Of a DNA stretch of 64,000 bases, positions 1 through 64,000 are shown one piece after another; positions within the stretch are counted from its first letter, which is position 1, and the number at the start of each line of letters is the position of its first letter. This DNA comes from Nitrospinota bacterium (GTDB taxonomy: Bacteria; Nitrospinota_A; UBA7883; JACRLM01): positions 1,613,015 to 1,677,014 of the forward strand of contig JACQXA010000004.1 of NCBI GenBank assembly GCA_016208975.1, in the 5' to 3' direction. The position numbers and the translations under genes are program-made. The notes beneath the pieces were generated by a model that had not been told where the DNA came from, ran no database searches, and was given only the letters and a program-made list of their open reading frames with translations.

Positions 1-1
1 A

Positions 2-229
2 AAGCAATTTGGCTGTGATCTGGACTGGCGTGAAATGCCGGATAAAAAAGAAAGTAAGGTTTTGATCAAACTAGATAAAACAAATCCAACAGACAGGAAT
101 GATTGGCCCCGGCAACATCAGTGGCTATTAGATAATCTGGAAAAGCTTCACAAGGTGTTTTCCAAACGAGTCAAAGCTTTAAAACATGCCAAATTTAACG
201 GCAGTGATGATTCTGATGAGGGAGAGTGA
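2..229 (+). CDS. DUF4268 domain protein, C-terminal part only (cut by window edge)
   Basis: The reading frame is open from the first bases of the window and ends in TGA, so only about the last 75 residues are visible. The visible part contains a W-R-E-M-P-D-K-K stretch followed by D-W-P-R-Q-H-Q-W-L and L-E-K-L-H-K-V-F. This pattern matches the C-terminus of DUF4268 proteins, which often carry an upstream nuclease-like region and occur in defence or restriction neighbourhoods. The tail is acidic (GSDDSDEGE). It ends 9 bases before the HEPN gene, so the two may be co-transcribed. A separate short gene starting at the ATG at 35 is possible, but the frame continues upstream without a stop, so truncation by the window is more likely. 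Confidence 0.6.
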   Translation, partial: KQFGCDLDWREMPDKKESKVLIKLDKTNPTDRNDWPRQHQWLLDNLEKLHKVFSKRVKALKHAKFNGSDDSDEGE

Positions 230-238
230 TAAGCAGGA

Positions 239-619
239 ATGACCACTCCTGAACGATGGGCTGATCAGGCCCGTTATGATATTGACACCGCCAAGGCCAT
301 GCTTGAGGCAAAGCCGTTCCCTTACGTTCTTTTCATGCGCCAGCAGGCGATCGAGAAGGCTTTGAAAGCGATTGTTATCCAGGTTACAGGCAAAATGGCC
401 CCGCGAATTCACAGCCTTGTCAAACTAGGCGAGCTGGCGCAGTTGAAACTTTCGGCTGAGCAGGAAAAATTCTATGCCGAACTAGTTTCATACTATATCG
501 GCTCTCGCTATCCTGAAGATTTGCTGGCGATGTCGAAGAGGGTTTCGCATCAAAAAGCCAAGGAGGCGCTCGATAAATCCGAGGAGGAAATCCAATGGCT
601 GTTGTCTCTATTGAAATAG
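239..619 (+). CDS. HEPN domain protein (probable toxin of a HEPN/MNT pair)
   Basis: A 126-residue, all-helical protein of the small HEPN family (PF05168-like). The visible family features are the N-terminal WxxQARYDIxTA helix (about residues 7-18), the central RQQAIEKALKA helix (about 35-45), the PRIHSL segment and a later SRYPE segment. Known HEPN partners of MNT proteins act as RNases or related toxins, neutralised by the adjacent nucleotidyltransferase. Here the HEPN gene comes first and overlaps the MNT gene by 25 bases, the usual arrangement. Toxicity is inferred from family and context. An RNase Rx4-6H motif is not clearly present, so catalytic activity cannot be read from the sequence. 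Confidence 0.85.
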   Translation: MTTPERWADQARYDIDTAKAMLEAKPFPYVLFMRQQAIEKALKAIVIQVTGKMAPRIHSLVKLGELAQLKLSAEQEKFYAELVSYYIGSRYPEDLLAMSKRVSHQKAKEALDKSEEEIQWLLSLLK

Positions 620-942
620 AAAAGCGTATTAAGGAAGCCATGCTGGATTTGAACAGGTCATCAAAAGTTACAGCTGTGTACATTTTCGGTTCGCAAATAA
701 ACGGCACGGCGGATGAATGGAGCGATGTGGATATAGGCGTATTTGCCGAAGGTGTGGAGAACTGGGATTTTGAACGATTCACCGAGGAATTCGTAAACGT
801 ACAAATTAAATATGGTCATGATCTTGAACCCCATTTCTTCCCCGCCAGCGTTTTCGACAATCCGGAGCCGGGGAGTTTCGCCGAGTTCGTGAAAGAAAAC
901 GGCGTGCGTATAGATTTGAGCCCGGAACCTCCCGCAAAATAA
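595..942 (+). CDS. MNT-type minimal nucleotidyltransferase (probable antitoxin)
   Basis: A 115-residue protein with the nucleotidyltransferase signature G32-S33-x10-D44-x-D46 inside a Y-I-F-G-S segment. This is the Pol-beta fold motif of minimal nucleotidyltransferases (MNT/MntA). In characterised type VII systems the MNT protein neutralises its HEPN partner by adding nucleotides to it. The gene overlaps the upstream HEPN gene by 25 bases, implying translational coupling. Both metal-binding aspartates are intact, so it is probably active. The C-terminus is short and ends in a Pro-rich tail. Confidence 0.88.
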   Translation: MAVVSIEIEKRIKEAMLDLNRSSKVTAVYIFGSQINGTADEWSDVDIGVFAEGVENWDFERFTEEFVNVQIKYGHDLEPHFFPASVFDNPEPGSFAEFVKENGVRIDLSPEPPAK

Positions 943-1113
943 ATTTACCCGCCTCCCTCCGATAGTGTTCTTTCCCCCGCCTATTTTGGTATGATTGCGC
1001 GATGGAAAAAATCCGTGATCAGGCGGTCACGGGGTAGCCAGGGGATATGTAGTCTGGATGCCTCGCCGAAGCTTCGGGAATCTGCCGCCGGGCTCCGCAT
1101 GGAAGTAAGGTAA

Positions 1114-1908
1114 TTGATCAAATTCAGCGTCGCTGTCATAGAGGCCGTGGTGGGCAACATCGGCCTGTGGGTGATTTGGACCGCCCACTCGGTGGGGGAG
1201 CTTTCCATGTTCACCTGGCAGGTGCTCAAATGGCTTGTCCGCCCGCCATTGCGCATCCGCGCGGTTTTCGAGCAGATGCAGGAGATCGGCTACAACTCGG
1301 TGCCCGTGGTGGCCATTACGGCGCTGTCCACCGGTGGCGTGCTGGCCTTGCAAAGCTACATCGGTTTTAAACGGTTCGGCGCCGAGAGCATGGTGGGCAC
1401 CGTGGTGGCCCTTTCCATGACCCGCGAGCTGGGGCCGGTGCTTACCGGCATAATGGTGGCGGGCCGGGCGGGCTCCGCCATGGCCGCCGAGCTTGGCACA
1501 ATGAAGGTGACCGAGCAGATCGACGCTTTGTACACCCTGGCGGCCAACCCCATTAAATACCTTATCGTGCCCCGGTTCATCGCAGGGGTGCTGATGCTTC
1601 CCATGCTGTCGGTGGTGGGGGATGTGCTGGGCATAATGGGCGGAGCGGCCATAGGGGTGGGCACGCTGGAGGCCAACCCGGTGGTTTACATGAAAAAGAC
1701 TTTCGAGTTCCTGGAGTTGAACGACATTTACTCCGGCCTGTTCAAAAGCATGGTGTTCGGGGGCATCATAGCCATAGTCTGTTGTTTCCAGGGATTCGCC
1801 ACGGAAGGGGGCGCCGAGGGTGTGGGAAAGGCCACCACGCGGTCGGTGGTGATATCGTCCATCCTCATACTTGTTACGGACTACGTTATGACCGCGTTCC
1901 TGTTCTAG
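1114..1908 (+). CDS. mlaE: MlaE family ABC transporter permease
   Basis: A 264-residue membrane protein of the MlaE/YrbE permease family, the inner-membrane subunit of phospholipid (Mla/MCE) transport systems. The conserved core TRELGPVLTGIMVAGRAG followed by AMAAELGTM and VTEQIDAL is present, with several hydrophobic segments after it. The start used is a TTG at 1114, because no ATG in frame gives a full-length family protein. A TAAGG lies just upstream at close spacing. It begins a three-gene run (permease, ATPase, MCE protein) with gaps of 16 and 37 bases, so one operon is likely. No outer-membrane lipoprotein MlaA or periplasmic MlaC gene follows. Confidence 0.9.
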   Translation: MIKFSVAVIEAVVGNIGLWVIWTAHSVGELSMFTWQVLKWLVRPPLRIRAVFEQMQEIGYNSVPVVAITALSTGGVLALQSYIGFKRFGAESMVGTVVALSMTRELGPVLTGIMVAGRAGSAMAAELGTMKVTEQIDALYTLAANPIKYLIVPRFIAGVLMLPMLSVVGDVLGIMGGAAIGVGTLEANPVVYMKKTFEFLELNDIYSGLFKSMVFGGIIAIVCCFQGFATEGGAEGVGKATTRSVVISSILILVTDYVMTAFLF

Positions 1909-1924
1909 ACAAAGGCTAACTGGC

Positions 1925-2746
1925 ATGGCGGACGACACGATAATAGAGCTGATAGACCTCCACAAGGCTTTCGGGCCCAAGAAGGTGCTGGACGGGGCCA
2001 GCCTCACCATAAAACGGGGCGAGTCCATGGTGATAATCGGCGGCTCCGGCTCCGGCAAATCCGTTACGATAAAGCACATGATAGGCCTGTTGGACCCGGA
2101 CAAGGGGCGGGTGACAGTGGACGGAATTGAGGTTGGCGCCTTGAGCGAGGAGGAGCTGAACAAGCTTCGCCGGAAATTCGGCATGCTTTTCCAGGGGGCG
2201 GCCCTTTTCGACTCGCTTACCATCGGCGAGAATGTGGGGTTTGCGTTAAAGGAGCATACAGACCTTTCCAAAACCGATATCGAGAAGATAGTCACCGAAA
2301 AGTTGCGGCTGGTGGGGCTTTTCAACGTGGAAAACCTCAAGCCCGCCGAGCTTTCCGGCGGCATGAAGAAACGGGCCGGGCTGGCCCGGGCCATAGCCAT
2401 GGACCCGGAGATTATTCTGTACGACGAGCCCACCACCGGGCTGGATCCAATCATGTGCGACCAGATTAACGAACTTATCGTGGATCTTCAGAGTAAAATA
2501 GGCGCGACCGCGGTAACCATCACCCACGACATGGTTTCCGCCAACCGCATCGCGGACAGGATAGCCATGCTCTACCAGGGTAAATTCGTGGCGGTAGGAA
2601 CGCCGGACGAGGTGTTTTTTTCCGATATTCCAGAGGTGGCGGAATTCTGTTACATTGGTAAAGTTTTAAGGCAGACCGAAGCCATCCAGAAAAAGGGAGA
2701 AGAACGGCCCGGGGCGGAAAGCGCCGGTAGCCAGCGGGGCCAGTAA
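1925..2746 (+). CDS. mlaF: MlaF family ABC transporter ATP-binding protein
   Basis: A 273-residue ABC ATPase. Walker A is GGSGSGKS at residues 39-46, the Q-loop is in GMLFQGAALF, the signature is LSGGM at 143-147, Walker B is IILYDEP ending near residue 169, and the switch histidine is in TITHD. The GMLFQ(G/S)AALFDSLT sequence is typical of the MlaF/Ttg2A branch. With the permease before it and the MCE protein after it, it energises lipid movement between inner and outer membrane. The C-terminal tail (after about residue 255) is charged and poorly conserved. Confidence 0.93.
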   Translation: MADDTIIELIDLHKAFGPKKVLDGASLTIKRGESMVIIGGSGSGKSVTIKHMIGLLDPDKGRVTVDGIEVGALSEEELNKLRRKFGMLFQGAALFDSLTIGENVGFALKEHTDLSKTDIEKIVTEKLRLVGLFNVENLKPAELSGGMKKRAGLARAIAMDPEIILYDEPTTGLDPIMCDQINELIVDLQSKIGATAVTITHDMVSANRIADRIAMLYQGKFVAVGTPDEVFFSDIPEVAEFCYIGKVLRQTEAIQKKGEERPGAESAGSQRGQ

Positions 2747-2783
2747 CTACCCGCCAAGTTACGGATAATAGAGGTACAGCCAG

Positions 2784-4280
2784 ATGAAATTGTTCACGCC
2801 GGAAACCAGGGTCGGGTTCCTGACCATCTTTGCCGGCTTTGCCCTTTTGTACCTGTCTTTTAAAACCGCCGGTGTGGACATTTTCAGCCGCGGCGAATAC
2901 ATGAAATTCAACATTTCCTTCAACTCCGTGGCCGGGCTGGAAGAGAGGGCGAAGGTTAAACTTTCCGGCGTGGAAATAGGCTATGTGGAGAAGATAGACC
3001 TTGTGGACTCCAAGGCCCGCATCACCGTCTCCCTCACCCGGGACGCCGACATCCGCGCGGATGCCATAGGCACTATAAGGACCTCCGGCCTGCTGGGCGA
3101 ACGGTATATAGAAATTGTCCAGGGCACGAAGGAAAGCCCCCTGTTGAAGACCGGCGAGGCGCTTACCCGCTCCGAAGACGCCGCCGAAATAAGCGACATG
3201 ATGGCCAAAATGTCCAGCGCGGTGGAGGATATCAAAATAATCACCCACTCGTTACGGAACACGTTCGGCACCGAGGAGGGGGAGCAGTCGCTCAAGAACA
3301 TTTTGCATAATATAGACTCCGCCGCGGCCAACATGGACCTCATTCTGGCGGAGAACCGGCAGGCGCTGAAAGTGACCATGTCCAACTTCTCGGTGATATC
3401 CGAGAGCTTCGCCAAAGAAGCCCCGTCGCTGGCCAAAAACATGGAAATAGTAGCATCGGGGCTTAAAACCTTGATCGAGGATAACCGGGCCAACCTGACA
3501 GATGGCATCGCCAACCTGAAAGATGTCTCCGGCGAGTTTGGCGGCATGCTCAAGGAGAACAGGGAAAACCTGAAGACGACCATGGATAACCTCTCTCGCG
3601 CCTCCGCAAAAATAGACTCGCTGATGGCCTCGGTGAAGAACGCCTCCTCGTCCATAGAGAACGTAACCAGCAAGATAGAACGGGGCGAGGGCACCGTGGG
3701 CAAGCTTGTGAGCGACGAGCAGGTATATGACAACCTCAACAGCGCGCTATCCGGCGCCAAGAAACTTTTGAACAAGGCCGACGAGGTGAACCTAATGGTG
3801 GGTATCCGCTCCGAGCGGCAGTCGGAGCTGGGGCAGACCAAGTCACACGTGTCTGTGAAAATCCAGCCCAGGGAGGATAAATACTACCTGCTGGAGGCAA
3901 CCGAAGACATGCGGCGGACGGATATCTCCTCCACCCGGAACACGATCAACTCTTTGCTGTACACACTCACCATGGCCAAACGTTTTTCAGACATCACTAT
4001 CAGGGCGGGGCTTATAGAGTCCTCCGCCGGGGCCGGGGCGGACATACACCTGTTTGGCGACCGGGTGATGGCGTCAGCCGACCTGTTCAACCTCTCCGGG
4101 TACGATAAAGACGCCAAGAACTCCCAGCTGAAAGCCCAGTTGCGATGGAACATGCAGAAGTACCTCTTCCTTTACCTGGGCGGCGACGAACTGCTGAACG
4201 AAAAGTACCGGTCTTTCCTGGCGGGCGGCGGCGTGATGTTCGACGAGAACGACCTGAAAATGGCCCTGGGGCTTTTCTAG
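2784..4280 (+). CDS. mlaD: MCE/MlaD family protein with long C-terminal region
   Basis: A 498-residue protein with one N-terminal membrane anchor (about residues 10-30) and an MCE domain after it (GLEERAKVKLSGVEIGYV). The domain contains an RTSGLLGERYIEI segment typical of the family. E. coli MlaD is only about 180 residues. Here the MCE domain is followed by a long helical or coiled-coil stretch (about 140-330) and a beta-rich C-terminal domain ending in GGGVMFDENDLK. It probably forms a periplasmic tube or tether for lipid transfer with MlaE and MlaF. The gene is last in the operon and converges on the lysR gene with a 43-base gap; no clear terminator is visible there. Confidence 0.88.
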   Translation: MKLFTPETRVGFLTIFAGFALLYLSFKTAGVDIFSRGEYMKFNISFNSVAGLEERAKVKLSGVEIGYVEKIDLVDSKARITVSLTRDADIRADAIGTIRTSGLLGERYIEIVQGTKESPLLKTGEALTRSEDAAEISDMMAKMSSAVEDIKIITHSLRNTFGTEEGEQSLKNILHNIDSAAANMDLILAENRQALKVTMSNFSVISESFAKEAPSLAKNMEIVASGLKTLIEDNRANLTDGIANLKDVSGEFGGMLKENRENLKTTMDNLSRASAKIDSLMASVKNASSSIENVTSKIERGEGTVGKLVSDEQVYDNLNSALSGAKKLLNKADEVNLMVGIRSERQSELGQTKSHVSVKIQPREDKYYLLEATEDMRRTDISSTRNTINSLLYTLTMAKRFSDITIRAGLIESSAGAGADIHLFGDRVMASADLFNLSGYDKDAKNSQLKAQLRWNMQKYLFLYLGGDELLNEKYRSFLAGGGVMFDENDLKMALGLF

Positions 4281-4323
4281 ACGATTACGCCGGAGCTGTT
4301 AGCAGTATTTTTCGGCTGGCCGG

Positions 4324-5241
4324 TCACTTTTTTTCCAGAATGTGGGGGACTTCCTCCGGCTCCAGGATATTCAAGAAAGCCCGCAACGGGTTTGAAAGAT
4401 AGCGGTTCTTCAGCAGTATCAGGCTAAGTTTCCTTTCCAGGTTCACCCCCTCAATCCTGGCGAACCGTAGCTGTTTTTCCTTCACCTCTTCGTCGATTGC
4501 CGCCCGGCTCACCACCGCCACCCCAAGGTTGGACTGGGCCGATTTTTTAATGGCCTCGGTGTCCCCAAGCTCCATGATGATATTGAGAGGGGTCTTCTCC
4601 GGATCCACCTTGTCCATGAACACCTTGCGGGTGCCGGAACCGCGTTCCCGGATTATGAGCGGCTCTTTTTGCAGATCCTCGATCTTTATGGAATGCCGGT
4701 TTTTCCACGGATGGTTGTTGGCGAAAATAACCACAAGCTCGTCGGTGCGGAACCGGTAAACCTCTATGCTTTTGTTGCGCACGGGGCCTTCCACTATGCC
4801 CAGGTCTATCTCCCCTTTGAGGATGGACTGCTCTATGTTGTTGGTGTTTCCCACCACCATTTCTATCCTGGCCGAGGGGTATTTTTTCTTGAACTTGCCC
4901 AGGTAGTCCGGAAGGATGTAGTTGCCTATGGTGGTGCTGGCGCCCAGCCTTAACTTGCCCACCACTTTGCGGGTGATGTCGTCTATCACCTGCTTGCCTT
5001 CCCTCAGGGCCGTCAGCGTCATCTGCGCGTAGCTTTCGAATATGGATCCCGCCTCGGTAAGCTCTATCCGCCTGCCTATGCGCTCGAACAGGGGGGAACC
5101 CAGGATTTTCTCAAGTTTTATTATCTGGGCCGAGAAAGCCGGCTGGCTTATGGCCATCTGGTCGGCGGCCCTGGAGAAGTTTTTCAGCTTGGCCGCCACC
5201 AGGAACAGGTCGAGCTGGTGGATGGTTATCTGGTTAAGCAT
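4324..5241 (-). CDS. LysR family transcriptional regulator
   Basis: A 305-residue LTTR. The N-terminal winged helix-turn-helix spans about residues 5-65 (HQLDLFLVAAKLKNFSRAA, then SQPAFSAQIIKLE and LFERIGRRIELTEAG). The rest is the two-lobed periplasmic-binding-like effector domain. It is transcribed away from aprB across a 221-base intergenic region that contains several inverted half-sites, the classic LTTR layout. Control of the aprBA-qmo-sat genes is therefore a reasonable inference, with a sulfur metabolite as possible co-inducer. The sequence is CysB/CbbR-like in general form but cannot be assigned to a named regulator. Confidence 0.9.
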   Translation of the reverse strand: MLNQITIHQLDLFLVAAKLKNFSRAADQMAISQPAFSAQIIKLEKILGSPLFERIGRRIELTEAGSIFESYAQMTLTALREGKQVIDDITRKVVGKLRLGASTTIGNYILPDYLGKFKKKYPSARIEMVVGNTNNIEQSILKGEIDLGIVEGPVRNKSIEVYRFRTDELVVIFANNHPWKNRHSIKIEDLQKEPLIIRERGSGTRKVFMDKVDPEKTPLNIIMELGDTEAIKKSAQSNLGVAVVSRAAIDEEVKEKQLRFARIEGVNLERKLSLILLKNRYLSNPLRAFLNILEPEEVPHILEKK

Positions 5242-5251
5242 ATATAAAAGG

Positions 5252-5319
5252 TTATCACTTTATCAAAACAATCTATTTTATTTTTCCTAATCGCGGCGTG
5301 ATAATCAAGTTCTGATCAC
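5252..5319. promoter_or_regulatory. Putative LysR operator region between lysR and aprB
   Basis: TTATCAC at 5252-5258 is the reverse complement of GTGATAA at 5298-5304. The second site is part of a longer palindrome, GTGAT-N12-ATCAC, at 5298-5319. LTTR proteins usually bind a dyad close to T-N11-A plus a second site nearer the promoter. The position between two divergent genes fits. The region is also AT-rich next to the lysR start. Binding is inferred from layout and symmetry only. Confidence 0.45.
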
Positions 5320-5462
5320 AGTTAATAGAGGGGGTGGACAGGTTTTTTCCGCGCGTAGCCTGTTTTCGCGCCTGGAAAAAGCCCCTGCAGTTGGCTCCAC
5401 CGCTCCTTTTAAGCTTTCTTTTGCCTGTAATGACGAGCAACAACCGTTAAGGAGAAGGAGTG

Positions 5463-5897
5463 ATGCCTACTTTCGTAATCCAGGATAAATGCGATGGATG
5501 CAAGGGTCAAGACAAGACCGCCTGCATGTACATCTGCCCTCACGACCTGATGTACCTGGACAAGGACAGGATGAAGGCGCAAAACCAGGAGCCGGAGCAG
5601 TGCTGGGAGTGCTATTCCTGCGTTAAGATCTGCCCCCAGCAGGCCATAGAGGCCCGGCCATACGCCGATTTCGTGCCCATGGGCGGCACATCCATCCCCA
5701 TGCGCTCCACCGATTCGGTTATGTGGACCGTGAAATTCCGCGACGGTAAAGTCCAGAGGTTCAAATTCCCCATCCGCACGACCCCGGAAGGCTCCATAAG
5801 GCCCTATGAAGGCAAGCCCACCCCGCAGGACGCGGATCTCGGCAACCAGAACCTTTTCACCGAGATCGGCGTAACCCTGCCGGCGATCAAGAAATAA
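5463..5897 (+). CDS. aprB: Adenylylsulfate (APS) reductase beta subunit
   Basis: A 144-residue iron-sulfur protein. Two [4Fe-4S] clusters are predicted from C10, C13, C21, C25 and C47, C50, C53, C57. The family N-terminus (MPTFV..KCDGCKG..KTACMYICP) and C-terminal tail that wraps the alpha subunit are present. It passes electrons between the redox partner (QmoABC is likely) and the AprA flavin in the APS/sulfite step. The ATG at 5463 is used because it restores the family N-terminus. A GTG immediately before it is also in frame. TAAGGAG at 5448-5454 is a well-spaced ribosome-binding site. Confidence 0.97.
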   Translation: MPTFVIQDKCDGCKGQDKTACMYICPHDLMYLDKDRMKAQNQEPEQCWECYSCVKICPQQAIEARPYADFVPMGGTSIPMRSTDSVMWTVKFRDGKVQRFKFPIRTTPEGSIRPYEGKPTPQDADLGNQNLFTEIGVTLPAIKK

Positions 5898-5918
5898 GCG
5901 AGACGGGAGAATAAAAAA

Positions 5919-7841
5919 ATGGTTAAACCTGCGGAAAACTTTCACGCGGATTTCGCGTTGAACCCGAACATAGTGGAAATGGAGACCGACATCCTGATAG
6001 TCGGCGGCGGCATGGCCGCCTGCGGCGCGGCTTACGAGGCGGCGAGGTGGGCCCAGGGCAAATACAAGGTGACACTGGTGGACAAAGCCGCCATGGACCG
6101 GTCCGGCGCCGTGGCCCAGGGCCTTTCGGCCATCAACACCTACCTGGGCGAGAACACACCGGAAGATTACGTGAAGATGGTGGCCAACGACCTTATGGGC
6201 ATCACCCGGGACGACCTGGTGTATGACGTGGGCAGGCATGTGGACGGCACCGTCCAGCTTTTCGAGGAGTGGGGCCTGCCGGTATGGAAACAGCCCGGCG
6301 ATGAGGGCAAGACCCTGCGGGAGGGTGGCAAGCCCGTCCGCTCCGGCAAATGGCAGGTGATGATAAACGGCGAATCCTACAAGGTGATAGTGGCCGAAGC
6401 GGCCAAACAGGCCCTGGGGATAGACAACATCATAGAGCGGTGTTTCATCGTGAAACTCCTGCTGGACGAAAAAGAGGACAACCGCATCGCCGGGGCCGTG
6501 GGTTTCAGCGTAAGGGAGAACAAGATATACATCTTCAGGGCCAAGACCATACTTATAGCCTGCGGCGGCGCGGTGAACATTTTCCGCCCCCGCTCCACGG
6601 GCGAAGGAATGGGCCGGGCCTGGTACCCGGTGTGGAACGCCGGCTCCACCTACGCCATGGCGGCCCAGGTGGGCGCGGAGATGACCACCATGGAAAACCG
6701 CTTCGTGCCCGCCCGGTTCAAGGACGGATACGGCCCGGTGGGCGCGTGGTTCCTGCTGTTCAAGTCCAAGGCCATAAACGGCCTGGGCGAAGACTATACG
6801 GTGAAGAACAAGGCGCTTTTGGAGCAGTATCCACCTTACGGACTGGCGCATGTTCCCTCCACCTGCCTGCGCAACCATCAAATGATGAAGGAGCTGAAAG
6901 AAGGCCGCGGGCCAATTTTCATGGATACCCCCACCGGCATGGCCAACCTCGCCAAGGACATGGACGCCAAGCAGTTCAAACACCTGGTGGCCGAGGCTTG
7001 GGAGGACTTTCTGGACATGTGTATCGGCCAGGCCAACCTGTGGGCAGGCATGAACATCCGCCCGGAGGAGACCAAGAGCGAGCTTATGCCCACCGAGCCT
7101 TACCTGCTGGGTTCCCACGCGGGAGCCTGCGGCATATGGGTGTCCGGCCCGGAAGACATGGCTCCTGCCGAGTGGCAGTGGGGTTACAACCGCATGACCA
7201 CCGTTAAAGGCCTGTTCACCGCCGGAGACGGCGTGGGCGCCTCGGGGCACAAGTTCTCGTCCGGCTCGTTCACCGAGGGTCGCATAGCGGCCAAGTCCAT
7301 GGTGCGGTTCGCCCGGGACAACAGCGGCTTCAAACCGACCATCACCGTGTCCAAGGAACAGTTGGCGGCGGACATCTACAAGCCGTTCCAGAACTATATG
7401 GACCATAAGGACTACACCACCGACCCGATGATAAACCCCAATTTCATCCGGCCCCGGATGGTGATGTTCCGGCTCAACAAGATGATGGACGAGTATGTGG
7501 CGGGCACCTCCACCTACTACACCACGTCGGAGAAGCTGATGGACGTGGCGCTCCACCTGTTGGGCATGCTCAAGGAAGACGCGGAGAAGATGGCCGCCAA
7601 GGATCTTCACGAGCTTCTGCGGGCGTGGGAGAACTACCACCGCATCTGGACGGCGGAGATGCACCTGCGCCACATCTACTTCCGCAAGGAGACGAGGTAC
7701 CCAGGCTTCTATTACAGGAGCGACTATCCGAACCTGGACGAGAACGAGTGGAAATGTTTCGTCAACTCCCGGTTCGACCCGAAGACCGGAGAGTGGGCGA
7801 TGAAGAAAGTTCCGCACCAGGACTTGGTGGCGAAAAGCTAG
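5919..7841 (+). CDS. aprA: Adenylylsulfate (APS) reductase alpha subunit
   Basis: A 640-residue flavoprotein of the fumarate reductase/succinate dehydrogenase-like group. The FAD-binding Gly motif is GGGMAACGAA at about residues 29-38. The substrate-site arginine lies in ARFKDGYGPVG (R266) and the histidine in LLGSHAGACG (H400), close to the Arg265/His398 positions described for the archaeal enzyme. It interconverts APS and sulfite plus AMP in the cytoplasm as a heterodimer with AprB, 21 bases upstream. All key features are intact and the length is normal. A stable hairpin follows 8 bases after the stop. Confidence 0.98.
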   Translation: MVKPAENFHADFALNPNIVEMETDILIVGGGMAACGAAYEAARWAQGKYKVTLVDKAAMDRSGAVAQGLSAINTYLGENTPEDYVKMVANDLMGITRDDLVYDVGRHVDGTVQLFEEWGLPVWKQPGDEGKTLREGGKPVRSGKWQVMINGESYKVIVAEAAKQALGIDNIIERCFIVKLLLDEKEDNRIAGAVGFSVRENKIYIFRAKTILIACGGAVNIFRPRSTGEGMGRAWYPVWNAGSTYAMAAQVGAEMTTMENRFVPARFKDGYGPVGAWFLLFKSKAINGLGEDYTVKNKALLEQYPPYGLAHVPSTCLRNHQMMKELKEGRGPIFMDTPTGMANLAKDMDAKQFKHLVAEAWEDFLDMCIGQANLWAGMNIRPEETKSELMPTEPYLLGSHAGACGIWVSGPEDMAPAEWQWGYNRMTTVKGLFTAGDGVGASGHKFSSGSFTEGRIAAKSMVRFARDNSGFKPTITVSKEQLAADIYKPFQNYMDHKDYTTDPMINPNFIRPRMVMFRLNKMMDEYVAGTSTYYTTSEKLMDVALHLLGMLKEDAEKMAAKDLHELLRAWENYHRIWTAEMHLRHIYFRKETRYPGFYYRSDYPNLDENEWKCFVNSRFDPKTGEWAMKKVPHQDLVAKS

Positions 7842-7849
7842 TTTTAACG

Positions 7850-7877
7850 GCAGGGGCGGTTCGCTAACCGCCTCTGC
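7850..7877 (+). terminator. Stem-loop just after aprA
   Basis: Twelve base pairs (GCAGGGGCGGTT with AACCGCCTCTGC, one G-U pair) closed by the tetraloop CGCT, starting 8 bases after the aprA stop. The following tract (AACCTTTCT) is only weakly T-rich. It could be an inefficient terminator or an mRNA-stabilising 3' structure. It is relevant because qmoABC-sat lie nearly 2 kb downstream, beyond an inserted island. Confidence 0.55.
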
Positions 7878-8076
7878 AACCTTTCTGGATTCGCATGGCG
7901 GTGCAGGTTTAAAACCTGCCCCTACATTCCCTTGATATTTGCTAGCGGGGCCGGGCAAAACGCACCATCCCCGCCTTTGTTCTTTCACATTGCGGGCAGT
8001 TTGTGTGCGGGGTGTATCCAGCCATTCGGCGGTTTGACGCGGTTTTGTAACTAGAGATAAAATAATCGTTGCATTA
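7878..8076. other. Intergenic stretch between aprA hairpin and the repeat island
   Basis: No gene is seen here. It holds one short palindrome, GCAGGTTT-A-AAACCTGC at 7902-7918, followed by CCCCTACATTC, which resembles a dispersed REP-like motif. The sequence becomes AT-richer towards 8076, immediately before the first copy of the structured repeat. No convincing promoter was identified. Confidence 0.5.
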
Positions 8077-8142
8077 TAAATTCTCCTCCCCTTAGCAAGG
8101 GGAGGTGGCCCGGCTCTGCGGGCCGGAGGGGTTTAATTTAGG
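8077..8142 (+). repeat. Structured repeat copy 1 (upstream of DUF559 gene)
   Basis: The unit starts TAAATTCTCC and ends TTTAATTTAGG. It contains hairpin A (CCTCCCCTT-AGC-AAGGGGAGG, 9 bp) and hairpin B (GGCCCG-GCTCTG-CGGGCC, 6 bp). The terminal AGG at 8140-8142 lies 8 bases before the ATG at 8151, so this copy seems to supply the Shine-Dalgarno-like sequence of the nuclease gene. Confidence 0.9.
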
Positions 8143-8150
8143 TCTTAGCG

Positions 8151-8528
8151 ATGGATGTTTACAACAAACGTGAACAGAAAGATTATCGCGTCAGCCTGCG
8201 AAAAGATTCGCCTAAAGCCGAACGAATTCTCTGGTCCAGGTTAAAGGGCAAACAAGTTTCAGGTTTCAAATTCCGCCGTCAATTTGGAATCGACAAATAC
8301 ATCGTTGATTTTTATTGCGCTGAATTGAAGTTGGTCATAGAGGTTGATGGAGATACTCATTTTATGGGTGACGGTAAAGAAAAAGACAAAGCGCGCCAAC
8401 ATAAAATCGAAAGTTATGGCATGACATTTTTTAGAGTGACAAACAATGATGTTTATAAAAATCTTGATGGCGTATTGATGACCCTGTGGAAAGTGATTGA
8501 GGATTTAGTTAAGAAGCAAAGCGCCTAA
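8151..8528 (+). CDS. DUF559 / Vsr-like endonuclease-fold protein
   Basis: A 125-residue DUF559 protein related to very-short-patch-repair (PD-(D/E)XK-like) nucleases. The opening helices RKDSPKAERILWSRLK and FRRQFGIDKYIVDFYC are followed by LVIEVDGDTH. The candidate metal-binding residues are D53, E64 and D66, with H70 and the RQHKIESYGMTFFRV segment completing the fold. The gene is clearly AT-richer than the apr and qmo genes. It sits exactly between two same-orientation copies of the structured repeat. Copy 1 provides an AGG 8 bases upstream of the ATG, and the stop TAA is the first three bases of copy 2. The native role is unknown. Acting on the flanking hairpins is an inference. Confidence 0.88.
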   Translation: MDVYNKREQKDYRVSLRKDSPKAERILWSRLKGKQVSGFKFRRQFGIDKYIVDFYCAELKLVIEVDGDTHFMGDGKEKDKARQHKIESYGMTFFRVTNNDVYKNLDGVLMTLWKVIEDLVKKQSA

Positions 8529-8594
8529 ATTCTCCTCCCCGAAGTTCGGTGAAGTGGCCCGGCTCTGCGGGCCGGGGGGGGGGGGTAATTTAGG
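8526..8594 (+). repeat. Structured repeat copy 2 (contains the DUF559 stop codon)
   Basis: The copy begins TAAATTCTCCTCCCC, and its first three bases are the stop codon of the DUF559 gene. Hairpin A is replaced by a different small palindrome (CCGAA-G-TTCGG). Hairpin B (GGCCCG-GCTCTG-CGGGCC) is kept, followed by a long G run and TAATTTAGG. The loss of the usual TTAGCAA loop makes this the most diverged same-orientation copy. Confidence 0.88.
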
Positions 8595-8600
8595 CTTGTT

Positions 8601-8659
8601 ATTCGCCCCTCCTTAGCAAGGAGGGGTCGCCGCCAAGCGGCGGGGGAGGTTTAATTCGG
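8601..8659 (+). repeat. Structured repeat copy 3
   Basis: Same architecture with different arms. Hairpin A is CCCCTCCTT-AGC-AAGGAGGGG and hairpin B is CGCCGC-CAA-GCGGCG, ending GGTTTAATTCGG. Both arms of each stem have changed together relative to copy 1, so pairing is preserved while sequence is not. Confidence 0.85.
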
Positions 8660-8694
8660 CTTTGCCATGATTCACAGTAACGTAAAATGAAAGA

Positions 8695-8768
8695 AATTAA
8701 ACCCCCACCCGCCTTCGGCTCCGGCGGAGCCTTCGGCGGACTCCCCCTTGCTAAGGGGGAGGGGTGGG
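8695..8768 (-). repeat. Structured repeat copy 4 (inverted)
   Basis: Read on the minus strand it starts with CCCACCCCTCCCCCTTAGC, forms hairpin A (CTCCCCCTT-AGC-AAGGGGGAG) and a nested hairpin B (CCGCCGAAGG..., with an inner GGCTCCGCCGGAGCC palindrome), and ends GGGTTTAATT. Hairpin B is about 20 bases longer than in copy 6, apparently by an internal palindromic duplication. Confidence 0.82.
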
Positions 8769-8791
8769 AATGGGACGAACGGTAATACTCC

Positions 8792-8857
8792 TAAATGCTC
8801 CTCCCCTTAGCAAGGGGAGGTGGCCCGGCTCTGTGGGCCGGAGGGGTTTAATTTAGG
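8792..8857 (+). repeat. Structured repeat copy 5
   Basis: Almost identical to copy 1: TAAATGCTCC start, hairpin A CCTCCCCTT-AGC-AAGGGGAGG, hairpin B GGCCCG-GCTCTG-TGGGCC, and a TTTAATTTAGG end. The one change in hairpin B gives a G-U pair, so the stem is retained. Confidence 0.88.
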
Positions 8858-8899
8858 TTTTTAAATAGTTGCGTGGTTAACTTGTTAAGCGCCGGGGCG

Positions 8900-8950
8900 A
8901 ATTAAACCCCCACCCGCCTTCGGCGGACTCCCCCTTGCTAAGGGGGAGAA
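8900..8950 (-). repeat. Structured repeat copy 6 (inverted)
   Basis: Minus-strand copy with hairpin A CTCCCCCTT-AGC-AAGGGGGAG, a short hairpin B CCGCC-GAA-GGCGG, then GGGGGTTTAATT. It ends about 40 bases before the next gene, which has its own AAGG ribosome-binding site at the usual distance. Confidence 0.82.
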
Positions 8951-8988
8951 AAAGGCTTTAGATCCTATGGATAACTAAGGTAATTCAA

Positions 8989-9786
8989 ATGGCCGATGAA
9001 GTAACAGTTGCTGACCCAACTCAGGATGCCAGCGCTCCCAAAATATCAAAAGGGGCCGTCGCCTTTCTGGATATTCTTGGATTTAAGGGGATGTGGCAGT
9101 CAACTCATCCAGCTAATCTGACTGCGCAAATTAATTTAATTTCTAACATGGTTGCGAAGGTTCAAAAAAACGTAATAAAAGAAATGTCGACCAAATTGGA
9201 TATAGAAGCTAATCCCGATCAACTGAATTTCAATTTACTTTCAGACACTTTTATCATTACGGTAGAAAATGAAGACCTCTCTCTCGCACTTTTCTTTGTG
9301 GTACAAGCCACTCAGGACTTAATACTACATTTTGCGCTTTTTGACGATGTAAAGCCGCCCAATCTGCCTCCTGCAAGGCCACTTTTCCTGAGAGGAGCCA
9401 TTAGTACAGGCTGGTTTTATCGGAAAAATAATATGTATATTGGTGAAGCTATTGATGATGCGGCTGAATGGTTTAATCAACCGGATTTTGTTGGGGCCAT
9501 ATTGACACCCAGAACAGGCTATTTTTATCGAAAATTATTGAATGATCCCCCAAAAAATCCAAATCGTCTTTTAATAAAATATACTACTCCCACCAAGAAG
9601 GGTAAGTTTGATTTGTATTGTGTTGATTGGATAAATAGGTACATTGCTCTGTATCCTCACAAAAAATTTGACTTGAAGGACTTATATTCAAAATTTATTC
9701 AGAATGGGAATATATCTCCAGGTGTCGTTAGTAAATATCAAAATACCGATGAGTTTAATAAGTACTGTCTTGAGAGAAAAACCTGA
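8989..9786 (+). CDS. Class III nucleotidyl cyclase-like protein (orphan)
   Basis: A 265-residue soluble protein resembling the class III adenylate/guanylate cyclase fold. AFLDILGFKG (D28) matches the first beta strand with a metal-binding Asp. LSDTFII (D86) matches the second metal Asp hairpin. LRGAISTGWFY (about 134-144) and YIGEAIDDAAEW (150-161) match the R.GI.TG and G.AVN.AARL regions. The Asn and Arg of the canonical N-x3-R transition-state motif are replaced (D157, W161), so activity is uncertain. Related cyclases occur in Pycsar anti-phage systems, but no effector gene lies beside this one. The gene is strongly AT-rich compared with aprA and qmoA, which suggests acquisition. It has an AAGG ribosome-binding site 8 bases before the ATG. 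Confidence 0.6.
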   Translation: MADEVTVADPTQDASAPKISKGAVAFLDILGFKGMWQSTHPANLTAQINLISNMVAKVQKNVIKEMSTKLDIEANPDQLNFNLLSDTFIITVENEDLSLALFFVVQATQDLILHFALFDDVKPPNLPPARPLFLRGAISTGWFYRKNNMYIGEAIDDAAEWFNQPDFVGAILTPRTGYFYRKLLNDPPKNPNRLLIKYTTPTKKGKFDLYCVDWINRYIALYPHKKFDLKDLYSKFIQNGNISPGVVSKYQNTDEFNKYCLERKT

Positions 9787-9821
9787 CGATGACAAATGAG
9801 AAAATTTAAGAGGTTGACCAC

Positions 9822-11069
9822 ATGAACAACTCCCTCCTTGTCATTGGCGGCGGGATAGCTGGCATGACCGCGGCGGTGGAGGCCGCCGAGTGCGGACAGA
9901 AAGTTTATCTCATCGAGAAAGAGGCGTATCTGGGCGGCAGGGTGGCCCGGATGAACAAATATTTCCCGAAACTGTGCCCCCCCTATTGCGGCATGGAGAT
10001 TAATTTCAGGCGAATCAGGGTAAACCCGCACATCGAAATCCTCACCCTGTCCGAGGTGGTTTCCATCACCGGCCAGAAGGGCGATTTCACCGCCACCATC
10101 AAAACCGCCCCCCGTTACGTAAACAACAAGTGCACCACATGCAAAGAGTGCGAGGGCGTCTGCCCGGTTTCGCGGCCTGACGAGTTCAACTACGGCATGA
10201 GCCAGACAAAAGCCGTTTACCTGCCCCACGCCATGGCCATGCCCATGAAACACGTGATAGACATGAGCGTTTGCAAGGGGCAATCCTGCGGCGAGTGCGC
10301 CAAGGTATGTAATTACGGCGCCATTGATTTGAGCATGGAACCCAGCGAGACCCAGGTGAAAGTGGCCTCGGTGGTTTATGCCACGGGCTGGAAACCTTAT
10401 GACGCGTCGAAAATAGCCAACCTTGGTTACGGCTCCGTAGCCAATGTCATCAACAACGTGGAGATGGAGCGGCTGGCGGCCATAAACGGCCCCACCGGCG
10501 GCAAGATCCTGCGGCGCGACAACGGCGGGCCGGTGAATACCGTGGCATTCGTCCAGTGCGCGGGTTCGCGGGACGAGAACCATCTGCAATATTGTTCCTC
10601 CATCTGCTGTCTTGCCTCGCTCAAACAGGCAACCTATGTGCGGGAGCAATACCCGGACAGCGAGGTTTACGTTTTCTATATAGACCTGCGCGCTCCGGGC
10701 AAATACGAGGCGTTTTACACCCGTGTGGCGGCGGATCCGAAGATAAAGGTTATAAAGGGCAAAGTTGCCAAGGTGGAGCAGGCTCCGGACGGACGCGCCG
10801 TGGTGACCGCCGAGGACATCATGGGCGGCGGGAAGATGAGTGTATCGTGCGACCTGGTGGTGCTGGCCACGGGTATGGAGCCTGCCTATAACGGGAATGG
10901 CGTCAAGCCGGATGGATATGGATTCATGCCTGCGGAGAACATGGCGCCGGGCGTTTTCTCCACCGGTGTGGCCAAAAGGCCGCAGGACGTGACCTCGTCT
11001 ATACAGGACGCCACGGGGGCGGCGCTTTTCTCCCTGCAATGCTCCGCCGGGGAGGCCAGCCATGGCTGA
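9822..11069 (+). CDS. qmoA: Quinone-interacting membrane-bound oxidoreductase subunit QmoA
   Basis: A 415-residue flavoprotein similar to HdrA. The FAD motif LVIGGGIAGMTAAVEAAE is at the N-terminus. Iron-sulfur ligands are seen in CTTCKECEGVC and CKGQSCGECAKVC, and the CAGSRDENH signature of HdrA-like proteins is present. It forms the cytoplasmic part of QmoABC, which exchanges electrons between the quinone pool and AprBA. The start has AAGAGG 8 bases upstream. It overlaps qmoB by 8 bases. In related organisms it normally follows aprA directly; here about 2 kb of foreign-looking sequence lies between them. Confidence 0.95.
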   Translation: MNNSLLVIGGGIAGMTAAVEAAECGQKVYLIEKEAYLGGRVARMNKYFPKLCPPYCGMEINFRRIRVNPHIEILTLSEVVSITGQKGDFTATIKTAPRYVNNKCTTCKECEGVCPVSRPDEFNYGMSQTKAVYLPHAMAMPMKHVIDMSVCKGQSCGECAKVCNYGAIDLSMEPSETQVKVASVVYATGWKPYDASKIANLGYGSVANVINNVEMERLAAINGPTGGKILRRDNGGPVNTVAFVQCAGSRDENHLQYCSSICCLASLKQATYVREQYPDSEVYVFYIDLRAPGKYEAFYTRVAADPKIKVIKGKVAKVEQAPDGRAVVTAEDIMGGGKMSVSCDLVVLATGMEPAYNGNGVKPDGYGFMPAENMAPGVFSTGVAKRPQDVTSSIQDATGAALFSLQCSAGEASHG

Positions 11070-13272
11070 AGAAACAAAGGTTGTCAAAAAGACCGGCGTT
11101 TACATCTGCTCCGGTTGCGGCATAGGCGGGGCGGTGGATGTAAGCCAGCTTGAAAAAGTGGCCACCGGCGAATTGAAAATACCCGTATGCAAGACCCATC
11201 CGTTCCTGTGCGACGCGGAAGGGGCGCGGGTAATAAAAGACAGCATAGTGAACGACGGCGTGAACGCGGTGGTGGTGGCGGCGTGTTCCCCTCGCGTAAA
11301 TTACGACATATTCGATTTCGGCGAGAGCGTGTTGCTGGACCGGGTGGACCTGCGCGAAAAAGTGGCGTGGAGCCACGAGCCCGGCCACGAGGACACGCTT
11401 ATGCTGGCGCAGGACTATCTGCGGATGGGCCTGGCTAAAATGAAGGAGATGAACTATCCCGAGCCGGTGAAAGAGCAGGTGGACGACACCATACTGGTCA
11501 TCGGCGGCGGGATAACTGGCCTTGCGGCGGCCAGGAGCGCCTCCCTGGCCGCCCACAAGGTGCGCCTTGTGGAGAAAACCGGGCGGCTGGGCGGCTGGGC
11601 CAACGCGTTCCCGAAGGTTCTGCCGCGCAAAAGCCCATACACCACGCCGGAGGATAACGACATCGTCAGCCGCGTCCGCGAGGTGGAGACAGACCCAAAC
11701 ATAACCGTTCACCTGAATTCCACCATCAAGTCCATCTCCGGCGCGCCGGGCATGTTCGACGTGGTCATCAATGACGGGGCCGAGTCAACAGCGCGGGTAG
11801 GGGCTATTGTCCTGGCCACCGGTTGGAAACCCTACGACATGGGCAAGCTGGCCCACTTGGGCGCGGGCCTGCCGGACGTGGTAAGTAATGTGGAGTTCGA
11901 GCAGATGGCCGCTGGCGGCTCCATAAAACGGCCGTCCGACGGCAAACCGGCCAAGAGCGTTGCGTTCATCCAATGCGCCGGGTCGCGGGACGAGAACCAT
12001 CTTCCATACTGCTCATCTGTGTGTTGCGCCGTGTCGCTCAAGCAGGCCATGTACGCCCGGCAGAGCGGATGCACGGCCACGATAATCTACAAGGATATCC
12101 GCACCACCGGCGAGTCGGAGTTCTTCTACAAGGATGCCCAGCAGGATCCGGGCGTGTTCCTCACCAAGGGGGATGTGGCCGGGGTGGAAAGCGCCAACGG
12201 CGAGCTGTTGGTAACCGTGGACAACACGTTGCTGGGCGGGCAGGTGAAAATCGCGGCTGACCTGCTGGTGCTGGCCACGGGGCTTGTGCCTACTACATAT
12301 GATCCGTCCGTGACGGTGGACAAACCGGCGGAGCAGATGACCGACCGTGACAAGTTCAAGATAGGCAAGGCGCCCATTTTGAACCTTACCTACAGGAAAG
12401 GCTCCGAGCTTCCCGATTTGAAGAACGGTTTCCCGGACTCCCACTTCATCTGTTTCCCCTACGAGACCCAGCGGACAGGCATATACGCCGCCGGGGCCGT
12501 GCGTCATCCCATGGACATGAAGAGCGCCATGAGCGACGCGGCGGGCGCGGCTTTAAAAGCCATCCAGTGCGTTAAGCTGGTAGGGCAGGGGAAGGCGGTC
12601 CACCCGCGGGCGGGGGACACAAGTTATCCCGACTTTTTCCTGCAAAGGTGTACACAGTGCAAGCGATGCACAGAGGAATGCCCCTTCGGCACGCTGGACG
12701 AGGACGAAAAGGGGACGCCAAAACCCAATCCCACCCGGTGTCGGCGGTGCGGCGTGTGTATGGGCGCCTGCCCGGAGCGCATCATAAACTTCAAGAACTA
12801 CTCGGTGCCGATGATAGCCTCCATGATCAAGTCCATGGAGATACCCGACGAGTTCTCGGGCAAACTGCGCGCCCTGGCGTTCATTTGCGAGAACGACGCC
12901 ATGCCAGCCGTGGACATGGCCGGTATCATGCGCCAGAAGTACGACCCGGAGTTAAGGGTTATACCCCTCCGGTGCCTGGGCTCCACAAACCTTGTGTGGA
13001 TAGCCGACGCGCTGGCCTCCGGCGTGGACGGCATACTGATGATCGGTTGCAAACATGGCGACGATTACCAATGCCATTTCGTGAAAGGCTCGGAGCTGGC
13101 CAATTACCGTATGGGCAAGGTGCAGGAAACTCTCAACCGCATGATGCTGGAGCCGGAGCGGATACGGGTGGAGTCTTTGGCCATCAACGAGTACCACCGG
13201 GTGCCGGAGATAATCAACAGCTTCATGGAAACGCTGAGGAAATTCGACCCGAACCCCAACAAGGGTTTCTAG
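11062..13272 (+). CDS. qmoB: QmoB (HdrA-like flavoprotein with MvhD-like C-terminus)
   Basis: A 736-residue protein. The N-terminal YICSGCGIGGAVD segment precedes an FAD domain (LVIGGGITGLAAARS, about residues 141-155). A CAGSRDENH signature and a two-cluster ferredoxin domain (CTQCKRCTEECP and CRRCGVCMGACP) follow. The last roughly 130 residues match the MvhD/FrhD delta family (GCKHGDDYQCHF). The protein is the central electron-transfer subunit of QmoABC. It overlaps qmoA by 8 bases and qmoC starts 13 bases after its stop, so translation is coupled. Confidence 0.96.
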   Translation: MAEETKVVKKTGVYICSGCGIGGAVDVSQLEKVATGELKIPVCKTHPFLCDAEGARVIKDSIVNDGVNAVVVAACSPRVNYDIFDFGESVLLDRVDLREKVAWSHEPGHEDTLMLAQDYLRMGLAKMKEMNYPEPVKEQVDDTILVIGGGITGLAAARSASLAAHKVRLVEKTGRLGGWANAFPKVLPRKSPYTTPEDNDIVSRVREVETDPNITVHLNSTIKSISGAPGMFDVVINDGAESTARVGAIVLATGWKPYDMGKLAHLGAGLPDVVSNVEFEQMAAGGSIKRPSDGKPAKSVAFIQCAGSRDENHLPYCSSVCCAVSLKQAMYARQSGCTATIIYKDIRTTGESEFFYKDAQQDPGVFLTKGDVAGVESANGELLVTVDNTLLGGQVKIAADLLVLATGLVPTTYDPSVTVDKPAEQMTDRDKFKIGKAPILNLTYRKGSELPDLKNGFPDSHFICFPYETQRTGIYAAGAVRHPMDMKSAMSDAAGAALKAIQCVKLVGQGKAVHPRAGDTSYPDFFLQRCTQCKRCTEECPFGTLDEDEKGTPKPNPTRCRRCGVCMGACPERIINFKNYSVPMIASMIKSMEIPDEFSGKLRALAFICENDAMPAVDMAGIMRQKYDPELRVIPLRCLGSTNLVWIADALASGVDGILMIGCKHGDDYQCHFVKGSELANYRMGKVQETLNRMMLEPERIRVESLAINEYHRVPEIINSFMETLRKFDPNPNKGF

Positions 13273-13285
13273 GAAGAGTGGGAAT

Positions 13286-14464
13286 ATGCAGGAAGTCACT
13301 ACGCAGGTAATAAGGCCCGACGCCGGGTTCGTAACGGAGTTGATGGAGAACGGCGGCGCCACGCTGAAGAAATGTTTCCAGTGCGGCAACTGCTCGGTGG
13401 TTTGCAACATATCGCCTGAAGAGGCGCCTTTTCCCCGCAAGGAAATGATATGGGCCCAGTGGGGCTTGAAAGACCGCCTGCTGTCCGACGGGGACGTGTG
13501 GCTGTGCCATCAGTGCAACGATTGCTCCACCCATTGCCCCCGGGGCGCAAAACCCGGCGATGTGCTGGCGGCGGCGCGGAACATAATGTTCTCCCATTAC
13601 GCCAGTTTCGGGTTCTTGGGGAAATGGCTTTCCAAACCCGCGTATCTGCCGGCGCTCTTCATAATCCCTTTGGTGTGGATATACGGTTTTATCTCCCTCG
13701 GCGCCAAGCCGGATTTTGTAAACATAAAGCCTATGCAGTACGGCAACATGATGCCGGAATTGGCGATAGACATGGCGTTCATACCGGCAGTTGTCTTTGC
13801 GGTGGTGGCGGCGTTTATGAGCGTGAAAAAATTCTGGGGTGAGCTGAACAAGGCGGCCCGTGCGGAAGGCTCGTTGATATCCGCCATGATCGGCGCGGCC
13901 ATCGGCGTGGGCAGGCACGAGAAGATGGGCAAATGCGTCACCAACGCGCCCAGGTTCAAATCGCACCTTTTCACGATGTACGGTTTCATAGCCCTCATGA
14001 TAACCACCGCCATGGTGGGTACGCTCTACTGGGCGCACGAGCTGGGAATGATAGGTTTTGAATATCACCAGATAGGCCTTTCACACCCCGCCCGGCTCAC
14101 GGTAAAACTTGTTGGCAACCTGGGCGCTCTGATGGCCCTGGCTGGGGTGGGCATGATAATCGCCCGAAGGTACGGCGCGGCCAAGGATAGCGTGGGTGTG
14201 ACCGGCTATTACGACAGCTTCTTCATATTCACTCTGTTCATCACCATAGCCAGCGGAATATTGTCCGAAATCCTGCGCGTATTGGACGTCGCGTCATTGG
14301 GCTTTGGCGTGTATTATGTCCACCTGGTGTTCGTGTTCGTTTTGCTTGTGTACGCGCCGTTTTCAAAATTCGCGCATCTTCTATACAGGTTCACGGCCCT
14401 GACCCACGCAAGGATGACCCAGCGGGAACGGGCGTGGGCGGCGGATCACGCTGTAACAAACTAA
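13286..14464 (+). CDS. qmoC: QmoC (HdrC-HdrE-like membrane subunit)
   Basis: A 392-residue fusion. The N-terminal HdrC-like domain has two [4Fe-4S] motifs ([11 protein letters not shown] and [11 protein letters not shown]). The C-terminal part is a cytochrome b/HdrE-like membrane domain with about six hydrophobic segments, several carrying histidines. It anchors the Qmo complex and is the quinone-reactive subunit. The motifs are complete and the length is normal. The sat gene follows 28 bases later on the same strand. Confidence 0.95.
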
Positions 14465-14492
14465 TTTTTATTGCGAGGGGGTTTTTAAGCCA

Positions 14493-15707
14493 ATGTCGAA
14501 GCTTGTAAATCCGCATGGCGGCGGGGAGTTGAAGCCCCTGCTATTGCAGGGCAAAGAACGGGAGGCGGAGCTGAAAAAGGCCCAATCCCTGCCGAAGGTA
14601 GTGATGACCTCGCGCGAGACGTCGGACCTTATCATGATGGGCATCGGCGCTTTCACTCCACTCACCGGCTTTATGACCCGGGCGGACTGGGAGGGTGTGT
14701 GCGACGGTTACAAGACCGCATCGGGGCTGTTCTGGCCCATCCCCATCACCCTTTCCACGGACAAAGCCAGCATCAACGGCATAAAGGTTGGCGGAGAGGT
14801 GGCGCTCTGGGACGGCGAGACCGAGCAGGTGATGGGAACCATGACCGTCACCGAAAAATACGAGATAGACAAGGCGCACGAGTGCATGTCCATATTCAAG
14901 ACCACCGACAGCGAGCATCCCGGCGTGCAGAAGGTGATGGCCCAGGGGGACGTGAACCTGGCCGGGCCGGTGAAGGTCCTGTCCGAAAGCTATTACCCGG
15001 AAATGTTCCGCGATGTGTACATGACTCCCGCCCAAACCCGCAAAGCCTTCGCCGAAAAAGGCTGGAGCTCCGTTGCGGCGTTACAACTTAGAAACCCCAT
15101 GCACCGCTCCCACGAGTATCTTGCAAAAATTGCGGTGGAGGTCTGCGATGGTCTGCTGATCCACCAGCTTGTGGGTAAACTGAAACCGGGGGACATTCCG
15201 GCGGAGGTGCGGGTGCGGGCCGTCAACGCGCTGGTGGAAAACTACTTCGTCAATAACACCGCCATCCAGGCAGGTTATCCCATGGAAATGCGTTACGCAG
15301 GGCCGCGGGAGGCTCTATTGCACGCGGTGTTCCGCCAAAACTATGGTTGCTCCCATCTCCTGGTGGGGCGGGACCATGCGGGGGTGGGCAACTATTACGG
15401 CCCCTTCGACGCCCACAAGATATTCGACGAGATACCCAAAGACGCGCTGGAGCTGAAACCACTTAAGATAGACTGGACTTTCTGGTGTTTCAAATGCGAC
15501 GGCATGGCCTCCGCCCGCACCTGCCCCCACGAGGGGAAAGACCGGCTGTTGCTTTCCGGCACCATGCTCCGCAAAACCCTGTCCGAAGGGGGCGAGATAC
15601 CCAAGGAGTTCTCCAGGCCTGAAGTGCTGGCCATCCTTCAGGAGTATTACAGGAGCCTGGACGAGAAGGTGGAGATAAAGCTCCACCGCGCCGCCACCGG
15701 GGCGTAG
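14493..15707 (+). CDS. sat: Dissimilatory-type sulfate adenylyltransferase (ATP sulfurylase)
   Basis: A 404-residue enzyme that interconverts sulfate plus ATP with APS plus pyrophosphate. The nucleotide/sulfate site [12 protein letters not shown] begins at residue 198, GRDHAG is at 292-297, and [13 protein letters not shown] is near the C-terminus. It is the homo-oligomeric Sat type, not CysDN. Being last in the aprBA-qmoABC-sat series makes the module complete for sulfate-to-sulfite conversion. The sequence does not tell the physiological direction. A strong terminator follows within 20 bases. Confidence 0.97.
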
Positions 15708-15724
15708 GCAAAAGCGTTACTTGC

Positions 15725-15758
15725 AAGAGCGGGTGGAAGCGCCTCCCGCTCTTTTTTT
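15725..15758 (+). terminator. Rho-independent terminator of the sulfur operon
   Basis: A 9-bp stem (AAGAGCGGG with CCCGCTCTT), an 11-base loop, and a run of T residues to 15758. It begins 18 bases after the sat stop. Its T run touches the stop codon of the opposing gene at 15757. Confidence 0.9.
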
Positions 15759-16527
15759 ATGTGAACAGCGACGTGAAAACAACGAATCCGATAGCCGCTA
15801 TCAGCGCCAGCAGGAGCAGTATCAATATTGTCCTGAAAATCACGCCGGAGGAGGCGGCCGGCGGTGTGGCCGGGAAAATGCCCACGGAAGCCATCGCTTC
15901 GCTCACCTTCCTCGCTTTCTCCAGCAAGATCCGCTCCAGTTCAGTTTCGTTGGGCAACACCATATCCACCGCCACGTCTGTCATCACCAGGTGGCCTTCC
16001 AACCCTTCAAGCTCTTCCAGCAGGGCCAACAGGGCGACGTCCACATCCGGGCTGGAGAATATCCCGGCCCCCGCATCTTTCGCCAGGGCGTAAACAGAAT
16101 ACTCTCTCGCGCTCAGGCTTGCCGGAGGCTCGATGGCGGAGTGCGACCGGACCTTTCCGGAGACGCTGAAATATTGTCTGTAATAGGGCAGTTCTATCCC
16201 CGCAACGTCTTGCGGGACAAAATTCAGGATGCCAGAACGCATGACAAGCAATCCGATGTTGAACGGTTTTCTGTGAAAGACGGCCAGATGGGTGTCGTTG
16301 GAAACGTCCTCCCTGTCCACCTTGGGCTGGATATAGCGGAATTTATATCCCTCATGGATAAATTCGCGCCGGGCGCTGGAGAATAGCGAAATACCGCTAT
16401 CGTCCACTCCAAGCCTGCGAAGGTTCTCCCGGAACAGCCTGATCCTGTGGGACGACATGTAGGCGAAGGCGGTGATCATCAGCACAGTGAGCGCCGCAAA
16501 GAAACCTAAAGCGTAATAATTTTCCAT
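15757..16527 (-). CDS. Hypothetical protein with one N- and one C-terminal membrane segment
   Basis: A 256-residue protein not assigned to a family. Hydrophobic segments lie near residues 5-25 and at the extreme C-terminus (about 230-252). The middle is soluble and mixed alpha/beta. A Pro/Ala-rich linker precedes the last segment. The gene is transcribed divergently from rdgB with a 54-base gap and converges on sat. A role cannot be given. The coding frame shows no interruptions and its base composition matches the neighbours. Confidence 0.7.
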   Translation of the reverse strand: MENYYALGFFAALTVLMITAFAYMSSHRIRLFRENLRRLGVDDSGISLFSSARREFIHEGYKFRYIQPKVDREDVSNDTHLAVFHRKPFNIGLLVMRSGILNFVPQDVAGIELPYYRQYFSVSGKVRSHSAIEPPASLSAREYSVYALAKDAGAGIFSSPDVDVALLALLEELEGLEGHLVMTDVAVDMVLPNETELERILLEKARKVSEAMASVGIFPATPPAASSGVIFRTILILLLLALIAAIGFVVFTSLFT

Positions 16528-16581
16528 TGGGTATCCCGCTTTGCATGTCCGGTTCGGGCTCCTCTGCTATCATACTCCATC

Positions 16582-17169
16582 ATGAAAGCTCTTATTGCGC
16601 TGGCCACTAAAAACGCCGGAAAGGTTCGCGAGTTCAACCACGCCTTTGAGGGGACAGGGATTACCTTTGTGTCACTTCTGGACATCCCCAACGCGCCGGA
16701 TGTGGAGGAACATGGCGAGACTTATGAAGAAAACGCATTGATAAAAGCCCGCGCCATAGTAAAGGCCACGGGAATGCCAGCCGTGGCGGACGATTCGGGG
16801 ATAGAGATAGACGTAATGCCTGGAGAGTTGGGCGTATTCTCCGCCAGGTTCGGTGGAGACATGCCTGCCAGTGAGGTGAACGAAATTGTCCTAAAACGCC
16901 TTGAGGGCGTTGAAAACCGCGCCTGCCGCTACGTGTGCGCCCTGGCGTATGTTGAGCCAGCCACAGGCAGGGAAGCGCTTGTAACCGCCACCTGCGAGGG
17001 TATTGTGCATGACCGGCAGGAAGGGGATAAAGGGTTCGGGTTCGACCCCATATTCTTCGTCCCCGAATATGGCAAGACAATGGCCCAGCTTCCGCTGGAG
17101 GTAAAGAACAGGATAAGCCATCGGGCGAAAGCTATGGCGAAGCTGAAGGCGGAGCTTGTGGCTAAATAA
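16582..17169 (+). CDS. rdgB: XTP/dITP pyrophosphatase (RdgB/HAM1 family)
   Basis: A 195-residue house-cleaning NTPase that hydrolyses non-canonical purine triphosphates. The family motifs are ATKNAGKVREF at the N-terminus, the central VADDSGIEID and SARFGG, GDKGFGFDPIF in the substrate pocket, and the C-terminal NRISHRAKA. Length is standard. It stands alone, divergent from the membrane protein gene. No T-run terminator is visible after it. Confidence 0.95.
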   Translation: MKALIALATKNAGKVREFNHAFEGTGITFVSLLDIPNAPDVEEHGETYEENALIKARAIVKATGMPAVADDSGIEIDVMPGELGVFSARFGGDMPASEVNEIVLKRLEGVENRACRYVCALAYVEPATGREALVTATCEGIVHDRQEGDKGFGFDPIFFVPEYGKTMAQLPLEVKNRISHRAKAMAKLKAELVAK

Positions 17170-17207
17170 AAACGCCGGGATGGAATATTGCCCGATAGGC
17201 ATAGGCA

Positions 17208-17241
17208 CGCTTCCCCGTGGTCGCTGGACCACGGCGAAGCG
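17208..17241. repeat. Long imperfect hairpin in rdgB-fumarase gap
   Basis: Fourteen-base arms (CGCTTCCCCGTGGT with ACCACGGCGAAGCG, one C-C mismatch) around a 6-base loop. No T run follows on either strand, so it is not a standard terminator. It may be a REP-like element or a protein-binding palindrome. Confidence 0.55.
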
Positions 17242-17360
17242 TGATGGCAGACCGGTTATTTGCTGGCGATTTCCTCCACAAGCTTTATCTACTCCCCCCT
17301 CAGCCCGTAAAGCCCATGCGCCAGTTGGTCAATCTGGCTGGCGGTGGCGGCTATTTGGCT

Positions 17361-17393
17361 AAATATAAAACGCCGGGGTTTTTCTCCCCGGCG
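17361..17393 (-). terminator. Rho-independent terminator of the fumarase operon
   Basis: A perfect 8-bp stem CGCCGGGG/CCCCGGCG (17371-17393) with a 7-base loop. On the minus strand it is followed by TTTTATATTTA. It lies about 30 bases beyond the stop of the beta-subunit gene. Confidence 0.88.
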
Positions 17394-17421
17394 CCATTTA
17401 GAACGAACACGGTTAAAAGGG

Positions 17422-18012
17422 CTATTTCCCCATCCCCGCCAGTATCTCTTTCATCTTCTCCTCGGACTCCGCGCCGACTTTGTCGTGGAGCGAGTTTCCG
17501 TGGGCGTCCATAGTTACCACCACTGGGAAATCCTTCACGTCGAAAATCCAGAACGCCTCGGGCACGCCGAACTCCTCCAGCTTTATGACTCCTTCCACCT
17601 TCACCACCGTGCGGGCCAGCACCTGCGACGCGCCGCCCACGGCGTGGAAATACACCGCGCCGGTCTTCTTCAGCCCATCCAGGGTTTTCTTGCCCAGCCC
17701 GCCTTTGCCGATGACGCCGCGCACCTTGTATTCCTCTATCACGTCCGCTTGGTACGGTTCCTCGCGGATGGAGGTTGTAGGCCCTGCGGCCACAACTTCC
17801 CAATGGCCGTCATCATGTTTCTTCATAACCGGGCCGCAGTGGTATATAACCGTGTCCCGCAAAATGTCGCGCACTTCATCGGGCCGTTTCTCCACCATGT
17901 ATTTGTGAGCCCTGTCCCGGGCTGTCACCATTTTGCCCGTCAGCAGGACCTCGTCGCCCACTTTAAGCGCGCGCACGGCTTCCTCCGTTGTGGGAAGCGT
18001 AAGCTTAATCAT
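17422..18012 (-). CDS. Class I fumarate hydratase (or related Fe-S hydro-lyase), beta subunit
   Basis: A 196-residue protein matching the C-terminal/beta domain of class I [4Fe-4S] fumarases and L(+)-tartrate dehydratases. The motifs are GPTTSIREEPYQ, GVIGKGGLG and a terminal MDAHGNSLH. It pairs with the alpha subunit encoded just upstream (8-base overlap). Together they likely hydrate fumarate to malate in the TCA cycle. Tartrate dehydratase activity cannot be excluded, but the general family context favours fumarase. Confidence 0.9.
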   Translation of the reverse strand: MIKLTLPTTEEAVRALKVGDEVLLTGKMVTARDRAHKYMVEKRPDEVRDILRDTVIYHCGPVMKKHDDGHWEVVAAGPTTSIREEPYQADVIEEYKVRGVIGKGGLGKKTLDGLKKTGAVYFHAVGGASQVLARTVVKVEGVIKLEEFGVPEAFWIFDVKDFPVVVTMDAHGNSLHDKVGAESEEKMKEILAGMGK

Positions 18013-18892
18013 AAGACACCTCCTTGCCCTTCAGGGTCATGGTCCGCCGCCGGTACGCCCAGCACATGTAGGTGACGGCTACGAAGTACGACGCGGGGAT
18101 GGTGTCCATCGCCGCCGCCTTGGCGCCGATTAGCGTGGTCTTGCCGCCAAACCCCATGGGCCCGATGCCCAGCTTGTTGGAGTTCTCTACAACCCATTCC
18201 TCCAGATCCGCCAGGCCCGGGTCCTGGTTCTTGTCCCCCAGTTTCCGGTGAAGCTGTTTTTTACTCAACAGGTAGCTTTGCGCCCTGTCCCCGCCGATGC
18301 CGATGCCCAGCACGCCGGGCGCGCATCCTTTGCCTTGGGCTTTCACCACCGCGTCCAGGCAAACTTTCTTGATGCCGTCCATGTCCCGCCCGGCTCCGAG
18401 AGGGGAGTATGGGAGGGAATACTGGGTTCCCACGTTCTCGCAACCGCCCCCTTTAAGCACCAGGTCTATCTTTAAATAGTCCTCGTCCCATTGGTCGAAA
18501 TACATGGCCGGATGCCCTCTGCCGGTGTTGTCCACCTTTGGCGCTCCGGTGATGGGATCCACCACGTTGGGCCGCAGATAATGGCGGGAGGTGGCCCGCC
18601 GCACGCCGTTGCGGATTATCTCCGCCAGGGCGTTCTGGCGCATGCCGAACGGGTAATGGATGTCGAAAGTCACCGTGCCGGTGTCCTGGCAGATGGGGCG
18701 CGAGTCCCGCTCGGCCATCTGTATGTTGTTCAATATGGTGTCCAGGGCTCGCTGGGCCCTGCTATCCGGGGCCTCTTTGTCCCTGTACGCCTTCAAGCGC
18801 TCCACCACATCCTGCGGCAAAATTGTCGAGGTTCTGCGGATAAGCTCCACGATAGCCTCTGTAAACTCCTCGTCAGCGATGATGTCCATCAT
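18005..18892 (-). CDS. Class I fumarate hydratase, alpha subunit
   Basis: A 295-residue protein carrying the three cysteines expected for the [4Fe-4S] cluster, in PICQDTGT, GGGCENVG and GCAPGVLG. The split alpha/beta arrangement is typical of anaerobes. It is oxygen-labile in characterised relatives, fitting a sulfur-metabolising organism of low-oxygen habitats. Two consecutive Met codons start the frame; the first is used. The downstream beta gene overlaps by 8 bases. Confidence 0.92.
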   Translation of the reverse strand: MMDIIADEEFTEAIVELIRRTSTILPQDVVERLKAYRDKEAPDSRAQRALDTILNNIQMAERDSRPICQDTGTVTFDIHYPFGMRQNALAEIIRNGVRRATSRHYLRPNVVDPITGAPKVDNTGRGHPAMYFDQWDEDYLKIDLVLKGGGCENVGTQYSLPYSPLGAGRDMDGIKKVCLDAVVKAQGKGCAPGVLGIGIGGDRAQSYLLSKKQLHRKLGDKNQDPGLADLEEWVVENSNKLGIGPMGFGGKTTLIGAKAAAMDTIPASYFVAVTYMCWAYRRRTMTLKGKEVSYD

Positions 18893-18956
18893 GTGTTCCG
18901 TTCAAGAGTGAAGTGATCCTGTACAACTAAATTTTATCAAAGTCCGCGGCGCAAGG

Positions 18957-20861
18957 TTATTTGGTGAAAATCTCGTTCACCGTTAACGTTTCTTCCGCCT
19001 CGGCCTTCTTCCTTAAAGTAACCAGATATTCGGCGTAAACCCTTTCCCGCTTCCGTTTAAGCAGGTTTTTGGCCAGCTCCGGCAGGCTGGCCCCCATCAC
19101 GGCCTCGTCCACCGCCCCGCGTCCAGCCAATACCATGGTAACAAACCCTCCCTGTACTGGCAGGGTTTTGGCCTGTTTATCCTCCAGCTCGAAAGCTTCC
19201 ATCCGCGCTCCGTCCCCACGGGCCTGGCCCGAGGCCACTTGTGCCCTGCTGAATGGCGCCGTGCGGGACACCGCCAGCCCGAACGCCCGGGCGGCGTCGG
19301 CCAAAGTTTTGCCTTCGCCCACCGCTTTTTCGACTTTTTTGGCCCGTTCCTCCGCCATTTTGTCCGCAAGCTCAGCCCTGTACCGGGCTTCCACCACGTC
19401 ACGGATAGAGTCGAACGGCGGCGTGAACGGCTGTTGGACCGATTCCACCGCCAGGTACGCGTATCCTTCCGGCATGGCCATTAGCTCGGAAACGGTTTTC
19501 TCGTTAAGCGCGAAAACCATGTCCGCCGCTTTCTTTCCGTCACGGAAACCCATGGCGGGCTGGCCCTTGTGGGCGATATGGGTGTTTATCCTCATCTCCG
19601 GATGTTTGTCCGCCACGGCGCCAAAATTGTCAGGTTTAAGCTGGCCGGCCAGCGATTTCATTATGGCTTCCGCATCCCTCCCGGCTTTCTCCAGCCGCGC
19701 CCTGGCTTCCACTTTGTCCCGCGCCTCTTCCAGCGTGGGTATCTTGCCCGCCGTAAGGGAAACAAGCTGGGCTATGTGGAACCCGAACTGGGTGCGGAAC
19801 GGTTCCGATACCTGGCCCGGTTTCAACGCGAATACCACCTGCTCGAACTCCGGCGTCATCACGCCGCGGCGGAACGAGCCAAGGTCCCCCCCGGATGCGG
19901 CGGCGGGGTCTTCAGACATTTCCCGCGCAACCCTGGAGAAATCCTCGCCAGCGCGAACCCGCGCCAGCGCCTTCTTCATTTTCGCCTCGGCCTTATCCAC
20001 GGCGGCCTGGGAAGCGTTGGGCGCCACCACCGCCAGTATGTGCCTGGCGTGAGCTTCCTCTTTCACCTCAAATTCCGCCGTATGCTCGCCGTAATAGGCC
20101 GTCAACTCATCCTGCGTTACGGTGGTTTTATCGGCGATATCCTTGGGATCCAGCAGGAGCGACTTGAACGTGCGCGTCTCCGGCAGGCGGAAATCATCTT
20201 TATGCCCGTCGAACCATTTTCTTGCCTCTTCCTCGGTGAAACGCGCGTCCCGCATCACCTCGGCGGTGTCTGTCTTTACGTAGTCCACCGTTATAGGCTG
20301 GTTTTCATAAATATAATGGTTGCGCGCCTCAATCTCGGAAACCCGGACAGGCCGCTCCACCATGGCCATAAGCCGTTGGGTGATGATGTCGGCTTTCACC
20401 TGCTGTTCGAAAGCGGCGGGGGTAAGCCCCATGCGCTTTATGGTGTCTGAATACAGCTTTGGGTCGAACACCCCGTTGGTCTGAAAACCGGGCTGGGCGG
20501 CTATGGCGTCTTTAAGCTCGTCGTCCGTCACAACAATGCCTTCCTCCCCCGCGGCCTTCACCTGCAGGGCGCGGCTGATGAGGGAGTTTAGAGCGATGTT
20601 CCTGGGATTCAGCTGTTTAAGAGCCGCCGCGTCCAACTGGCCGCCGAACTGTTTGCGAAGGTTTTCCTCAACAAGCCGGGTCTGCTCGGCCAGTTGTTGC
20701 CTGGTGATTACTTCAGAGCCCACCTGCGCCACCTCGTCGTCGTTGCGGCTTTTGCGCCAGCCCCATACCAGGAACGCCGAGCCTATGAAAGTGAACGCCA
20801 CGAACCATATTAAGAGCCGCGAGGCCCAGGTTTTGGCCCCTTCCCGGAATACGTTAAGCAT
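18957..20861 (-). CDS. ppiD: PpiD-like SurA_N/peptidyl-prolyl isomerase chaperone
   Basis: A 634-residue protein with an N-terminal membrane segment (about residues 14-35), a SurA_N/PpiD chaperone region and one parvulin-type rotamase domain (about 260-365). The parvulin hallmarks are HARHILA, GGDLGSFRRG and FEQVVFALKPGQVSEPF. The C-terminal region repeats chaperone-like helices. It is anchored in the inner membrane, facing the periplasm, and assists folding of exported proteins. It is 39 bases downstream of cpoB and may share its transcript. Confidence 0.9.
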   Translation of the reverse strand: MLNVFREGAKTWASRLLIWFVAFTFIGSAFLVWGWRKSRNDDEVAQVGSEVITRQQLAEQTRLVEENLRKQFGGQLDAAALKQLNPRNIALNSLISRALQVKAAGEEGIVVTDDELKDAIAAQPGFQTNGVFDPKLYSDTIKRMGLTPAAFEQQVKADIITQRLMAMVERPVRVSEIEARNHYIYENQPITVDYVKTDTAEVMRDARFTEEEARKWFDGHKDDFRLPETRTFKSLLLDPKDIADKTTVTQDELTAYYGEHTAEFEVKEEAHARHILAVVAPNASQAAVDKAEAKMKKALARVRAGEDFSRVAREMSEDPAAASGGDLGSFRRGVMTPEFEQVVFALKPGQVSEPFRTQFGFHIAQLVSLTAGKIPTLEEARDKVEARARLEKAGRDAEAIMKSLAGQLKPDNFGAVADKHPEMRINTHIAHKGQPAMGFRDGKKAADMVFALNEKTVSELMAMPEGYAYLAVESVQQPFTPPFDSIRDVVEARYRAELADKMAEERAKKVEKAVGEGKTLADAARAFGLAVSRTAPFSRAQVASGQARGDGARMEAFELEDKQAKTLPVQGGFVTMVLAGRGAVDEAVMGASLPELAKNLLKRKRERVYAEYLVTLRKKAEAEETLTVNEIFTK

Positions 20862-20900
20862 AATTCCCCGTCATGTGTTGAAAGGTTATGTTTGAGAGTC

Positions 20901-21827
20901 TTATTTTATGCGGCCCTTTTCCATGGCCGAAAGTTTTTCGGCGGCCTGCGCCGCTTCCGGTGAAGAAGGATGCTTCTCCACCAGGGCTTTCAAGCGCTGG
21001 GCGCCGTCGTTTTCCCTGCCCAGTTCCAATAGCGCCATGGCGCTTTTTATCATGGCCTCGGGCGCCTTGGGGCTGTATGGATACCTTTCGGCCATCATGT
21101 CGAAAGATTCCGACGCGCTATCCAGTTCACTACCTTCGTAATAGGCCATGCCAGCCATGAAAGCGGCGCTGTCCGCCGCGTTACCGTTGGGATATTGCCG
21201 GACGTAATCGGCGAACATCTCCGCCGCCTCGTCGTAACGCTTGGCGGAATACAGGGCGCTGGCGCGCTCGAAAATGCCCGCCGCGTGATCCTTGGCGGAG
21301 GTGGAGCGCTCCTCAGCTAAAGGCTTAGCTTGTAATTCCCGCTCCGCGTCTTCCACGGCCTTTTTATGGCTTTTGCGGGAGACCCCGCTTTTTTGCTCCA
21401 TGAGCTGTATGAACGCCAGCGTGTCCAGCGACACGGAGCGTAGCTCCCGGCGGAGTTCTTTCAATTCGTAGTTGGTGGCGGCGAACCTGTCGCCAACCTC
21501 GGTCCTGTAAGTCTGGTTTATTTCCAGGATGGCCTTTTCCAGCCTGTCCATGCGGTCGGAAAGCATCTGGACCCTGCCGTTGAACTCTTCCATCTGGCCG
21601 TTCACCGTTTGAACCGCCCTTTGGGTCTGCTCCAGGTTGGCGGCCAAATCCGCCTGGGCGCCCAAAGCCTTGCCCAGCATGGCGACGCGCTCGTCTATCC
21701 TGGTTATCTGACCCTGGGAAACGTCCCATTCCTTTTTGTTGACGGTTTCGCAGGAAATCAGTCCAATAGCCAGCCCGGCGGCTCCGGCGGCTTTCAAAAA
21801 AACTTCGGCGATGCGCAACGGCTTCAA
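20901..21827 (-). CDS. cpoB: CpoB/YbgF-like Tol-Pal accessory protein (predicted lipoprotein)
   Basis: A 308-residue protein. A signal sequence ends in LISC, a lipobox, unlike the soluble E. coli CpoB. A coiled coil follows (about residues 40-125). The C-terminal half contains three TPR-like repeats of the YbgF type (ASALYSAKRYDEAAEMF, GMAYYEGSELDSASESF, SAMALLELGRENDGAQRL). It should act in the periplasm to coordinate Tol-Pal with cell-wall synthesis. A terminator separates it from pal, so it probably has its own promoter. Confidence 0.88.
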   Translation of the reverse strand: MKPLRIAEVFLKAAGAAGLAIGLISCETVNKKEWDVSQGQITRIDERVAMLGKALGAQADLAANLEQTQRAVQTVNGQMEEFNGRVQMLSDRMDRLEKAILEINQTYRTEVGDRFAATNYELKELRRELRSVSLDTLAFIQLMEQKSGVSRKSHKKAVEDAERELQAKPLAEERSTSAKDHAAGIFERASALYSAKRYDEAAEMFADYVRQYPNGNAADSAAFMAGMAYYEGSELDSASESFDMMAERYPYSPKAPEAMIKSAMALLELGRENDGAQRLKALVEKHPSSPEAAQAAEKLSAMEKGRIK

Positions 21828-21886
21828 CTGTGCGTTCCTTACGGTTTTGAAAACGGAAAGGGCTATTTTAGATTAACTTCGCCAAT

Positions 21887-21918
21887 AAAAAAAGGGGAGC
21901 GGCGATATTCCGCTCCCC
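21887..21918 (-). terminator. Rho-independent terminator after pal
   Basis: A perfect 9-bp stem GGGGAGCGG/CCGCTCCCC with a 7-base loop, followed on the minus strand by seven T residues. It is 52 bases beyond the pal stop and 59 bases before the cpoB start, so it should split pal from cpoB and ppiD. Confidence 0.9.
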
Positions 21919-21970
21919 CATATGCGCTCTTCAGAGCCGCCCGTTTTCTGGGCCGCCCGGATTATGGCGA

Positions 21971-22507
21971 TTACTTGGTCACCAGGAAATGAGCCCGCCG
22001 GTTCTTGGCCCAGGCGTCTTCCGTGTGGCCGGGATCTATGGGCAGTTCCTCGCCGTAGCTTATGGTGTAAAGCTTCTCCGCGGGAACACCCAGCGAAATG
22101 ATGTAGTTCTTCACGGAGTTGGCGCGGCGCTCACCCAGGGCCAGGTTGTACTCCTCGGTGCCACGCTCGTCGCAATGGCCTTCAATCTGCACTTTGGCGT
22201 TAGGATTGGCTTTCATCCAGTCGGCGTTTTTCTGCAAAACGTCGCGCGCTTCGGGCCGGATGTCGGACTTGTCGAAATCGAAATAAACATCCGAAAGCTG
22301 GGACTCATCGGTGTAAGCCACGTCGCGCTGACCCTGCTGAAGCCTTTCCTCTGCGGTCATGCCGCCAGCGCCCTCGCCTGTTCCGGCCCCGGCTTCACCG
22401 GCGGCGGGAAGTGTTTCCTTCTTCGCGGTAGAGCAGGCGCTCAGTGAAAAAATGACCGTGGTTGAGAAAACAGCCATGGCGACAAGAAGCCGGTTTTTTA
22501 TGCGCAT
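21971..22507 (-). CDS. pal: Peptidoglycan-associated lipoprotein
   Basis: A 178-residue outer-membrane lipoprotein. The signal peptide ends with lipobox LSAC (C25). After a Gly/Ala linker the OmpA-like domain starts at [13 protein letters not shown]. It has the peptidoglycan-binding pattern [18 protein letters not shown] and a final [11 protein letters not shown]. It anchors the outer membrane to peptidoglycan and binds TolB. It is bounded by a candidate promoter upstream and a terminator downstream, so it may be transcribed alone as well as with tolB. Confidence 0.96.
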
Positions 22508-22602
22508 TTCTTACCCCTCTCCTACATCATCCCGTGTTTATATTTAACAGACAGTCACCAATGTGGCTAAATCCGCCTGCGACACCCTGAAAAAACGACT
22601 TC

Positions 22603-22631
22603 ACTCTAACAAACCGGGCCTTGTGTTTCAA
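22603..22631 (-). promoter_or_regulatory. Candidate sigma-70 promoter for pal
   Basis: Read on the minus strand: TTGAAA (22631-22626), a 17-base spacer, TAGAGT (22608-22603). This is 5/6 and 4/6 to consensus, with a leader of about 90 bases to the pal ATG. It sits in the 198-base tolB-pal gap. It is a pattern match only. Confidence 0.45.
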
Positions 22632-22705
22632 GGGGCGGAAGCAAATTTACTCCATGCCCGCGTTAACGGTTTTTTAACAATCCGTTCGCGCTCGAAACGC
22701 GAGGG

Positions 22706-24073
22706 TTACTTGAGAAGATCCAGCGGTGGCCCCCACGATGGCGTGTACCCGCCGCCGGGCATGGATGTAACGGGTGTTTGATTTGTCCCGTCGGAGTTAA
22801 TAATGAAAATCTGCTTGGTCCCGTTGCGCCGGGCGGCGAAAGCTATGTTCCGCCCGTTGGGCGCCCATGTGGGGCTCTCCTCCGAGCCTGCCCCGGCGGT
22901 GAGCTGACGCACGTCCCTTGGCTCGCGCCAGTTGACCACGGATATGTTGAAGTTGTTACCGTTCATGGACGCATATGCGATGTAATCCCCTTTGGGAGAC
23001 CATGCCGCCCCCTCGTTGTATCCGCCCGTCCAGGTGGCTCGCCAGTTCTCTTTGCCGTCCAGGCTCATGATGTAAATCTGCGGGCTACCCGTCCGGTCCG
23101 ACGAAAAGGCCACATATCTGCCGTCTGGTGATATGGCAGGTGAGGTCTCTATGGATGGCGCGCTGGTGAGCTGAACCACGCTTCCGCCGTCGGCGTTGGC
23201 GATGTAAATATCAGCGTTGCCCCCCTTTGTAAGCGAGAACACCACCCGTTTGCCGTCCGGCGACCATTCACCGGTGGAGTTGGAGCCTATCTTGCGCGAC
23301 ACTGGGTAACGCGTCCCGTTCCGCAGGTCCATCGCGTAAAGGTCCGGGTTGCGGTATCGGAAGGTGGTAAAAAGGATCAAATCCTTTTTCGGGTGCCAGT
23401 TGGGGAAAAGCACCATGGATTTATCGGTGGTAACCTGAATCGGGTTGTACCCGTCGTAATCCATTATGAAAAGCTCTTTGCGGCCCATCTGTTTGGACAC
23501 GAAAGCCATGCGTGTGCGGGCGATGCCCTGCTCACCGGTGAGCCTGTTGAGCAGGTCGTCGGAGAACTGGTGGGCCATCTGCCGGAAAATGGCCTTGGGG
23601 CCGGTGTATATCTTGGAGAAATAAAGCTTCCTCTGCTGGATGTCGTACACCCTGGTGTCCAGGTAAATTTTTCCGTCGGGCTTTTGCCCTACAACCCCTT
23701 TAACCACGAAGTTGGAAACCAGTGTTTTCCACTCGTCAAAATCCACCCCGCCCTTGGCCTTCAAATCCTTTTCAGATGCCTGCTTTAAGAAGTCCTTGTT
23801 CTCATGGGGTTTGAACATGCCGGTGGCCTTCAGGTCAAAATTTATAACGTCCGCCGCCTGGGCCCCAAGCCCTTCCTTGTCGTCCCAGGAGACAGGGAAT
23901 TCCGGCACGGCTATTTCTATGGACGGCGAACCCACCCGGCTGGTGCCTATCCACACTCCGTTATTCTGGGCGCCGGCCCATGGGGCCAGGGCCAGCATGG
24001 CGGAAATAAAAACGGCCACAGCCGCTTTTGCGGTTTTAAAATGGGCGCTTAAATTTGCTTTCGATGCCCTCAA
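22706..24073 (-). CDS. tolB: Tol-Pal system protein TolB
   Basis: A 455-residue periplasmic protein with a signal peptide ending near APWAGAQ. An N-terminal TolB domain is followed by a six-bladed beta-propeller. Repeated WSPDGKRVVF / ISPDGRYVAFSSDRTG / WSPKGDYIAYAS / WAPNGRNIAF units mark the blades. It bridges TolA and Pal. It is 24 bases downstream of tolA, consistent with one tolQRAB transcript. Confidence 0.96.
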   Translation of the reverse strand: MRASKANLSAHFKTAKAAVAVFISAMLALAPWAGAQNNGVWIGTSRVGSPSIEIAVPEFPVSWDDKEGLGAQAADVINFDLKATGMFKPHENKDFLKQASEKDLKAKGGVDFDEWKTLVSNFVVKGVVGQKPDGKIYLDTRVYDIQQRKLYFSKIYTGPKAIFRQMAHQFSDDLLNRLTGEQGIARTRMAFVSKQMGRKELFIMDYDGYNPIQVTTDKSMVLFPNWHPKKDLILFTTFRYRNPDLYAMDLRNGTRYPVSRKIGSNSTGEWSPDGKRVVFSLTKGGNADIYIANADGGSVVQLTSAPSIETSPAISPDGRYVAFSSDRTGSPQIYIMSLDGKENWRATWTGGYNEGAAWSPKGDYIAYASMNGNNFNISVVNWREPRDVRQLTAGAGSEESPTWAPNGRNIAFAARRNGTKQIFIINSDGTNQTPVTSMPGGGYTPSWGPPLDLLK

Positions 24074-24097
24074 CGTAAAAAACCTCCTGATACGCTT

Positions 24098-24910
24098 TTA
24101 TTGGCGCTGTTCGTAATCGAAGCTGAAATGCACCGTTAACGAGTCTGTCGGATAATCCGCAGGCAGGGGCCCGAAAGGGGCCCCTTTTATTATGGCCTGC
24201 AGGGCGCTTTCGTCCAGAGCGGAATTTCCGGACGATTTCTCCAGCGTAACGCCAGCCACTGAACCGTCCCGCAGAATTTTAAACTTCACCACCGGGTCAC
24301 CTTTTTTCCCGGCCAGTATTATGCCGTGGGTCACCCAGTTCTGGTTCACTTTCATTTCTATGGTCCTTGTGTACCACAGATAGGGGAACGGCGCCCCCTC
24401 GGTTTGCGCCCCTCCGCCGCCCCCGCCACCACCGGGGTATCTGGGCGTAACCGTGGATGGGGGGATGGAGGCGGTCTCCACAGGCCTGGTTTTTTTCGGC
24501 GGCTCCTCGGCCATCTCTTTTTTCGGTTTGTCTTCCGTTTTGGAGGCGAATTTCTTGCCCGCCGGGGCGGCTTTTTCTTTGGCCACTTCCGGCTCCGCCT
24601 TGGCGGCCTTCTCCACCATGGGAGCTTTTTTCACCATGGGCTCCGGCGCGGGCTCCGGTTCCGGCGCCTCCTCTTTGGGCGGCCCCGGCGGCCCCGGAGG
24701 AAGGGTGCTCGAAGGTTTCGGGGAAAGGGTCACAAGATTTACCTGGTAACCGGGCAGGATGAGCCTTTTTGACGGCATAAGCCACCCTAAAAGAGGCACG
24801 GCGATTATGATGAGGATATGGATGAAAGCCGAAAAGCCGATGGCCATCATCAGCTGGGGATATGTGTTTATGTCGCGGTCCCTGCCTGCCGCCAGTTGTT
24901 CCCTATTCAT
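24098..24910 (-). CDS. tolA: TolA/TonB-type energy-transducing protein
   Basis: A 270-residue protein with one N-terminal membrane segment (about 25-45, containing an SAFIHILIIIAV helix) and a long Pro/Lys/Glu/Ala-rich spacer. A Gly run follows, and then a TonB/TolA C-terminal domain (KILRDGSVAGVTLEKSSGN). The position between tolR and tolB assigns it as TolA, although the Pro-rich spacer is more TonB-like than the Ala/Lys helix of E. coli TolA. It spans the periplasm to contact TolB and Pal. Confidence 0.88.
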   Translation of the reverse strand: MNREQLAAGRDRDINTYPQLMMAIGFSAFIHILIIIAVPLLGWLMPSKRLILPGYQVNLVTLSPKPSSTLPPGPPGPPKEEAPEPEPAPEPMVKKAPMVEKAAKAEPEVAKEKAAPAGKKFASKTEDKPKKEMAEEPPKKTRPVETASIPPSTVTPRYPGGGGGGGGAQTEGAPFPYLWYTRTIEMKVNQNWVTHGIILAGKKGDPVVKFKILRDGSVAGVTLEKSSGNSALDESALQAIIKGAPFGPLPADYPTDSLTVHFSFDYEQRQ

Positions 24911-24958
24911 CCGGCTGGAATATATTCAGTAAGATTGTTTCGCCTGCGGGCGGCCCCT

Positions 24959-25414
24959 TCAGCGTTTGCGTTCTTGCTCTTCGGGCATTTCGGTTACCAT
25001 GCCCAGCTTGTCCACCCCGGATTTTTTAGCGATACCGGTTATCCTCATCACATAACCGTAGGGGATCTTCCTGTCCGCCCGCAGGTAAACCTCGGCTGTT
25101 GGGGACGCCGCCACGATATTTTTCAGTTTGTCGGCCAGCTCTTTTTCCGTCACTCGCCTGTCGTTGAAGTAAATCCGGTTGGCGCTCTCTACCGATATGA
25201 TGTTCTCTTCTCTTATGTCCAGCGCGCCTACGTCCTCCTTGGGCAGGTCTATGGCTATGCCGCTTTGCAGAAGGGGGGCGGTGACCATGAATATCACCAG
25301 AAGCACCAGCATCACGTCCACAAAAGGGGTGATGTTGATCTCCGACATCAGGGTGGAGGATTTCCTCCGGAACCGCCTTCCCCCGGCGTCGCCACCACCG
25401 CCCGCGACGGCCAT
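24959..25414 (-). CDS. tolR: TolR/ExbD family proton-channel protein
   Basis: A 151-residue protein with a single N-terminal membrane helix preceded by MSEINITPFVDVMLVLL. The membrane aspartate of this motif is the proton-carrying residue of TolR/ExbD. The periplasmic domain follows. It forms the motor with TolQ, encoded 1 base upstream. The C-terminus is Glu/Arg-rich. Confidence 0.94.
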   Translation of the reverse strand: MAVAGGGGDAGGRRFRRKSSTLMSEINITPFVDVMLVLLVIFMVTAPLLQSGIAIDLPKEDVGALDIREENIISVESANRIYFNDRRVTEKELADKLKNIVAASPTAEVYLRADRKIPYGYVMRITGIAKKSGVDKLGMVTEMPEEQERKR

Positions 25415-25415
25415 C

Positions 25416-26168
25416 TTACGGGCGCCTTATGTAGGTTCGGTCTATCAGGGAAAGCATGTCCAGCCCGAAGTTGTCCATATCGGTGGCTTTTATCTTTACC
25501 CGGTACACGAAATAGTTATAGGCCATAACCGCCGGTATGGCGGTGAACAGCCCGGCGGCGGTGGCGATAAGAGCCTCGGCTATGCCGGGCGCCACCACGG
25601 CGATGCTGGCCGCCCCTTTTGCGCCAATGCCGGAGAAGGAGTTCATAACCCCCCACACCGTGCCGAAAAGCCCTATGAATGGGGTAACCGAACCGGTGGT
25701 TCCCAGGAAGAACAGCCACCGTTCAAGCTTGGTTATCTCCTGGGCAGTGGCCCGCTCCAGCGACCTTCCTATGGAGTCAAGCTTCTCTAACAGAAGGTGT
25801 TCCTCCGGGTCTTTCTGTTCACTCTGGGTGATGCGGAACTGGGTGGCAAGCTCTATGTAGCCCGCCAGAAAAACCCGCGCCATCGGGCAGTTGCGCAGTT
25901 TCTTGGCGAAGTTGTAAACCTGGTCGAGCTGGGGTTTCTTCTGGAAAACATCACGGAAAGCCTCCGTCTCCTCCCTCACACGCCGGAACAGACGGAACTT
26001 GTGGATTATGATTCCCCAAGAGATAAGCGAGAACGCCAGCAGGGTCAAAAGCACCCCCTTGCTCACAAGCCCGGCGTTCACCACCATGTCGGAGATGGAC
26101 AGCTCGCCGCCTGCGGCCGGAGCCTGGGCCACCCGCGCCATTAATATGTAAGGTAAATTAGTCATCAC
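25416..26168 (-). CDS. tolQ: TolQ/ExbB family proton-channel protein
   Basis: A 250-residue inner-membrane protein with three predicted membrane helices. The conserved block GTTGSVTPFIGLFGTVWGVMNSF is split over the second helix, followed by GIAEALIATAAGLFTAIPAVMAYN. It uses the proton-motive force with TolR to drive TolA. It starts the tolQRAB gene run. The 69-base gap from purH suggests it could be co-transcribed with purH or have its own promoter. Confidence 0.95.
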   Translation of the reverse strand: MMTNLPYILMARVAQAPAAGGELSISDMVVNAGLVSKGVLLTLLAFSLISWGIIIHKFRLFRRVREETEAFRDVFQKKPQLDQVYNFAKKLRNCPMARVFLAGYIELATQFRITQSEQKDPEEHLLLEKLDSIGRSLERATAQEITKLERWLFFLGTTGSVTPFIGLFGTVWGVMNSFSGIGAKGAASIAVVAPGIAEALIATAAGLFTAIPAVMAYNYFVYRVKIKATDMDNFGLDMLSLIDRTYIRRP

Positions 26169-26237
26169 AAGTAATCCAGAATAGATACAACCGCCGCCCG
26201 TGTCAACGGCCGCGGATAAGCGGACAACCTACAGCTA

Positions 26238-27788
26238 TCAATGCTTGAAATGCCGGACGCCGGTGAACACCATGGCCATGCCGTATTCGTCCGCCGCCGC
26301 TATCACCTCTTCATCCCGCACAGAGCCGCCCGGCTGGATTACCGCCGTCACCCCGGCCTTGCCCGCCGCGTCTATGCCGTCGCGGAAAGGGAAGAACGCG
26401 TCGGACGCCATCACACTGCCTTTCACGGGCCCGCGGGCTTTGGATACGGCTATCTGCGAGCTGTCCACCCGGCTCATCTGCCCCGCGCCCACGCCTATTA
26501 CGCTGTTCTCGCCGGCGTAAACGATGGCGTTGGACTTTACATGTTTGGCCACCGTCCAGGCGAACTTCAAGGCTTTCATCTCCGCCTCGGTGGGCTGGCG
26601 TTTGGAGACTACTTTCAGCGTGTCCTCGTTATACGTTATAGCGTCCGGGTCCTGCAGAAGCGCCCCGCCGCGCACGAATTTATAGTCCAGTTCCGTGGAT
26701 GGTTTCAACAGGGGAAGCTCCATGAGCCGCACGTTTTTCTTCTCTTTTAAGACGGCCATGGCGGCGGCCTCGAAACCGGGGGCGATGACCACCTCGGCAA
26801 ATAGTTTGCCTATCTCCTCGGCGGCGTCTTTGTCCACCTTCCGGTTTATGGCTATCACCCCGCCGAACGCCGAAACCGGATCCACCTCCCGGGCTGTGAC
26901 ATACGCGTCTTTAATGTTGGCCGCCCGGGCGACGCCACAGGGGTTGGTGTGTTTTATGATGGCCACCGCCGGGTCGGAAAACTCGCAAACAAGCTCGTAC
27001 GCCGCCGCCAGGTCCACTATGTTGTTGAACGACAGCTCTTTCCCATGATGCTGGATGGCCGACGGTATGCCGTCCGTTATGGTTCCAGCCGATGCGTAGA
27101 ACGCCGCGCCCTGATGAGGATTTTCGCCATAACGCATGGGGAGGCGCTTTTCGAGCAATATCATTTTCCTGTCCGGGAAACGCCCGCCCGCGCCCGCCAG
27201 GTTTTCAAGATAGCTGTTTATCCTGCCGTCGTACCATGCGGTGTGGGCGAAAGCTTTCGTCGCCAGTTTCAGCCGGGTATCCCGGGAAAGCGAGCCGCCG
27301 TTCCGTTCCATTTCCGCCAGTACCGCATCGTAATCCGCTGGATCCACCACCACGGTGACCGACTCGAAGTTTTTCGAGGCCGACCGGAGCATGGACGGCC
27401 CGCCGATATCTATATTCTCTATGGCCTCTTCCAGCGAAACGCCGGGTTTGGCCACGGTCTTCTCAAAGGGATACAGGTTGACCACCACCATGTCTATGGG
27501 CGTTATGCCGTGCTCGGCCATCTGTTTTACATGGCTTTCCAGGTCGCGGCGGCCCAAAAGCCCGCCGTGGATCTTGGGATGCAGGGTTTTCACCCGGCCA
27601 TCGAGAATCTCCGGGGAACCCGTATGGTCGCTGACTTCTTTCACAGCCACCCCGGCCTGGGATATGGCCTTGGCTGTGCCGCCGGTGGAAAGTATCTCCA
27701 CGCCGAACGTGGCCAGCCCCTTTACGAAAGCCTCCAGCCCGGTTTTGTCCGAAACGCTTATTAACGCCCTTTTAACAACAGTATTCAT
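26238..27788 (-). CDS. purH: Bifunctional AICAR formyltransferase / IMP cyclohydrolase
   Basis: A 516-residue enzyme for the last two steps of IMP synthesis. The N-terminal MGS-like cyclohydrolase domain has [14 protein letters not shown] and STGGTAKAI. The C-terminal transformylase has the catalytic [18 protein letters not shown] and [13 protein letters not shown] motifs, ending in FTGVRHFKH. Length is standard. It is divergent from the peptidase gene at 27898 over a 109-base gap. Confidence 0.97.
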
Positions 27789-27897
27789 CGCCCTGCCTGC
27801 TAGAATTTTAAACCTGGGTCAAAGAGAAAAATGGTATTCTTTTAAGTTTAATACGTCAAGACGCGGAACACTTAATAACAGCGCGGAGAGGTTTGAT

Positions 27898-29619
27898 TTG
27901 AGCGTAACCGCCGGAAACACAAAGCCATGGCTGGCCCCATACCCGAGAACATTCGTTGACGCCCATTTGGAGGTGAAGGGATGGGATGAGCTTGCCCCAT
28001 ATTATAGGGAGCTTTCCGAAGCTCCCATTGCCTCCGCCGGAGATCTTTCCATATGGTTGGCCCGTTGGTCTGAGCTAAAAGGCGTGGCCGACGAGTTTGT
28101 CACCCGCAGGTATGTGGACATGACTTGCCATACCGACGACCCGGCCAAAAAAGAGGCTTACCTCATGTGCGTCCGGGAGGTGGAGCCGAAACTCACCGAA
28201 TGGGAAGACAGGCTGAACCGCCGCTATCTGGATTCGTCCGCCCGGCCCGGGCTGGACAAGGCTATTTATGGCCAGATGGACCGGATGATAAAAACCTCCG
28301 TGGAGCTTTTTGACGAGCGCAACATACCACTGCAGGTGGTCCTCCAGGAGCTTTCGCAGAAGTATCAGGAAACCATGGGCGCCATGACGGTGGTTTTCGA
28401 TGGCGCCGAGCGAACCATGCCCCAGATGGGCGCTTTTCTGCGGGAGCCGGACAGGGCTTTGAGGGAGCGGGCCTTCCGCGCCACGGTGGAACGGAGGCTG
28501 AAAGAAAAAGACGCGCTGGAAGACCTGTTCGACCAGATGCTCGAAAAACGGGCGGAGTTCGCCGCCAACCTCAAACTTGCCGATTACCGGGAGTACTGTT
28601 TTAAAGGCAAGCTCCGGGATTATTCTCCAGAAGATTGCCTAAAGTTCCACGAGGCCATAGAAAAGACCGCAGTTCCCCTGATGAGGCGGATAAACGAACG
28701 CAGAAAAAGCGAAATGGGCGTTGAAACACTTTGCCCGTGGGACACCGCTTGCGACCCCAAGGGGCGCCCGCCCCTGAAACCTTTTAGCAAGGCCGAAGAG
28801 CTTTTCAACGGCGTGGCCGGTGTGTTCGGTTCTGTGAACGGCAGGCTGGGGGAGCTTTTCAGCTCCATCGGGTTCTCGATGGACCTTGAGAGCAGGAAAG
28901 GGAAAGCCCCCGGCGGGTATCAAACCACCTTGTCGGAAGCCCGCATACCTTTCATATTCACCAACGCAGTGGGTTTGCAGGACGACGTGAACACCCTGCT
29001 CCACGAAGGGGGGCACGCTTTCCACACCCTAATGAGCAGGGACAACCCCATCATCTGGAACCGTCACTCGGCCATGGAGTTCGCCGAGGTGGCCTCCATG
29101 AGCATGGAGCTTCTGGGTGGCGACCATCTGGAGCCGTTTTATGCCAGCGCCGAAAACAGGCGCCGGGCGAAAGAAGAGAGGCTGGAAGGGGTGGTGTCCA
29201 TCTTCCCCTGGGTGGCCCAGGTGGACGCTTTTCAGCACTGGATTTACACCCATCCGGGCCATGGCAGAGACGACCGGCGCAAGGCTTGGGTTGAGCTGTC
29301 GGAACGGTTCAACACCGGGGTGGACTGGTCGCAGGCGCCAGCCGAAGCGCTGGATTACTCGTGGCACCGGCAGTTGCACATATTCGAGGTGCCCTTCTAT
29401 TACATAGAATACGCCGTGGCCCAGCTGGGGGCGTTGCAGGTTTACAGGAATTACGGGGTGAACCAGGCTGACGCCGTGGAAAAATACCTGGCCGCGCTGG
29501 CCCTGGGCGGTTCGCGGCCCGCGCCGGAGCTTTTTGAGGCCGCCGGGGCGCGGTTTGATTTTGACGCGGGTTTGCTGGGCGGGCTTATGGACATTGTGGC
29601 CAAAGAATTGGGCATCTAG
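27898..29619 (+). CDS. M3 family oligoendopeptidase F-type metallopeptidase
   Basis: A 573-residue cytoplasmic zinc peptidase of family M3B. The zinc site is HEGGHAFH with the third ligand in EFAEVASMSME. The C-terminal FEVPFYYIEYAVAQLGALQ is typical of PepF. It likely trims short peptides. The start is a TTG at 27898 with GGAGAGG 6 bases upstream. The open frame runs further 5' but that part is antisense to purH and has no family similarity. Confidence 0.92.
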   Translation: MSVTAGNTKPWLAPYPRTFVDAHLEVKGWDELAPYYRELSEAPIASAGDLSIWLARWSELKGVADEFVTRRYVDMTCHTDDPAKKEAYLMCVREVEPKLTEWEDRLNRRYLDSSARPGLDKAIYGQMDRMIKTSVELFDERNIPLQVVLQELSQKYQETMGAMTVVFDGAERTMPQMGAFLREPDRALRERAFRATVERRLKEKDALEDLFDQMLEKRAEFAANLKLADYREYCFKGKLRDYSPEDCLKFHEAIEKTAVPLMRRINERRKSEMGVETLCPWDTACDPKGRPPLKPFSKAEELFNGVAGVFGSVNGRLGELFSSIGFSMDLESRKGKAPGGYQTTLSEARIPFIFTNAVGLQDDVNTLLHEGGHAFHTLMSRDNPIIWNRHSAMEFAEVASMSMELLGGDHLEPFYASAENRRRAKEERLEGVVSIFPWVAQVDAFQHWIYTHPGHGRDDRRKAWVELSERFNTGVDWSQAPAEALDYSWHRQLHIFEVPFYYIEYAVAQLGALQVYRNYGVNQADAVEKYLAALALGGSRPAPELFEAAGARFDFDAGLLGGLMDIVAKELGI

Positions 29620-29672
29620 CCATGAAAACGACCGGTAAAATCATTTAAATAATGACAAAGGGAAACAGGCTT

Positions 29673-30068
29673 ATGCGGATACTGATAGTGGATGACGAGC
29701 TGTTGGGCCGGATGGTTTTAAACAAGATACTGTCGGCCCATGGTCATTGCGATTCGGCGGTGAACGGGCGGGAGGCCGTGGAGGCGTTCCGGATGGCGTG
29801 GGAAGAGGGAGACCGGTTCAACCTTATCTGCATGGACATAATGATGCCGGAGATGGACGGGCATCAGGCGTTGAAGCTCATCCGCGGTTACGAGGAAGAG
29901 CGGGGCATATTCGGCGCCCAGCGCGTGAAGGTGCTAATGATCTCCGCCAGGGACGATTCGCGCACGGTGCTGGATTCTTTCAAGGAAGGTTGCGAGGGGT
30001 ACATAATAAAACCCATCGAGAAGGACAATATAGAAAAACAGTTGAGAGAGCTTTGCCTTATAGGCTAG
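29673..30068 (+). CDS. Stand-alone CheY-like response regulator
   Basis: A single receiver domain of 131 residues. The acidic pocket is VDDE (D8/D9 region), the phospho-acceptor Asp is in MDIMMPEMDG, and the Lys of the switch is in YIIKPIEK. There is no output domain, so it works through protein contact. The ATG at 29673 is preferred (GGGAAACAGG before it). The in-frame ATG at 29652 lacks a ribosome-binding site and would add 7 residues. No cognate kinase is nearby. Confidence 0.85.
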   Translation: MRILIVDDELLGRMVLNKILSAHGHCDSAVNGREAVEAFRMAWEEGDRFNLICMDIMMPEMDGHQALKLIRGYEEERGIFGAQRVKVLMISARDDSRTVLDSFKEGCEGYIIKPIEKDNIEKQLRELCLIG

Positions 30069-30087
30069 GCGGTGGGAGTTTATAGTA

Positions 30088-30327
30088 GTGTGTGAGATGA
30101 ACAGCAAGGAAGATATAATAGACAACATCAAGGTTGTTTGCCAATGCAAGGGCATAAAAAAAGGCAGGTTCAAACAGCTGATAAACGAAGGAGTCCTGGA
30201 AGAATCGGAGCTTAGGAAAGCCACCGGCGCGGGCTCCGGCTCCTGCCAGGGCAGGCGTTGCTCGCCCCGTATCCGGGAAATGATCGGGCAGGGCACGCTG
30301 GCCACGGGGGCGGATAGCCCAGGCTAA
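30088..30327 (+). CDS. BFD-like [2Fe-2S] binding protein
   Basis: A 79-residue protein with a CxC (VVCQCKGIKKG) and a CxxxxC (GSCQGRRCSP) pattern of the BFD-like [2Fe-2S] domain, found in bacterioferritin-associated ferredoxin and many reductase subunits. Here it stands alone. The GTG start at 30088 has GGGAG 9 bases upstream; an ATG three codons later is possible. The gene is 14 bases before the ECF sigma gene. A redox or iron-related role is likely but its partner is unknown. Confidence 0.75.
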   Translation: MCEMNSKEDIIDNIKVVCQCKGIKKGRFKQLINEGVLEESELRKATGAGSGSCQGRRCSPRIREMIGQGTLATGADSPG

Positions 30328-30341
30328 CCAAAAAAGCTTCC

Positions 30342-30854
30342 ATGGGTAAAGAACGTCTCGAAAAATACCGCAAACATATAGAACCGCTTTTTGGGCGGAT
30401 GTTCGTTTCCGCATACAGGCTTACAGGCTCCAGGGAAGACGCCGAGGATTTGACCCAGGAAACATTCATAAAAGCCTTCCGGGCCATAGACCGGTTTGAC
30501 AGCGACAGCGCCCCAGCCGCATGGCTTTACACCATCATGCGAAACACTTTCCTGAACGACCTGCGCCATAAAAAATCCCGGGAAACGTTGTTGTTCGACG
30601 AGTCGCTGGCCGAAAGGCTCCCAGACGAGCGGGCAGAGAATTCCGGCCCGGTGGTGATGGACGAAAAACTCCAGGCCACGCTGGACTCCATACCAGAGGA
30701 AATGCGGTCTGTTCTGGTGGCCAGGGAGATCGCCCAACTTTCATATGATGAAATAGCCAGTTCCTTCAATCTGCCCCTGGGCACGGTTAAAAGCAGGATA
30801 AACCGGGCGAGGGAAATGCTCCGGGAGCGGTGGCTTGGGCGGGATGAAAAATAA
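30342..30854 (+). CDS. ECF-type RNA polymerase sigma factor
   Basis: A 170-residue sigma-70 family protein with only region 2 (LTGSREDAEDLTQETFIKAF, with AAWLYTIMRN) and region 4 (LSYDEIASSFNLPLGTVKSR), the ECF layout. The next gene is a ZAS-type anti-sigma factor, 51 bases downstream. Members of this set usually control envelope or metal-stress genes. The position ahead of a Cus-type pump suggests a metal-response regulon. This is inference. Confidence 0.94.
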   Translation: MGKERLEKYRKHIEPLFGRMFVSAYRLTGSREDAEDLTQETFIKAFRAIDRFDSDSAPAAWLYTIMRNTFLNDLRHKKSRETLLFDESLAERLPDERAENSGPVVMDEKLQATLDSIPEEMRSVLVAREIAQLSYDEIASSFNLPLGTVKSRINRAREMLRERWLGRDEK

Positions 30855-30905
30855 TGGAACTTTTATGGCTCCCTTGTTGTTATTAAAATCAGGAGCGATA
30901 AAACA

Positions 30906-31706
30906 ATGAACGAGGGTTGCCAACGGGTAAAAGCTGGCCTGTGGGAGATGGGCGCCCAGGATTTCCCGGAGGAGCGGAAACGGGAAATAGAAGCGCATTT
31001 GGCCCAATGCCCTGCATGTGCGCTTGAGTCCGGCAGGTTATCAGGGGTTAAAAACCAGCTTTCCTCTCCCCCTGCGCTGGATGAGGCGGTAATCCGGAAA
31101 GCCCTGGCGAAAACGCAAGATAGCGTTTTGAGGGAACGGGCCACGTTCAATATATCCAGAAAGAAACTTGTCCGCTGGTTTACCCCACTGGCTGGCGCCA
31201 TGGCGGCTGGGGTTATTCTGGCCATTGCGTTAATGCCCCGCCCCACGGCGGCGTTGAGCATGGTGGATTTCGCCATAGAGCACGCCCAGTGCGTGATGAC
31301 AGGCCATTTCAAGGGTTACGAGTGCGCCACCATGGGCAATTTTAACGATACCGCCAGCCGGGCGTTGGGCGTTAAGGTGGCGCTGGCCGATGGGAATGGC
31401 GGGGTAAAATTCGTGCGGGGCGGCATCTGCCGGGTGAAAGGCGTGGCGGCGGCCCACGCCGTATATGAAATGGACGGCAAGATGGTTTCCTGTTTCTGCA
31501 TGAAAAATGCCGCCGCGAAAGTGGGCACGGGCGGCGCCTCCAAAATGTCCGATGGGCTATGGAGCGCCAGCCGTGACGGCGATGTGGTGATAATGAAAAC
31601 CGGAGAGGGTGAGATGCGCCAAATTTGCGTTGGGGCGGCCTCCCATGAAAAACTGACTAAGTTAATCACAGCCCAAGGGGATAACGGAGTTTACAAAGAT
31701 GAATAG
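30906..31706 (+). CDS. Anti-sigma factor with Cys-rich periplasmic domain
   Basis: A 266-residue protein. The N-terminal zinc anti-sigma (ZAS) motif is H31-x3-C35-x2-C38. One membrane helix spans about residues 92-112. The periplasmic part has six cysteines (C129, C140, C175, C196, C198, C241) together with several Met and His, including H126 and MVSCFCMK. This composition suggests a soft-metal or redox sensor rather than a simple mechanical switch. The gene overlaps the CYCxC gene by 8 bases, so it is translationally coupled to it. Confidence 0.85.
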   Translation: MNEGCQRVKAGLWEMGAQDFPEERKREIEAHLAQCPACALESGRLSGVKNQLSSPPALDEAVIRKALAKTQDSVLRERATFNISRKKLVRWFTPLAGAMAAGVILAIALMPRPTAALSMVDFAIEHAQCVMTGHFKGYECATMGNFNDTASRALGVKVALADGNGGVKFVRGGICRVKGVAAAHAVYEMDGKMVSCFCMKNAAAKVGTGGASKMSDGLWSASRDGDVVIMKTGEGEMRQICVGAASHEKLTKLITAQGDNGVYKDE

Positions 31707-32133
31707 AATTATTGTGGCGGCGGTGGTTTTCATCATCTCCGCTTCCGCGGGATATACCGCGGGATATACACTGGGCCCGTCCAAAGAAACCGAGGCGGTG
31801 AACTTCCAGAAAAACCTGCTGGCCTCCAAAACGCGCAACGAAACCCGGCCCACACAGGATCCCAGGCTGTACACCGCCGACCCTTACGTTTTTTCCGCCT
31901 ATTCGGCCGCCAGGGAGATACCGAAGGTTTTGGACAAGCTCTTCTGCTACTGCTATTGCGCCACAAACCCGAAGTTCAACCACAAGAGTCTGCTTACCTG
32001 CTATGTGGACGAGCACGCCACAAGATGCGGCGTATGCTTAAAAGAGGCGGTGGCGGCCAAACAGTTGACCGGCGAAGGGAAGAAGCCCGAAGAGATAGCC
32101 AAGATTTTCGCCGACTATTATCTGAACCGGTAG
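31699..32133 (+). CDS. PCYCGC-like cysteine-rich exported protein
   Basis: A 144-residue protein with an N-terminal signal or anchor (about 4-26). A compact Cys cluster follows: C83, C85 and C87 in LFCYCYCATN, then C101, C110 and C113, with HKSLLTCYVDEHA between. This is the PCYCGC-motif family pattern (PF13798-like), whose molecular role is not established. The CxCxC layout is suited to thiolate metal binding. It overlaps the anti-sigma gene and precedes cusC, so copper or silver capture for the pump is a plausible inference. Confidence 0.8.
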   Translation: MNRIIVAAVVFIISASAGYTAGYTLGPSKETEAVNFQKNLLASKTRNETRPTQDPRLYTADPYVFSAYSAAREIPKVLDKLFCYCYCATNPKFNHKSLLTCYVDEHATRCGVCLKEAVAAKQLTGEGKKPEEIAKIFADYYLNR

Positions 32134-32233
32134 TTTCCTGACAATCCCTCCCAAGGCGCTTTTTCAAGCTTCGGGAACTTTTCCGCAACCGTCCGGTGTT
32201 TAAGAAAAGGAGACCGGTATTAAAGGAGGGTTG

Positions 32234-33526
32234 ATGGTTTTAGCGTTGGGCAGATGGGGGTTGGCTTGCCTGTTGGCGGTAGCCTTTATTTTCGCGGCGC
32301 CAGCTGGCGCTTTGGCGGAAGACGGCTGGAAGCCGCTGGTGGCGGAGCTTTTTCAATCCTACCCGGGGCTTGAAGCCCAGAGAAACCTCGTAAAATCACT
32401 GGAGCCTCTGCCCGAGGCCAAAACCGCCTGGGACGACCCGATGATAGAGTTTGGCCTCATGAGCGCGCCGGTGGACGGGTTCCGCCTCGACAAGGAGGAC
32501 ATGACGCAAAAAACCATCGGCATAAGGCAAGACATTCCCAGTCTCTCCATAAGGAACGCGGAAAAAGCTATGGCCGAGGTGGACATTTCCATGGCCCGCT
32601 GGAAAACCCGCATGCTGGCCGCCGAGCTTGTGGCCCAGCTGAAAATGGGCGTGTACGAAATCCATTACGTGGACAAGGCGCTGGAAACCCTGGCCGGCAC
32701 CGGGGAAATACTGGAGGAGTTCATCCTCATCGCCAACGCCAAATATGCCGCTGGCAGGGGGATGCAGGCCAGCGTCATACAGGCCCAGCTGGAGAAAAGC
32801 AGGCTGTACGAGCGGGAACTGGCGTTAAAGGAGAAACGGGGTTTGCTGGCGGTGCGGATAAACCGCCTGCTGGGCAGGGCTCCTTCGCCCGAATTTTCCA
32901 TGCCGGGCGGTTTGATAGAGACCGTTCCAGAGCCAGATCCGCAGGGCGAATGGAAGCTGGCCGAATCCGGTTCGCCGGAGATAGGTTTTATGGCCGCCAT
33001 GCTGGAGCTGGCGAAAAAATCCCTGGCGAAGTCGGAAGCGGAGAAAGGGTTCAACTTCTCCATTTCCGCCGAGTACGGCCAGCGGGAAGACAACCCCATG
33101 GAACGGCCAGACCTGCTCTCCCTCAAAGGCTCCATGAGCGTTCCGCTGTGGAGCTCTCAAAAGCAGGACAGGTATATCGCCGGGGCCAGGGCGGCGGTGG
33201 AAGAGGCCGAGTCCCGAAAGCGGGAGGCCGTGGAAAGGGTTAAAGCGGCCGTGGAAAGCGCGGCGCTGAGCATGAAGAAAGAGATAAGGACCATCAACCT
33301 TTATAAAAACGGCATCCTGCCCCAGGCCGAGCAGGCGTTAAACAGCGCCAGAGCCTCCTATGAACTGGACAGGGTGGATTTTTTAACCCTTCTCACTACT
33401 GAGCAGATGTTGCTTGAATACAGGCTGATGATGGAAGAGTCTTACATGAAGCTCCGCTCGCTTTCAGCGGAACTGGAGGCGCTTACCGGCGCTGTAATCG
33501 CGCAAGGGGAACTGGATCATGAGTGA
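32234..33526 (+). CDS. cusC: Outer-membrane efflux protein (CusC/TolC family)
   Basis: A 430-residue outer-membrane channel protein with a signal peptide ending near GALAED. Two tandem outer-membrane efflux domains show the usual helical repeats (about residues 130-215 and 320-425). It provides the exit channel of the RND pump with CusB and CusA. The ATG at 32234 follows AAAGGAGGG. A TTG one codon earlier is also possible. A GGAACTT at 32174-32180 could be part of an ECF-type promoter, but the rest of the consensus is not convincing. It overlaps cusB by 8 bases. Confidence 0.88.
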   Translation: MVLALGRWGLACLLAVAFIFAAPAGALAEDGWKPLVAELFQSYPGLEAQRNLVKSLEPLPEAKTAWDDPMIEFGLMSAPVDGFRLDKEDMTQKTIGIRQDIPSLSIRNAEKAMAEVDISMARWKTRMLAAELVAQLKMGVYEIHYVDKALETLAGTGEILEEFILIANAKYAAGRGMQASVIQAQLEKSRLYERELALKEKRGLLAVRINRLLGRAPSPEFSMPGGLIETVPEPDPQGEWKLAESGSPEIGFMAAMLELAKKSLAKSEAEKGFNFSISAEYGQREDNPMERPDLLSLKGSMSVPLWSSQKQDRYIAGARAAVEEAESRKREAVERVKAAVESAALSMKKEIRTINLYKNGILPQAEQALNSARASYELDRVDFLTLLTTEQMLLEYRLMMEESYMKLRSLSAELEALTGAVIAQGELDHE

Positions 33527-35141
33527 TCAGGATAACGGCAAAAGGTATCAGAAACGGTTTATTGTTACGCTGGCGCTGGCGCTGGTAATCGGCGTGGGCT
33601 ATTTCGGCAGACACGCCATAACCGGCATATTCATAAGTGGTCACGGGAAAACCCCGGCCCAGCAGGCGGCCCAGCCCAAAGAGCGCAAGATACTTTATTG
33701 GCACGACCCCATGTTGCCGGACTTCAGGAGCGACAAGCCGGGCAAGTCCCCCATGGGGATGGACCTTGTCCCGAAATACGCCGATGAGGAGAGCTCCACT
33801 GAAGGCGCCGTGAAGGTCAGCCCCGTGTTCACCCAGACAATCGGCGTGAAAACCGCCAAGGCCATCCGCATGGACATTTCCCGGGATATTCGCGCCACCG
33901 GAGTGGTGACTTACGATGAAACGAAGCTGGCCCGCATCCAGTCCAAAGTGGCAGGCTGGGTGGAGAAACTTTACGTCAACTCCACCGGTTATCCCGTAAA
34001 GCGGGACACCATAATGCTGGAGCTATACTCGCCGGATTTGGTGACCACCCAGGAGGAGTATCTGCTGGCGCTCCAATACCGCGACGCCCTTAAAGATGAC
34101 GCGATGAAAGGCTTGAGGGACGGCGGCGAACGCCTGCTTTCATCCGCCCGCAGGAGGCTGGAGCTTTTCGATGCGCCGCAACACCAGATAGAAGAGTTGA
34201 CCCGGAACCGCAAAGTGAAAAAGACCCTTCACATCCATTCGCCGGTGGCGGGGGTGGTGATAAAAAAGGATGTGACCCAGGGGATGTATATCGAGCCGAA
34301 CATGACCCTTTACGAGATAGCCGACCTTTCCACGGTGTGGGTGAATGCGGACATATACGAATATGAGATACCCAATGTGAAGGTAGGCCAGAAGGTTGAG
34401 ATGAACCTTTCAGCGTTTCCGGGCAGGGTTTTCGAAGGGCGTATCGCCTACATCTACCCGTTCCTCAATCCCCAGTCACGATCCGTGCAGGCCCGGATGG
34501 TGTTCTCCAACCCCGGGCAGGAGCTGAAGCCCGAGATGTACGGCGTTGTGAGCGTGATGGCCGGCGGTTCCAAAAACGTGGTGGCGGCGCCTTCGGAGGC
34601 GGTGTTGAGAACCGGCAAACGGGCGCTGGTTTTCGTGGCGTTGGGCGGCGGTAAGTTCGCGCCCAGGGAGGTGGCCACGGGGATAGAAAGCGGCGGGTTC
34701 ACGGAGATAATTTCCGGCGTGGCCGAGGGTGAGGACGTGGTGGTCTCCAGCCAGTTCCTGCTGGACTCCGAATCAAAGGTAAGCGAAGGCGCGGCCATGG
34801 TGGGTGGCCACAATCACGGTCCAGTTCCCGCGCCGGCCGGGCAGAAAGACTCCTCCATGGACCATACCTCTCATGGCATGAAGGAGCCCAGCGCGGCCGG
34901 CGCGGAACATAAAGCCCAAAAACCCCCGGCTAAAGAGCCTTCCGGAGCCGCCGTGGACCATTCCGCCCATCAGGGCATGGAGAGCCACGGAGAAATGGAA
35001 GCGCCGGAACACGCAGGGCACGAGGGGATGGACCACTCCCCACCAGCCCCGGAAGATGACACGAAGAAAGAAACTCAACCTCAAATGGAGGGCGGAATGG
35101 ATCACTCATCCCATGACAACATGGGCCATTCCGGCCATTGA
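33519..35141 (+). CDS. cusB: CusB-type periplasmic adaptor with metal-binding N-terminal domain and His/Met tail
   Basis: A 540-residue membrane-fusion protein. After an N-terminal membrane helix (about 14-36) it has a heavy-metal-binding domain (ILYWHDPMLPDF, then SPMGMDLVPKY). The adaptor core with barrel-sandwich and beta-barrel domains follows. The last roughly 95 residues form a low-complexity tail with repeated MDH(T/S)SHGM-like units, rich in His, Met and Asp. Such tails occur in copper proteins such as PcoB/CopB and are absent from E. coli CusB. It delivers Cu(I)/Ag(I) from the periplasm to CusA. Confidence 0.9.
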   Translation: MSDQDNGKRYQKRFIVTLALALVIGVGYFGRHAITGIFISGHGKTPAQQAAQPKERKILYWHDPMLPDFRSDKPGKSPMGMDLVPKYADEESSTEGAVKVSPVFTQTIGVKTAKAIRMDISRDIRATGVVTYDETKLARIQSKVAGWVEKLYVNSTGYPVKRDTIMLELYSPDLVTTQEEYLLALQYRDALKDDAMKGLRDGGERLLSSARRRLELFDAPQHQIEELTRNRKVKKTLHIHSPVAGVVIKKDVTQGMYIEPNMTLYEIADLSTVWVNADIYEYEIPNVKVGQKVEMNLSAFPGRVFEGRIAYIYPFLNPQSRSVQARMVFSNPGQELKPEMYGVVSVMAGGSKNVVAAPSEAVLRTGKRALVFVALGGGKFAPREVATGIESGGFTEIISGVAEGEDVVVSSQFLLDSESKVSEGAAMVGGHNHGPVPAPAGQKDSSMDHTSHGMKEPSAAGAEHKAQKPPAKEPSGAAVDHSAHQGMESHGEMEAPEHAGHEGMDHSPPAPEDDTKKETQPQMEGGMDHSSHDNMGHSGH

Positions 35142-35163
35142 CATTAATTAAGGCGCCAAACCT

Positions 35164-38100
35164 ATGTTGAAGGCGTTGATCGACGCATCGGTGAAAAACC
35201 GGTTCATCGTTATCACGATGAGCCTCTTCCTCCTGTTGGGTGGATATTACGCGGCGAAAACAATTCCGCTGGACGCCATACCTGACCTTTCCGACACCCA
35301 GGTGATAATTTACACCGAGTTTCCGGAACAGTCGCCCCAGGTGGTGGAGGACCAGGTCACCTACCCCTTAAGTTCCACCATGCTCTCTGTGCCCGGCGCC
35401 AAGACGGTGCGGGGTTATTCATTCTTCGGGGCCAGTTTCGTTTATGTCATTTTCGAGGACGGCACGGACCTATACTGGGCGCGAAGCCGGGCGCTGGAAT
35501 ATCTGAACACCGCCACACGCCGCCTGCCTGAAGGGGTAACGCCAACTTTGGGACCCGACGCCACGGGCCTGGGCTGGGTGTACGAGTACGCCCTGGTGGA
35601 CAAGAGCGGGAAAAACGATTTGTCCAGACTGCGGGCCGTGCAGGACTGGTTTTTGCGTTACGAACTTCGCTCCACATATGGCGTGGCGGAAGTGGCCTCG
35701 GTGGGAGGGTTCGTAAAACAGTACCAGGCGGTGATAGACCCGGTGAAACTTGCCGCCTTCAAAATTCCCCTTGCCCGCGTTATGGAAGCCATACGCATGT
35801 CCAACCGTGATGTGGGCGGCTCTGTCATCGAGATGGCGGAAACCGAGTACATGGTGCGCGGGTTCGGTTACATAAAATCGTCGCTGGACCTGGCCAAGGT
35901 CTCCTTGGGCGTTACGGATAGCGGAACCCCCATCCAGCTTAAAGACGTGGCGGACATAGTTATCGGCCCGGAGATCCGCCGGGGCGTATCCGAATTGGAT
36001 GGCGAAGGCGAGGCGGTGGGAGGCGTAATAATAATGCGCTCCGGGGAGAACGCCCTTACCACCATAGACGCCGTGAAGAAACGGCTGGAAAAACTCAAGA
36101 CCGGCTTGCCCGAAGGGGTGGAGATAGTGGAGGTGTACGACCGCTCCTCGCTCATCCTGCGCGCCGTGGAGTTCCTCACCGAAAAGCTGGTGGAGGAAAG
36201 CGTGATGGTGGCGCTGGTGTGCGTGGTGTTTCTCATGCACCTGCGTTCGGCTTTCGTGGCCATCATCACCCTCCCCATGGGCATACTGGCTTCGCTAATG
36301 GTGATGAACTGGCTGGGGATAAACGCCAACATAATGTCTTTGGGGGGCATAGCAATCGCCATAGGCGCCATGATAGACGCCTCGGTGGTGATGATAGAGA
36401 ACGCCCACAAGAAACTGGAGCGGGAGGAGGGCACAAGACCCCGGGGCGAAATCCTGCTGGACGCGGCCAAAGAAGTGGGCCCGGCGCTGTTCTTCTCCCT
36501 GCTTATCATCACCCTGTCGTTCATCCCGGTTTTCACCCTGGAGGCGCAGGAGGGAAGGCTGTTCAAACCTCTGGCGTTTACAAAAACCTTCGCCATGGCC
36601 GCGGCGGCGATCCTCTCGGTGACGCTCACGCCGGTGCTTATGATGTACTTCATCCGGGGCGGGATTGTGTCCGAAAAACACAATCCGCTCAACCGCTGGC
36701 TCATAACCTCCGTGCGGCCCCTGGTGGCCTGGGCGTTGCGGAAAAAGGGGGTCGTGGTAGCTCTGGCGGTCATCCTGATGCTGGCCGCTTACGTTCCATT
36801 CAAGAATGTTGGTGGCGAGTTCATGCCGCCGCTGGACGAGGGGGACATACTTTATATGCCCACCACCATGCCCAACCTCTCCATCACCAAAGCGCGGGAG
36901 ATCTTACAGCAGACCGACCGCATATTAAAAACATTCCCGGAGGTTGACAGGGTGTTCGGAAAAGCAGGCAGGGCCGAAACCGCCACCGACCCGGCGCCAT
37001 TGAGCATGGTAGAGACCGTGGTGAAACTTAAACCCAGGGAGCAGTGGCGTCCCGGTGTCACCACCGAGTCGCTCACGCGGGAGATGGACGACGCCATAAA
37101 ATTCCCCGGCCTCTCCAACGCGTGGACCCTGCCCATCCGCACCAGGATAGACATGCTATCCACCGGTATTAAAACCCCGGTGGGAGTGAAACTGGCCGGG
37201 GCCGACCTGAACCAGTTGCAAGAGCTGGCCTCCCAGGTTGAAAACGCGATAAGGGCCGTTCCGGGAACCAGGAGCGTTTTCGCCGAGCGCGTGGCCACGG
37301 GGCAGTATGTGGATTTTAAGATAGACCGGGACAGCGCCGCCCGCTACGGTTTGAATGTGGGTGAAGTGCAAGAGGTCATCTTAAGCGCCATTGGCGGCAT
37401 GAACGTCACCCAAGCCGTGGAAGGGCTGGAGCGCTATCCGGTGAACGTGCGTTACGGACGGGAGTTGCGGGACAACCTCGAGTCGCTCAGCCGGGTGCTG
37501 GTGGCCACCCCAGGCGGCCAGCAGATACCCATAAGCCAGATGGCCGAGATCAGCCTGAACACCGGCCCGCCGGAGATAAAGACGGAAAACGCCCGGCCCA
37601 ACGCCTGGATATTCGTGGATATCGCCGACGTGGACATAGGCACTTATGTGGCGCATGCCAAGGCCGCCGTGGAAAAGCAGGTGAAGATCCCGCAGGGCGT
37701 GGCGCTAACGTGGAGCGGCCAGTACGAGTACATGGAGCGGGCCAAAGAACGGCTGAAAATAGTTGTGCCCGTGACGCTTATGATAATTTTCGTACTGCTT
37801 TATTTGAACTTCGGCAACTTCACCGAGAGCGCGCTGGTGATGCTTACCGCCCCCCTTTCGGCGGCGGTGGGGCTGTTTTTCATCTGGTCTCTGGGTTACA
37901 ACCTCAGCGTGGCCGTGGGGGTGGGGTTCATCGCCCTGATGGGTGTGGCGGCGGAGATAGGTGTGCTTATGCTTATTTTCATTGACCACGCTATGGAGAA
38001 ACGGAAGAGCGAAGGGCAATGGCGTTCCGTTGAAGATGTGCGGGAGGCTGTGCTGGATGGCGTTTCGGAACGGATACGGCCGAAGATGATGACCGCCGCG

Positions 38101-38280
38101 GCCATATTAGGCGGCCTTGCGCCGATAATGTTCGGTTCAGGCACTGGATCGGAAATCATGAAACGCATCGCCGCGCCCATGGTGGGGGGGATGATAGGAA
38201 TATCGTTTTTGGCCCTGCTGGTCCTGCCCGCGCTCTATTGCTGGATACTTGAACGGAGAATGTTACGAAAGGAGGGGTAA
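35164..38280 (+). CDS. cusA: CusA-type heavy-metal RND efflux pump
   Basis: A 1038-residue HME-RND transporter with twelve expected membrane helices. The proton-relay acid is D405, with E412 in GAMIDASVVMIEN. Metal-site methionines M565 (LYMPTT), M615 (LSMVET) and M664 (RIDMLST) have exactly the spacing of the M573/M623/M672 triad of E. coli CusA. This supports Cu(I)/Ag(I) as substrate over Zn or Co. It forms the inner-membrane part of the tripartite pump with CusC and CusB. It converges on fliN with a 6-base gap. Confidence 0.95.
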   Translation: MLKALIDASVKNRFIVITMSLFLLLGGYYAAKTIPLDAIPDLSDTQVIIYTEFPEQSPQVVEDQVTYPLSSTMLSVPGAKTVRGYSFFGASFVYVIFEDGTDLYWARSRALEYLNTATRRLPEGVTPTLGPDATGLGWVYEYALVDKSGKNDLSRLRAVQDWFLRYELRSTYGVAEVASVGGFVKQYQAVIDPVKLAAFKIPLARVMEAIRMSNRDVGGSVIEMAETEYMVRGFGYIKSSLDLAKVSLGVTDSGTPIQLKDVADIVIGPEIRRGVSELDGEGEAVGGVIIMRSGENALTTIDAVKKRLEKLKTGLPEGVEIVEVYDRSSLILRAVEFLTEKLVEESVMVALVCVVFLMHLRSAFVAIITLPMGILASLMVMNWLGINANIMSLGGIAIAIGAMIDASVVMIENAHKKLEREEGTRPRGEILLDAAKEVGPALFFSLLIITLSFIPVFTLEAQEGRLFKPLAFTKTFAMAAAAILSVTLTPVLMMYFIRGGIVSEKHNPLNRWLITSVRPLVAWALRKKGVVVALAVILMLAAYVPFKNVGGEFMPPLDEGDILYMPTTMPNLSITKAREILQQTDRILKTFPEVDRVFGKAGRAETATDPAPLSMVETVVKLKPREQWRPGVTTESLTREMDDAIKFPGLSNAWTLPIRTRIDMLSTGIKTPVGVKLAGADLNQLQELASQVENAIRAVPGTRSVFAERVATGQYVDFKIDRDSAARYGLNVGEVQEVILSAIGGMNVTQAVEGLERYPVNVRYGRELRDNLESLSRVLVATPGGQQIPISQMAEISLNTGPPEIKTENARPNAWIFVDIADVDIGTYVAHAKAAVEKQVKIPQGVALTWSGQYEYMERAKERLKIVVPVTLMIIFVLLYLNFGNFTESALVMLTAPLSAAVGLFFIWSLGYNLSVAVGVGFIALMGVAAEIGVLMLIFIDHAMEKRKSEGQWRSVEDVREAVLDGVSERIRPKMMTAAAILGGLAPIMFGSGTGSEIMKRIAAPMVGGMIGISFLALLVLPALYCWILERRMLRKEG

Positions 38281-38286
38281 TGGCGG

Positions 38287-38622
38287 TTACAGCGAAAAGC
38301 GGATTATTTCCAGCGGGTCTATCACGTCTGTAACGCGGATGCCGAACCGTTCGTTCACCACCACCACCTCGCCCCTGGCTGTCAGCAGGCCGTTTATGTA
38401 AATCTCCATAGGCTCACCCACAAGCTTTTTCAGCTCCACCACCGTGCCGGCCTGCATGGCCAGCACCTCTTTTACTGTTTGCGTGGCCCTGCCCAGCTCC
38501 ACGGAGATGGTGAGCGGGATGTCCAGGAAATTGTCCAGCTCCAGCAGGGTTTGGGTTAGCGTGCGCGCGCCAATGGACTCCTGATCGTGGTTTACCGCCG
38601 CTTCTTCGCCAGTTTGTTTCAT
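38287..38622 (-). CDS. fliN: Flagellar motor switch protein FliN
   Basis: A 111-residue protein with the SpoA-type C-terminal domain: DIPLTISVELGRATQTVKEVL, then VVELKKLVGEP, NGLLTARGEVVVV and GIRVTDV. FliN forms the lower C-ring and binds CheY. The gene stands alone here; the rest of the flagellar cluster is not adjacent. The next flagellar gene in the window is fliL, about 25 kb away on the other strand. Confidence 0.92.
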   Translation of the reverse strand: MKQTGEEAAVNHDQESIGARTLTQTLLELDNFLDIPLTISVELGRATQTVKEVLAMQAGTVVELKKLVGEPMEIYINGLLTARGEVVVVNERFGIRVTDVIDPLEIIRFSL

Positions 38623-38647
38623 TTGGTGAAATGAATGATTTTTGTTG

Positions 38648-38653
38648 ATTATA
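38648..38653 (-). promoter_or_regulatory. Candidate -10 element for fliN
   Basis: A TATAAT on the minus strand, 26 bases before the fliN ATG. No recognisable -35 box is found at the right distance, so this may depend on an activator or be chance. Confidence 0.3.
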
Positions 38654-38730
38654 ACCGAATTATGCGGTTTTGTGGCCTAAAAAAGGGGTCTGGCGCGTAC
38701 AACGTCCTTCCACCCTCCAGGCGGGCGGTA

Positions 38731-38736
38731 TATAAT
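38731..38736 (+). promoter_or_regulatory. Candidate -10 element for the two-domain lipoprotein gene
   Basis: TATAAT at 38731-38736, about 70 bases before the gene start. The -35 region is GC-rich with no consensus box. The 5' leader can fold a small GC hairpin (CTGGCGC/GCGCCGG). Confidence 0.35.
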
Positions 38737-38804
38737 CGTCACAAATCAAGTCATTTGAAAACCTCTGGCGCGTCTAAAGCGCCGGATTCATACCAGTCGA
38801 AAGG

Positions 38805-39665
38805 ATGGCTTTGAGCGACAGGGGATTTAAAGCTCAACTGGGCAGGTTGCTGGCCGTGGCCGCATTTTGCCTGACTCCGGCGCTCATCTACTCTTGCAGT
38901 AACGACCCGGCCAAGGGGACAACAACCAGCGACTCCTGGGCCGCAGACCCCGATGTGCAAACGGCATCTTCCACAGGCGGCACCGGCGCCCAGAACGCCA
39001 CACTGCTCTCGGCCATGTTCTCCCCCAGCGCGCTTCATGCCAGCGGCACGGCCTCGCTTGATATTTATGTTTCCTCCATGACCGCCGGGCTTTCCATAAG
39101 CTATGTGAGGGTTGCTATGCCGGACGGCTCCACCGACAACATACAGCTTGCCACGGCGCCCTCTGTGCCTGGCTGGACAACGGTAACGTTCCGGGCGCCA
39201 TCCTCCGGCGGGACTTACAATTACACCGTGTCGCTTGTTTTAAGCGACGGGTCTGTGAGCAACCAGGTGACGACGTCGTTGACTGTCACATCTTCACCGG
39301 CGGAAGGGGCGCTCATATCCGACGCCATGTTCACCCCCAGCCCGGTAACGCTGGACGGTGCGCTGGGTTATGTGTCCGACACGCTCACGCTGAACATCTA
39401 TATCAACTCCGTGGATTCGAACTTCCAGATCATGGAAGCCAGGGGGGATTGCAGTTCGCTCGGTGTCACTTTCACCGCCGCCATACTGGCCCAACCAACG
39501 GTGCCCGGCTGGTTTACCGTGGCCACATCCCTGGGAGCCGCCGCCACCAGGACGGGGACGCATTCATGCACGGTATGGCTGGTGCTAAACGATGGGGTGA
39601 TGTATCCGTCGGCTACAACCACCATGAGCAACGTATTGGTTGCTTCATTCAGCGTGGTGCAGTAA
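38805..39665 (+). CDS. Predicted lipoprotein with two tandem Ig-like domains
   Basis: A 286-residue exported protein. The signal segment ends in LIYSC, an acceptable lipobox. Two similar beta-rich domains follow, starting LLSAMFSPSALHASGTASL and LISDAMFTPSPVTLDGALG, each followed by a VPGW strand. They are an internal duplication. The function is unknown; adhesion or cell-surface roles would fit. The ATG at 38805 directly follows AAAGG, too close for ideal initiation. The TTG at 38811 is better spaced and may be the true start. Confidence 0.6.
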   Translation: MALSDRGFKAQLGRLLAVAAFCLTPALIYSCSNDPAKGTTTSDSWAADPDVQTASSTGGTGAQNATLLSAMFSPSALHASGTASLDIYVSSMTAGLSISYVRVAMPDGSTDNIQLATAPSVPGWTTVTFRAPSSGGTYNYTVSLVLSDGSVSNQVTTSLTVTSSPAEGALISDAMFTPSPVTLDGALGYVSDTLTLNIYINSVDSNFQIMEARGDCSSLGVTFTAAILAQPTVPGWFTVATSLGAAATRTGTHSCTVWLVLNDGVMYPSATTTMSNVLVASFSVVQ

Positions 39666-39672
39666 AGGGCGT

Positions 39673-41157
39673 TTAATACCCCAGCTCACCTAGCCTGGTG
39701 AGAACCCCATTGCGCACGTTCACATAAGCTCGGCTGTTTTCCGTTACGGAAAGAAAAGCGCGGTAGGCTTTGGCGGCATCCTCTTTCTTGCCCAGCGCGT
39801 CGCTGGAATAACCGATGTTCAGCTGGACCTCGGGAGCCTTTGGGGCCGCCCGTTCCGCGTCTTTCAAAAGACGCAGGGCGGCCTGATGGTTCCCCCTCTG
39901 CTGTTCCACCACGGCCCGTTGCACCAGCAAGCCCGGTTGTTTGCCGTTGCGGGCCAATCCCTGGTCAAGATAGCTCTGCGCCGCGTCCAGTTTTCCCAAA
40001 CCCAACTGGGCGGCGCCCATTATCAGGTAAGGTTCCCACGAAGCGGGTGGAGGATAAAACAGCGGCTGAAGCGCTTCCACCGCCTCCACATAAGCTCCCG
40101 AGCCCACGAGGTTCCTGCCCGCGGCCAACCGCTCTTCGGCGGTCATGCCCGGCCTTGGCTGTGACGCAAGCTCTTGCCCGGTTTTCTTATCGGCCTTGCC
40201 CATGGGCTTTTTACCAGGCTTTACTGATTTAATGGCAGTAACCGGCGGGTCCAAGCCAGTGTCCGTTACGGGCGCCAAAGGTTTGTCCAGCCGGGCTATA
40301 ACCTGGCTGGCCGGGTTGCCCTTAACGCTTTGGAGCCGGAGTTTCTTCATGAGATAGGCCTGGACCTCCTCAGCCCTGTCCCTGGGCGGCGCGGCCAGCA
40401 GGTAATAGGCCGGCTTGCCAGCGGATGAACCGTGGCTTACGAAAATGAAATGCCCCTCCCCGGCTTCTTTTATTTTCTTTTCCGCCGCTTCCGCCTGGGC
40501 GTAAATGGAGACTATAAAAACCAGTTGGTCTTTCTCCATCTCCGTTCGAAGGCCCGCGTCCCACACTTTTACCCCATCTTCAAATCCGCGCCCTTTCATG
40601 GCGCTCCACCCGTTTTCTATGAATGAACCGGTTTGGGCGGTGGAAGAGGGTAGTGGGGCGGTTACTGCTTGTGGCGAGGTTTTGGCCGGAGTGGCTGGCG
40701 CGGGTTGCCCCTTCACCGAGGGAGCCACGGCTGGCGCATTGGCCGGAGGCGCGAACATGTCCGTCCGTTGTGGGGCCGCTGGTGTCGGGGCGGAAACATC
40801 TTCAACCGCCTGGCCCATTTGCCCGGGTGTGTTTTCGGCCTGCTCCTGGGCCGGTGGCGTGGCTGGTTGCTCCACCGGGGCGGGAGGTATAAGAGGCGCT
40901 GTCGGGGCCGACGCCGCAAGCCTTGCGGCTTCCAATTGTTGTTTCTGCAGAAAGTCCAGCCCCAGCCATAACCCGCCGCCGATGAAGGCCATGGTCACCC
41001 CAAATGCGGCGTACAGCCTTACCCTGCGTTTTTTATCCTTATCGCCAGGGGCGCCACTGTCCAGCTTTGGCAGGGGTGGAATGTAGGTTCCCTGGCTCCT
41101 GCTTTGCTCTCCACGTTTTTCCTGGATTTTTTTAAGGGCTTCCTCGATGATGCTCAT
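39673..41157 (-). CDS. mshN: MshN-like TPR protein of the pilus locus
   Basis: A 494-residue protein. An N-terminal cytoplasmic MSIIEEALKKIQEKR segment, typical of MshN/GspB-like proteins, leads into one membrane helix (about 48-68) and a Pro/Ala-rich region. A SPOR-like segment (about 220-285) is followed by TPR repeats from about 345 to the C-terminus. It is the last gene of the mshI-J-K-L-M-N run, 24 bases after mshM. It probably links the pilus machinery to the cell wall or assembly ATPase. Confidence 0.78.
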   Translation of the reverse strand: MSIIEEALKKIQEKRGEQSRSQGTYIPPLPKLDSGAPGDKDKKRRVRLYAAFGVTMAFIGGGLWLGLDFLQKQQLEAARLAASAPTAPLIPPAPVEQPATPPAQEQAENTPGQMGQAVEDVSAPTPAAPQRTDMFAPPANAPAVAPSVKGQPAPATPAKTSPQAVTAPLPSSTAQTGSFIENGWSAMKGRGFEDGVKVWDAGLRTEMEKDQLVFIVSIYAQAEAAEKKIKEAGEGHFIFVSHGSSAGKPAYYLLAAPPRDRAEEVQAYLMKKLRLQSVKGNPASQVIARLDKPLAPVTDTGLDPPVTAIKSVKPGKKPMGKADKKTGQELASQPRPGMTAEERLAAGRNLVGSGAYVEAVEALQPLFYPPPASWEPYLIMGAAQLGLGKLDAAQSYLDQGLARNGKQPGLLVQRAVVEQQRGNHQAALRLLKDAERAAPKAPEVQLNIGYSSDALGKKEDAAKAYRAFLSVTENSRAYVNVRNGVLTRLGELGY

Positions 41158-41181
41158 GACGTTATAAACAAGTTTTCCGGC

Positions 41182-42015
41182 TTACCTTATAATCTCTTCC
41201 GCCGCCCGCATCACAAGCCTTGCCCCGGCCCGGGCTTTACCGGCGCCGTAGGCGGCCAGCATGGCCCGGTCGCATATCTGGTTTATCCTGCGCGGGGCGC
41301 CGCCGCTGTAACGGTGGGTCAGGTAAATCGCGGCCTTGTTGAACGAGAACTCGCCACCCCGCCCGGCCACGGAAAGCCTGTGACGGATATATTCTTCGGT
41401 CTCGTTTCTTGTAAAAGGCATAAGCTTGTAGCGAAGGCTTATCCTTTGGGCCAAAGGACGCAGTTCTTTAAGGCCCAGCGTGCGCTCCAGCTCCGGCTGG
41501 CCCACCAGCACGAGGTACAACAGCTTTTCTTTTTCCGTTTCCATGTTGGACAACAGCCTCAACCCCTCCAGCATTTTCGGAGATAGCCTGTGGGCCTCAT
41601 CCAACAGCACCGCCACTTTTTCCCCATGGGTGGCCAGCCGCACCAGTTCCTGGTATATGAGCCTCAAGGGTTCTCCATAGCTGGCGCTCTCCAGCGAAAC
41701 TCCCGTAAGGTCGTGATAGATGGATTTCAATAGTTCGGTGTATGTGGGGGCGGGGTTGAATATATAGGCCGTGCGCACCCCCGGGGGAGGGTTTTTCAAA
41801 AGCTGTCTGCACAGCAACGTTTTGCCCAGCCCCACCTCGCCGGTAAGCAAAGTGAATCCGCCGGAGCCGGTGGCCAGCCCGAACTGGAGATGCCGCAAGG
41901 CCGCCACGTGTTTGCCGCCGGGATAAAAATAGTTGGTGTCCGGCGTGATGTTGAATGGGGCTTCGGAAAACCCCATGTCCCGGTAGCAGGTGTTGATGTC
42001 CAGCAGTTCGGCCAT
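41182..42015 (-). CDS. mshM: MshM/ExeA-type AAA ATPase
   Basis: A 277-residue ATPase. Walker A is GEVGLGKT, Walker B is VAVLLDEAHRLS, and sensor residues lie in LVLVGQPELERTL. The N-terminal GFSEAPFNITPDTNYFYPG is the ExeA/MshM hallmark. Such proteins help place the secretin across peptidoglycan. The gene is 1 base after the secretin gene and ahead of mshN, as in MSHA pilus loci. Confidence 0.9.
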   Translation of the reverse strand: MAELLDINTCYRDMGFSEAPFNITPDTNYFYPGGKHVAALRHLQFGLATGSGGFTLLTGEVGLGKTLLCRQLLKNPPPGVRTAYIFNPAPTYTELLKSIYHDLTGVSLESASYGEPLRLIYQELVRLATHGEKVAVLLDEAHRLSPKMLEGLRLLSNMETEKEKLLYLVLVGQPELERTLGLKELRPLAQRISLRYKLMPFTRNETEEYIRHRLSVAGRGGEFSFNKAAIYLTHRYSGGAPRRINQICDRAMLAAYGAGKARAGARLVMRAAEEIIR

Positions 42016-42016
42016 G

Positions 42017-43597
42017 TCAGTTCTTTATCCTTGGAGTTACGAAAACCACCAGTTCCCGTTTCACCTTGGAGGTGTATACGCCCCGGAAGAGGTTGCCCAT
42101 GCCCGGTATATCCCCCAGCAGGGGCACCTTGCGTTCCGTCTCGGCGTTTTCATCCTGTATAAGGCCGCCGATTATCACCATCTCTCCGTCTTTTAGCCGC
42201 ACGATGGTGGAGGACTGTTTCACGTCCAGCACCGGCGCGGTCACCAGCGCCTTGCCGGTGGAGTCGGTGGCGGAGCTTGTGCTAACAAGCCGTGTGACCA
42301 CCGGGGAAACGTCCAGCATTATCCATCCGTCGGCGGAAATCTGCGGGGTGATGGACAGCACCACCCCGACGGTTACATACGACGTGCTGTAAGTGGTAAT
42401 GGCCGTGCCCTGGCTTAAGGTGGTCTGCCCCTGGAAAAACGGCATGTCCGTGCCCACCTTTATCAAGGCGGGCTGGTTGTTTAGGGTGAGTATCTTCGGC
42501 TGGGAGACGACTTTTATTTCCCCCTGCTCTTTCATGGCGTTGAGTATGGCGTCAAAATCCCCCCGGGCATAGGTGAAGGCCACGGTTGGGTTGCCCGGGT
42601 TGGCCACGCCCAGGGGCGCGTTGGTGGGCATGGTTGATGGCGCCGCCAGCGTGCCGCCGATTATGTTGGCGGTTTGCAAGGCCCCCGCCATGCCGTCTAT
42701 GTAAATCTTGTTCCAGTTTATGCCCAGGCTGAAATCATCGGTCAAAGTGACTTCGTAAATGCGGGCTTCTATTTCCACCTGGCGGGCCACGGTGGTGGTG
42801 AGGGCGCCAAGAAAATCCTCTATCCGTTCAACGTTTTTGTGCAGGTCGCGGATTTGCACCATGCCGGAAAGGCGGTTCATCACATATCGCCCGTCGGGGG
42901 AAAGCATGGTTTTCACCTGTTCTTCCAGCTCTTTCCAGAAAGCCACCTTGTCTTCCTGCTGGATGCTCATGCTTCCGGCCATCTGGGACGAGCCGCCGCC
43001 CCCACCGCTACTGCCACCACCGCCGGAGCCGGTGGATATTTGAGCCGTGCTGGAGCCTTTGCCCTCGCGGGACAGCCGCACGTAGTCTATATGGAACAAC
43101 TTGGTCTCATATTTGCGGACGCGGATCAGGTTTCCGTCCGCCTCGTAAAAGAACCCGTATACGTCCAGAATGGCGTCCATGGCCAGGCGGAAATTCAAAT
43201 CCTTGAATTTTACCGACACCACCCCGTCCACCTCCGGATCGAAAATGATGTTCAGGTTATAGCGGGCGGCGAACATGGCCATGGCGTCCCGAATGGGCAT
43301 GTTCTCCGCTTCGAAACTGTAAACGCCTTTCAGGCGCCGTTCGGCGTCGGTGAGCTCCGGCTCGCCGGTGGTTATCATCAACCGGTCTTTTAAGCTTATG
43401 GGCGGGGTATTTTCGGTTTCCGCTTTCTGCGGCTCCGCATCGGGCTGGGAGGCGGATTTGGCGCCCCCGGAAGCGCAGGCCGTGGCGGCCATCACGCCTA
43501 TCGCAAGAACCAGCCACCTGGCTACGCCAAACGCCTGGCCCCGGCGCCCGTTCCGCAATTTCCTGTTTTCCAATGTAACCCCATGGAGCCCGTTCAT
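42017..43597 (-). CDS. mshL: MshL/PilQ-type secretin
   Basis: A 526-residue outer-membrane secretin with a signal sequence ending in ATACASGG, a weak lipobox. An STN-like domain (MPIRDAMAMFAARYNLNIIF) is followed by N domains and the secretin core (VVSQPKILTLNNQPALIKVG and VPLLGDIPGMGNLFRG). A Gly/Ser-rich loop (about residues 192-208) interrupts the N-domain region, as seen in MshL proteins. It forms the pilus exit pore. It is immediately followed by mshM. Confidence 0.93.
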   Translation of the reverse strand: MNGLHGVTLENRKLRNGRRGQAFGVARWLVLAIGVMAATACASGGAKSASQPDAEPQKAETENTPPISLKDRLMITTGEPELTDAERRLKGVYSFEAENMPIRDAMAMFAARYNLNIIFDPEVDGVVSVKFKDLNFRLAMDAILDVYGFFYEADGNLIRVRKYETKLFHIDYVRLSREGKGSSTAQISTGSGGGGSSGGGGGSSQMAGSMSIQQEDKVAFWKELEEQVKTMLSPDGRYVMNRLSGMVQIRDLHKNVERIEDFLGALTTTVARQVEIEARIYEVTLTDDFSLGINWNKIYIDGMAGALQTANIIGGTLAAPSTMPTNAPLGVANPGNPTVAFTYARGDFDAILNAMKEQGEIKVVSQPKILTLNNQPALIKVGTDMPFFQGQTTLSQGTAITTYSTSYVTVGVVLSITPQISADGWIMLDVSPVVTRLVSTSSATDSTGKALVTAPVLDVKQSSTIVRLKDGEMVIIGGLIQDENAETERKVPLLGDIPGMGNLFRGVYTSKVKRELVVFVTPRIKN

Positions 43598-43598
43598 G

Positions 43599-44252
43599 TT
43601 AATTGCCCGGCCCCGCCGCGACCTGTTTTATCAGCTCGGCCCCTTTGACCGCGGACACAACGAACTGTCCATTGCCGCCCGTTTGTTCCGGTTGGGCCGC
43701 CGAGGCGGGCTGGTGAGAAGCTGGAGCCATAGGCGGGTTGCTCTTACCCTTTGAGAATGTTAGCTCTTCTTTGCCCAAGGGCCCGCTTACCAGCACCATT
43801 CCCGGAGAGATTCTCAAGATTTTGTAATTATCAATTATGTCACCTTCTTTAACAATCTTTTTGTTTATGTAGGCCATTTTCAACCCCGGTTCCACCACTA
43901 TCGCTTTCAATATCAGAAGGTCCCGCGCCTGCTTGGGCGGGGCGTTTTCTTCGGCGGCATATGTGGTGACGGGGGCATAGGCGGTGAACGGGTCGCGGGT
44001 GGGGTTTTGCTCCCATCCCACGACGCTCAAATCCATCGGCGTTACCGTGCCCATGTCCACCGGGGCGCCACCCTGGGTTTGCCCCGTGAAAGGCGCCGTG
44101 ACTATGGATGTAACCGCCGAAGTGACTGATGGCCCGCCGCCCGGGGCTTCTTCTTTATGGATGATGGGCCACACCACGTTCCGGAACACCACCCCGAAAG
44201 CTATAAGGGCCAGCGCCCCCACCACTAGCGGGTTGTTAAGCCATTTTTTCAT
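43599..44252 (-). CDS. mshK: PilP/MshK-like pilus assembly protein
   Basis: A 217-residue protein with an N-terminal membrane helix (about 9-27), a variable linker and a small beta domain containing TRDPF and AIVVEPGLKMAYINKKIVKEGD, typical of PilP/GspC/MshK. It likely connects the secretin to the inner-membrane platform. It ends 1 base before the secretin start. A Pro/Ala-rich C-terminal tail follows the domain. Confidence 0.72.
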   Translation of the reverse strand: MKKWLNNPLVVGALALIAFGVVFRNVVWPIIHKEEAPGGGPSVTSAVTSIVTAPFTGQTQGGAPVDMGTVTPMDLSVVGWEQNPTRDPFTAYAPVTTYAAEENAPPKQARDLLILKAIVVEPGLKMAYINKKIVKEGDIIDNYKILRISPGMVLVSGPLGKEELTFSKGKSNPPMAPASHQPASAAQPEQTGGNGQFVVSAVKGAELIKQVAAGPGN

Positions 44253-44277
44253 GGCCGCCCTCCGGCCTTCCCCGCTA

Positions 44278-44931
44278 TCAAGCGGGCGCGCCTTTATCCG
44301 TTTGGCCGTCGTTCACAAAACCCACCCACACCTTAAGTTTTATCTCCATTTGCGCCGCGCCGGTTCCCGGGCCGCTCATGGTTATCCCTGTTATGTCGGC
44401 GCCGGAATAAAAATCCTGAATGTTTCGCAAGAAATCCATGTATTCATGGTAACCGGCCCTGGCTTGGGGCGTCCCCCCCGGCTGGGCGGCGGAAGCGGCG
44501 CCGCCGGAGCTTAAGGTGATGATGACCGACGCGGTGGAAACCCCCGTCACCCCTTCTGTTTTATTAATTTCGCCGATGGTGTATTTCATGCCTATGCCCG
44601 CGGCCTGGGCCCTGTCGAACATGAACTCCAGCCACTCGGACAGCTTTTCGTAAGAGGGTATCAGCTTGTCCTTTACCGCCCCCCATTCGGCGGCGGCCCG
44701 GGCGGATTCTTCCTCATTCCAGGAGGCTTTAAGCCTGGTTATTTCGGAGGAGGTATCGAATATCCTGGCTATCTCCTTTCTTGTTTCCAATATTGCCGGG
44801 TAACGGTAACTCAGCGAAAGCCAAAGCAGGAGGATGGGCGCCGCCACGGCGGAGGCGAGGATGAAACGCCCCTTCATCTCCCCCAGGTGGAGCAGTTTTT
44901 GAATCTTCTCAAGGACCTCCGCCGGTTTCAT
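44278..44931 (-). CDS. mshJ: PilO/MshJ-like pilus assembly protein
   Basis: A 217-residue protein with one membrane helix (about 24-42), a coiled coil (about 50-100) and a ferredoxin-like periplasmic domain, the PilO/MshJ layout. It overlaps the start of its partner by 4 bases (ATGA), so it is coupled to mshI. An Ala/Gly-rich loop lies in the middle of the domain. Confidence 0.72.
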   Translation of the reverse strand: MKPAEVLEKIQKLLHLGEMKGRFILASAVAAPILLLWLSLSYRYPAILETRKEIARIFDTSSEITRLKASWNEEESARAAAEWGAVKDKLIPSYEKLSEWLEFMFDRAQAAGIGMKYTIGEINKTEGVTGVSTASVIITLSSGGAASAAQPGGTPQARAGYHEYMDFLRNIQDFYSGADITGITMSGPGTGAAQMEIKLKVWVGFVNDGQTDKGAPA

Positions 44932-46316
44932 TTCACAACTCCGGATATCTGGAACTGTCTTTTGGCGCCCGGGCCGCCAACCCCCTTTTTAAGGTCTTCA
45001 ATCCATTTATCCCGCCAGCTCTTCGTTATTTTCATATGGTACGGGCCGTGGGCTAAAGACTCCTCCATGTTTTTCAGGTCAACAGCCGTTTCAGAATGGC
45101 TTTTTTCCGTAACGCCCTCTATTTTTACCGACCAGCCGCCGTTCTCCATCTCCACCACAAGCTTGGTGAGCGCCAGCCCTTCGGGCGTTGTTACCCCCAT
45201 GTGGGAGGCTATCCAGCCCGGCGCGGGATGTATCCTGCTCTGGTTGAACAAGGCCAGGGAGTTTTTCTGGTCCAGATACTCCCCAACCCGGGCCCGCCAC
45301 ACTTTTTCCTCTTCATCGGCCCCCGCGGCCATAAGCCTGGCCTGTCCCAGCGTTTTCTTGGAGGCCACTATCATGTATTCAATGAAACCCATGGCCCCCA
45401 GGCAAACAATCCAAATGCCCACCACCATGGCCGCCGTGGCCTTGAGCATTTTTGCCCGCATGGGCCTGCGCTGGACGTCCCTGGGCACAAGGTTGCTTTC
45501 GTTGTGGGGCGGTATCCGGAGCGCTTCGCCAATCCAGAAACCTTTGTGCATTTCCACCTGCGCCGGTTGCGACGGCACATCTATCTGGGCCGACACCTGC
45601 TCTATAAAATCCGCCGTGAAATCGCCGAAGAAAAGCACCCGGTCCGCCGCGGCCCCGAACTGCTGTTTGGCGAAAAGGATGGAGCGGTTCAGCTCCCGGC
45701 CGGTGCGGGCCAGGTCCGCCCCTTCGGACTCGTCGTAGTCCAGGAACCGTTCGAAAAGCACCGAGCCATCGGCCTTGCCCACCACCAGCGCCAGCTTATC
45801 CGCCGTGGCGGTTACAAGCCCCACCATCTCGTTGGGCTCCATTTTCAATTTCGTAAGCTGGCGGGCCATCACCGGCCCGATGGGATAAATCTGCAACGGC
45901 GTAAGTTTCAGCTCCTCGCAGGCGAAAAGTAAGCCGGTTAAAAAATCTTTTTCCAGCGTGTAGGCCAAAATGGCAAGGCCCCCTTTGGGCGATTTGGCCT
46001 TGGTATAGCTGTGAAGCAGGTTTGCGCCCGGTTTTTCCTGAACCACCTTGCGGGCCAGGAATATTTTAAGGTCTTTGGCGGAAAGCTCCGGGGCCTGGAT
46101 GAATAAATGGTCCATAGCTTCGTCTTCCATGACGAAACTTATGTATATCCCCTTGTAGCTTAACGCGGAAACGGCCTGGGTGATGGCCCTGCCCAGCGAA
46201 TGCTGGTCTGTCACTGGGTCGGGCAATTCCCAATAGCCGGTCTGCTCCCCACGGTGATACGTGGCGGCCCGGAACTGCCCGTTAAAAAGGCTTACCCCAA
46301 GGATGTTGAGTTTCAT
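44928..46316 (-). CDS. mshI: MshI-like protein (PilM-like N-terminus fused to PilN-like C-terminus)
   Basis: A 462-residue protein. The N-terminal half resembles the actin-like PilM fold (about 1-265). A membrane helix at about 300-320 and a PilN-like periplasmic domain follow. This fused form matches MshI of MSHA pili. Its ribosome-binding site (AAGGG, 7 bases before ATG) lies inside the end of the broken hicA gene, 3 bases upstream, showing how tightly the toxin-antitoxin module sits in the operon. Confidence 0.78.
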   Translation of the reverse strand: MKLNILGVSLFNGQFRAATYHRGEQTGYWELPDPVTDQHSLGRAITQAVSALSYKGIYISFVMEDEAMDHLFIQAPELSAKDLKIFLARKVVQEKPGANLLHSYTKAKSPKGGLAILAYTLEKDFLTGLLFACEELKLTPLQIYPIGPVMARQLTKLKMEPNEMVGLVTATADKLALVVGKADGSVLFERFLDYDESEGADLARTGRELNRSILFAKQQFGAAADRVLFFGDFTADFIEQVSAQIDVPSQPAQVEMHKGFWIGEALRIPPHNESNLVPRDVQRRPMRAKMLKATAAMVVGIWIVCLGAMGFIEYMIVASKKTLGQARLMAAGADEEEKVWRARVGEYLDQKNSLALFNQSRIHPAPGWIASHMGVTTPEGLALTKLVVEMENGGWSVKIEGVTEKSHSETAVDLKNMEESLAHGPYHMKITKSWRDKWIEDLKKGVGGPGAKRQFQISGVVK

Positions 46317-46319
46317 CGA

Positions 46320-46544
46320 TCAACCCTTAAGAAACTCATCTGGGGTTATTCCGGCTTGAAGTAATATGGCGCGCAATGTTCCCTCTGGCATGTCACCGGG
46401 ATGGTTTGGGATGGTTGTGCATCTTTGGGACATCTAATTGAACCAGATTTCATGGTTTCCAGCCGCATTCCTGTAGAAAACAAATCCACAACCCTTTAGT
46501 CTCCGTACAATCCGCTTGCAGTTGAAGCCGGAGAGACGTCCCAT
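46320..46544 (-). pseudogene. hicA: HicA toxin gene interrupted by an in-frame TAG
   Basis: The frame starts at ATG 46544 and reads GRLSGFNCKRIVRRLKGCGF...AAGNHEIWFN, then TAG at 46436-46434. It resumes in the same frame with TTIPNHPGDMPEGTLRAILLQAGITPDEFLKG and ends TGA at 46320. Ignoring the TAG it is a complete HicA-type double-stranded RNA-binding mRNA interferase of about 73 residues. The active-site histidine lies in GNHEIW. Only one base change separates it from an intact gene. It overlaps the hicB stop by one base. Confidence 0.85.
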
Positions 46545-46765
46545 TATTCAGCGTTGACCACCAACTGGATATCCAGGCTGTCTGCCGCTTGTTGCATTTT
46601 AATGCTCTCGTGGATTTCGGCCCTGGCTTCCAGAAGTTTCCGGGCCACGTCCCGGGCGATCTCCATAGTTTCGGAAACGGTCCTTCCCTGCGCCACAAGG
46701 CCGGGCACATCTTCCGAAGTGGCCAGATAAACCCCCTTAAGGCCGCTCCTCCTTTTCATCGGCAT
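46544..46765 (-). CDS. hicB: HicB-like antitoxin
   Basis: A 73-residue protein with the HicB core: VYLATSEDVPGLVAQGRTVSETMEIARDVARKLLEARAEI. It is the partial RNase H-like fold that masks HicA. No C-terminal DNA-binding domain is visible. The start directly follows the stop of the upstream pseudopilin gene (TAA then ATG), and its own stop overlaps the hicA start. The antitoxin-first order and overlap are typical of a subset of hicBA loci. With the toxin broken, it may be a relic or may have been kept by its position in the operon. Confidence 0.85.
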   Translation of the reverse strand: MPMKRRSGLKGVYLATSEDVPGLVAQGRTVSETMEIARDVARKLLEARAEIHESIKMQQAADSLDIQLVVNAE

Positions 46766-47971
46766 TTACCGCCCCCAAACCGCCGGCGGGCCGGGGGAGA
46801 ACCAGAAACTGTCCGCCGCCGTTATGAAATAACTCTGCATCACCGTGGGGGTGGTGGCATTGTTATAAAGGTTAAGCCGGGTGTTCTGGAGCACGATAAG
46901 ATTCGCCATGGCGGAGGAGGCTATGGTTGTGGTGGCTGTCTCCGTGTCCAGGTTGTAGTAGGTATCGGATGATAAATCAACATCCACGTCCACGGTGCCG
47001 GAACCGGAGGTGTAGCCCGCCGGAAGCGTCATGGTTACACTTACAAGAGTCGTTGCGGTGAGCGGCCCCAGCGGCGTGCCCGCGCCAGTGATGAATCCGC
47101 CGCTACCGGCGTTAGCGTTGGCCACTGTTCCGAAAGTGGTGGCGCCGGAAGATATGGATACGCTGATAGGCGTCCCCAGCGAGTCCGGCATGTTTGTCTG
47201 GAATGCGTAAACGTTATAACGCAAAGCGCCTATGGTAAGGTTTGCGGTGGCGCTGGCGTTAATGGTCATAACCGTTTGCGCGGTTCCCGTAGCCGCCGAA
47301 ACGAAACTGGTCCTCCCGCTGGCCGTGCTGGCTCTGTTGCTCAAGGCCACGGCGTTGAAAAACTGTTCCAGGTTTATCCGTTGTATCCGCACCTGTTTGG
47401 CCTGGTCGTTGGTGGAGATGCCATACGCTGAAAGGGCCGTGGGAGTGTTTTCGTCCCATGTCCACAGGGTGTCGAAAGTGGCGGTGGCCAATCCGCCGGA
47501 CGCAAGCCCGGTTAGGGTGGGGCCGATGCTGGAGATTATTATTATCCTGGGGCGCGTCCCCGCCGTTAGGGCGGAGGCCGTGGCGGATGTTTGCTGATAA
47601 GGTATAGCAGGGGTTACGCCATTGTCCCACAGATAATAGCGGGGCTGGTTGCGGTCGTTGGTGTTGACCTTTCCCACCGGCAACTGGACCTGGTCGGCTA
47701 TGGCCTGGTCCCAAATGGGCACTGCGGGAGCTCCTCCGGCGGCGGCCACGGCCGTTGTTCCGGGGATGGTGCGGTTTTGAAATATATGCTGTTCCAGCCC
47801 CTTGGCCAGGTTTTTCAGGCTTTGCTGTTCGGCGTCGCTTTCCGCCGAGGTGATGGCCTTTATCATGTCCGGCAGGATCATGGCCGCGATGATGGCCATC
47901 ACGGCCAGCACGCCGATAAGCTCGATCAACGTAAACCCTTGGCGTTTGGCGCCGGCGTTCCTTGTGCGCAT
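46766..47971 (-). CDS. Large type IV pilin-like protein (pseudopilin)
   Basis: A 401-residue protein with a class III signal: KRQG cleaved before FTLIELIGV, followed by the hydrophobic N-terminal helix. It is much longer than a typical minor pilin (150-200). The C-terminal domain is Ala/Thr/Gly-rich with many beta strands, so it may sit at the pilus tip, like MshO/PilY-type minor pilins. It is immediately upstream of hicB and mshI on the same strand, consistent with one transcript. Confidence 0.82.
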   Translation of the reverse strand: MRTRNAGAKRQGFTLIELIGVLAVMAIIAAMILPDMIKAITSAESDAEQQSLKNLAKGLEQHIFQNRTIPGTTAVAAAGGAPAVPIWDQAIADQVQLPVGKVNTNDRNQPRYYLWDNGVTPAIPYQQTSATASALTAGTRPRIIIISSIGPTLTGLASGGLATATFDTLWTWDENTPTALSAYGISTNDQAKQVRIQRINLEQFFNAVALSNRASTASGRTSFVSAATGTAQTVMTINASATANLTIGALRYNVYAFQTNMPDSLGTPISVSISSGATTFGTVANANAGSGGFITGAGTPLGPLTATTLVSVTMTLPAGYTSGSGTVDVDVDLSSDTYYNLDTETATTTIASSAMANLIVLQNTRLNLYNNATTPTVMQSYFITAADSFWFSPGPPAVWGR

Positions 47972-48040
47972 TATATCCCGCTCGATTTTTTAACGGGCCC
48001 CGGCCCCGCGATGGGGGCCAGGGCTACATTCCGCCGAGTT

Positions 48041-48067
48041 TTAAAAATAACGGATTGCGCCGTTATT
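48041..48067 (-). terminator. Rho-independent terminator after the low-complexity secreted protein gene
   Basis: An 8-bp stem AATAACGG/CCGTTATT with a 6-base loop, followed on the minus strand by TTTTTAAAAC. The stop codon of the gene at 48063 lies in the stem. Its presence suggests that the downstream pseudopilin-hicBA-mshI-N genes have their own promoter. Confidence 0.65.
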
Positions 48068-48578
48068 TCTGGTGAATTGACTTAGGCTTCTGCCCGGGCT
48101 TCAAGGATGAGTCCGAAGTGGTTACCCCGCCAGGGGCCTTTACCGTGGACTTGGCCGGAGCAGGGGGGATAACCGTTGCGCCGCCAGCCGCGCCGCCCGT
48201 GGTGCTACCGCCGGTACTGCCGCCCGATGTGCCGCCAGAGGATGTAGAGCCGCCACTAGTGCTACCGCCCGAAGCGCCGCCCGTGGTGCCGCCAGCCGCG
48301 CCGCCCGTGGTGCTACCGCCGGTACTGCCGCCCGATGTGCCCCCGGAACTAGTGGATGAACCGCCGGAACCGCTGGAGGACGAGCCGCCATGGTCGTCTC
48401 CTTTATCATCACCTTTGTCGTCACGCTTGTCGTCACCCTTATCGTCTGACTTGTCATCGCCTTTGTCGTCCCTGGCGTAGGCCACCGAGGATATAGAGCC
48501 GGTATTCACGAAATAAAAAGCGGTGAATAGACACATTGCCAGCGCGATTGCGGGCCAGATTCCCTTGCCTTTACTCAT
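48063..48578 (-). CDS. Secreted low-complexity Asp/Lys and Gly/Ser/Thr-rich protein
   Basis: A 171-residue protein with a signal peptide (about 1-36, ending VAYA). A DDKGDDKSDDKGDD-type repeat (about 36-63) is followed by a Gly/Ser/Thr repeat (about 65-132) and a Pro/Lys-rich end. No conserved domain is recognised. It lies between mshG and the large pseudopilin, so a role on the cell surface or pilus is possible. It has a good ribosome-binding site (GGAGG, 7 bases before ATG) and its own terminator. Confidence 0.7.
   Translation of the reverse strand: MSKGKGIWPAIALAMCLFTAFYFVNTGSISSVAYARDDKGDDKSDDKGDDKRDDKGDDKGDDHGGSSSSGSGGSSTSSGGTSGGSTGGSTTGGAAGGTTGGASGGSTSGGSTSSGGTSGGSTGGSTTGGAAGGATVIPPAPAKSTVKAPGGVTTSDSSLKPGQKPKSIHQK
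48181..48231. repeat. Perfect 51-base direct repeat, copy A
   Basis: Identical to 48289-48339, with a period of 108 bases (36 codons) inside the low-complexity secreted protein gene. It encodes the repeated SGGSTGGSTTGGAAGG-type block. Such exact repeats suggest recent duplication and possible copy-number variation. Confidence 0.9.
48289..48339. repeat. Perfect 51-base direct repeat, copy B
   Basis: Second copy of the 51-base block at 48181-48231, in frame with it. The 57 bases between the copies encode similar Gly/Ser-rich sequence. Confidence 0.9.
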
Positions 48579-48669
48579 AGATAAGCCTCCAGAACCAGGG
48601 GGATAATTAGATTTGTCACGATATTATAATACAACATTGCCTTAAAAACGCCTGCATTTTCATTCGCCC

Positions 48670-49881
48670 TCATTTTTTCAGCCCGCCCAGAAGGCTCAAT
48701 ATCGGCATGAAAATGGCCAGCGCCGTGAAGCCTACCACTATTATCAGCGTCAGCATCACCGCAGGCTCCATGATCCCGAATATTTTCTTGATCCGCCGGG
48801 GGATCTCTTCGTTAAAATATTTGGCCACGTTGTCCAGGGCCGTGCCCAGGTCTCCGGTGGCTTCCCCCACCGCCAGCATGCGAAGGACTATCGGGGGCAT
48901 AAAGTTGGCTTTTGAAAAACTTTCAGAGAGGGTGACGCCCTCCTGCACATCCTTTTTCGCTTCCTGTACGGCTTTTTCCATCACCTTGTTCCCCACCAGC
49001 CCCTCGCAAAGCCCCAGGTTCTGCATTATCGGGATGCCGGAACGGAAAAGCGTGGCGAAATTCTGCGAGAACCGGGTAAGGGTGAACATAAGGTTCAACT
49101 CCCCGAACACCGGAAGATGCAGTTTACGCAGGTCATACCATAAGGCGAACCGGGGGAGACGTCTGCGAAGATACCGTATGGCCACCGGTGTCCCCATGGC
49201 GCCTATCAGCCACATCCACCAGGTGTTCACGAAAAACGTGCTTACCCCCATCACCACCCGGGTGGGCATGGGGAGGTCCAGGTTCAGCGCCACCAGTATG
49301 GTGATAAACCTTGGCACCACGAAAGTGAAAAGGATGGTTATGAATATCACCAGGAATATAAGCACAGCCGAGGGGTATATGGTGGCCTGTTTGATGTCGG
49401 ATATAAGTTTGTCCAGCCACTCCAGGTAACGGGTAAGCTCCCGGAAAGTCTCCGGCAAAGAGCCGCTTTGCTCCCCGGCCTGGATCATGCTCATCATCTG
49501 CTCGGAGAACATGGCCGGATGGTTGGATACGGCCTCGTAGAACGAATAGCCAGCTTCTATGTTGCGGGCCACGTCGGAGAGGATCTCCCGCATGTACAGG
49601 TTGGGCGCGTCTTTTGAGAGGGTCTTGATGGTTTCCAGAAGGCTCACACCGGCGGTGAGCAACGCCTCGGTCTGGATGCAGAAATCTATAACGTCCCGCC
49701 GTTTAAGTTTCTTTCGTTTTTTACCACCGCCAGCGGCGGCCTTCCCCTTTTCCCCCGCCTCCAGCAGAAAATATCCTATCTCCGCCAGCTTGCTTTCCAG
49801 CGCGGTCTCGTCCATGGCGGCCATAACGCCGGATACACTCTGGCCGGAGCCGTCCACCGCCCTGTACTGGAAATCCGGCAT
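48670..49881 (-). CDS. mshG: Type IV pilus/T2SS inner-membrane platform protein (MshG/GspF/PilC)
   Basis: A 403-residue membrane protein with two T2SSF domains (about 67-190 and 270-392). Its three hydrophobic segments include KQATIYPSAVLIFLVIF and the final VMLTLIIVVGFTALAIF. Family motifs such as EAGYSFYEAVSNHPAMFSE and SGIPIMQNL are present. It assembles pilin with the ATPase encoded 48 bases upstream. Confidence 0.93.
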   Translation of the reverse strand: MPDFQYRAVDGSGQSVSGVMAAMDETALESKLAEIGYFLLEAGEKGKAAAGGGKKRKKLKRRDVIDFCIQTEALLTAGVSLLETIKTLSKDAPNLYMREILSDVARNIEAGYSFYEAVSNHPAMFSEQMMSMIQAGEQSGSLPETFRELTRYLEWLDKLISDIKQATIYPSAVLIFLVIFITILFTFVVPRFITILVALNLDLPMPTRVVMGVSTFFVNTWWMWLIGAMGTPVAIRYLRRRLPRFALWYDLRKLHLPVFGELNLMFTLTRFSQNFATLFRSGIPIMQNLGLCEGLVGNKVMEKAVQEAKKDVQEGVTLSESFSKANFMPPIVLRMLAVGEATGDLGTALDNVAKYFNEEIPRRIKKIFGIMEPAVMLTLIIVVGFTALAIFMPILSLLGGLKK

Positions 49882-49929
49882 TGTTCAACTCCCGGTTATC
49901 ATTCGCGGCATGGCGGCGGCTCCATGGGA

Positions 49930-51606
49930 TCAGCTCTTTATCACCCGCACCACCTCTTCTACGGTGGTTACGCCGGATAGGGCCTTTGAAAGCCCGTCGT
50001 CGTACATGGATTTGGTGCCCAGCTCCTGGGCAAGGTTTTTCAGCTCGTTTATGCCCGCACGGTTGACAATGAGGTCGTGGAAGTCCTCGGTGATCCTCAA
50101 TACTTCATATATGCCCAACCGGCCACGGTACCCTGTGCCGGAGCATTCCTTGCACCCGGCTCCCCGGAAAAGCTCCAGCGGAGCCCCCTGGGGCAGTTTT
50201 ATGTCCAGCCCAGCGATGACCCTTTCCGGGTTGTCCACCAGCTCCTTGCAGGCGGGGCATATCTTGCGCACCAGCCGCTGGCCCAGGATGCAGGATAGCG
50301 AGGCGGCCAGCAGGAAAGGCTCCACCCCCATGTCCACCAGGCGGGGTATGGCGCCCACGGCGTCGTTGGTGTGCAGGGTGGAAAGCACCAGGTGGCCGGT
50401 GAGGGCCGCCCGCACCGCCAGCTCGGCGGTTTCCTGGTCGCGGATTTCGCCCACCATTATCACGTCCGGGTCCTGCCTCAGCAGGGCCCGCAGGCCAGAG
50501 GCGAAGGTCATGCCTATGTCGGCGTTCACCTGGGTCTGGCGGATGATGGGTAGCTGGTATTCGATAGGGTCTTCCAGCGTGAAAACGCTTTTTTCGAGAC
50601 TGTTCACCATGCCCAGCCCCGCGTACAGCGTGCTGGTTTTACCGCTACCGGTTGGGCCTGTGACAAGGATGATGCCGTAAGGCAGGTTAACCGCGTCGGT
50701 GAAGGTTTTCTCGTCATGGTCCGAAAACCCCAAAGACTTTAGTATCAGCCGCACGTTTTCCTTGTCCAGCACCCTTATGACGATATTCTCGCCATGGTTC
50801 GTGGGAAGGGTGGAAAGGCGCAGGTCTATCTGCCGCAGGCCCATCTGGAATGTTATCCTGCCATCCTGCGGAAGCCGTTTTTCGGTGACGTTTAGCCCGC
50901 CCATTATCTTGAACCGGGCCGTCACCGCCGCCTGCAGGGGCTTGGGCATCAGCACTTCCTGGCGCATTACCCCGTCCACCCGCATCCTGATACGCACTAT
51001 CTTTTCGTCCGGCTCCACATGGATGTCCGTGGCGCGGTTCTTCACCGCCAGGGCAACTATCTGGTCCACCAGCCGGATCATTGGGGCCTCTTCGCCCGCG
51101 TCTTCCCCCAAGGCTGTGGCGCGGTTTAAAATCTGGTCCATGGTGGTCTCGATGGAGCCGCCCTGGGCATAGTGGCGCTCGATGGACTCCATGATGTCCT
51201 GCTCCGGGGCGGTCACCACGTCCACCTTAAGCCCCGAGGCCTCCTCCACCGCGTCTATGGCCACCACGTTGAGGGTGTCCACCATGGCAAGGATCAGCGT
51301 GTCCCCTTCTTTGGAAATGGGCATAAGCTGATAGCGCTTGGCCATTTCGTAGGGGACCAGTTTGATGACGTCAGGCTCGATGACGGAGGTTTTAAGGTTG
51401 ACCACCTCCGCCTGGGTTTCCTGGGCGAGGACCGAGGCGATGATTTCCTGGGTGACAAAGCCAAGCCGCTCCAGCGCGTCTCCCAGGTAAATCCCCATGC
51501 GTTTCTGTTCGCGCAGGGCAAGGTTTAGCTGGGCCTCGGAGACAAGACCGGCCTCCAGAAGGCGCTGGCCCAAGGGCTTTGTCTTTTTCTTCGTGTCTGT
51601 GGCCAT
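49930..51606 (-). CDS. mshE: Type IV pilus assembly ATPase (MshE/PilB/GspE)
   Basis: A 558-residue hexameric ATPase. An N-terminal MshEN-type domain (about 1-150) may bind cyclic di-GMP as in MshE. Walker A is GPTGSGKTST, the Asp and His boxes follow, and Walker B is in VIMVGEIRDQETAE. A zinc site has two CxxC pairs (CPACKEL, CKECSGTGYRG). It powers pilus extension. It is separated from the pilin gene by a terminator. Confidence 0.94.
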   Translation of the reverse strand: MATDTKKKTKPLGQRLLEAGLVSEAQLNLALREQKRMGIYLGDALERLGFVTQEIIASVLAQETQAEVVNLKTSVIEPDVIKLVPYEMAKRYQLMPISKEGDTLILAMVDTLNVVAIDAVEEASGLKVDVVTAPEQDIMESIERHYAQGGSIETTMDQILNRATALGEDAGEEAPMIRLVDQIVALAVKNRATDIHVEPDEKIVRIRMRVDGVMRQEVLMPKPLQAAVTARFKIMGGLNVTEKRLPQDGRITFQMGLRQIDLRLSTLPTNHGENIVIRVLDKENVRLILKSLGFSDHDEKTFTDAVNLPYGIILVTGPTGSGKTSTLYAGLGMVNSLEKSVFTLEDPIEYQLPIIRQTQVNADIGMTFASGLRALLRQDPDVIMVGEIRDQETAELAVRAALTGHLVLSTLHTNDAVGAIPRLVDMGVEPFLLAASLSCILGQRLVRKICPACKELVDNPERVIAGLDIKLPQGAPLELFRGAGCKECSGTGYRGRLGIYEVLRITEDFHDLIVNRAGINELKNLAQELGTKSMYDDGLSKALSGVTTVEEVVRVIKS

Positions 51607-51710
51607 AAATCTAACCGGTATGTTGTGATTGATAAACGGTTAGCCGTTTCAAACGCTTAAGGCATATTATTTAAAAATATAGCTTAACTTCCCGGCAAAA
51701 TCATCATTTA

Positions 51711-51745
51711 AAAAAAGGCGGGAGGCCAATGTCCTCCCGCCTTTT
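51711..51745 (-). terminator. Rho-independent terminator after the pilin gene
   Basis: A 13-bp perfect stem (AAAAGGCGGGAGG with CCTCCCGCCTTTT), a 7-base loop and T residues on the minus strand side. It lies 16 bases beyond the pilin stop, so mshE is probably transcribed separately, or by readthrough. Confidence 0.92.
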
Positions 51746-51761
51746 CAATGTCGCGCTACCG

Positions 51762-52376
51762 CTAGTTGTGGGCAATGTAAATGTACATGTTGCCCGTGGC
51801 CGAATCCCACTTCACTTTTCCGCGGGACTGGTGGGCGCTACCGGTCTTGGTCAGGCCGGAGTCCAATATGTCGTCCACCCTCTCAAACTCGGACTGGGCC
51901 ACGCCGGCGAATACCAGCGCCACAACCTGGTTTGTGGTGGCCATGTCGCCCGTGCCATCGTCGCTCAAATCGAAACCCGTGGCGTTGGTGGCGGCGACAG
52001 CCGTGGTGCCGGCGGCGGTGCTGATGGTAAGGCCGGTGCCGATGGCGGGGCTGGTGGTATATGGGATGTACGGGCCGCGCCACCTGGTCCAAAGCCCGGC
52101 GGTGCCGCCGGAAGCGGTCAATTCCGATTCAAACGAAGCATCGGTGGCGTTGAGGGCTCCCGCGGCGGTGAGGCTCTGCAGAGAGCCGATGTCTTTGTAC
52201 CACTTGGCCACGCCGGAAGCGAAGGTGTTCACCTCGGCGGAGGCGCGGGTGGCTTTAGAATCGGCGATAACCTCGAATATCTTCGGGGCGACCATGGCGG
52301 CTAATATGCTTATCACCGCCAGAACGCCTATCATTTCTATCAGGGTGAAACCTCGATTGCTCCTCAACATTTCCAA
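51762..52376 (-). CDS. Type IV pilin / GspG-like major pseudopilin
   Basis: A 204-residue prepilin: MLRSNRG cleaved before FTLIEMIGVLAVISILAAM. The globular domain is Ala/Thr/Gly-rich. A strong sigma-70-like promoter lies upstream and a perfect terminator downstream, as expected for an abundantly made major pilin. It is the best candidate for the main pilus subunit in this locus. Confidence 0.88.
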   Translation of the reverse strand: MEMLRSNRGFTLIEMIGVLAVISILAAMVAPKIFEVIADSKATRASAEVNTFASGVAKWYKDIGSLQSLTAAGALNATDASFESELTASGGTAGLWTRWRGPYIPYTTSPAIGTGLTISTAAGTTAVAATNATGFDLSDDGTGDMATTNQVVALVFAGVAQSEFERVDDILDSGLTKTGSAHQSRGKVKWDSATGNMYIYIAHN

Positions 52377-52540
52377 AATTCTCCATAGATTAGGGGGGTT
52401 AATGGACTATATCAGGTCGGGCGGGCAAAAACCTTTTCGCGTTCCGGCAATTTCGGCTTACCACGCCTGCGGCGCCAAGTTCATGTCACGCAAAATCTTA
52501 ACGAGCGTAACATAACGATGTATTTTCCCTTATTATTAGT

Positions 52541-52569
52541 TTTTTATCAAAGAAAGCTTGTTATGTCAA
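52541..52569 (-). promoter_or_regulatory. Candidate sigma-70 promoter for the pilin gene
   Basis: On the minus strand: a perfect TTGACA (52569-52564), a 17-base spacer, TAAAAA (52546-52541). The surrounding sequence is AT-rich. No sigma-54 GG-N10-GC pair was found, although many pilin genes use sigma-54. Confidence 0.6.
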
Positions 52570-52619
52570 TGAAAATCAAGACTATTTCCAGCGTTAAGCA
52601 AATGGACAAATGGCCGAAA

Positions 52620-52647
52620 ACATGTAGATATTTGTAATCTTACATGT
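52620..52647. promoter_or_regulatory. Palindrome upstream of the pilin promoter
   Basis: ACATGTA and TACATGT, 14 bases apart, with inner GAT/ATC also matching. It lies about 50 bases upstream of the pilin -35 box, a position suited to an activator. The regulator is unknown. Confidence 0.4.
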
Positions 52648-52839
52648 CAAATTATTGCAAATTATCCCATAGTCGTTTTATTTGAAGGGGTTTCCGCCAC
52701 GAATTTGGGCCCTTCCATCGGCGCCATCCTTATTTTCCAATTTCCACATGTCATCCGGCGGGAATTTCATTACAATGAGTTTGGCTCGGCCGGTCGAGCT
52801 TGTTTAAGTAGAGTGGTTTTGAAAATTTTTTTAAGGGCG

Positions 52840-53553
52840 ATGAAGAAAACCGTAATACGATTTAGCCCGTCGGAGCGATGGTTCCATAACACGGTGATGT
52901 TCACCTTTGTGTTTTTGCTCATTACCGGCCTGGTCATGGTTTTACACAACCTTTTGGGGATGCGGAACGAATCCAGGGAGTTCCTTTCCATTTCCCACCG
53001 TTTAATGTCCGTGGTCTTCATTGTGGGGCCTGTGACGGCATTTTTACTGGGGAACAAGAAAGTCTGGCGCGAGAATTTCAAAATATTGACCACCTGGGGC
53101 CGGGAAGACACCCAATGGGTTCGCAACATACCGTTCAAGGCCATCAGGAAGGGGATAGACCTTCCGCCGGAAGACAAGTTCAACCCCGGCCAGAAAATTT
53201 GGGCGGGTATTGCCATTACAGGGTCGGTCACGCTGGTGGTGAGCGGCGTGGTGATATGGATATTCGATTCGGCCATATTGTTCATATTCATACACACGCT
53301 CTTTACCGTATTGATGGCCATGTTTCTTTCGGGTCATGTTTACATGGCGCTTATAAATCCGGACACCAGGCCGGGGATAGGCTCCATAATAGACGGCGAG
53401 GTGGACGCCGACTGGGCCATGCGCCACCATCCCAAATGGATGGAGCGCCGGGCCAGGGAGCGGGTTATGGAAAAAGTTTCCGCCATGGAGGCGCAGGAAG
53501 TTGATGCCTCCGCCGGTGGCGATGATGAAGGGATGGGTGGCAGTGCCGGATAA
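52840..53553 (+). CDS. Formate dehydrogenase gamma-like cytochrome b subunit
   Basis: A 237-residue di-heme cytochrome b membrane protein of the FdoI/FdnI-hydrogenase cytochrome b type. Four hydrophobic segments are visible, and haem-ligand histidines occur in SERWFHN, LSISHRLM, LFIFIHTL and SGHVYMAL. It passes electrons between the quinone pool and a periplasmic or membrane partner. No catalytic subunit gene is adjacent, so its partner is encoded elsewhere. The ATG at 52840 gives the family N-terminus. The open frame extends 5' to 52705 but that part is not conserved-looking. Confidence 0.78.
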   Translation: MKKTVIRFSPSERWFHNTVMFTFVFLLITGLVMVLHNLLGMRNESREFLSISHRLMSVVFIVGPVTAFLLGNKKVWRENFKILTTWGREDTQWVRNIPFKAIRKGIDLPPEDKFNPGQKIWAGIAITGSVTLVVSGVVIWIFDSAILFIFIHTLFTVLMAMFLSGHVYMALINPDTRPGIGSIIDGEVDADWAMRHHPKWMERRARERVMEKVSAMEAQEVDASAGGDDEGMGGSAG

Positions 53554-54106
53554 CGAAAAAGACAGATCAACGCTGGAGCGCCTCTTCGAGGGGGCTTTGT
53601 GGAACAGCCGGTTCGTGGTGATTTTCGCCGTGGTCTCCAGCATGGCGGCCTGTTTCGCCATTTTCTTCATGGCGACGGTGGACGTGGTGTACCTTATCTC
53701 CCACATCGCCCATTACGCCGACCCGGCGCTGGATATGGAGGCCAGAAAAGCCATTCATGACGAAACCATCACCCACATCGTGGAGGTGATGGACGGGTTC
53801 CTGCTGGCCACGGTCATGCTGATTTTCTCGCTGGGGCTGTACGAGCTATTCATAAGCGACATTAACCAGGCCAAAGCCAGCAAAGTGTCCAGCAAGATAT
53901 TGTTGATCGAAAGCCTGGACGATTTGAAAAACAGGCTGGCCAAGGTTATCCTGATGATACTTATCGTGACGCTGTTCGAAAACGCCCTGAAACTAAAGGT
54001 GGAGGACTCCACGAGCCTGCTCTATTTCGGCGGGGCCATAGCCTTGGTGGGGCTGGCGCTGTACCTTACCCACGCCTCGGAAGCGGGCGGCGGCAAGGAA
54101 CACTGA
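53537..54106 (+). CDS. YqhA/UPF0114 family membrane protein
   Basis: A roughly 190-residue membrane protein with three to four hydrophobic segments. The family motif LERLFEGALWNSRFVVIFAV is at the N-terminus and LFISDINQAKASK is in the middle. The function is unknown in the family. The start is uncertain: GTG at 53537 and 53543 and ATG at 53522/53525 are all in frame and overlap the end of the cytochrome gene. An AAGGG at 53528-53532 favours one of the GTG codons. Overlap suggests translational coupling with the cytochrome b gene. Confidence 0.78.
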   Translation: MAVPDNEKDRSTLERLFEGALWNSRFVVIFAVVSSMAACFAIFFMATVDVVYLISHIAHYADPALDMEARKAIHDETITHIVEVMDGFLLATVMLIFSLGLYELFISDINQAKASKVSSKILLIESLDDLKNRLAKVILMILIVTLFENALKLKVEDSTSLLYFGGAIALVGLALYLTHASEAGGGKEH

Positions 54107-54170
54107 CCTGGGCAGGGGACGCGGGCGTTAACGGTAAAATGGTTCCGGCGTTTTTTTTGATTTGCGGGCT

Positions 54171-55244
54171 ATGGGACAAGAAAACTCGATAAAGAAGGGC
54201 GACGGGCTGGATGGCCGGGCGGCCATGGTGCTCAAAGCCGTGGTGGAGAGTTTCGCGCTGAGCGGAGAGCCGGTTGGTTCCCGGGCCATATCGAAAAACT
54301 ACGGGTTCAACCTGTGCCCCGCCTCTATCAGGAACGTCATGGCGGACCTGGAGGAAGGCGGTTTCATTTTTTCGCCCCACACTTCCGCCGGGCGGGAGCC
54401 ATCCGACAAGGGTTACAGATATTACGTGGATGCGCTGGTGGCCCCAACCCATCTTCCCGAGAACGAGATGGAAAACATCCGTGATGCCGCTCATGGCGCC
54501 CAATGGCGGGAAGTGGCCGAACTGTTGGCGTCGGTTTCCAGGACACTGGCGTCGCTGTCAAGGCAGGCAAGCCTGATCGGCATAGTTTCATGGGGCGGCT
54601 CGCCGATTAAAAAGATCAAGTTCGTGGGGATAGACGACACAAGGATAATGGCGGTCAGCGTGTTCCAGGGGGGCGATGCCAGGACCCAGCTCATCCGCGC
54701 ATGCCAGCCATATACCCAGGATGAGCTGGACAAGTTGTCCAACTTCTTCAATGACAACTTTGCGGGCATGACCCTGGACGGGATAAAAAGAAAACTGGCC
54801 GAAGAGCTCACGGGGGACCGGAAACGGGTGGACAGCCTTATGCGGCAGGCGGCGGCCATGGCCGCGCTTATGGAAGGGGAGGGCGACGCCTCCACCGAGG
54901 CGTTCATCCATGTGGACGGGGCCTCGAACCTTCTTGAAGGTGGCGGGAAATACAGCATGGACATCACCGGCATGAGGGCGGTGTTCCGGGCGTTCGATGA
55001 GAAGAGCAAGCTGGTCTCCCTCCTCAACCGTTGCCTGAAAGGGGACGGGGTGAGCCTTGTGATAGGTTCGGAAGCCGGGCTGGACGGTTTTTCGGATTTT
55101 ACGCTGGTCACCCACGGGTTCCACAGCCCCGAAGGGGCCATGGGCGGAGTGGGTATAATCGGCCCGAAGACGCTTGATTACGGCAGGGCCATGTCGCTGG
55201 TGGCGTACGCCGCCCGGCAGGTCACGGAACGGTTCAACGGCTAA
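54171..55244 (+). CDS. hrcA: Heat-inducible transcription repressor HrcA
   Basis: A 357-residue repressor with an N-terminal winged helix (VVESFALSGEPVGSRAIS, then ASIRNVMADLEEGGF and HTSAGREPSDKGYRYYVD), and the HrcA core ending in VIGSEAGLDGFSDFTLVT and GVGIIGPKTLDYGRAM. It normally binds CIRCE to repress groESL and dnaK genes. No CIRCE inverted repeat was seen upstream here. grpE follows 23 bases later. An in-frame TTG at 54162 is a weaker start. Confidence 0.93.
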   Translation: MGQENSIKKGDGLDGRAAMVLKAVVESFALSGEPVGSRAISKNYGFNLCPASIRNVMADLEEGGFIFSPHTSAGREPSDKGYRYYVDALVAPTHLPENEMENIRDAAHGAQWREVAELLASVSRTLASLSRQASLIGIVSWGGSPIKKIKFVGIDDTRIMAVSVFQGGDARTQLIRACQPYTQDELDKLSNFFNDNFAGMTLDGIKRKLAEELTGDRKRVDSLMRQAAAMAALMEGEGDASTEAFIHVDGASNLLEGGGKYSMDITGMRAVFRAFDEKSKLVSLLNRCLKGDGVSLVIGSEAGLDGFSDFTLVTHGFHSPEGAMGGVGIIGPKTLDYGRAMSLVAYAARQVTERFNG

Positions 55245-55267
55245 GACATATTTATTAGCGCAGGCAG

Positions 55268-55975
55268 GTGGTTTTGAGAGTGGAAATAGAAGACGGAAAA
55301 GCGGAAGAAACGCCAGTCCCAATGCAGGGCGGCGGCGAGGATGAGTTTGAGAGCGCCATTGAGGACCTTGTGTCCCCGGTGGAGGAGCGGGAGACCCCCA
55401 GCCTTGCGCGCAAGGAGCTTCCCCGGAAAAAGGAAGACGAGGTGGCGGAGCTGAAGGAGATCATAGAAAACCTCACCGAGGAACTGAAGAAACGGGAGGA
55501 CGATATGATCTCGGCCAGGGACCAGTCCCTCCGCGCCATGGCCGAGGCGGAAAATTACAAAAAAAGGCTGGCCCGCGAGAAAGAGGAGTTTGAGAAATAC
55601 GCGGCGGTTCCCGCCGTAAAAGGGCTTCTGCCCGCGCTGGACAACCTGGAGAACGCCATCAAGGCCGGCCGGGAGGGGGCGGACGCGGCGAAGCTTTTGG
55701 AAGGCGTGGAGCTTATCCACAAGCAGATAACCGGCGTCCTTAAAGGGCTTGGGCTGGAACGGCTGGACGTTGTGGGCAAACCGCTTGACCCGACGAATTG
55801 CGAAGCCATCCAGATGGCGGAGACCCATGAGCATCCCGACGGGACGGTTATGGAAGAGTTCATCCCCGGTTACATATTCAAGGACAGGGTATTGCGCACG
55901 TCCAAGGTGAAAGTGGCCAACAACCCCTCTTCTGTGCCGGAAGGAGGGGCGCAAGCCCCCGCCGGTTCCCAATAG
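55268..55975 (+). CDS. grpE: GrpE nucleotide exchange factor
   Basis: A 235-residue co-chaperone for DnaK. A long acidic N-terminal helix region precedes the conserved ENYKKRLAREKEEF, LLPALDNLENAI, GVELIHKQ and the C-terminal GYIFKDRVLRTSKVKVA. Starts at GTG 55268, TTG 55274 and GTG 55280 are possible. The dnaK gene does not follow; rnr comes next. Confidence 0.92.
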   Translation: MVLRVEIEDGKAEETPVPMQGGGEDEFESAIEDLVSPVEERETPSLARKELPRKKEDEVAELKEIIENLTEELKKREDDMISARDQSLRAMAEAENYKKRLAREKEEFEKYAAVPAVKGLLPALDNLENAIKAGREGADAAKLLEGVELIHKQITGVLKGLGLERLDVVGKPLDPTNCEAIQMAETHEHPDGTVMEEFIPGYIFKDRVLRTSKVKVANNPSSVPEGGAQAPAGSQ

Positions 55976-55982
55976 CGTCAAG

Positions 55983-56009
55983 GCCCGCCATCCTTGACCG
56001 GTGGCGGGC
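55983..56009 (+). terminator. Possible hairpin terminator after grpE
   Basis: GCCCGCCA/TGGCGGGC stem of 8 bp with an 11-base loop, followed by ATTTACC. The T run is short, so it may be a weak terminator. Confidence 0.4.
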
Positions 56010-56031
56010 ATTTACCATTCCGTCATAATAT

Positions 56032-56060
56032 TTGGGCAAGGGGCCAAAGTGGGTTAGAAT
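56032..56060 (+). promoter_or_regulatory. Candidate promoter for rnr
   Basis: TTGGGC (56032-56037), a 17-base spacer, TAGAAT (56055-56060), 35 bases before the rnr ATG. It matches 4/6 and 5/6 of the sigma-70 consensus. Confidence 0.5.
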
Positions 56061-56095
56061 AACCCCATGATTATCTTGCCTGGCGGTATCCGCCC

Positions 56096-58333
56096 ATGAG
56101 TTCCCCCAAAGACCCGCTGGCCGAAAAACTGCGCTCACTGCTTACGGCCCCATTATCCATGCGGGAGATCCTCACGCGCTTGAAGGCCCCCTCCGAGGAG
56201 CGTAGCAGGTACCGGAAGAAAATCCGCGACCTGGTCCATTCCGGCGTAATAGTCAGGCTCAAAGGGGATCTTTACGGACTGCCGGAAGAGATGAACCTGG
56301 TCACCGGCAGGGTGCAGGGGAGCGCGGACGGGTTCGGATTCCTCATACCCGACGACAAAACCCAGCCCGACGTTTTCCTGAGCCCCCGCGCCCTAAGCGG
56401 CGCCATGAACGGCGACAAGGTGGTGGCCAGGGTGGAGAGCGGCCGGGGCGCCAAACCCTCGGGCCAGGTGATAAGGGTTCTGGAACGGGCGCATACCATG
56501 GTGCCCGGCATTTATGAAAGAGCCAGGAACGCGGGCTACGTGGTTCCGTTCGACCAGCGGCTAAACCAGGACATTTTGATACCCGCCCGTGAATCCGGAG
56601 GAGCCAAGCCAGGCCAGGCGGTGGTGGCGGAAATAACCGAATATCCATCGGGCCAGCGGCAGTTGGTGGGCCGGGTGGCGAAAGTCCTGGGGGAGGCGGA
56701 CGACCCGTCGGTGGAGATCCAGGTGATCATCACCCAGTACAACCTGCGGCAGGAGTTCCCCCGGGCCGCCGAGCAGGAGGCCAAGGCTTGCCCCACCCCT
56801 TCCGAGAAGGATTACCGTGGCAGGCTGGACCTTCGGGCAAGGCCCATCGTGACCATAGACGGAGAGACCGCCAAAGATTTCGACGACGCCGTGGAGGTGG
56901 AGCGGCTGGATAACGGCCAATACAGGCTGGGGGTGCACATAGCCGACGTTTCCCATTATGTGCGTGAGGGTACCACGCTGGACCGGGAGGCGCTAAAACG
57001 GGGCACGTCGGTATATTTCCCGGGCTCGGTGATTCCCATGTTGCCCTTCGAACTGTCCAACGACCTTTGTTCGCTCAAACCGAAGGTGGACAGGCTCACG
57101 CTAAGTTGCGTCATGACTTTCGACCGCCACGGGGAGATGACCGGGTACCAGGTAGCCGAATCGGTGATCCGCTCCGTGGAGAGGATGACCTACACCAACG
57201 TAGCGGCCATCCTGGAGGGCAAAGACCAGGACCTGCTGGCGCGTTATGGCTGGCTGGAGAAGAACTTCAAGCTTATGGCGGAACTGGCGGCGCTGTTGCG
57301 ACACAAACGCGCCATGGCCGGGGCCATAGATTTCGACCTGCCGGAGCCGGAGATAATCCTGGACGTCACCGGCAGGCCCGAGAGCATCATAACCGCCGAG
57401 CGCAACGTGGCCCACAAACTCATAGAAGAGTTCATGCTGGCGGCCAACCGGGCGGTGGCGGGCCATTTCCTCAAGAAAAACATCCCCGCCATATACAGGG
57501 TTCACGACGAGCCTGACCCTTTGAAGCTGGAGGCGTTCATCGAGTTCGCCGGGTCGTTGGGCTTGCGGGTGAAAAAGGGGGAGAAAATGACCCCCAAGAG
57601 GATGCAGGGCATTTTAGGGGAGGTAAAAGGCAAGCCGGAAGAGAAACTTGTGACCCATGTGCTGTTGCGCTCCATGAAACAGGCCCGTTACACAGTGGAC
57701 AACATAGGGCATTTCGGGCTGGCGTTCGAGCATTACACCCACTTCACAAGCCCCATCAGAAGATACCCGGACCTGGTGGTCCACCGGCTTCTCAAAGAGC
57801 TTTTGCGCGGCCCCAGGCGGGACGAGCATTGGGACACCGTGTTGCCCTCCATAGCGGAACAGACATCCAAAACCGAGCGGACCGCCGAAGAGGCCGAGCG
57901 GGACGTGGTAAAACTGCGGCAGACCCAGTTTATGGTTGATAAGGTGGGGGAAGAGTACGAGGGAATAATCTCCGGCGTTACCGCTTTCGGTTTTTTCGTG
58001 GAGCTTTCGGAGCCTCCGGTGGAGGGGCTGGTGCGGATAAGCTCTGTGGCGGACGATTATTACCGTTACGACGAGGCGGGCCACGCCCTGATTGGCCAGC
58101 GCCGCAAAAAAAGGTTCAGGCTTGGGGATATCGTCCGGGTGCGGGTGGAAAACGTTTCGGTGGAGCGGCGGAGAATTGACCTTTCGCTGATAGAACAGGC
58201 CCACAAGCCCTCGCGGAAAACAGCGCGGGGGGGCGCCGCCGTGGAGCGGCCCGCGCCCCGGAGCGGCCAAAGAGCCGGCCGGCCGGCCAGAAGCGCCCGG
58301 CCCAAAAGCCTCAAACGCAGGAAAAAGCCATAA
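56096..58333 (+). CDS. rnr: Ribonuclease R
   Basis: A 745-residue 3'-5' exoribonuclease. An N-terminal winged-helix region (about 1-65), two cold-shock domains (about 65-235), the RNB domain with the catalytic DGETAKDFDDAVEVE and LGVHIADVSHYV, an S1 domain (about 640-705), and a basic C-terminal tail rich in Arg/Lys/Pro are visible. It degrades structured RNA. Length and motifs are normal. Confidence 0.96.
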   Translation: MSSPKDPLAEKLRSLLTAPLSMREILTRLKAPSEERSRYRKKIRDLVHSGVIVRLKGDLYGLPEEMNLVTGRVQGSADGFGFLIPDDKTQPDVFLSPRALSGAMNGDKVVARVESGRGAKPSGQVIRVLERAHTMVPGIYERARNAGYVVPFDQRLNQDILIPARESGGAKPGQAVVAEITEYPSGQRQLVGRVAKVLGEADDPSVEIQVIITQYNLRQEFPRAAEQEAKACPTPSEKDYRGRLDLRARPIVTIDGETAKDFDDAVEVERLDNGQYRLGVHIADVSHYVREGTTLDREALKRGTSVYFPGSVIPMLPFELSNDLCSLKPKVDRLTLSCVMTFDRHGEMTGYQVAESVIRSVERMTYTNVAAILEGKDQDLLARYGWLEKNFKLMAELAALLRHKRAMAGAIDFDLPEPEIILDVTGRPESIITAERNVAHKLIEEFMLAANRAVAGHFLKKNIPAIYRVHDEPDPLKLEAFIEFAGSLGLRVKKGEKMTPKRMQGILGEVKGKPEEKLVTHVLLRSMKQARYTVDNIGHFGLAFEHYTHFTSPIRRYPDLVVHRLLKELLRGPRRDEHWDTVLPSIAEQTSKTERTAEEAERDVVKLRQTQFMVDKVGEEYEGIISGVTAFGFFVELSEPPVEGLVRISSVADDYYRYDEAGHALIGQRRKKRFRLGDIVRVRVENVSVERRRIDLSLIEQAHKPSRKTARGGAAVERPAPRSGQRAGRPARSARPKSLKRRKKP

Positions 58334-58373
58334 AAAATCCTTGGCAGGCAGGGGACATCCCCAACCGTAAGCA

Positions 58374-58516
58374 GTGTCTCAGTTTGAAAGTACAGGGGAG
58401 ATTCTTCACTTACGCTCAGAATTACAATATAAAAGCCGTTGATAACAGTGTCATCCTGAGCGAAGCGCAAGCGAAGTGAAGGATCTGTCTATTATTTGAG
58501 ATTCAAACTGAGACAC
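58374..58516 (+). repeat. 143-bp inverted-repeat element, copy 1 (MITE-like)
   Basis: Ends are 15-bp perfect inverted repeats: GTGTCTCAGTTTGAA and TTCAAACTGAGACAC. The inner part also folds back (AGATTCTTCACTTACG with the complementary GAAGTGAAGGATCT side). There is no coding capacity. A second copy of the same length and orientation lies at 60974-61116. The short repeat AACCG occurs a few bases outside each end (58363-58367 and 58522-58526). Confidence 0.9.
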
Positions 58517-58618
58517 CGCCTAACCGCAATCACCTGTTGGCTTTTTATGGGAATGTGTTATTATCTACCGCCTGTCTTTAGGCAAGTTAAACATAGTCTA
58601 ATAACCACAATGATGTAA

Positions 58619-60856
<2,238 letters not shown>

Positions 60857-60866
60857 ATCACCTGAA

Positions 60867-60901
60867 GGGGGCGCAGGCTTTACGTTTGCGCTCCCTTTTT
60901 T
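60867..60901 (+). terminator. Rho-independent terminator of icd
   Basis: A 10-bp stem (GGGGGCGCAG with TTGCGCTCCC, two G-U pairs), a 9-base loop and a run of T residues. It starts 10 bases after the icd stop. Confidence 0.85.
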
Positions 60902-60973
60902 GGTTTTTGCTTCCCCTCCCCCGTCATTGCCCGGCGCAGGCCAGCGGGTCTTGCCAGACCCACCCCGGGGGTA

Positions 60974-61116
60974 GTGTCTCAGTTTGAAAGTACAGGGGAG
61001 ATTTTTCACTTACGCCCAGAATGACAATATAAAAGCCGTTGATAACATTGTCATCCTGGGCGAAGCGCAAGCGAAGTGAAGGATCTGTCCATTATTTGAG
61101 ATTCAAACTGGGACAC
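60974..61116 (+). repeat. 143-bp inverted-repeat element, copy 2 (MITE-like)
   Basis: Same ends as copy 1 (right end has one change, GGGACAC). The two copies differ at only a handful of positions over 143 bp. A direct repeat CCACCCCGGG occurs at 60960-60969 and 61118-61127, close to the two ends, which may be a target-site duplication. No transposase gene is present. Confidence 0.9.
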
Positions 61117-61199
61117 ACCACCCCGGGAGTGCATTTGACTTAAAGCCCGGCGGGGGGATAACATGCCTGAGATTTTTATTACTGGTAACCAAGGGCCAA

Positions 61200-62183
61200 A
61201 TGGAACAGAAGATATCTGAAATACTTTTAAAAGCCTGTGACGACGCCGACGCCAACGTGCGCAAGGCCGCGGCCGTGGCCCTGTCCGAAGCCGATACCAC
61301 CCATCTGAAAAACGCCCTGATCAAACTGCTGAAAGACAAAGTGTGGCAGGTGAGAGAAGCGGCCATACAATCCATAGCGGAAGCGAAGGTGGTGGAAGCG
61401 GCGGATATACTCGGCAAAGTCCTGGGTAGCGAAGACGACGCTTCCGCCCGCAAAGCGGTCCTGCAATGGGTGGCGGCTAAGGGGGAAGAGGCGGACCCCA
61501 AGGCCAAGCCTGGAAGCCCGGTGGATCCCAAGAAGCCCGTGGGTGACCCGTGGCAGATCAAAAAGGCGGCGGCGCTGGCCTTGAGCAAGTTGAGGCCGGA
61601 CCTGGTGGTGATACCGCTTATGATGTCAATGGATTCCGGCAACCCCACCGCCCGCATAGCGGCCATGGCCGGCTTAGGGAACCTCAACGCCACCCAGGCC
61701 ATAGACAAGCTTTTAGAGGCGCTCAACGACGCGGACTGGAACGTGAGGAAAATGGCGCTTGTCACCCTCGGCAAGCTGAAGGCCGTGGAGGCCGTGGACG
61801 AGGCCTTGCGCCTTTTGGATGACGAAAAGTTCGCCATCCGTATCGAGGCGGTGATAACCCTTAACCACATCAAGCCGGAGGGGGCGGTGCCAGCCCTTTC
61901 CAATGTGGTGGTTAACGACAACAATTACGAGGTCCGCAAGGTGGCCGCCACGGCCCTTGGCAACATGAAGACCCACGATGCGGCCCCAGCCCTGGTGATA
62001 GCCTTGAACGATGAGCACTGGATGGTGCGCAAGGCCGCCATAGAGGCCCTTACCAACCTGAAAGCCACCGACGCGCTGGAGAACATAAAAGAGCATCTGG
62101 GGGATGAGCAGGAGGATGTCCGCAGTACGGCGGCCATAAGCGTTATCCGGCTCATACAGATAGCCAAGGCTGGCGCCGCCTGA
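61200..62183 (+). CDS. HEAT-repeat protein (PBS lyase-like)
   Basis: A 327-residue alpha-helical solenoid. Around eight repeats of the DADANVRKAAAVALSEA / DADWNVRKMALVTLGKL / NNYEVRKVAATALGNM / DEHWMVRKAAIEALTNL type are visible. A charged, Pro-rich insertion lies at about 95-115. There is no enzymatic motif. Such proteins are scaffolds for protein-protein contacts. The next genes (receiver-TPR, fliL) suggest a link to motility or signalling, but this is only positional. Confidence 0.85.
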   Translation: MEQKISEILLKACDDADANVRKAAAVALSEADTTHLKNALIKLLKDKVWQVREAAIQSIAEAKVVEAADILGKVLGSEDDASARKAVLQWVAAKGEEADPKAKPGSPVDPKKPVGDPWQIKKAAALALSKLRPDLVVIPLMMSMDSGNPTARIAAMAGLGNLNATQAIDKLLEALNDADWNVRKMALVTLGKLKAVEAVDEALRLLDDEKFAIRIEAVITLNHIKPEGAVPALSNVVVNDNNYEVRKVAATALGNMKTHDAAPALVIALNDEHWMVRKAAIEALTNLKATDALENIKEHLGDEQEDVRSTAAISVIRLIQIAKAGAA

Positions 62184-62295
62184 TTTCTACTCAGTCCAAA
62201 CAGCCTTTATCCATGGTATTATTGTTGTTTTATTGGCGCTTGCCTGTTGATTTGCGGCGCAAAAGCACAAACACAAACGGGTGTTATTGATTTAA

Positions 62296-63465
62296 ATGAG
62301 GCAATCCGATTTTAAAAACCTTACTGCCCTGGTCGCCGATGACATGTTCAACATGCGTAGAACCATCAAGAACATGTTGCGCGCCATAGGTTTCGAGAAT
62401 GTCATAGAGGCCGAGAATGGCCTTAAGGCCTGGGAAATCCTGAACAAAAGCAAGATCGACATCATGGTTTCCGACTGGAACATGCCTGAAATGCCCGGCC
62501 TTGAGCTTTTACGCCGGGTGAGGGACAACTCCCGCCTGCGGGACCTCCCGTTCATAATGATCACCGCGGAGGTGGCCGAGGGGAACATCGTCCAGGCGGC
62601 CGAGACCGAGGTGGACGGCTATCTTATAAAACCCTTCGTGGCCAAGGCGCTGGAGGAGAAGATAATGGCCATCTTCTCCAACAGGGAAAACCCGTCCCCA
62701 TTTGAACGGAACATGAAAGCCGGTCAGGTGTATATGGATTCCCAGCAGTATGACAAGGCCATAGGAGCTTTCACCGAGTCGCTCAACATCCGGCCAGACT
62801 CGGCGAGGGCGAGGTTCTCACTGGGTGAGGCGCACTCGAAAAAAGGTGATATGAAGGAGGCCGAAAAGTGGCACAAGGAGGCCATGGCGGTCAATCCCCA
62901 ATACATCCGGGCCTATGAGGGGCTAAGCGCCGTATATGACAATTTGGGGAAATCCGACGAAGCGGTGAAGGTCCTGGAGAAGGCCAGCCAGATAAGCCCC
63001 AACAATCCGGAAAGATACCTTGAGATAGGAAAACTGCACTTAAAGAGGGGCGACAAGGAAAAGGCGGACCAGGCGCTGGAGATGGCCACGCGCAACGCCG
63101 AGCACAATCCGGACATCCACACCCAGATAGGCGAGGTGTACCTGGCCGCCGGGGACGATTCCAAGGCCGCCGACGCGTTCTCCCACTCCATAGACATATT
63201 CGAAAGCGTTCATGTGTACAACCGGCTGGGTATCGCCCTGCGTAAGAAAGGGCAGTTCGACGAGGCTTTAAAGGTGTACCAGAGAGCCATAAAGCTGGAG
63301 CCGGAGAACGAGGTGCTCTATTTCAACGTGGGGCGTCTGCTTATGGAACAGGCTTTTTACAGGGACGCCGCCGAGTATTTCAGAAAAGCGCTGGACCTTG
63401 ACCCGGAGTTTGCCGAATGCAAAAATATGCTAAGTAAAGTCAACGAGCTTTCGGGCAAAAAATAA
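62296..63465 (+). CDS. Receiver-TPR protein
   Basis: A 389-residue protein. A CheY-like receiver (about 1-125) has the phospho-acceptor in IMVSDWNMPEMPGLELL, the Thr in IMITAEV and the Lys in YLIKPF. From about 140 to the end there are six to seven TPR units. The output is therefore protein-protein contact, not DNA binding. It lies 24 bases upstream of fliL, suggesting a role in flagellar or chemotaxis signalling. Confidence 0.88.
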   Translation: MRQSDFKNLTALVADDMFNMRRTIKNMLRAIGFENVIEAENGLKAWEILNKSKIDIMVSDWNMPEMPGLELLRRVRDNSRLRDLPFIMITAEVAEGNIVQAAETEVDGYLIKPFVAKALEEKIMAIFSNRENPSPFERNMKAGQVYMDSQQYDKAIGAFTESLNIRPDSARARFSLGEAHSKKGDMKEAEKWHKEAMAVNPQYIRAYEGLSAVYDNLGKSDEAVKVLEKASQISPNNPERYLEIGKLHLKRGDKEKADQALEMATRNAEHNPDIHTQIGEVYLAAGDDSKAADAFSHSIDIFESVHVYNRLGIALRKKGQFDEALKVYQRAIKLEPENEVLYFNVGRLLMEQAFYRDAAEYFRKALDLDPEFAECKNMLSKVNELSGKK

Positions 63466-63489
63466 CGCTGATCCTGTAAGGTTCAATAC

Positions 63490-64000
63490 ATGGCGAAAAA
63501 ACGCAGAACCGAGCTGGACATAGACCAAGAGTTCCTCGCCGAAGAGAAAAAGCCCGAGCCTCCTCCTCCTGCGCCCCCGCCTCCGGAGAAGAAACCGGAG
63601 GAGCCCAAGCATCACAGGAAAATAAACAAGGTCAAGCTCCTGATGATCACCGGGGCTGGAGTCGCCGCCATAGTCGTTTTGGGGTTGATCATATGGGTGG
63701 CGGTGACCTTCATCTTCGCCGGGGAGAATGAGGCTCAGGCTCCGGAGGCGCCTCCTGCCCCACCGCCCCAGGAAGCGCCCAAAACGCCCGAGGGGGGCGG
63801 GGTAAACCAGGCGCTGTATGTGCTGGAGCCGTTTTTCGTTCCATTGCCAGGCAAAGACGGCGCTCCTGGCGGGTTCGTCCGCATCCAGTTCTCGCTGGAA
63901 ATAAGCGATCCAGATGTGAAAGGCGACTTGGACAGGAACGTGACCCTGGTGAGGGAAAACGTGTTTTTCATCCTTCGCGGCAAATCCCGGGAGGATTTTA
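63490..64000 (+). CDS. fliL: Flagellar basal body-associated protein FliL (cut by window edge)
   Basis: The visible 170 residues have a charged and Pro-rich N-terminus, one membrane helix (about 50-78) and the beginning of the periplasmic FliL domain (YVLEPFFVPLPG, RIQFSLEISD, VTLVRENVFFILRGKS). FliL stabilises the stator at the motor. A ribosome-binding site (TAAGG) lies 9 bases before the ATG. The 3' end is beyond the window. Confidence 0.85.
   Translation, partial: MAKKRRTELDIDQEFLAEEKKPEPPPPAPPPPEKKPEEPKHHRKINKVKLLMITGAGVAAIVVLGLIIWVAVTFIFAGENEAQAPEAPPAPPPQEAPKTPEGGGVNQALYVLEPFFVPLPGKDGAPGGFVRIQFSLEISDPDVKGDLDRNVTLVRENVFFILRGKSREDF

Follow-up and report, generated by a model that had tools for sequence, protein, structure and literature searches.

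The window, by which we mean the whole 64-kb stretch of DNA analysed here, holds a gene for a DUF559 protein together with an array of short structured repeats, both lying between an AprA-like and a QmoA-like gene (Table 1). The preliminary description of this DNA had placed the gene between two repeats; we find six copies in all, four more following downstream of copy 2, which is itself decayed. The contacts between gene and repeats described there hold to the base: the 3' arm of copy 1 ends in ..TTTAGG, of which the AGG (8140-8142) is followed by 8 nt and then by the ATG at 8151, and may serve as the ribosome-binding site of the gene, and the stop codon TAA (8526-8528) is formed by the first three bases of copy 2. 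Copy 2 is 69% identical to copy 1 and its stem is degenerate. It also carries a 12-G run (8570-8583), likely a slippage site near the DUF559 stop codon.

Table 1. Features of the array and its surroundings (window positions)
Feature	Position	Strand	Remarks
Interval with the whole array	7842..9821	.	1980 nt, between AprA-like (5919-7841) and QmoA-like (9822-) genes
Repeat copy 1	8077..8146	+	holds triplex motif 8085-8133; outer 3' arm before start codon
Triplex motif of copy 1	8085..8133		CCTCCCCTT / AGC / AAGGGGAGG / 19-nt hairpin loop / GGAGGGGTT
DUF559 (PF04480) EDxHD/Vsr-like nuclease gene (predicted)	8151..8528	+	125 aa; Pfam match 104 bits
Repeat copy 2	8526..8595	+	direct relative to copy 1, degenerate, no scanner-positive triplex
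Repeat copy 8601-8660, triplex motif	8606..8651	+	CCCCTCCTT / AGC / AAGGAGGGG / loop / GGGGAGGTT
Repeat copy 8695-8765, triplex motif	8700..8761	-	CTCCCCCTT / AGC / AAGGGGGAG / 32-nt loop / GTGGGGGTT; inverted
Repeat copy 8792-8861, triplex motif	8800..8848	+	96-97% identical to copy 1
Repeat copy 8900-8950, triplex motif	8905..8948	-	inverted

Copies 1 and 2, which touch the gene, are oriented as direct repeats, an atypical arrangement, and their inverted partners lie further downstream, where the motif at 8700-8761 forms a convergent doublet with that at 8606-8651 and the motif at 8905-8948 forms a second one with that at 8800-8848. Every copy folds strongly as a single strand. Exactly five perfect triplex motifs (9/9 triplets) occur in the 64 kb, all at 8085-8948 and within 900 nt around the DUF559 gene; first-order Markov shuffles amounting to 192 kb returned a single motif scoring 7 and nothing that reached 8, and chance is ruled out as the origin of the cluster. 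An Rfam search at the array found no known RNA family, the sole match being a chance miRNA. Across the source genome (2.97 Mb), a scan for the repeat recovered the window copies and one weak match elsewhere, with no other good copy, and the one further DUF559 match is divergent and Vsr-like. Because the gene-touching copies are direct, copy 2 is decayed and the genome has no scattered copies, the unit in the window may be inactive, an old and partly decayed example of its kind.

The gap between the AprA-like and QmoA-like genes measures only about 5-180 nt in six relatives from the same phylum, and in another member of the phylum an unrelated 1.4-kb insert occupies this junction (L136 88-1498), which seems to be a tolerated insertion site. 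Directly 3' of the array, within the stretch that relatives lack, lies a 265-aa open reading frame (8989-9786) without a Pfam match, possibly cargo or an independent insertion. A different family of short palindromes (GCAGGTTTAAAACCTGCCCCTAC; GGGCGGGTTTTAAATCCGCCC) is present 3' of the AprA-like gene at 7842-7935 and recurs near the weak repeat-like match elsewhere in the genome (L007 1380-1420).

In the intact window copies, a pyrimidine arm, a 3-nt loop and a purine arm are followed by a second loop containing a small hairpin and then by a third strand, a purine tract that mirrors the purine arm (AAGGGGAGG with GGAGGGGTT, AAGGAGGGG with GGGGAGGTT and AAGGGGGAG with GTGGGGGTT; triplets were scored by the rules G:G and A:A/T). 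The window contains three different stems, each with its own matching third strand, and the motif at 8606-8651 departs from copy 1 in both stem and third strand, a triple covariation. The repeats are class II intrastrand triplex motifs (TMs), which correspond to the elements known earlier as BoxC and PIT (Holder et al., 2015, PMC4666352): the definition of a TM, namely a pyrimidine arm, a loop, a complementary purine arm, a second loop and a third strand mirroring the purine arm, describes all five window motifs and also the repeats at other DUF559 loci. What sets the window type apart is its second loop, which at 14-32 nt, and itself a hairpin, lies outside the published short-loop criterion (1-6 nt in the ITxF search); a short second loop is present in many other DUF559-linked TMs. 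Holder and colleagues treated the repeats as orphans, found no mobility gene around the E. coli TMs and obtained no support from footprinting for triplex formation in vivo; where their paper cites Maher, PIT elements are said to have neither promoter nor terminator activity. A link to DUF559, an inward orientation or a covariation of the third strand is not described there (PMC4666352).

The third strand was examined in 258 hairpins from DUF559 flanks that had been selected with the third strand left out of account. In 54% of them the following sequence mirrors the purine arm perfectly, compared with 14% (at most 19% in 300 permutations) when tails were permuted among loci of equal arm length and with 16% for direct copies in the same hairpins. 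For example, GGGGGAAGG is followed by GGATGGGGG in 12 of 14 cases and GGGGGAGGA by AGGTGGGGG in 7 of 9. In addition, purine arms are more alike within units than between them (similarity 0.91 vs 0.74), and their similarity rises with protein identity (rho 0.28). These comparisons of sequence show covariation between third strand and purine arm, and they suggest that the repeats would be triplexes rather than hairpins alone.

The window protein matches PF04480 over positions 3-108 of 109 (E 5e-30, against a cut-off of 20.6 bits), and its Pfam matches are DUF559 and MTES_1575 REase only, the Vsr family PF03852 not being among them. Residues E24, D53, E64-x-D66, H70 and D79 (window numbering) are invariant or nearly so and suggest a nuclease. 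A confident AlphaFold model (pLDDT 91) has as its nearest solved folds 3HRL (NGO0050), an endonuclease-like protein without an assigned function, and I-Bth0305I (PDB 3R3P), a homing endonuclease, whereas Vsr structures rank 14-15 with weak scores; the predicted fold is EDxHD/Vsr-like. By profile (E 1.7e-6) and by fold (Foldseek E 4e-4), I-Bth0305I is the closest functionally characterised relative, although it is a mobile-intron protein and the DUF559 gene lies without intron or intein, boxed by TMs. E. coli YcjD and 3HRL share Pfam family and size with the window protein. Profile methods have grouped YcjD/DUF559 with Vsr (PMC1189080), and Caulobacter VsrA, which has a DUF559 domain, acts in DNA damage (PMC12907096).

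Two sets of DUF559 loci, sampled without regard to repeats, reveal how general the arrangement is: 74 standalone loci found by protein similarity and Pfam, with flanks from many phyla (set 1), and 109 loci from an even sample of 299 Pseudomonadota genomes (set 2). A TM lies within 250 nt of the gene at 69/74 loci in set 1 and at 104/109 in set 2 (173/183 in total), and TMs are present on both sides at 54/74 and 72/109, respectively (126/183). In 115/123 and 157/176 cases (272/299), the third strand of the nearest TM faces inward, towards the gene. TM density reaches 4.7-4.9 per kb near the gene as against 0.12-0.14 per kb away from it, about 35-40 times more. A first control based on flank similarity was weak, owing to spurious open reading frames and to the 30% of controls that also reached at least 20, and the TM scan and a Vsr control were used instead: none of 28 Vsr loci from the same Pseudomonadota genomes has a TM. 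Among divergent or long-fused DUF559 proteins, just 2/14 loci have a TM within 1.5 kb. The association between DUF559 genes and TMs is strong, and DUF559 genes elsewhere thus carry the repeat, which the preliminary description had proposed as a check.

The gene ends also coincide with repeat boundaries at other loci, a second point on which that description had asked for comparison. A median of 11 nt separates the end of the upstream TM from the first in-frame start codon, which places the G-rich third strand of this TM at the position expected of a ribosome-binding site. Of 141 loci, the stop codon lies inside the downstream TM in 18 and beyond it in 86 (104 together) and at most 20 nt before it in 23. 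Read-through into the downstream TM yields C-terminal tails such as PHPNPLPQGER and occurs in all three frames, and the peptide sequence of the tail is therefore not itself conserved.

At the level of whole genomes, we used a strict canonical-TM pattern, which gives 0 or near 0 matches when read backwards and misses variants, including those of the window itself. At least two canonical TMs are present in 55/78 genomes with a strong DUF559 match and in 17/221 without one (299 Pseudomonadota genomes; odds ratio 28.7, p 1.5e-26, the p-value ignoring phylogeny beyond the even draw of genomes), and 2151 of the 2531 canonical copies are in DUF559 genomes. The same trend appears among 97 relatives of the window genome (10/19 vs 13/78, with p-values that likewise ignore phylogeny). 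With the DUF559 genomes removed, Vsr and TMs are not associated (odds ratio 1.0). Some DUF559 genomes are without canonical TMs, as found with a pattern that misses variants. Six Pseudomonadota genomes without a strong DUF559 match (G324, G154, G217, G383, G345 and G234) contain 19-138 canonical TMs each; TM-rich genomes of this kind may have lost the nuclease, be incompletely assembled or use another mobiliser.

E. coli ycjD has the same layout as other DUF559-TM loci, with a TM touching its 3' end. In E. coli WP8-S18-ESBL-07 (L130) the ycjD stop codon, TGA, falls within the loop of an inverted TM that is nearly intact (CCCTCACCC-CAA-CCCTCTCCC-TGAAA-GGGCGAGGG), and this gene is the longer form that PMC12817139, in its account of ycjD, describes for ST69. 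In K-12 the TM over the ycjD stop is decayed and part of it is lost, and a clear TM lies slightly further downstream. The 12-nt difference at the ycjD 3' end between E. coli lineages given in the same account falls in the TM (L124 6205-6420, L130 1980-2250). Strains without ycjD have eefRABCD at the same sapF-fabI site; the passages of PMC12817139 on this site note ycjD as an alternative to eefRABCD and do not mention repeats. We found no clean strain-level insertion in E. coli, the unit replacing other DNA at the site.

Evidence that gene and repeats travel together comes from comparisons between and within genomes. Genome G381 contains two DUF559 units (L178 and L200) 5.7 kb apart, which align at 86% up to the outer repeat edges and no further. 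Their terminal repeats, about 110 nt long, are TMs in which the second loop is structured and measures 68 nt, and conservation is higher in these repeats than in the gene. Likewise, a deltaproteobacterial locus (L044) and one from Dadabacteria (L053) share 80% DNA identity across TM, gene and TM and nothing outside. At the site of one unit of G381 (unit A), 18 congeners retain both neighbouring genes and none has a TM there; the gap is 24-74 nt in 14 of them and 122-123 nt in two (16/18 with a TM-free gap of 24-123 nt), and 641 and 923 nt in the remaining two. In the nearest relative, the unit A site is occupied by an additional gene and by a TM doublet that lacks a gene and belongs to a different subtype. 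At the site of unit B, the nearest relative (G487) has a 293-nt gene-less TM doublet with the same right flank. Inspection by eye of units A and B and of the flanking doublets established no target-site duplication; the GCGGCACC that is shared at unit A is insufficient. Taken as sequence comparisons, these observations indicate that DUF559 units have moved, repeats included, and they support two suggestions of the preliminary description: that gene and repeats form a modular unit, since both the duplicates and the cross-phylum similarity end at the outer repeats, and that this unit may be a mobile nuclease-repeat element, which the same-genome duplicate, the unit-confined similarity across phyla and the empty sites in congeners all support.

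Scattered TMs are often arranged as inverted doublets: in three genomes, all 18 close pairs are inverted, tail-to-tail in 12 cases and in the opposite arrangement in 6. At Pseudomonas sites, flanking genes are conserved and the intervening DNA is different rather than simply empty. Related genera have diverged DUF559 units at the same site between well-conserved flanks (L061/L233/L219 and L103/L110/L203/L257), which reflects either rapid evolution or successive replacements at that position. We considered and rejected a phage or plasmid element, with relatives in 2/50,697 phage and 38/72,556 plasmid records; because relatives are rare on both, the spread would be mainly chromosomal.

We believe, with a probability of roughly two in three, that gene and flanking repeats together constitute a single unit of a mobile system that is widespread and in which DUF559 mobilises the TMs, the unit and the doublets; the repeat has been an orphan for decades, and the DUF559 family probably supplies the mover that it lacked. 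An EDxHD/Vsr-like DUF559 nuclease would be encoded between inverted TM copies; a TM strand exposed during replication or repair would fold into a hairpin, with the mirror third strand capping its purine arm; the DUF559 protein would recognise its own TM subtype and cut at or beside the TM; and repair or copying would carry the TM-gene-TM unit to new intergenic sites, gene-less doublets being moved to such sites in trans. Recognition, cleavage and mobilisation of TMs by DUF559 are what this reading would require of the enzyme, in a role comparable to the one proposed for RAYT transposases in moving REPs and REPINs, although enzyme and repeat are unrelated to theirs.

The DUF559 protein could instead be a homing-type endonuclease that cuts TM doublets or sites, the unit being copied in by homologous repair between TMs while the TMs themselves spread otherwise, by replication slippage or host factors. 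Similarity to I-Bth0305I in fold and profile fits such an enzyme, as do closely related intergenic sites with different TM families and the want of a precise target-site duplication, and the gene-less doublet at the right flank of unit B in G487 is the empty site that homing would leave; an orthologous doublet there is compatible with homing of the gene into existing TMs. Nevertheless, we regard homing as unlikely: most congeners have no TM at all at unit A, and such TM-free empty sites favour a REP/RAYT-like mobilisation of unit and doublets; the duplicated units are alike up to their outer repeat edges, which argues that whole units moved with their repeats; and homing into pre-existing TMs does not predict so strong a dependence of TM abundance on the presence of DUF559.

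We consider it improbable that DUF559 has no part in mobility and is a host repair or structure-resolution enzyme of the Vsr type or a regulator, with TMs as control elements (terminator, attenuator or ribosome-binding site) or co-inherited hitchhikers. TMs do touch start and stop and supply G-rich sequence before the start, and both the grouping of DUF559 with Vsr and the role of Caulobacter VsrA point in this direction. However, this leaves the empty sites, the duplicated unit, the similarity across phyla and the DUF559-linked TM burden unexplained; moreover, true Vsr genes lack TMs, and PIT elements, in the statement that cites Maher, lack the activities of a promoter or terminator. That the repeats are merely triplex-like, G/C-rich palindromes with polypurine runs that share permissive intergenic sites with DUF559, has very little left in its favour: TMs are indeed intergenic and G-rich, and some TM-dense genomes have no DUF559, but the mirror covariation exceeds both the permutation and the direct-repeat controls, and the Vsr control (0/28) and the inward orientation (272/299) already largely refute it.

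The mobile system that we favour resembles the REPtrons formed by RAYT genes and REP or REPIN sequences (PMC2817692, PMC3116915, PMC3733652), in which a nuclease-type gene also lies between two inverted short palindromic extragenic repeats, copies of the repeat, up to hundreds of them and often paired as inverted doublets, are likewise dispersed through the host genome, and the gene is again chromosomal and of low copy number, with a repeat type that follows protein relatedness. REPtrons, however, use an HUH/Y1 tyrosine transposase and repeats with a GTAG/CGTC tag, whereas the DUF559 system has an EDxHD/PD-(D/E)XK enzyme and repeats defined by the mirror third strand, without a tag as defining head. 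Inverted flanks, as in REPtrons, are found family-wide (126/183 on both sides, 272/299 inward), although the touching pair in the window is direct. The DUF559-TM system is like REPtrons by layout and not a member of them by enzyme and repeat. More tentatively, at somewhat below even odds, it may represent a new class of bacterial mobile DNA, made up of autonomous TM-nuclease-TM units and non-autonomous TM singlets and doublets (including E. coli BoxC), whose ends would be read as intrastrand triplexes by an EDxHD nuclease without an HUH, DDE, serine or tyrosine recombinase.

The preliminary description knew of no established account of a DUF559-repeat unit. Our full-text searches of the literature likewise found no description of the link, whereas its parts are known and the repeat itself belongs to the described BoxC/PIT/TM family (PMC4666352). 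DUF559 proteins are common and structurally solved, and the link names a candidate substrate for the enzyme and, conversely, a candidate enzyme for the TM repeats, both of which can be tested in E. coli K-12 through ycjD. If the link is correct, a restriction- or homing-type nuclease would underlie a second REP-like system that arose by convergence, and the link would offer natural comparative evidence of selection on a DNA triplex, beyond the hairpin. Some gene-less doublets (L308 5812-6122 and 7255-7535; L329) have two arms with different self-pairing inner stems (GGATTTTC/GAAAATCC vs GCGATTTC/GAAATCGC), which recall the pairs of type A and type B described for E. coli.
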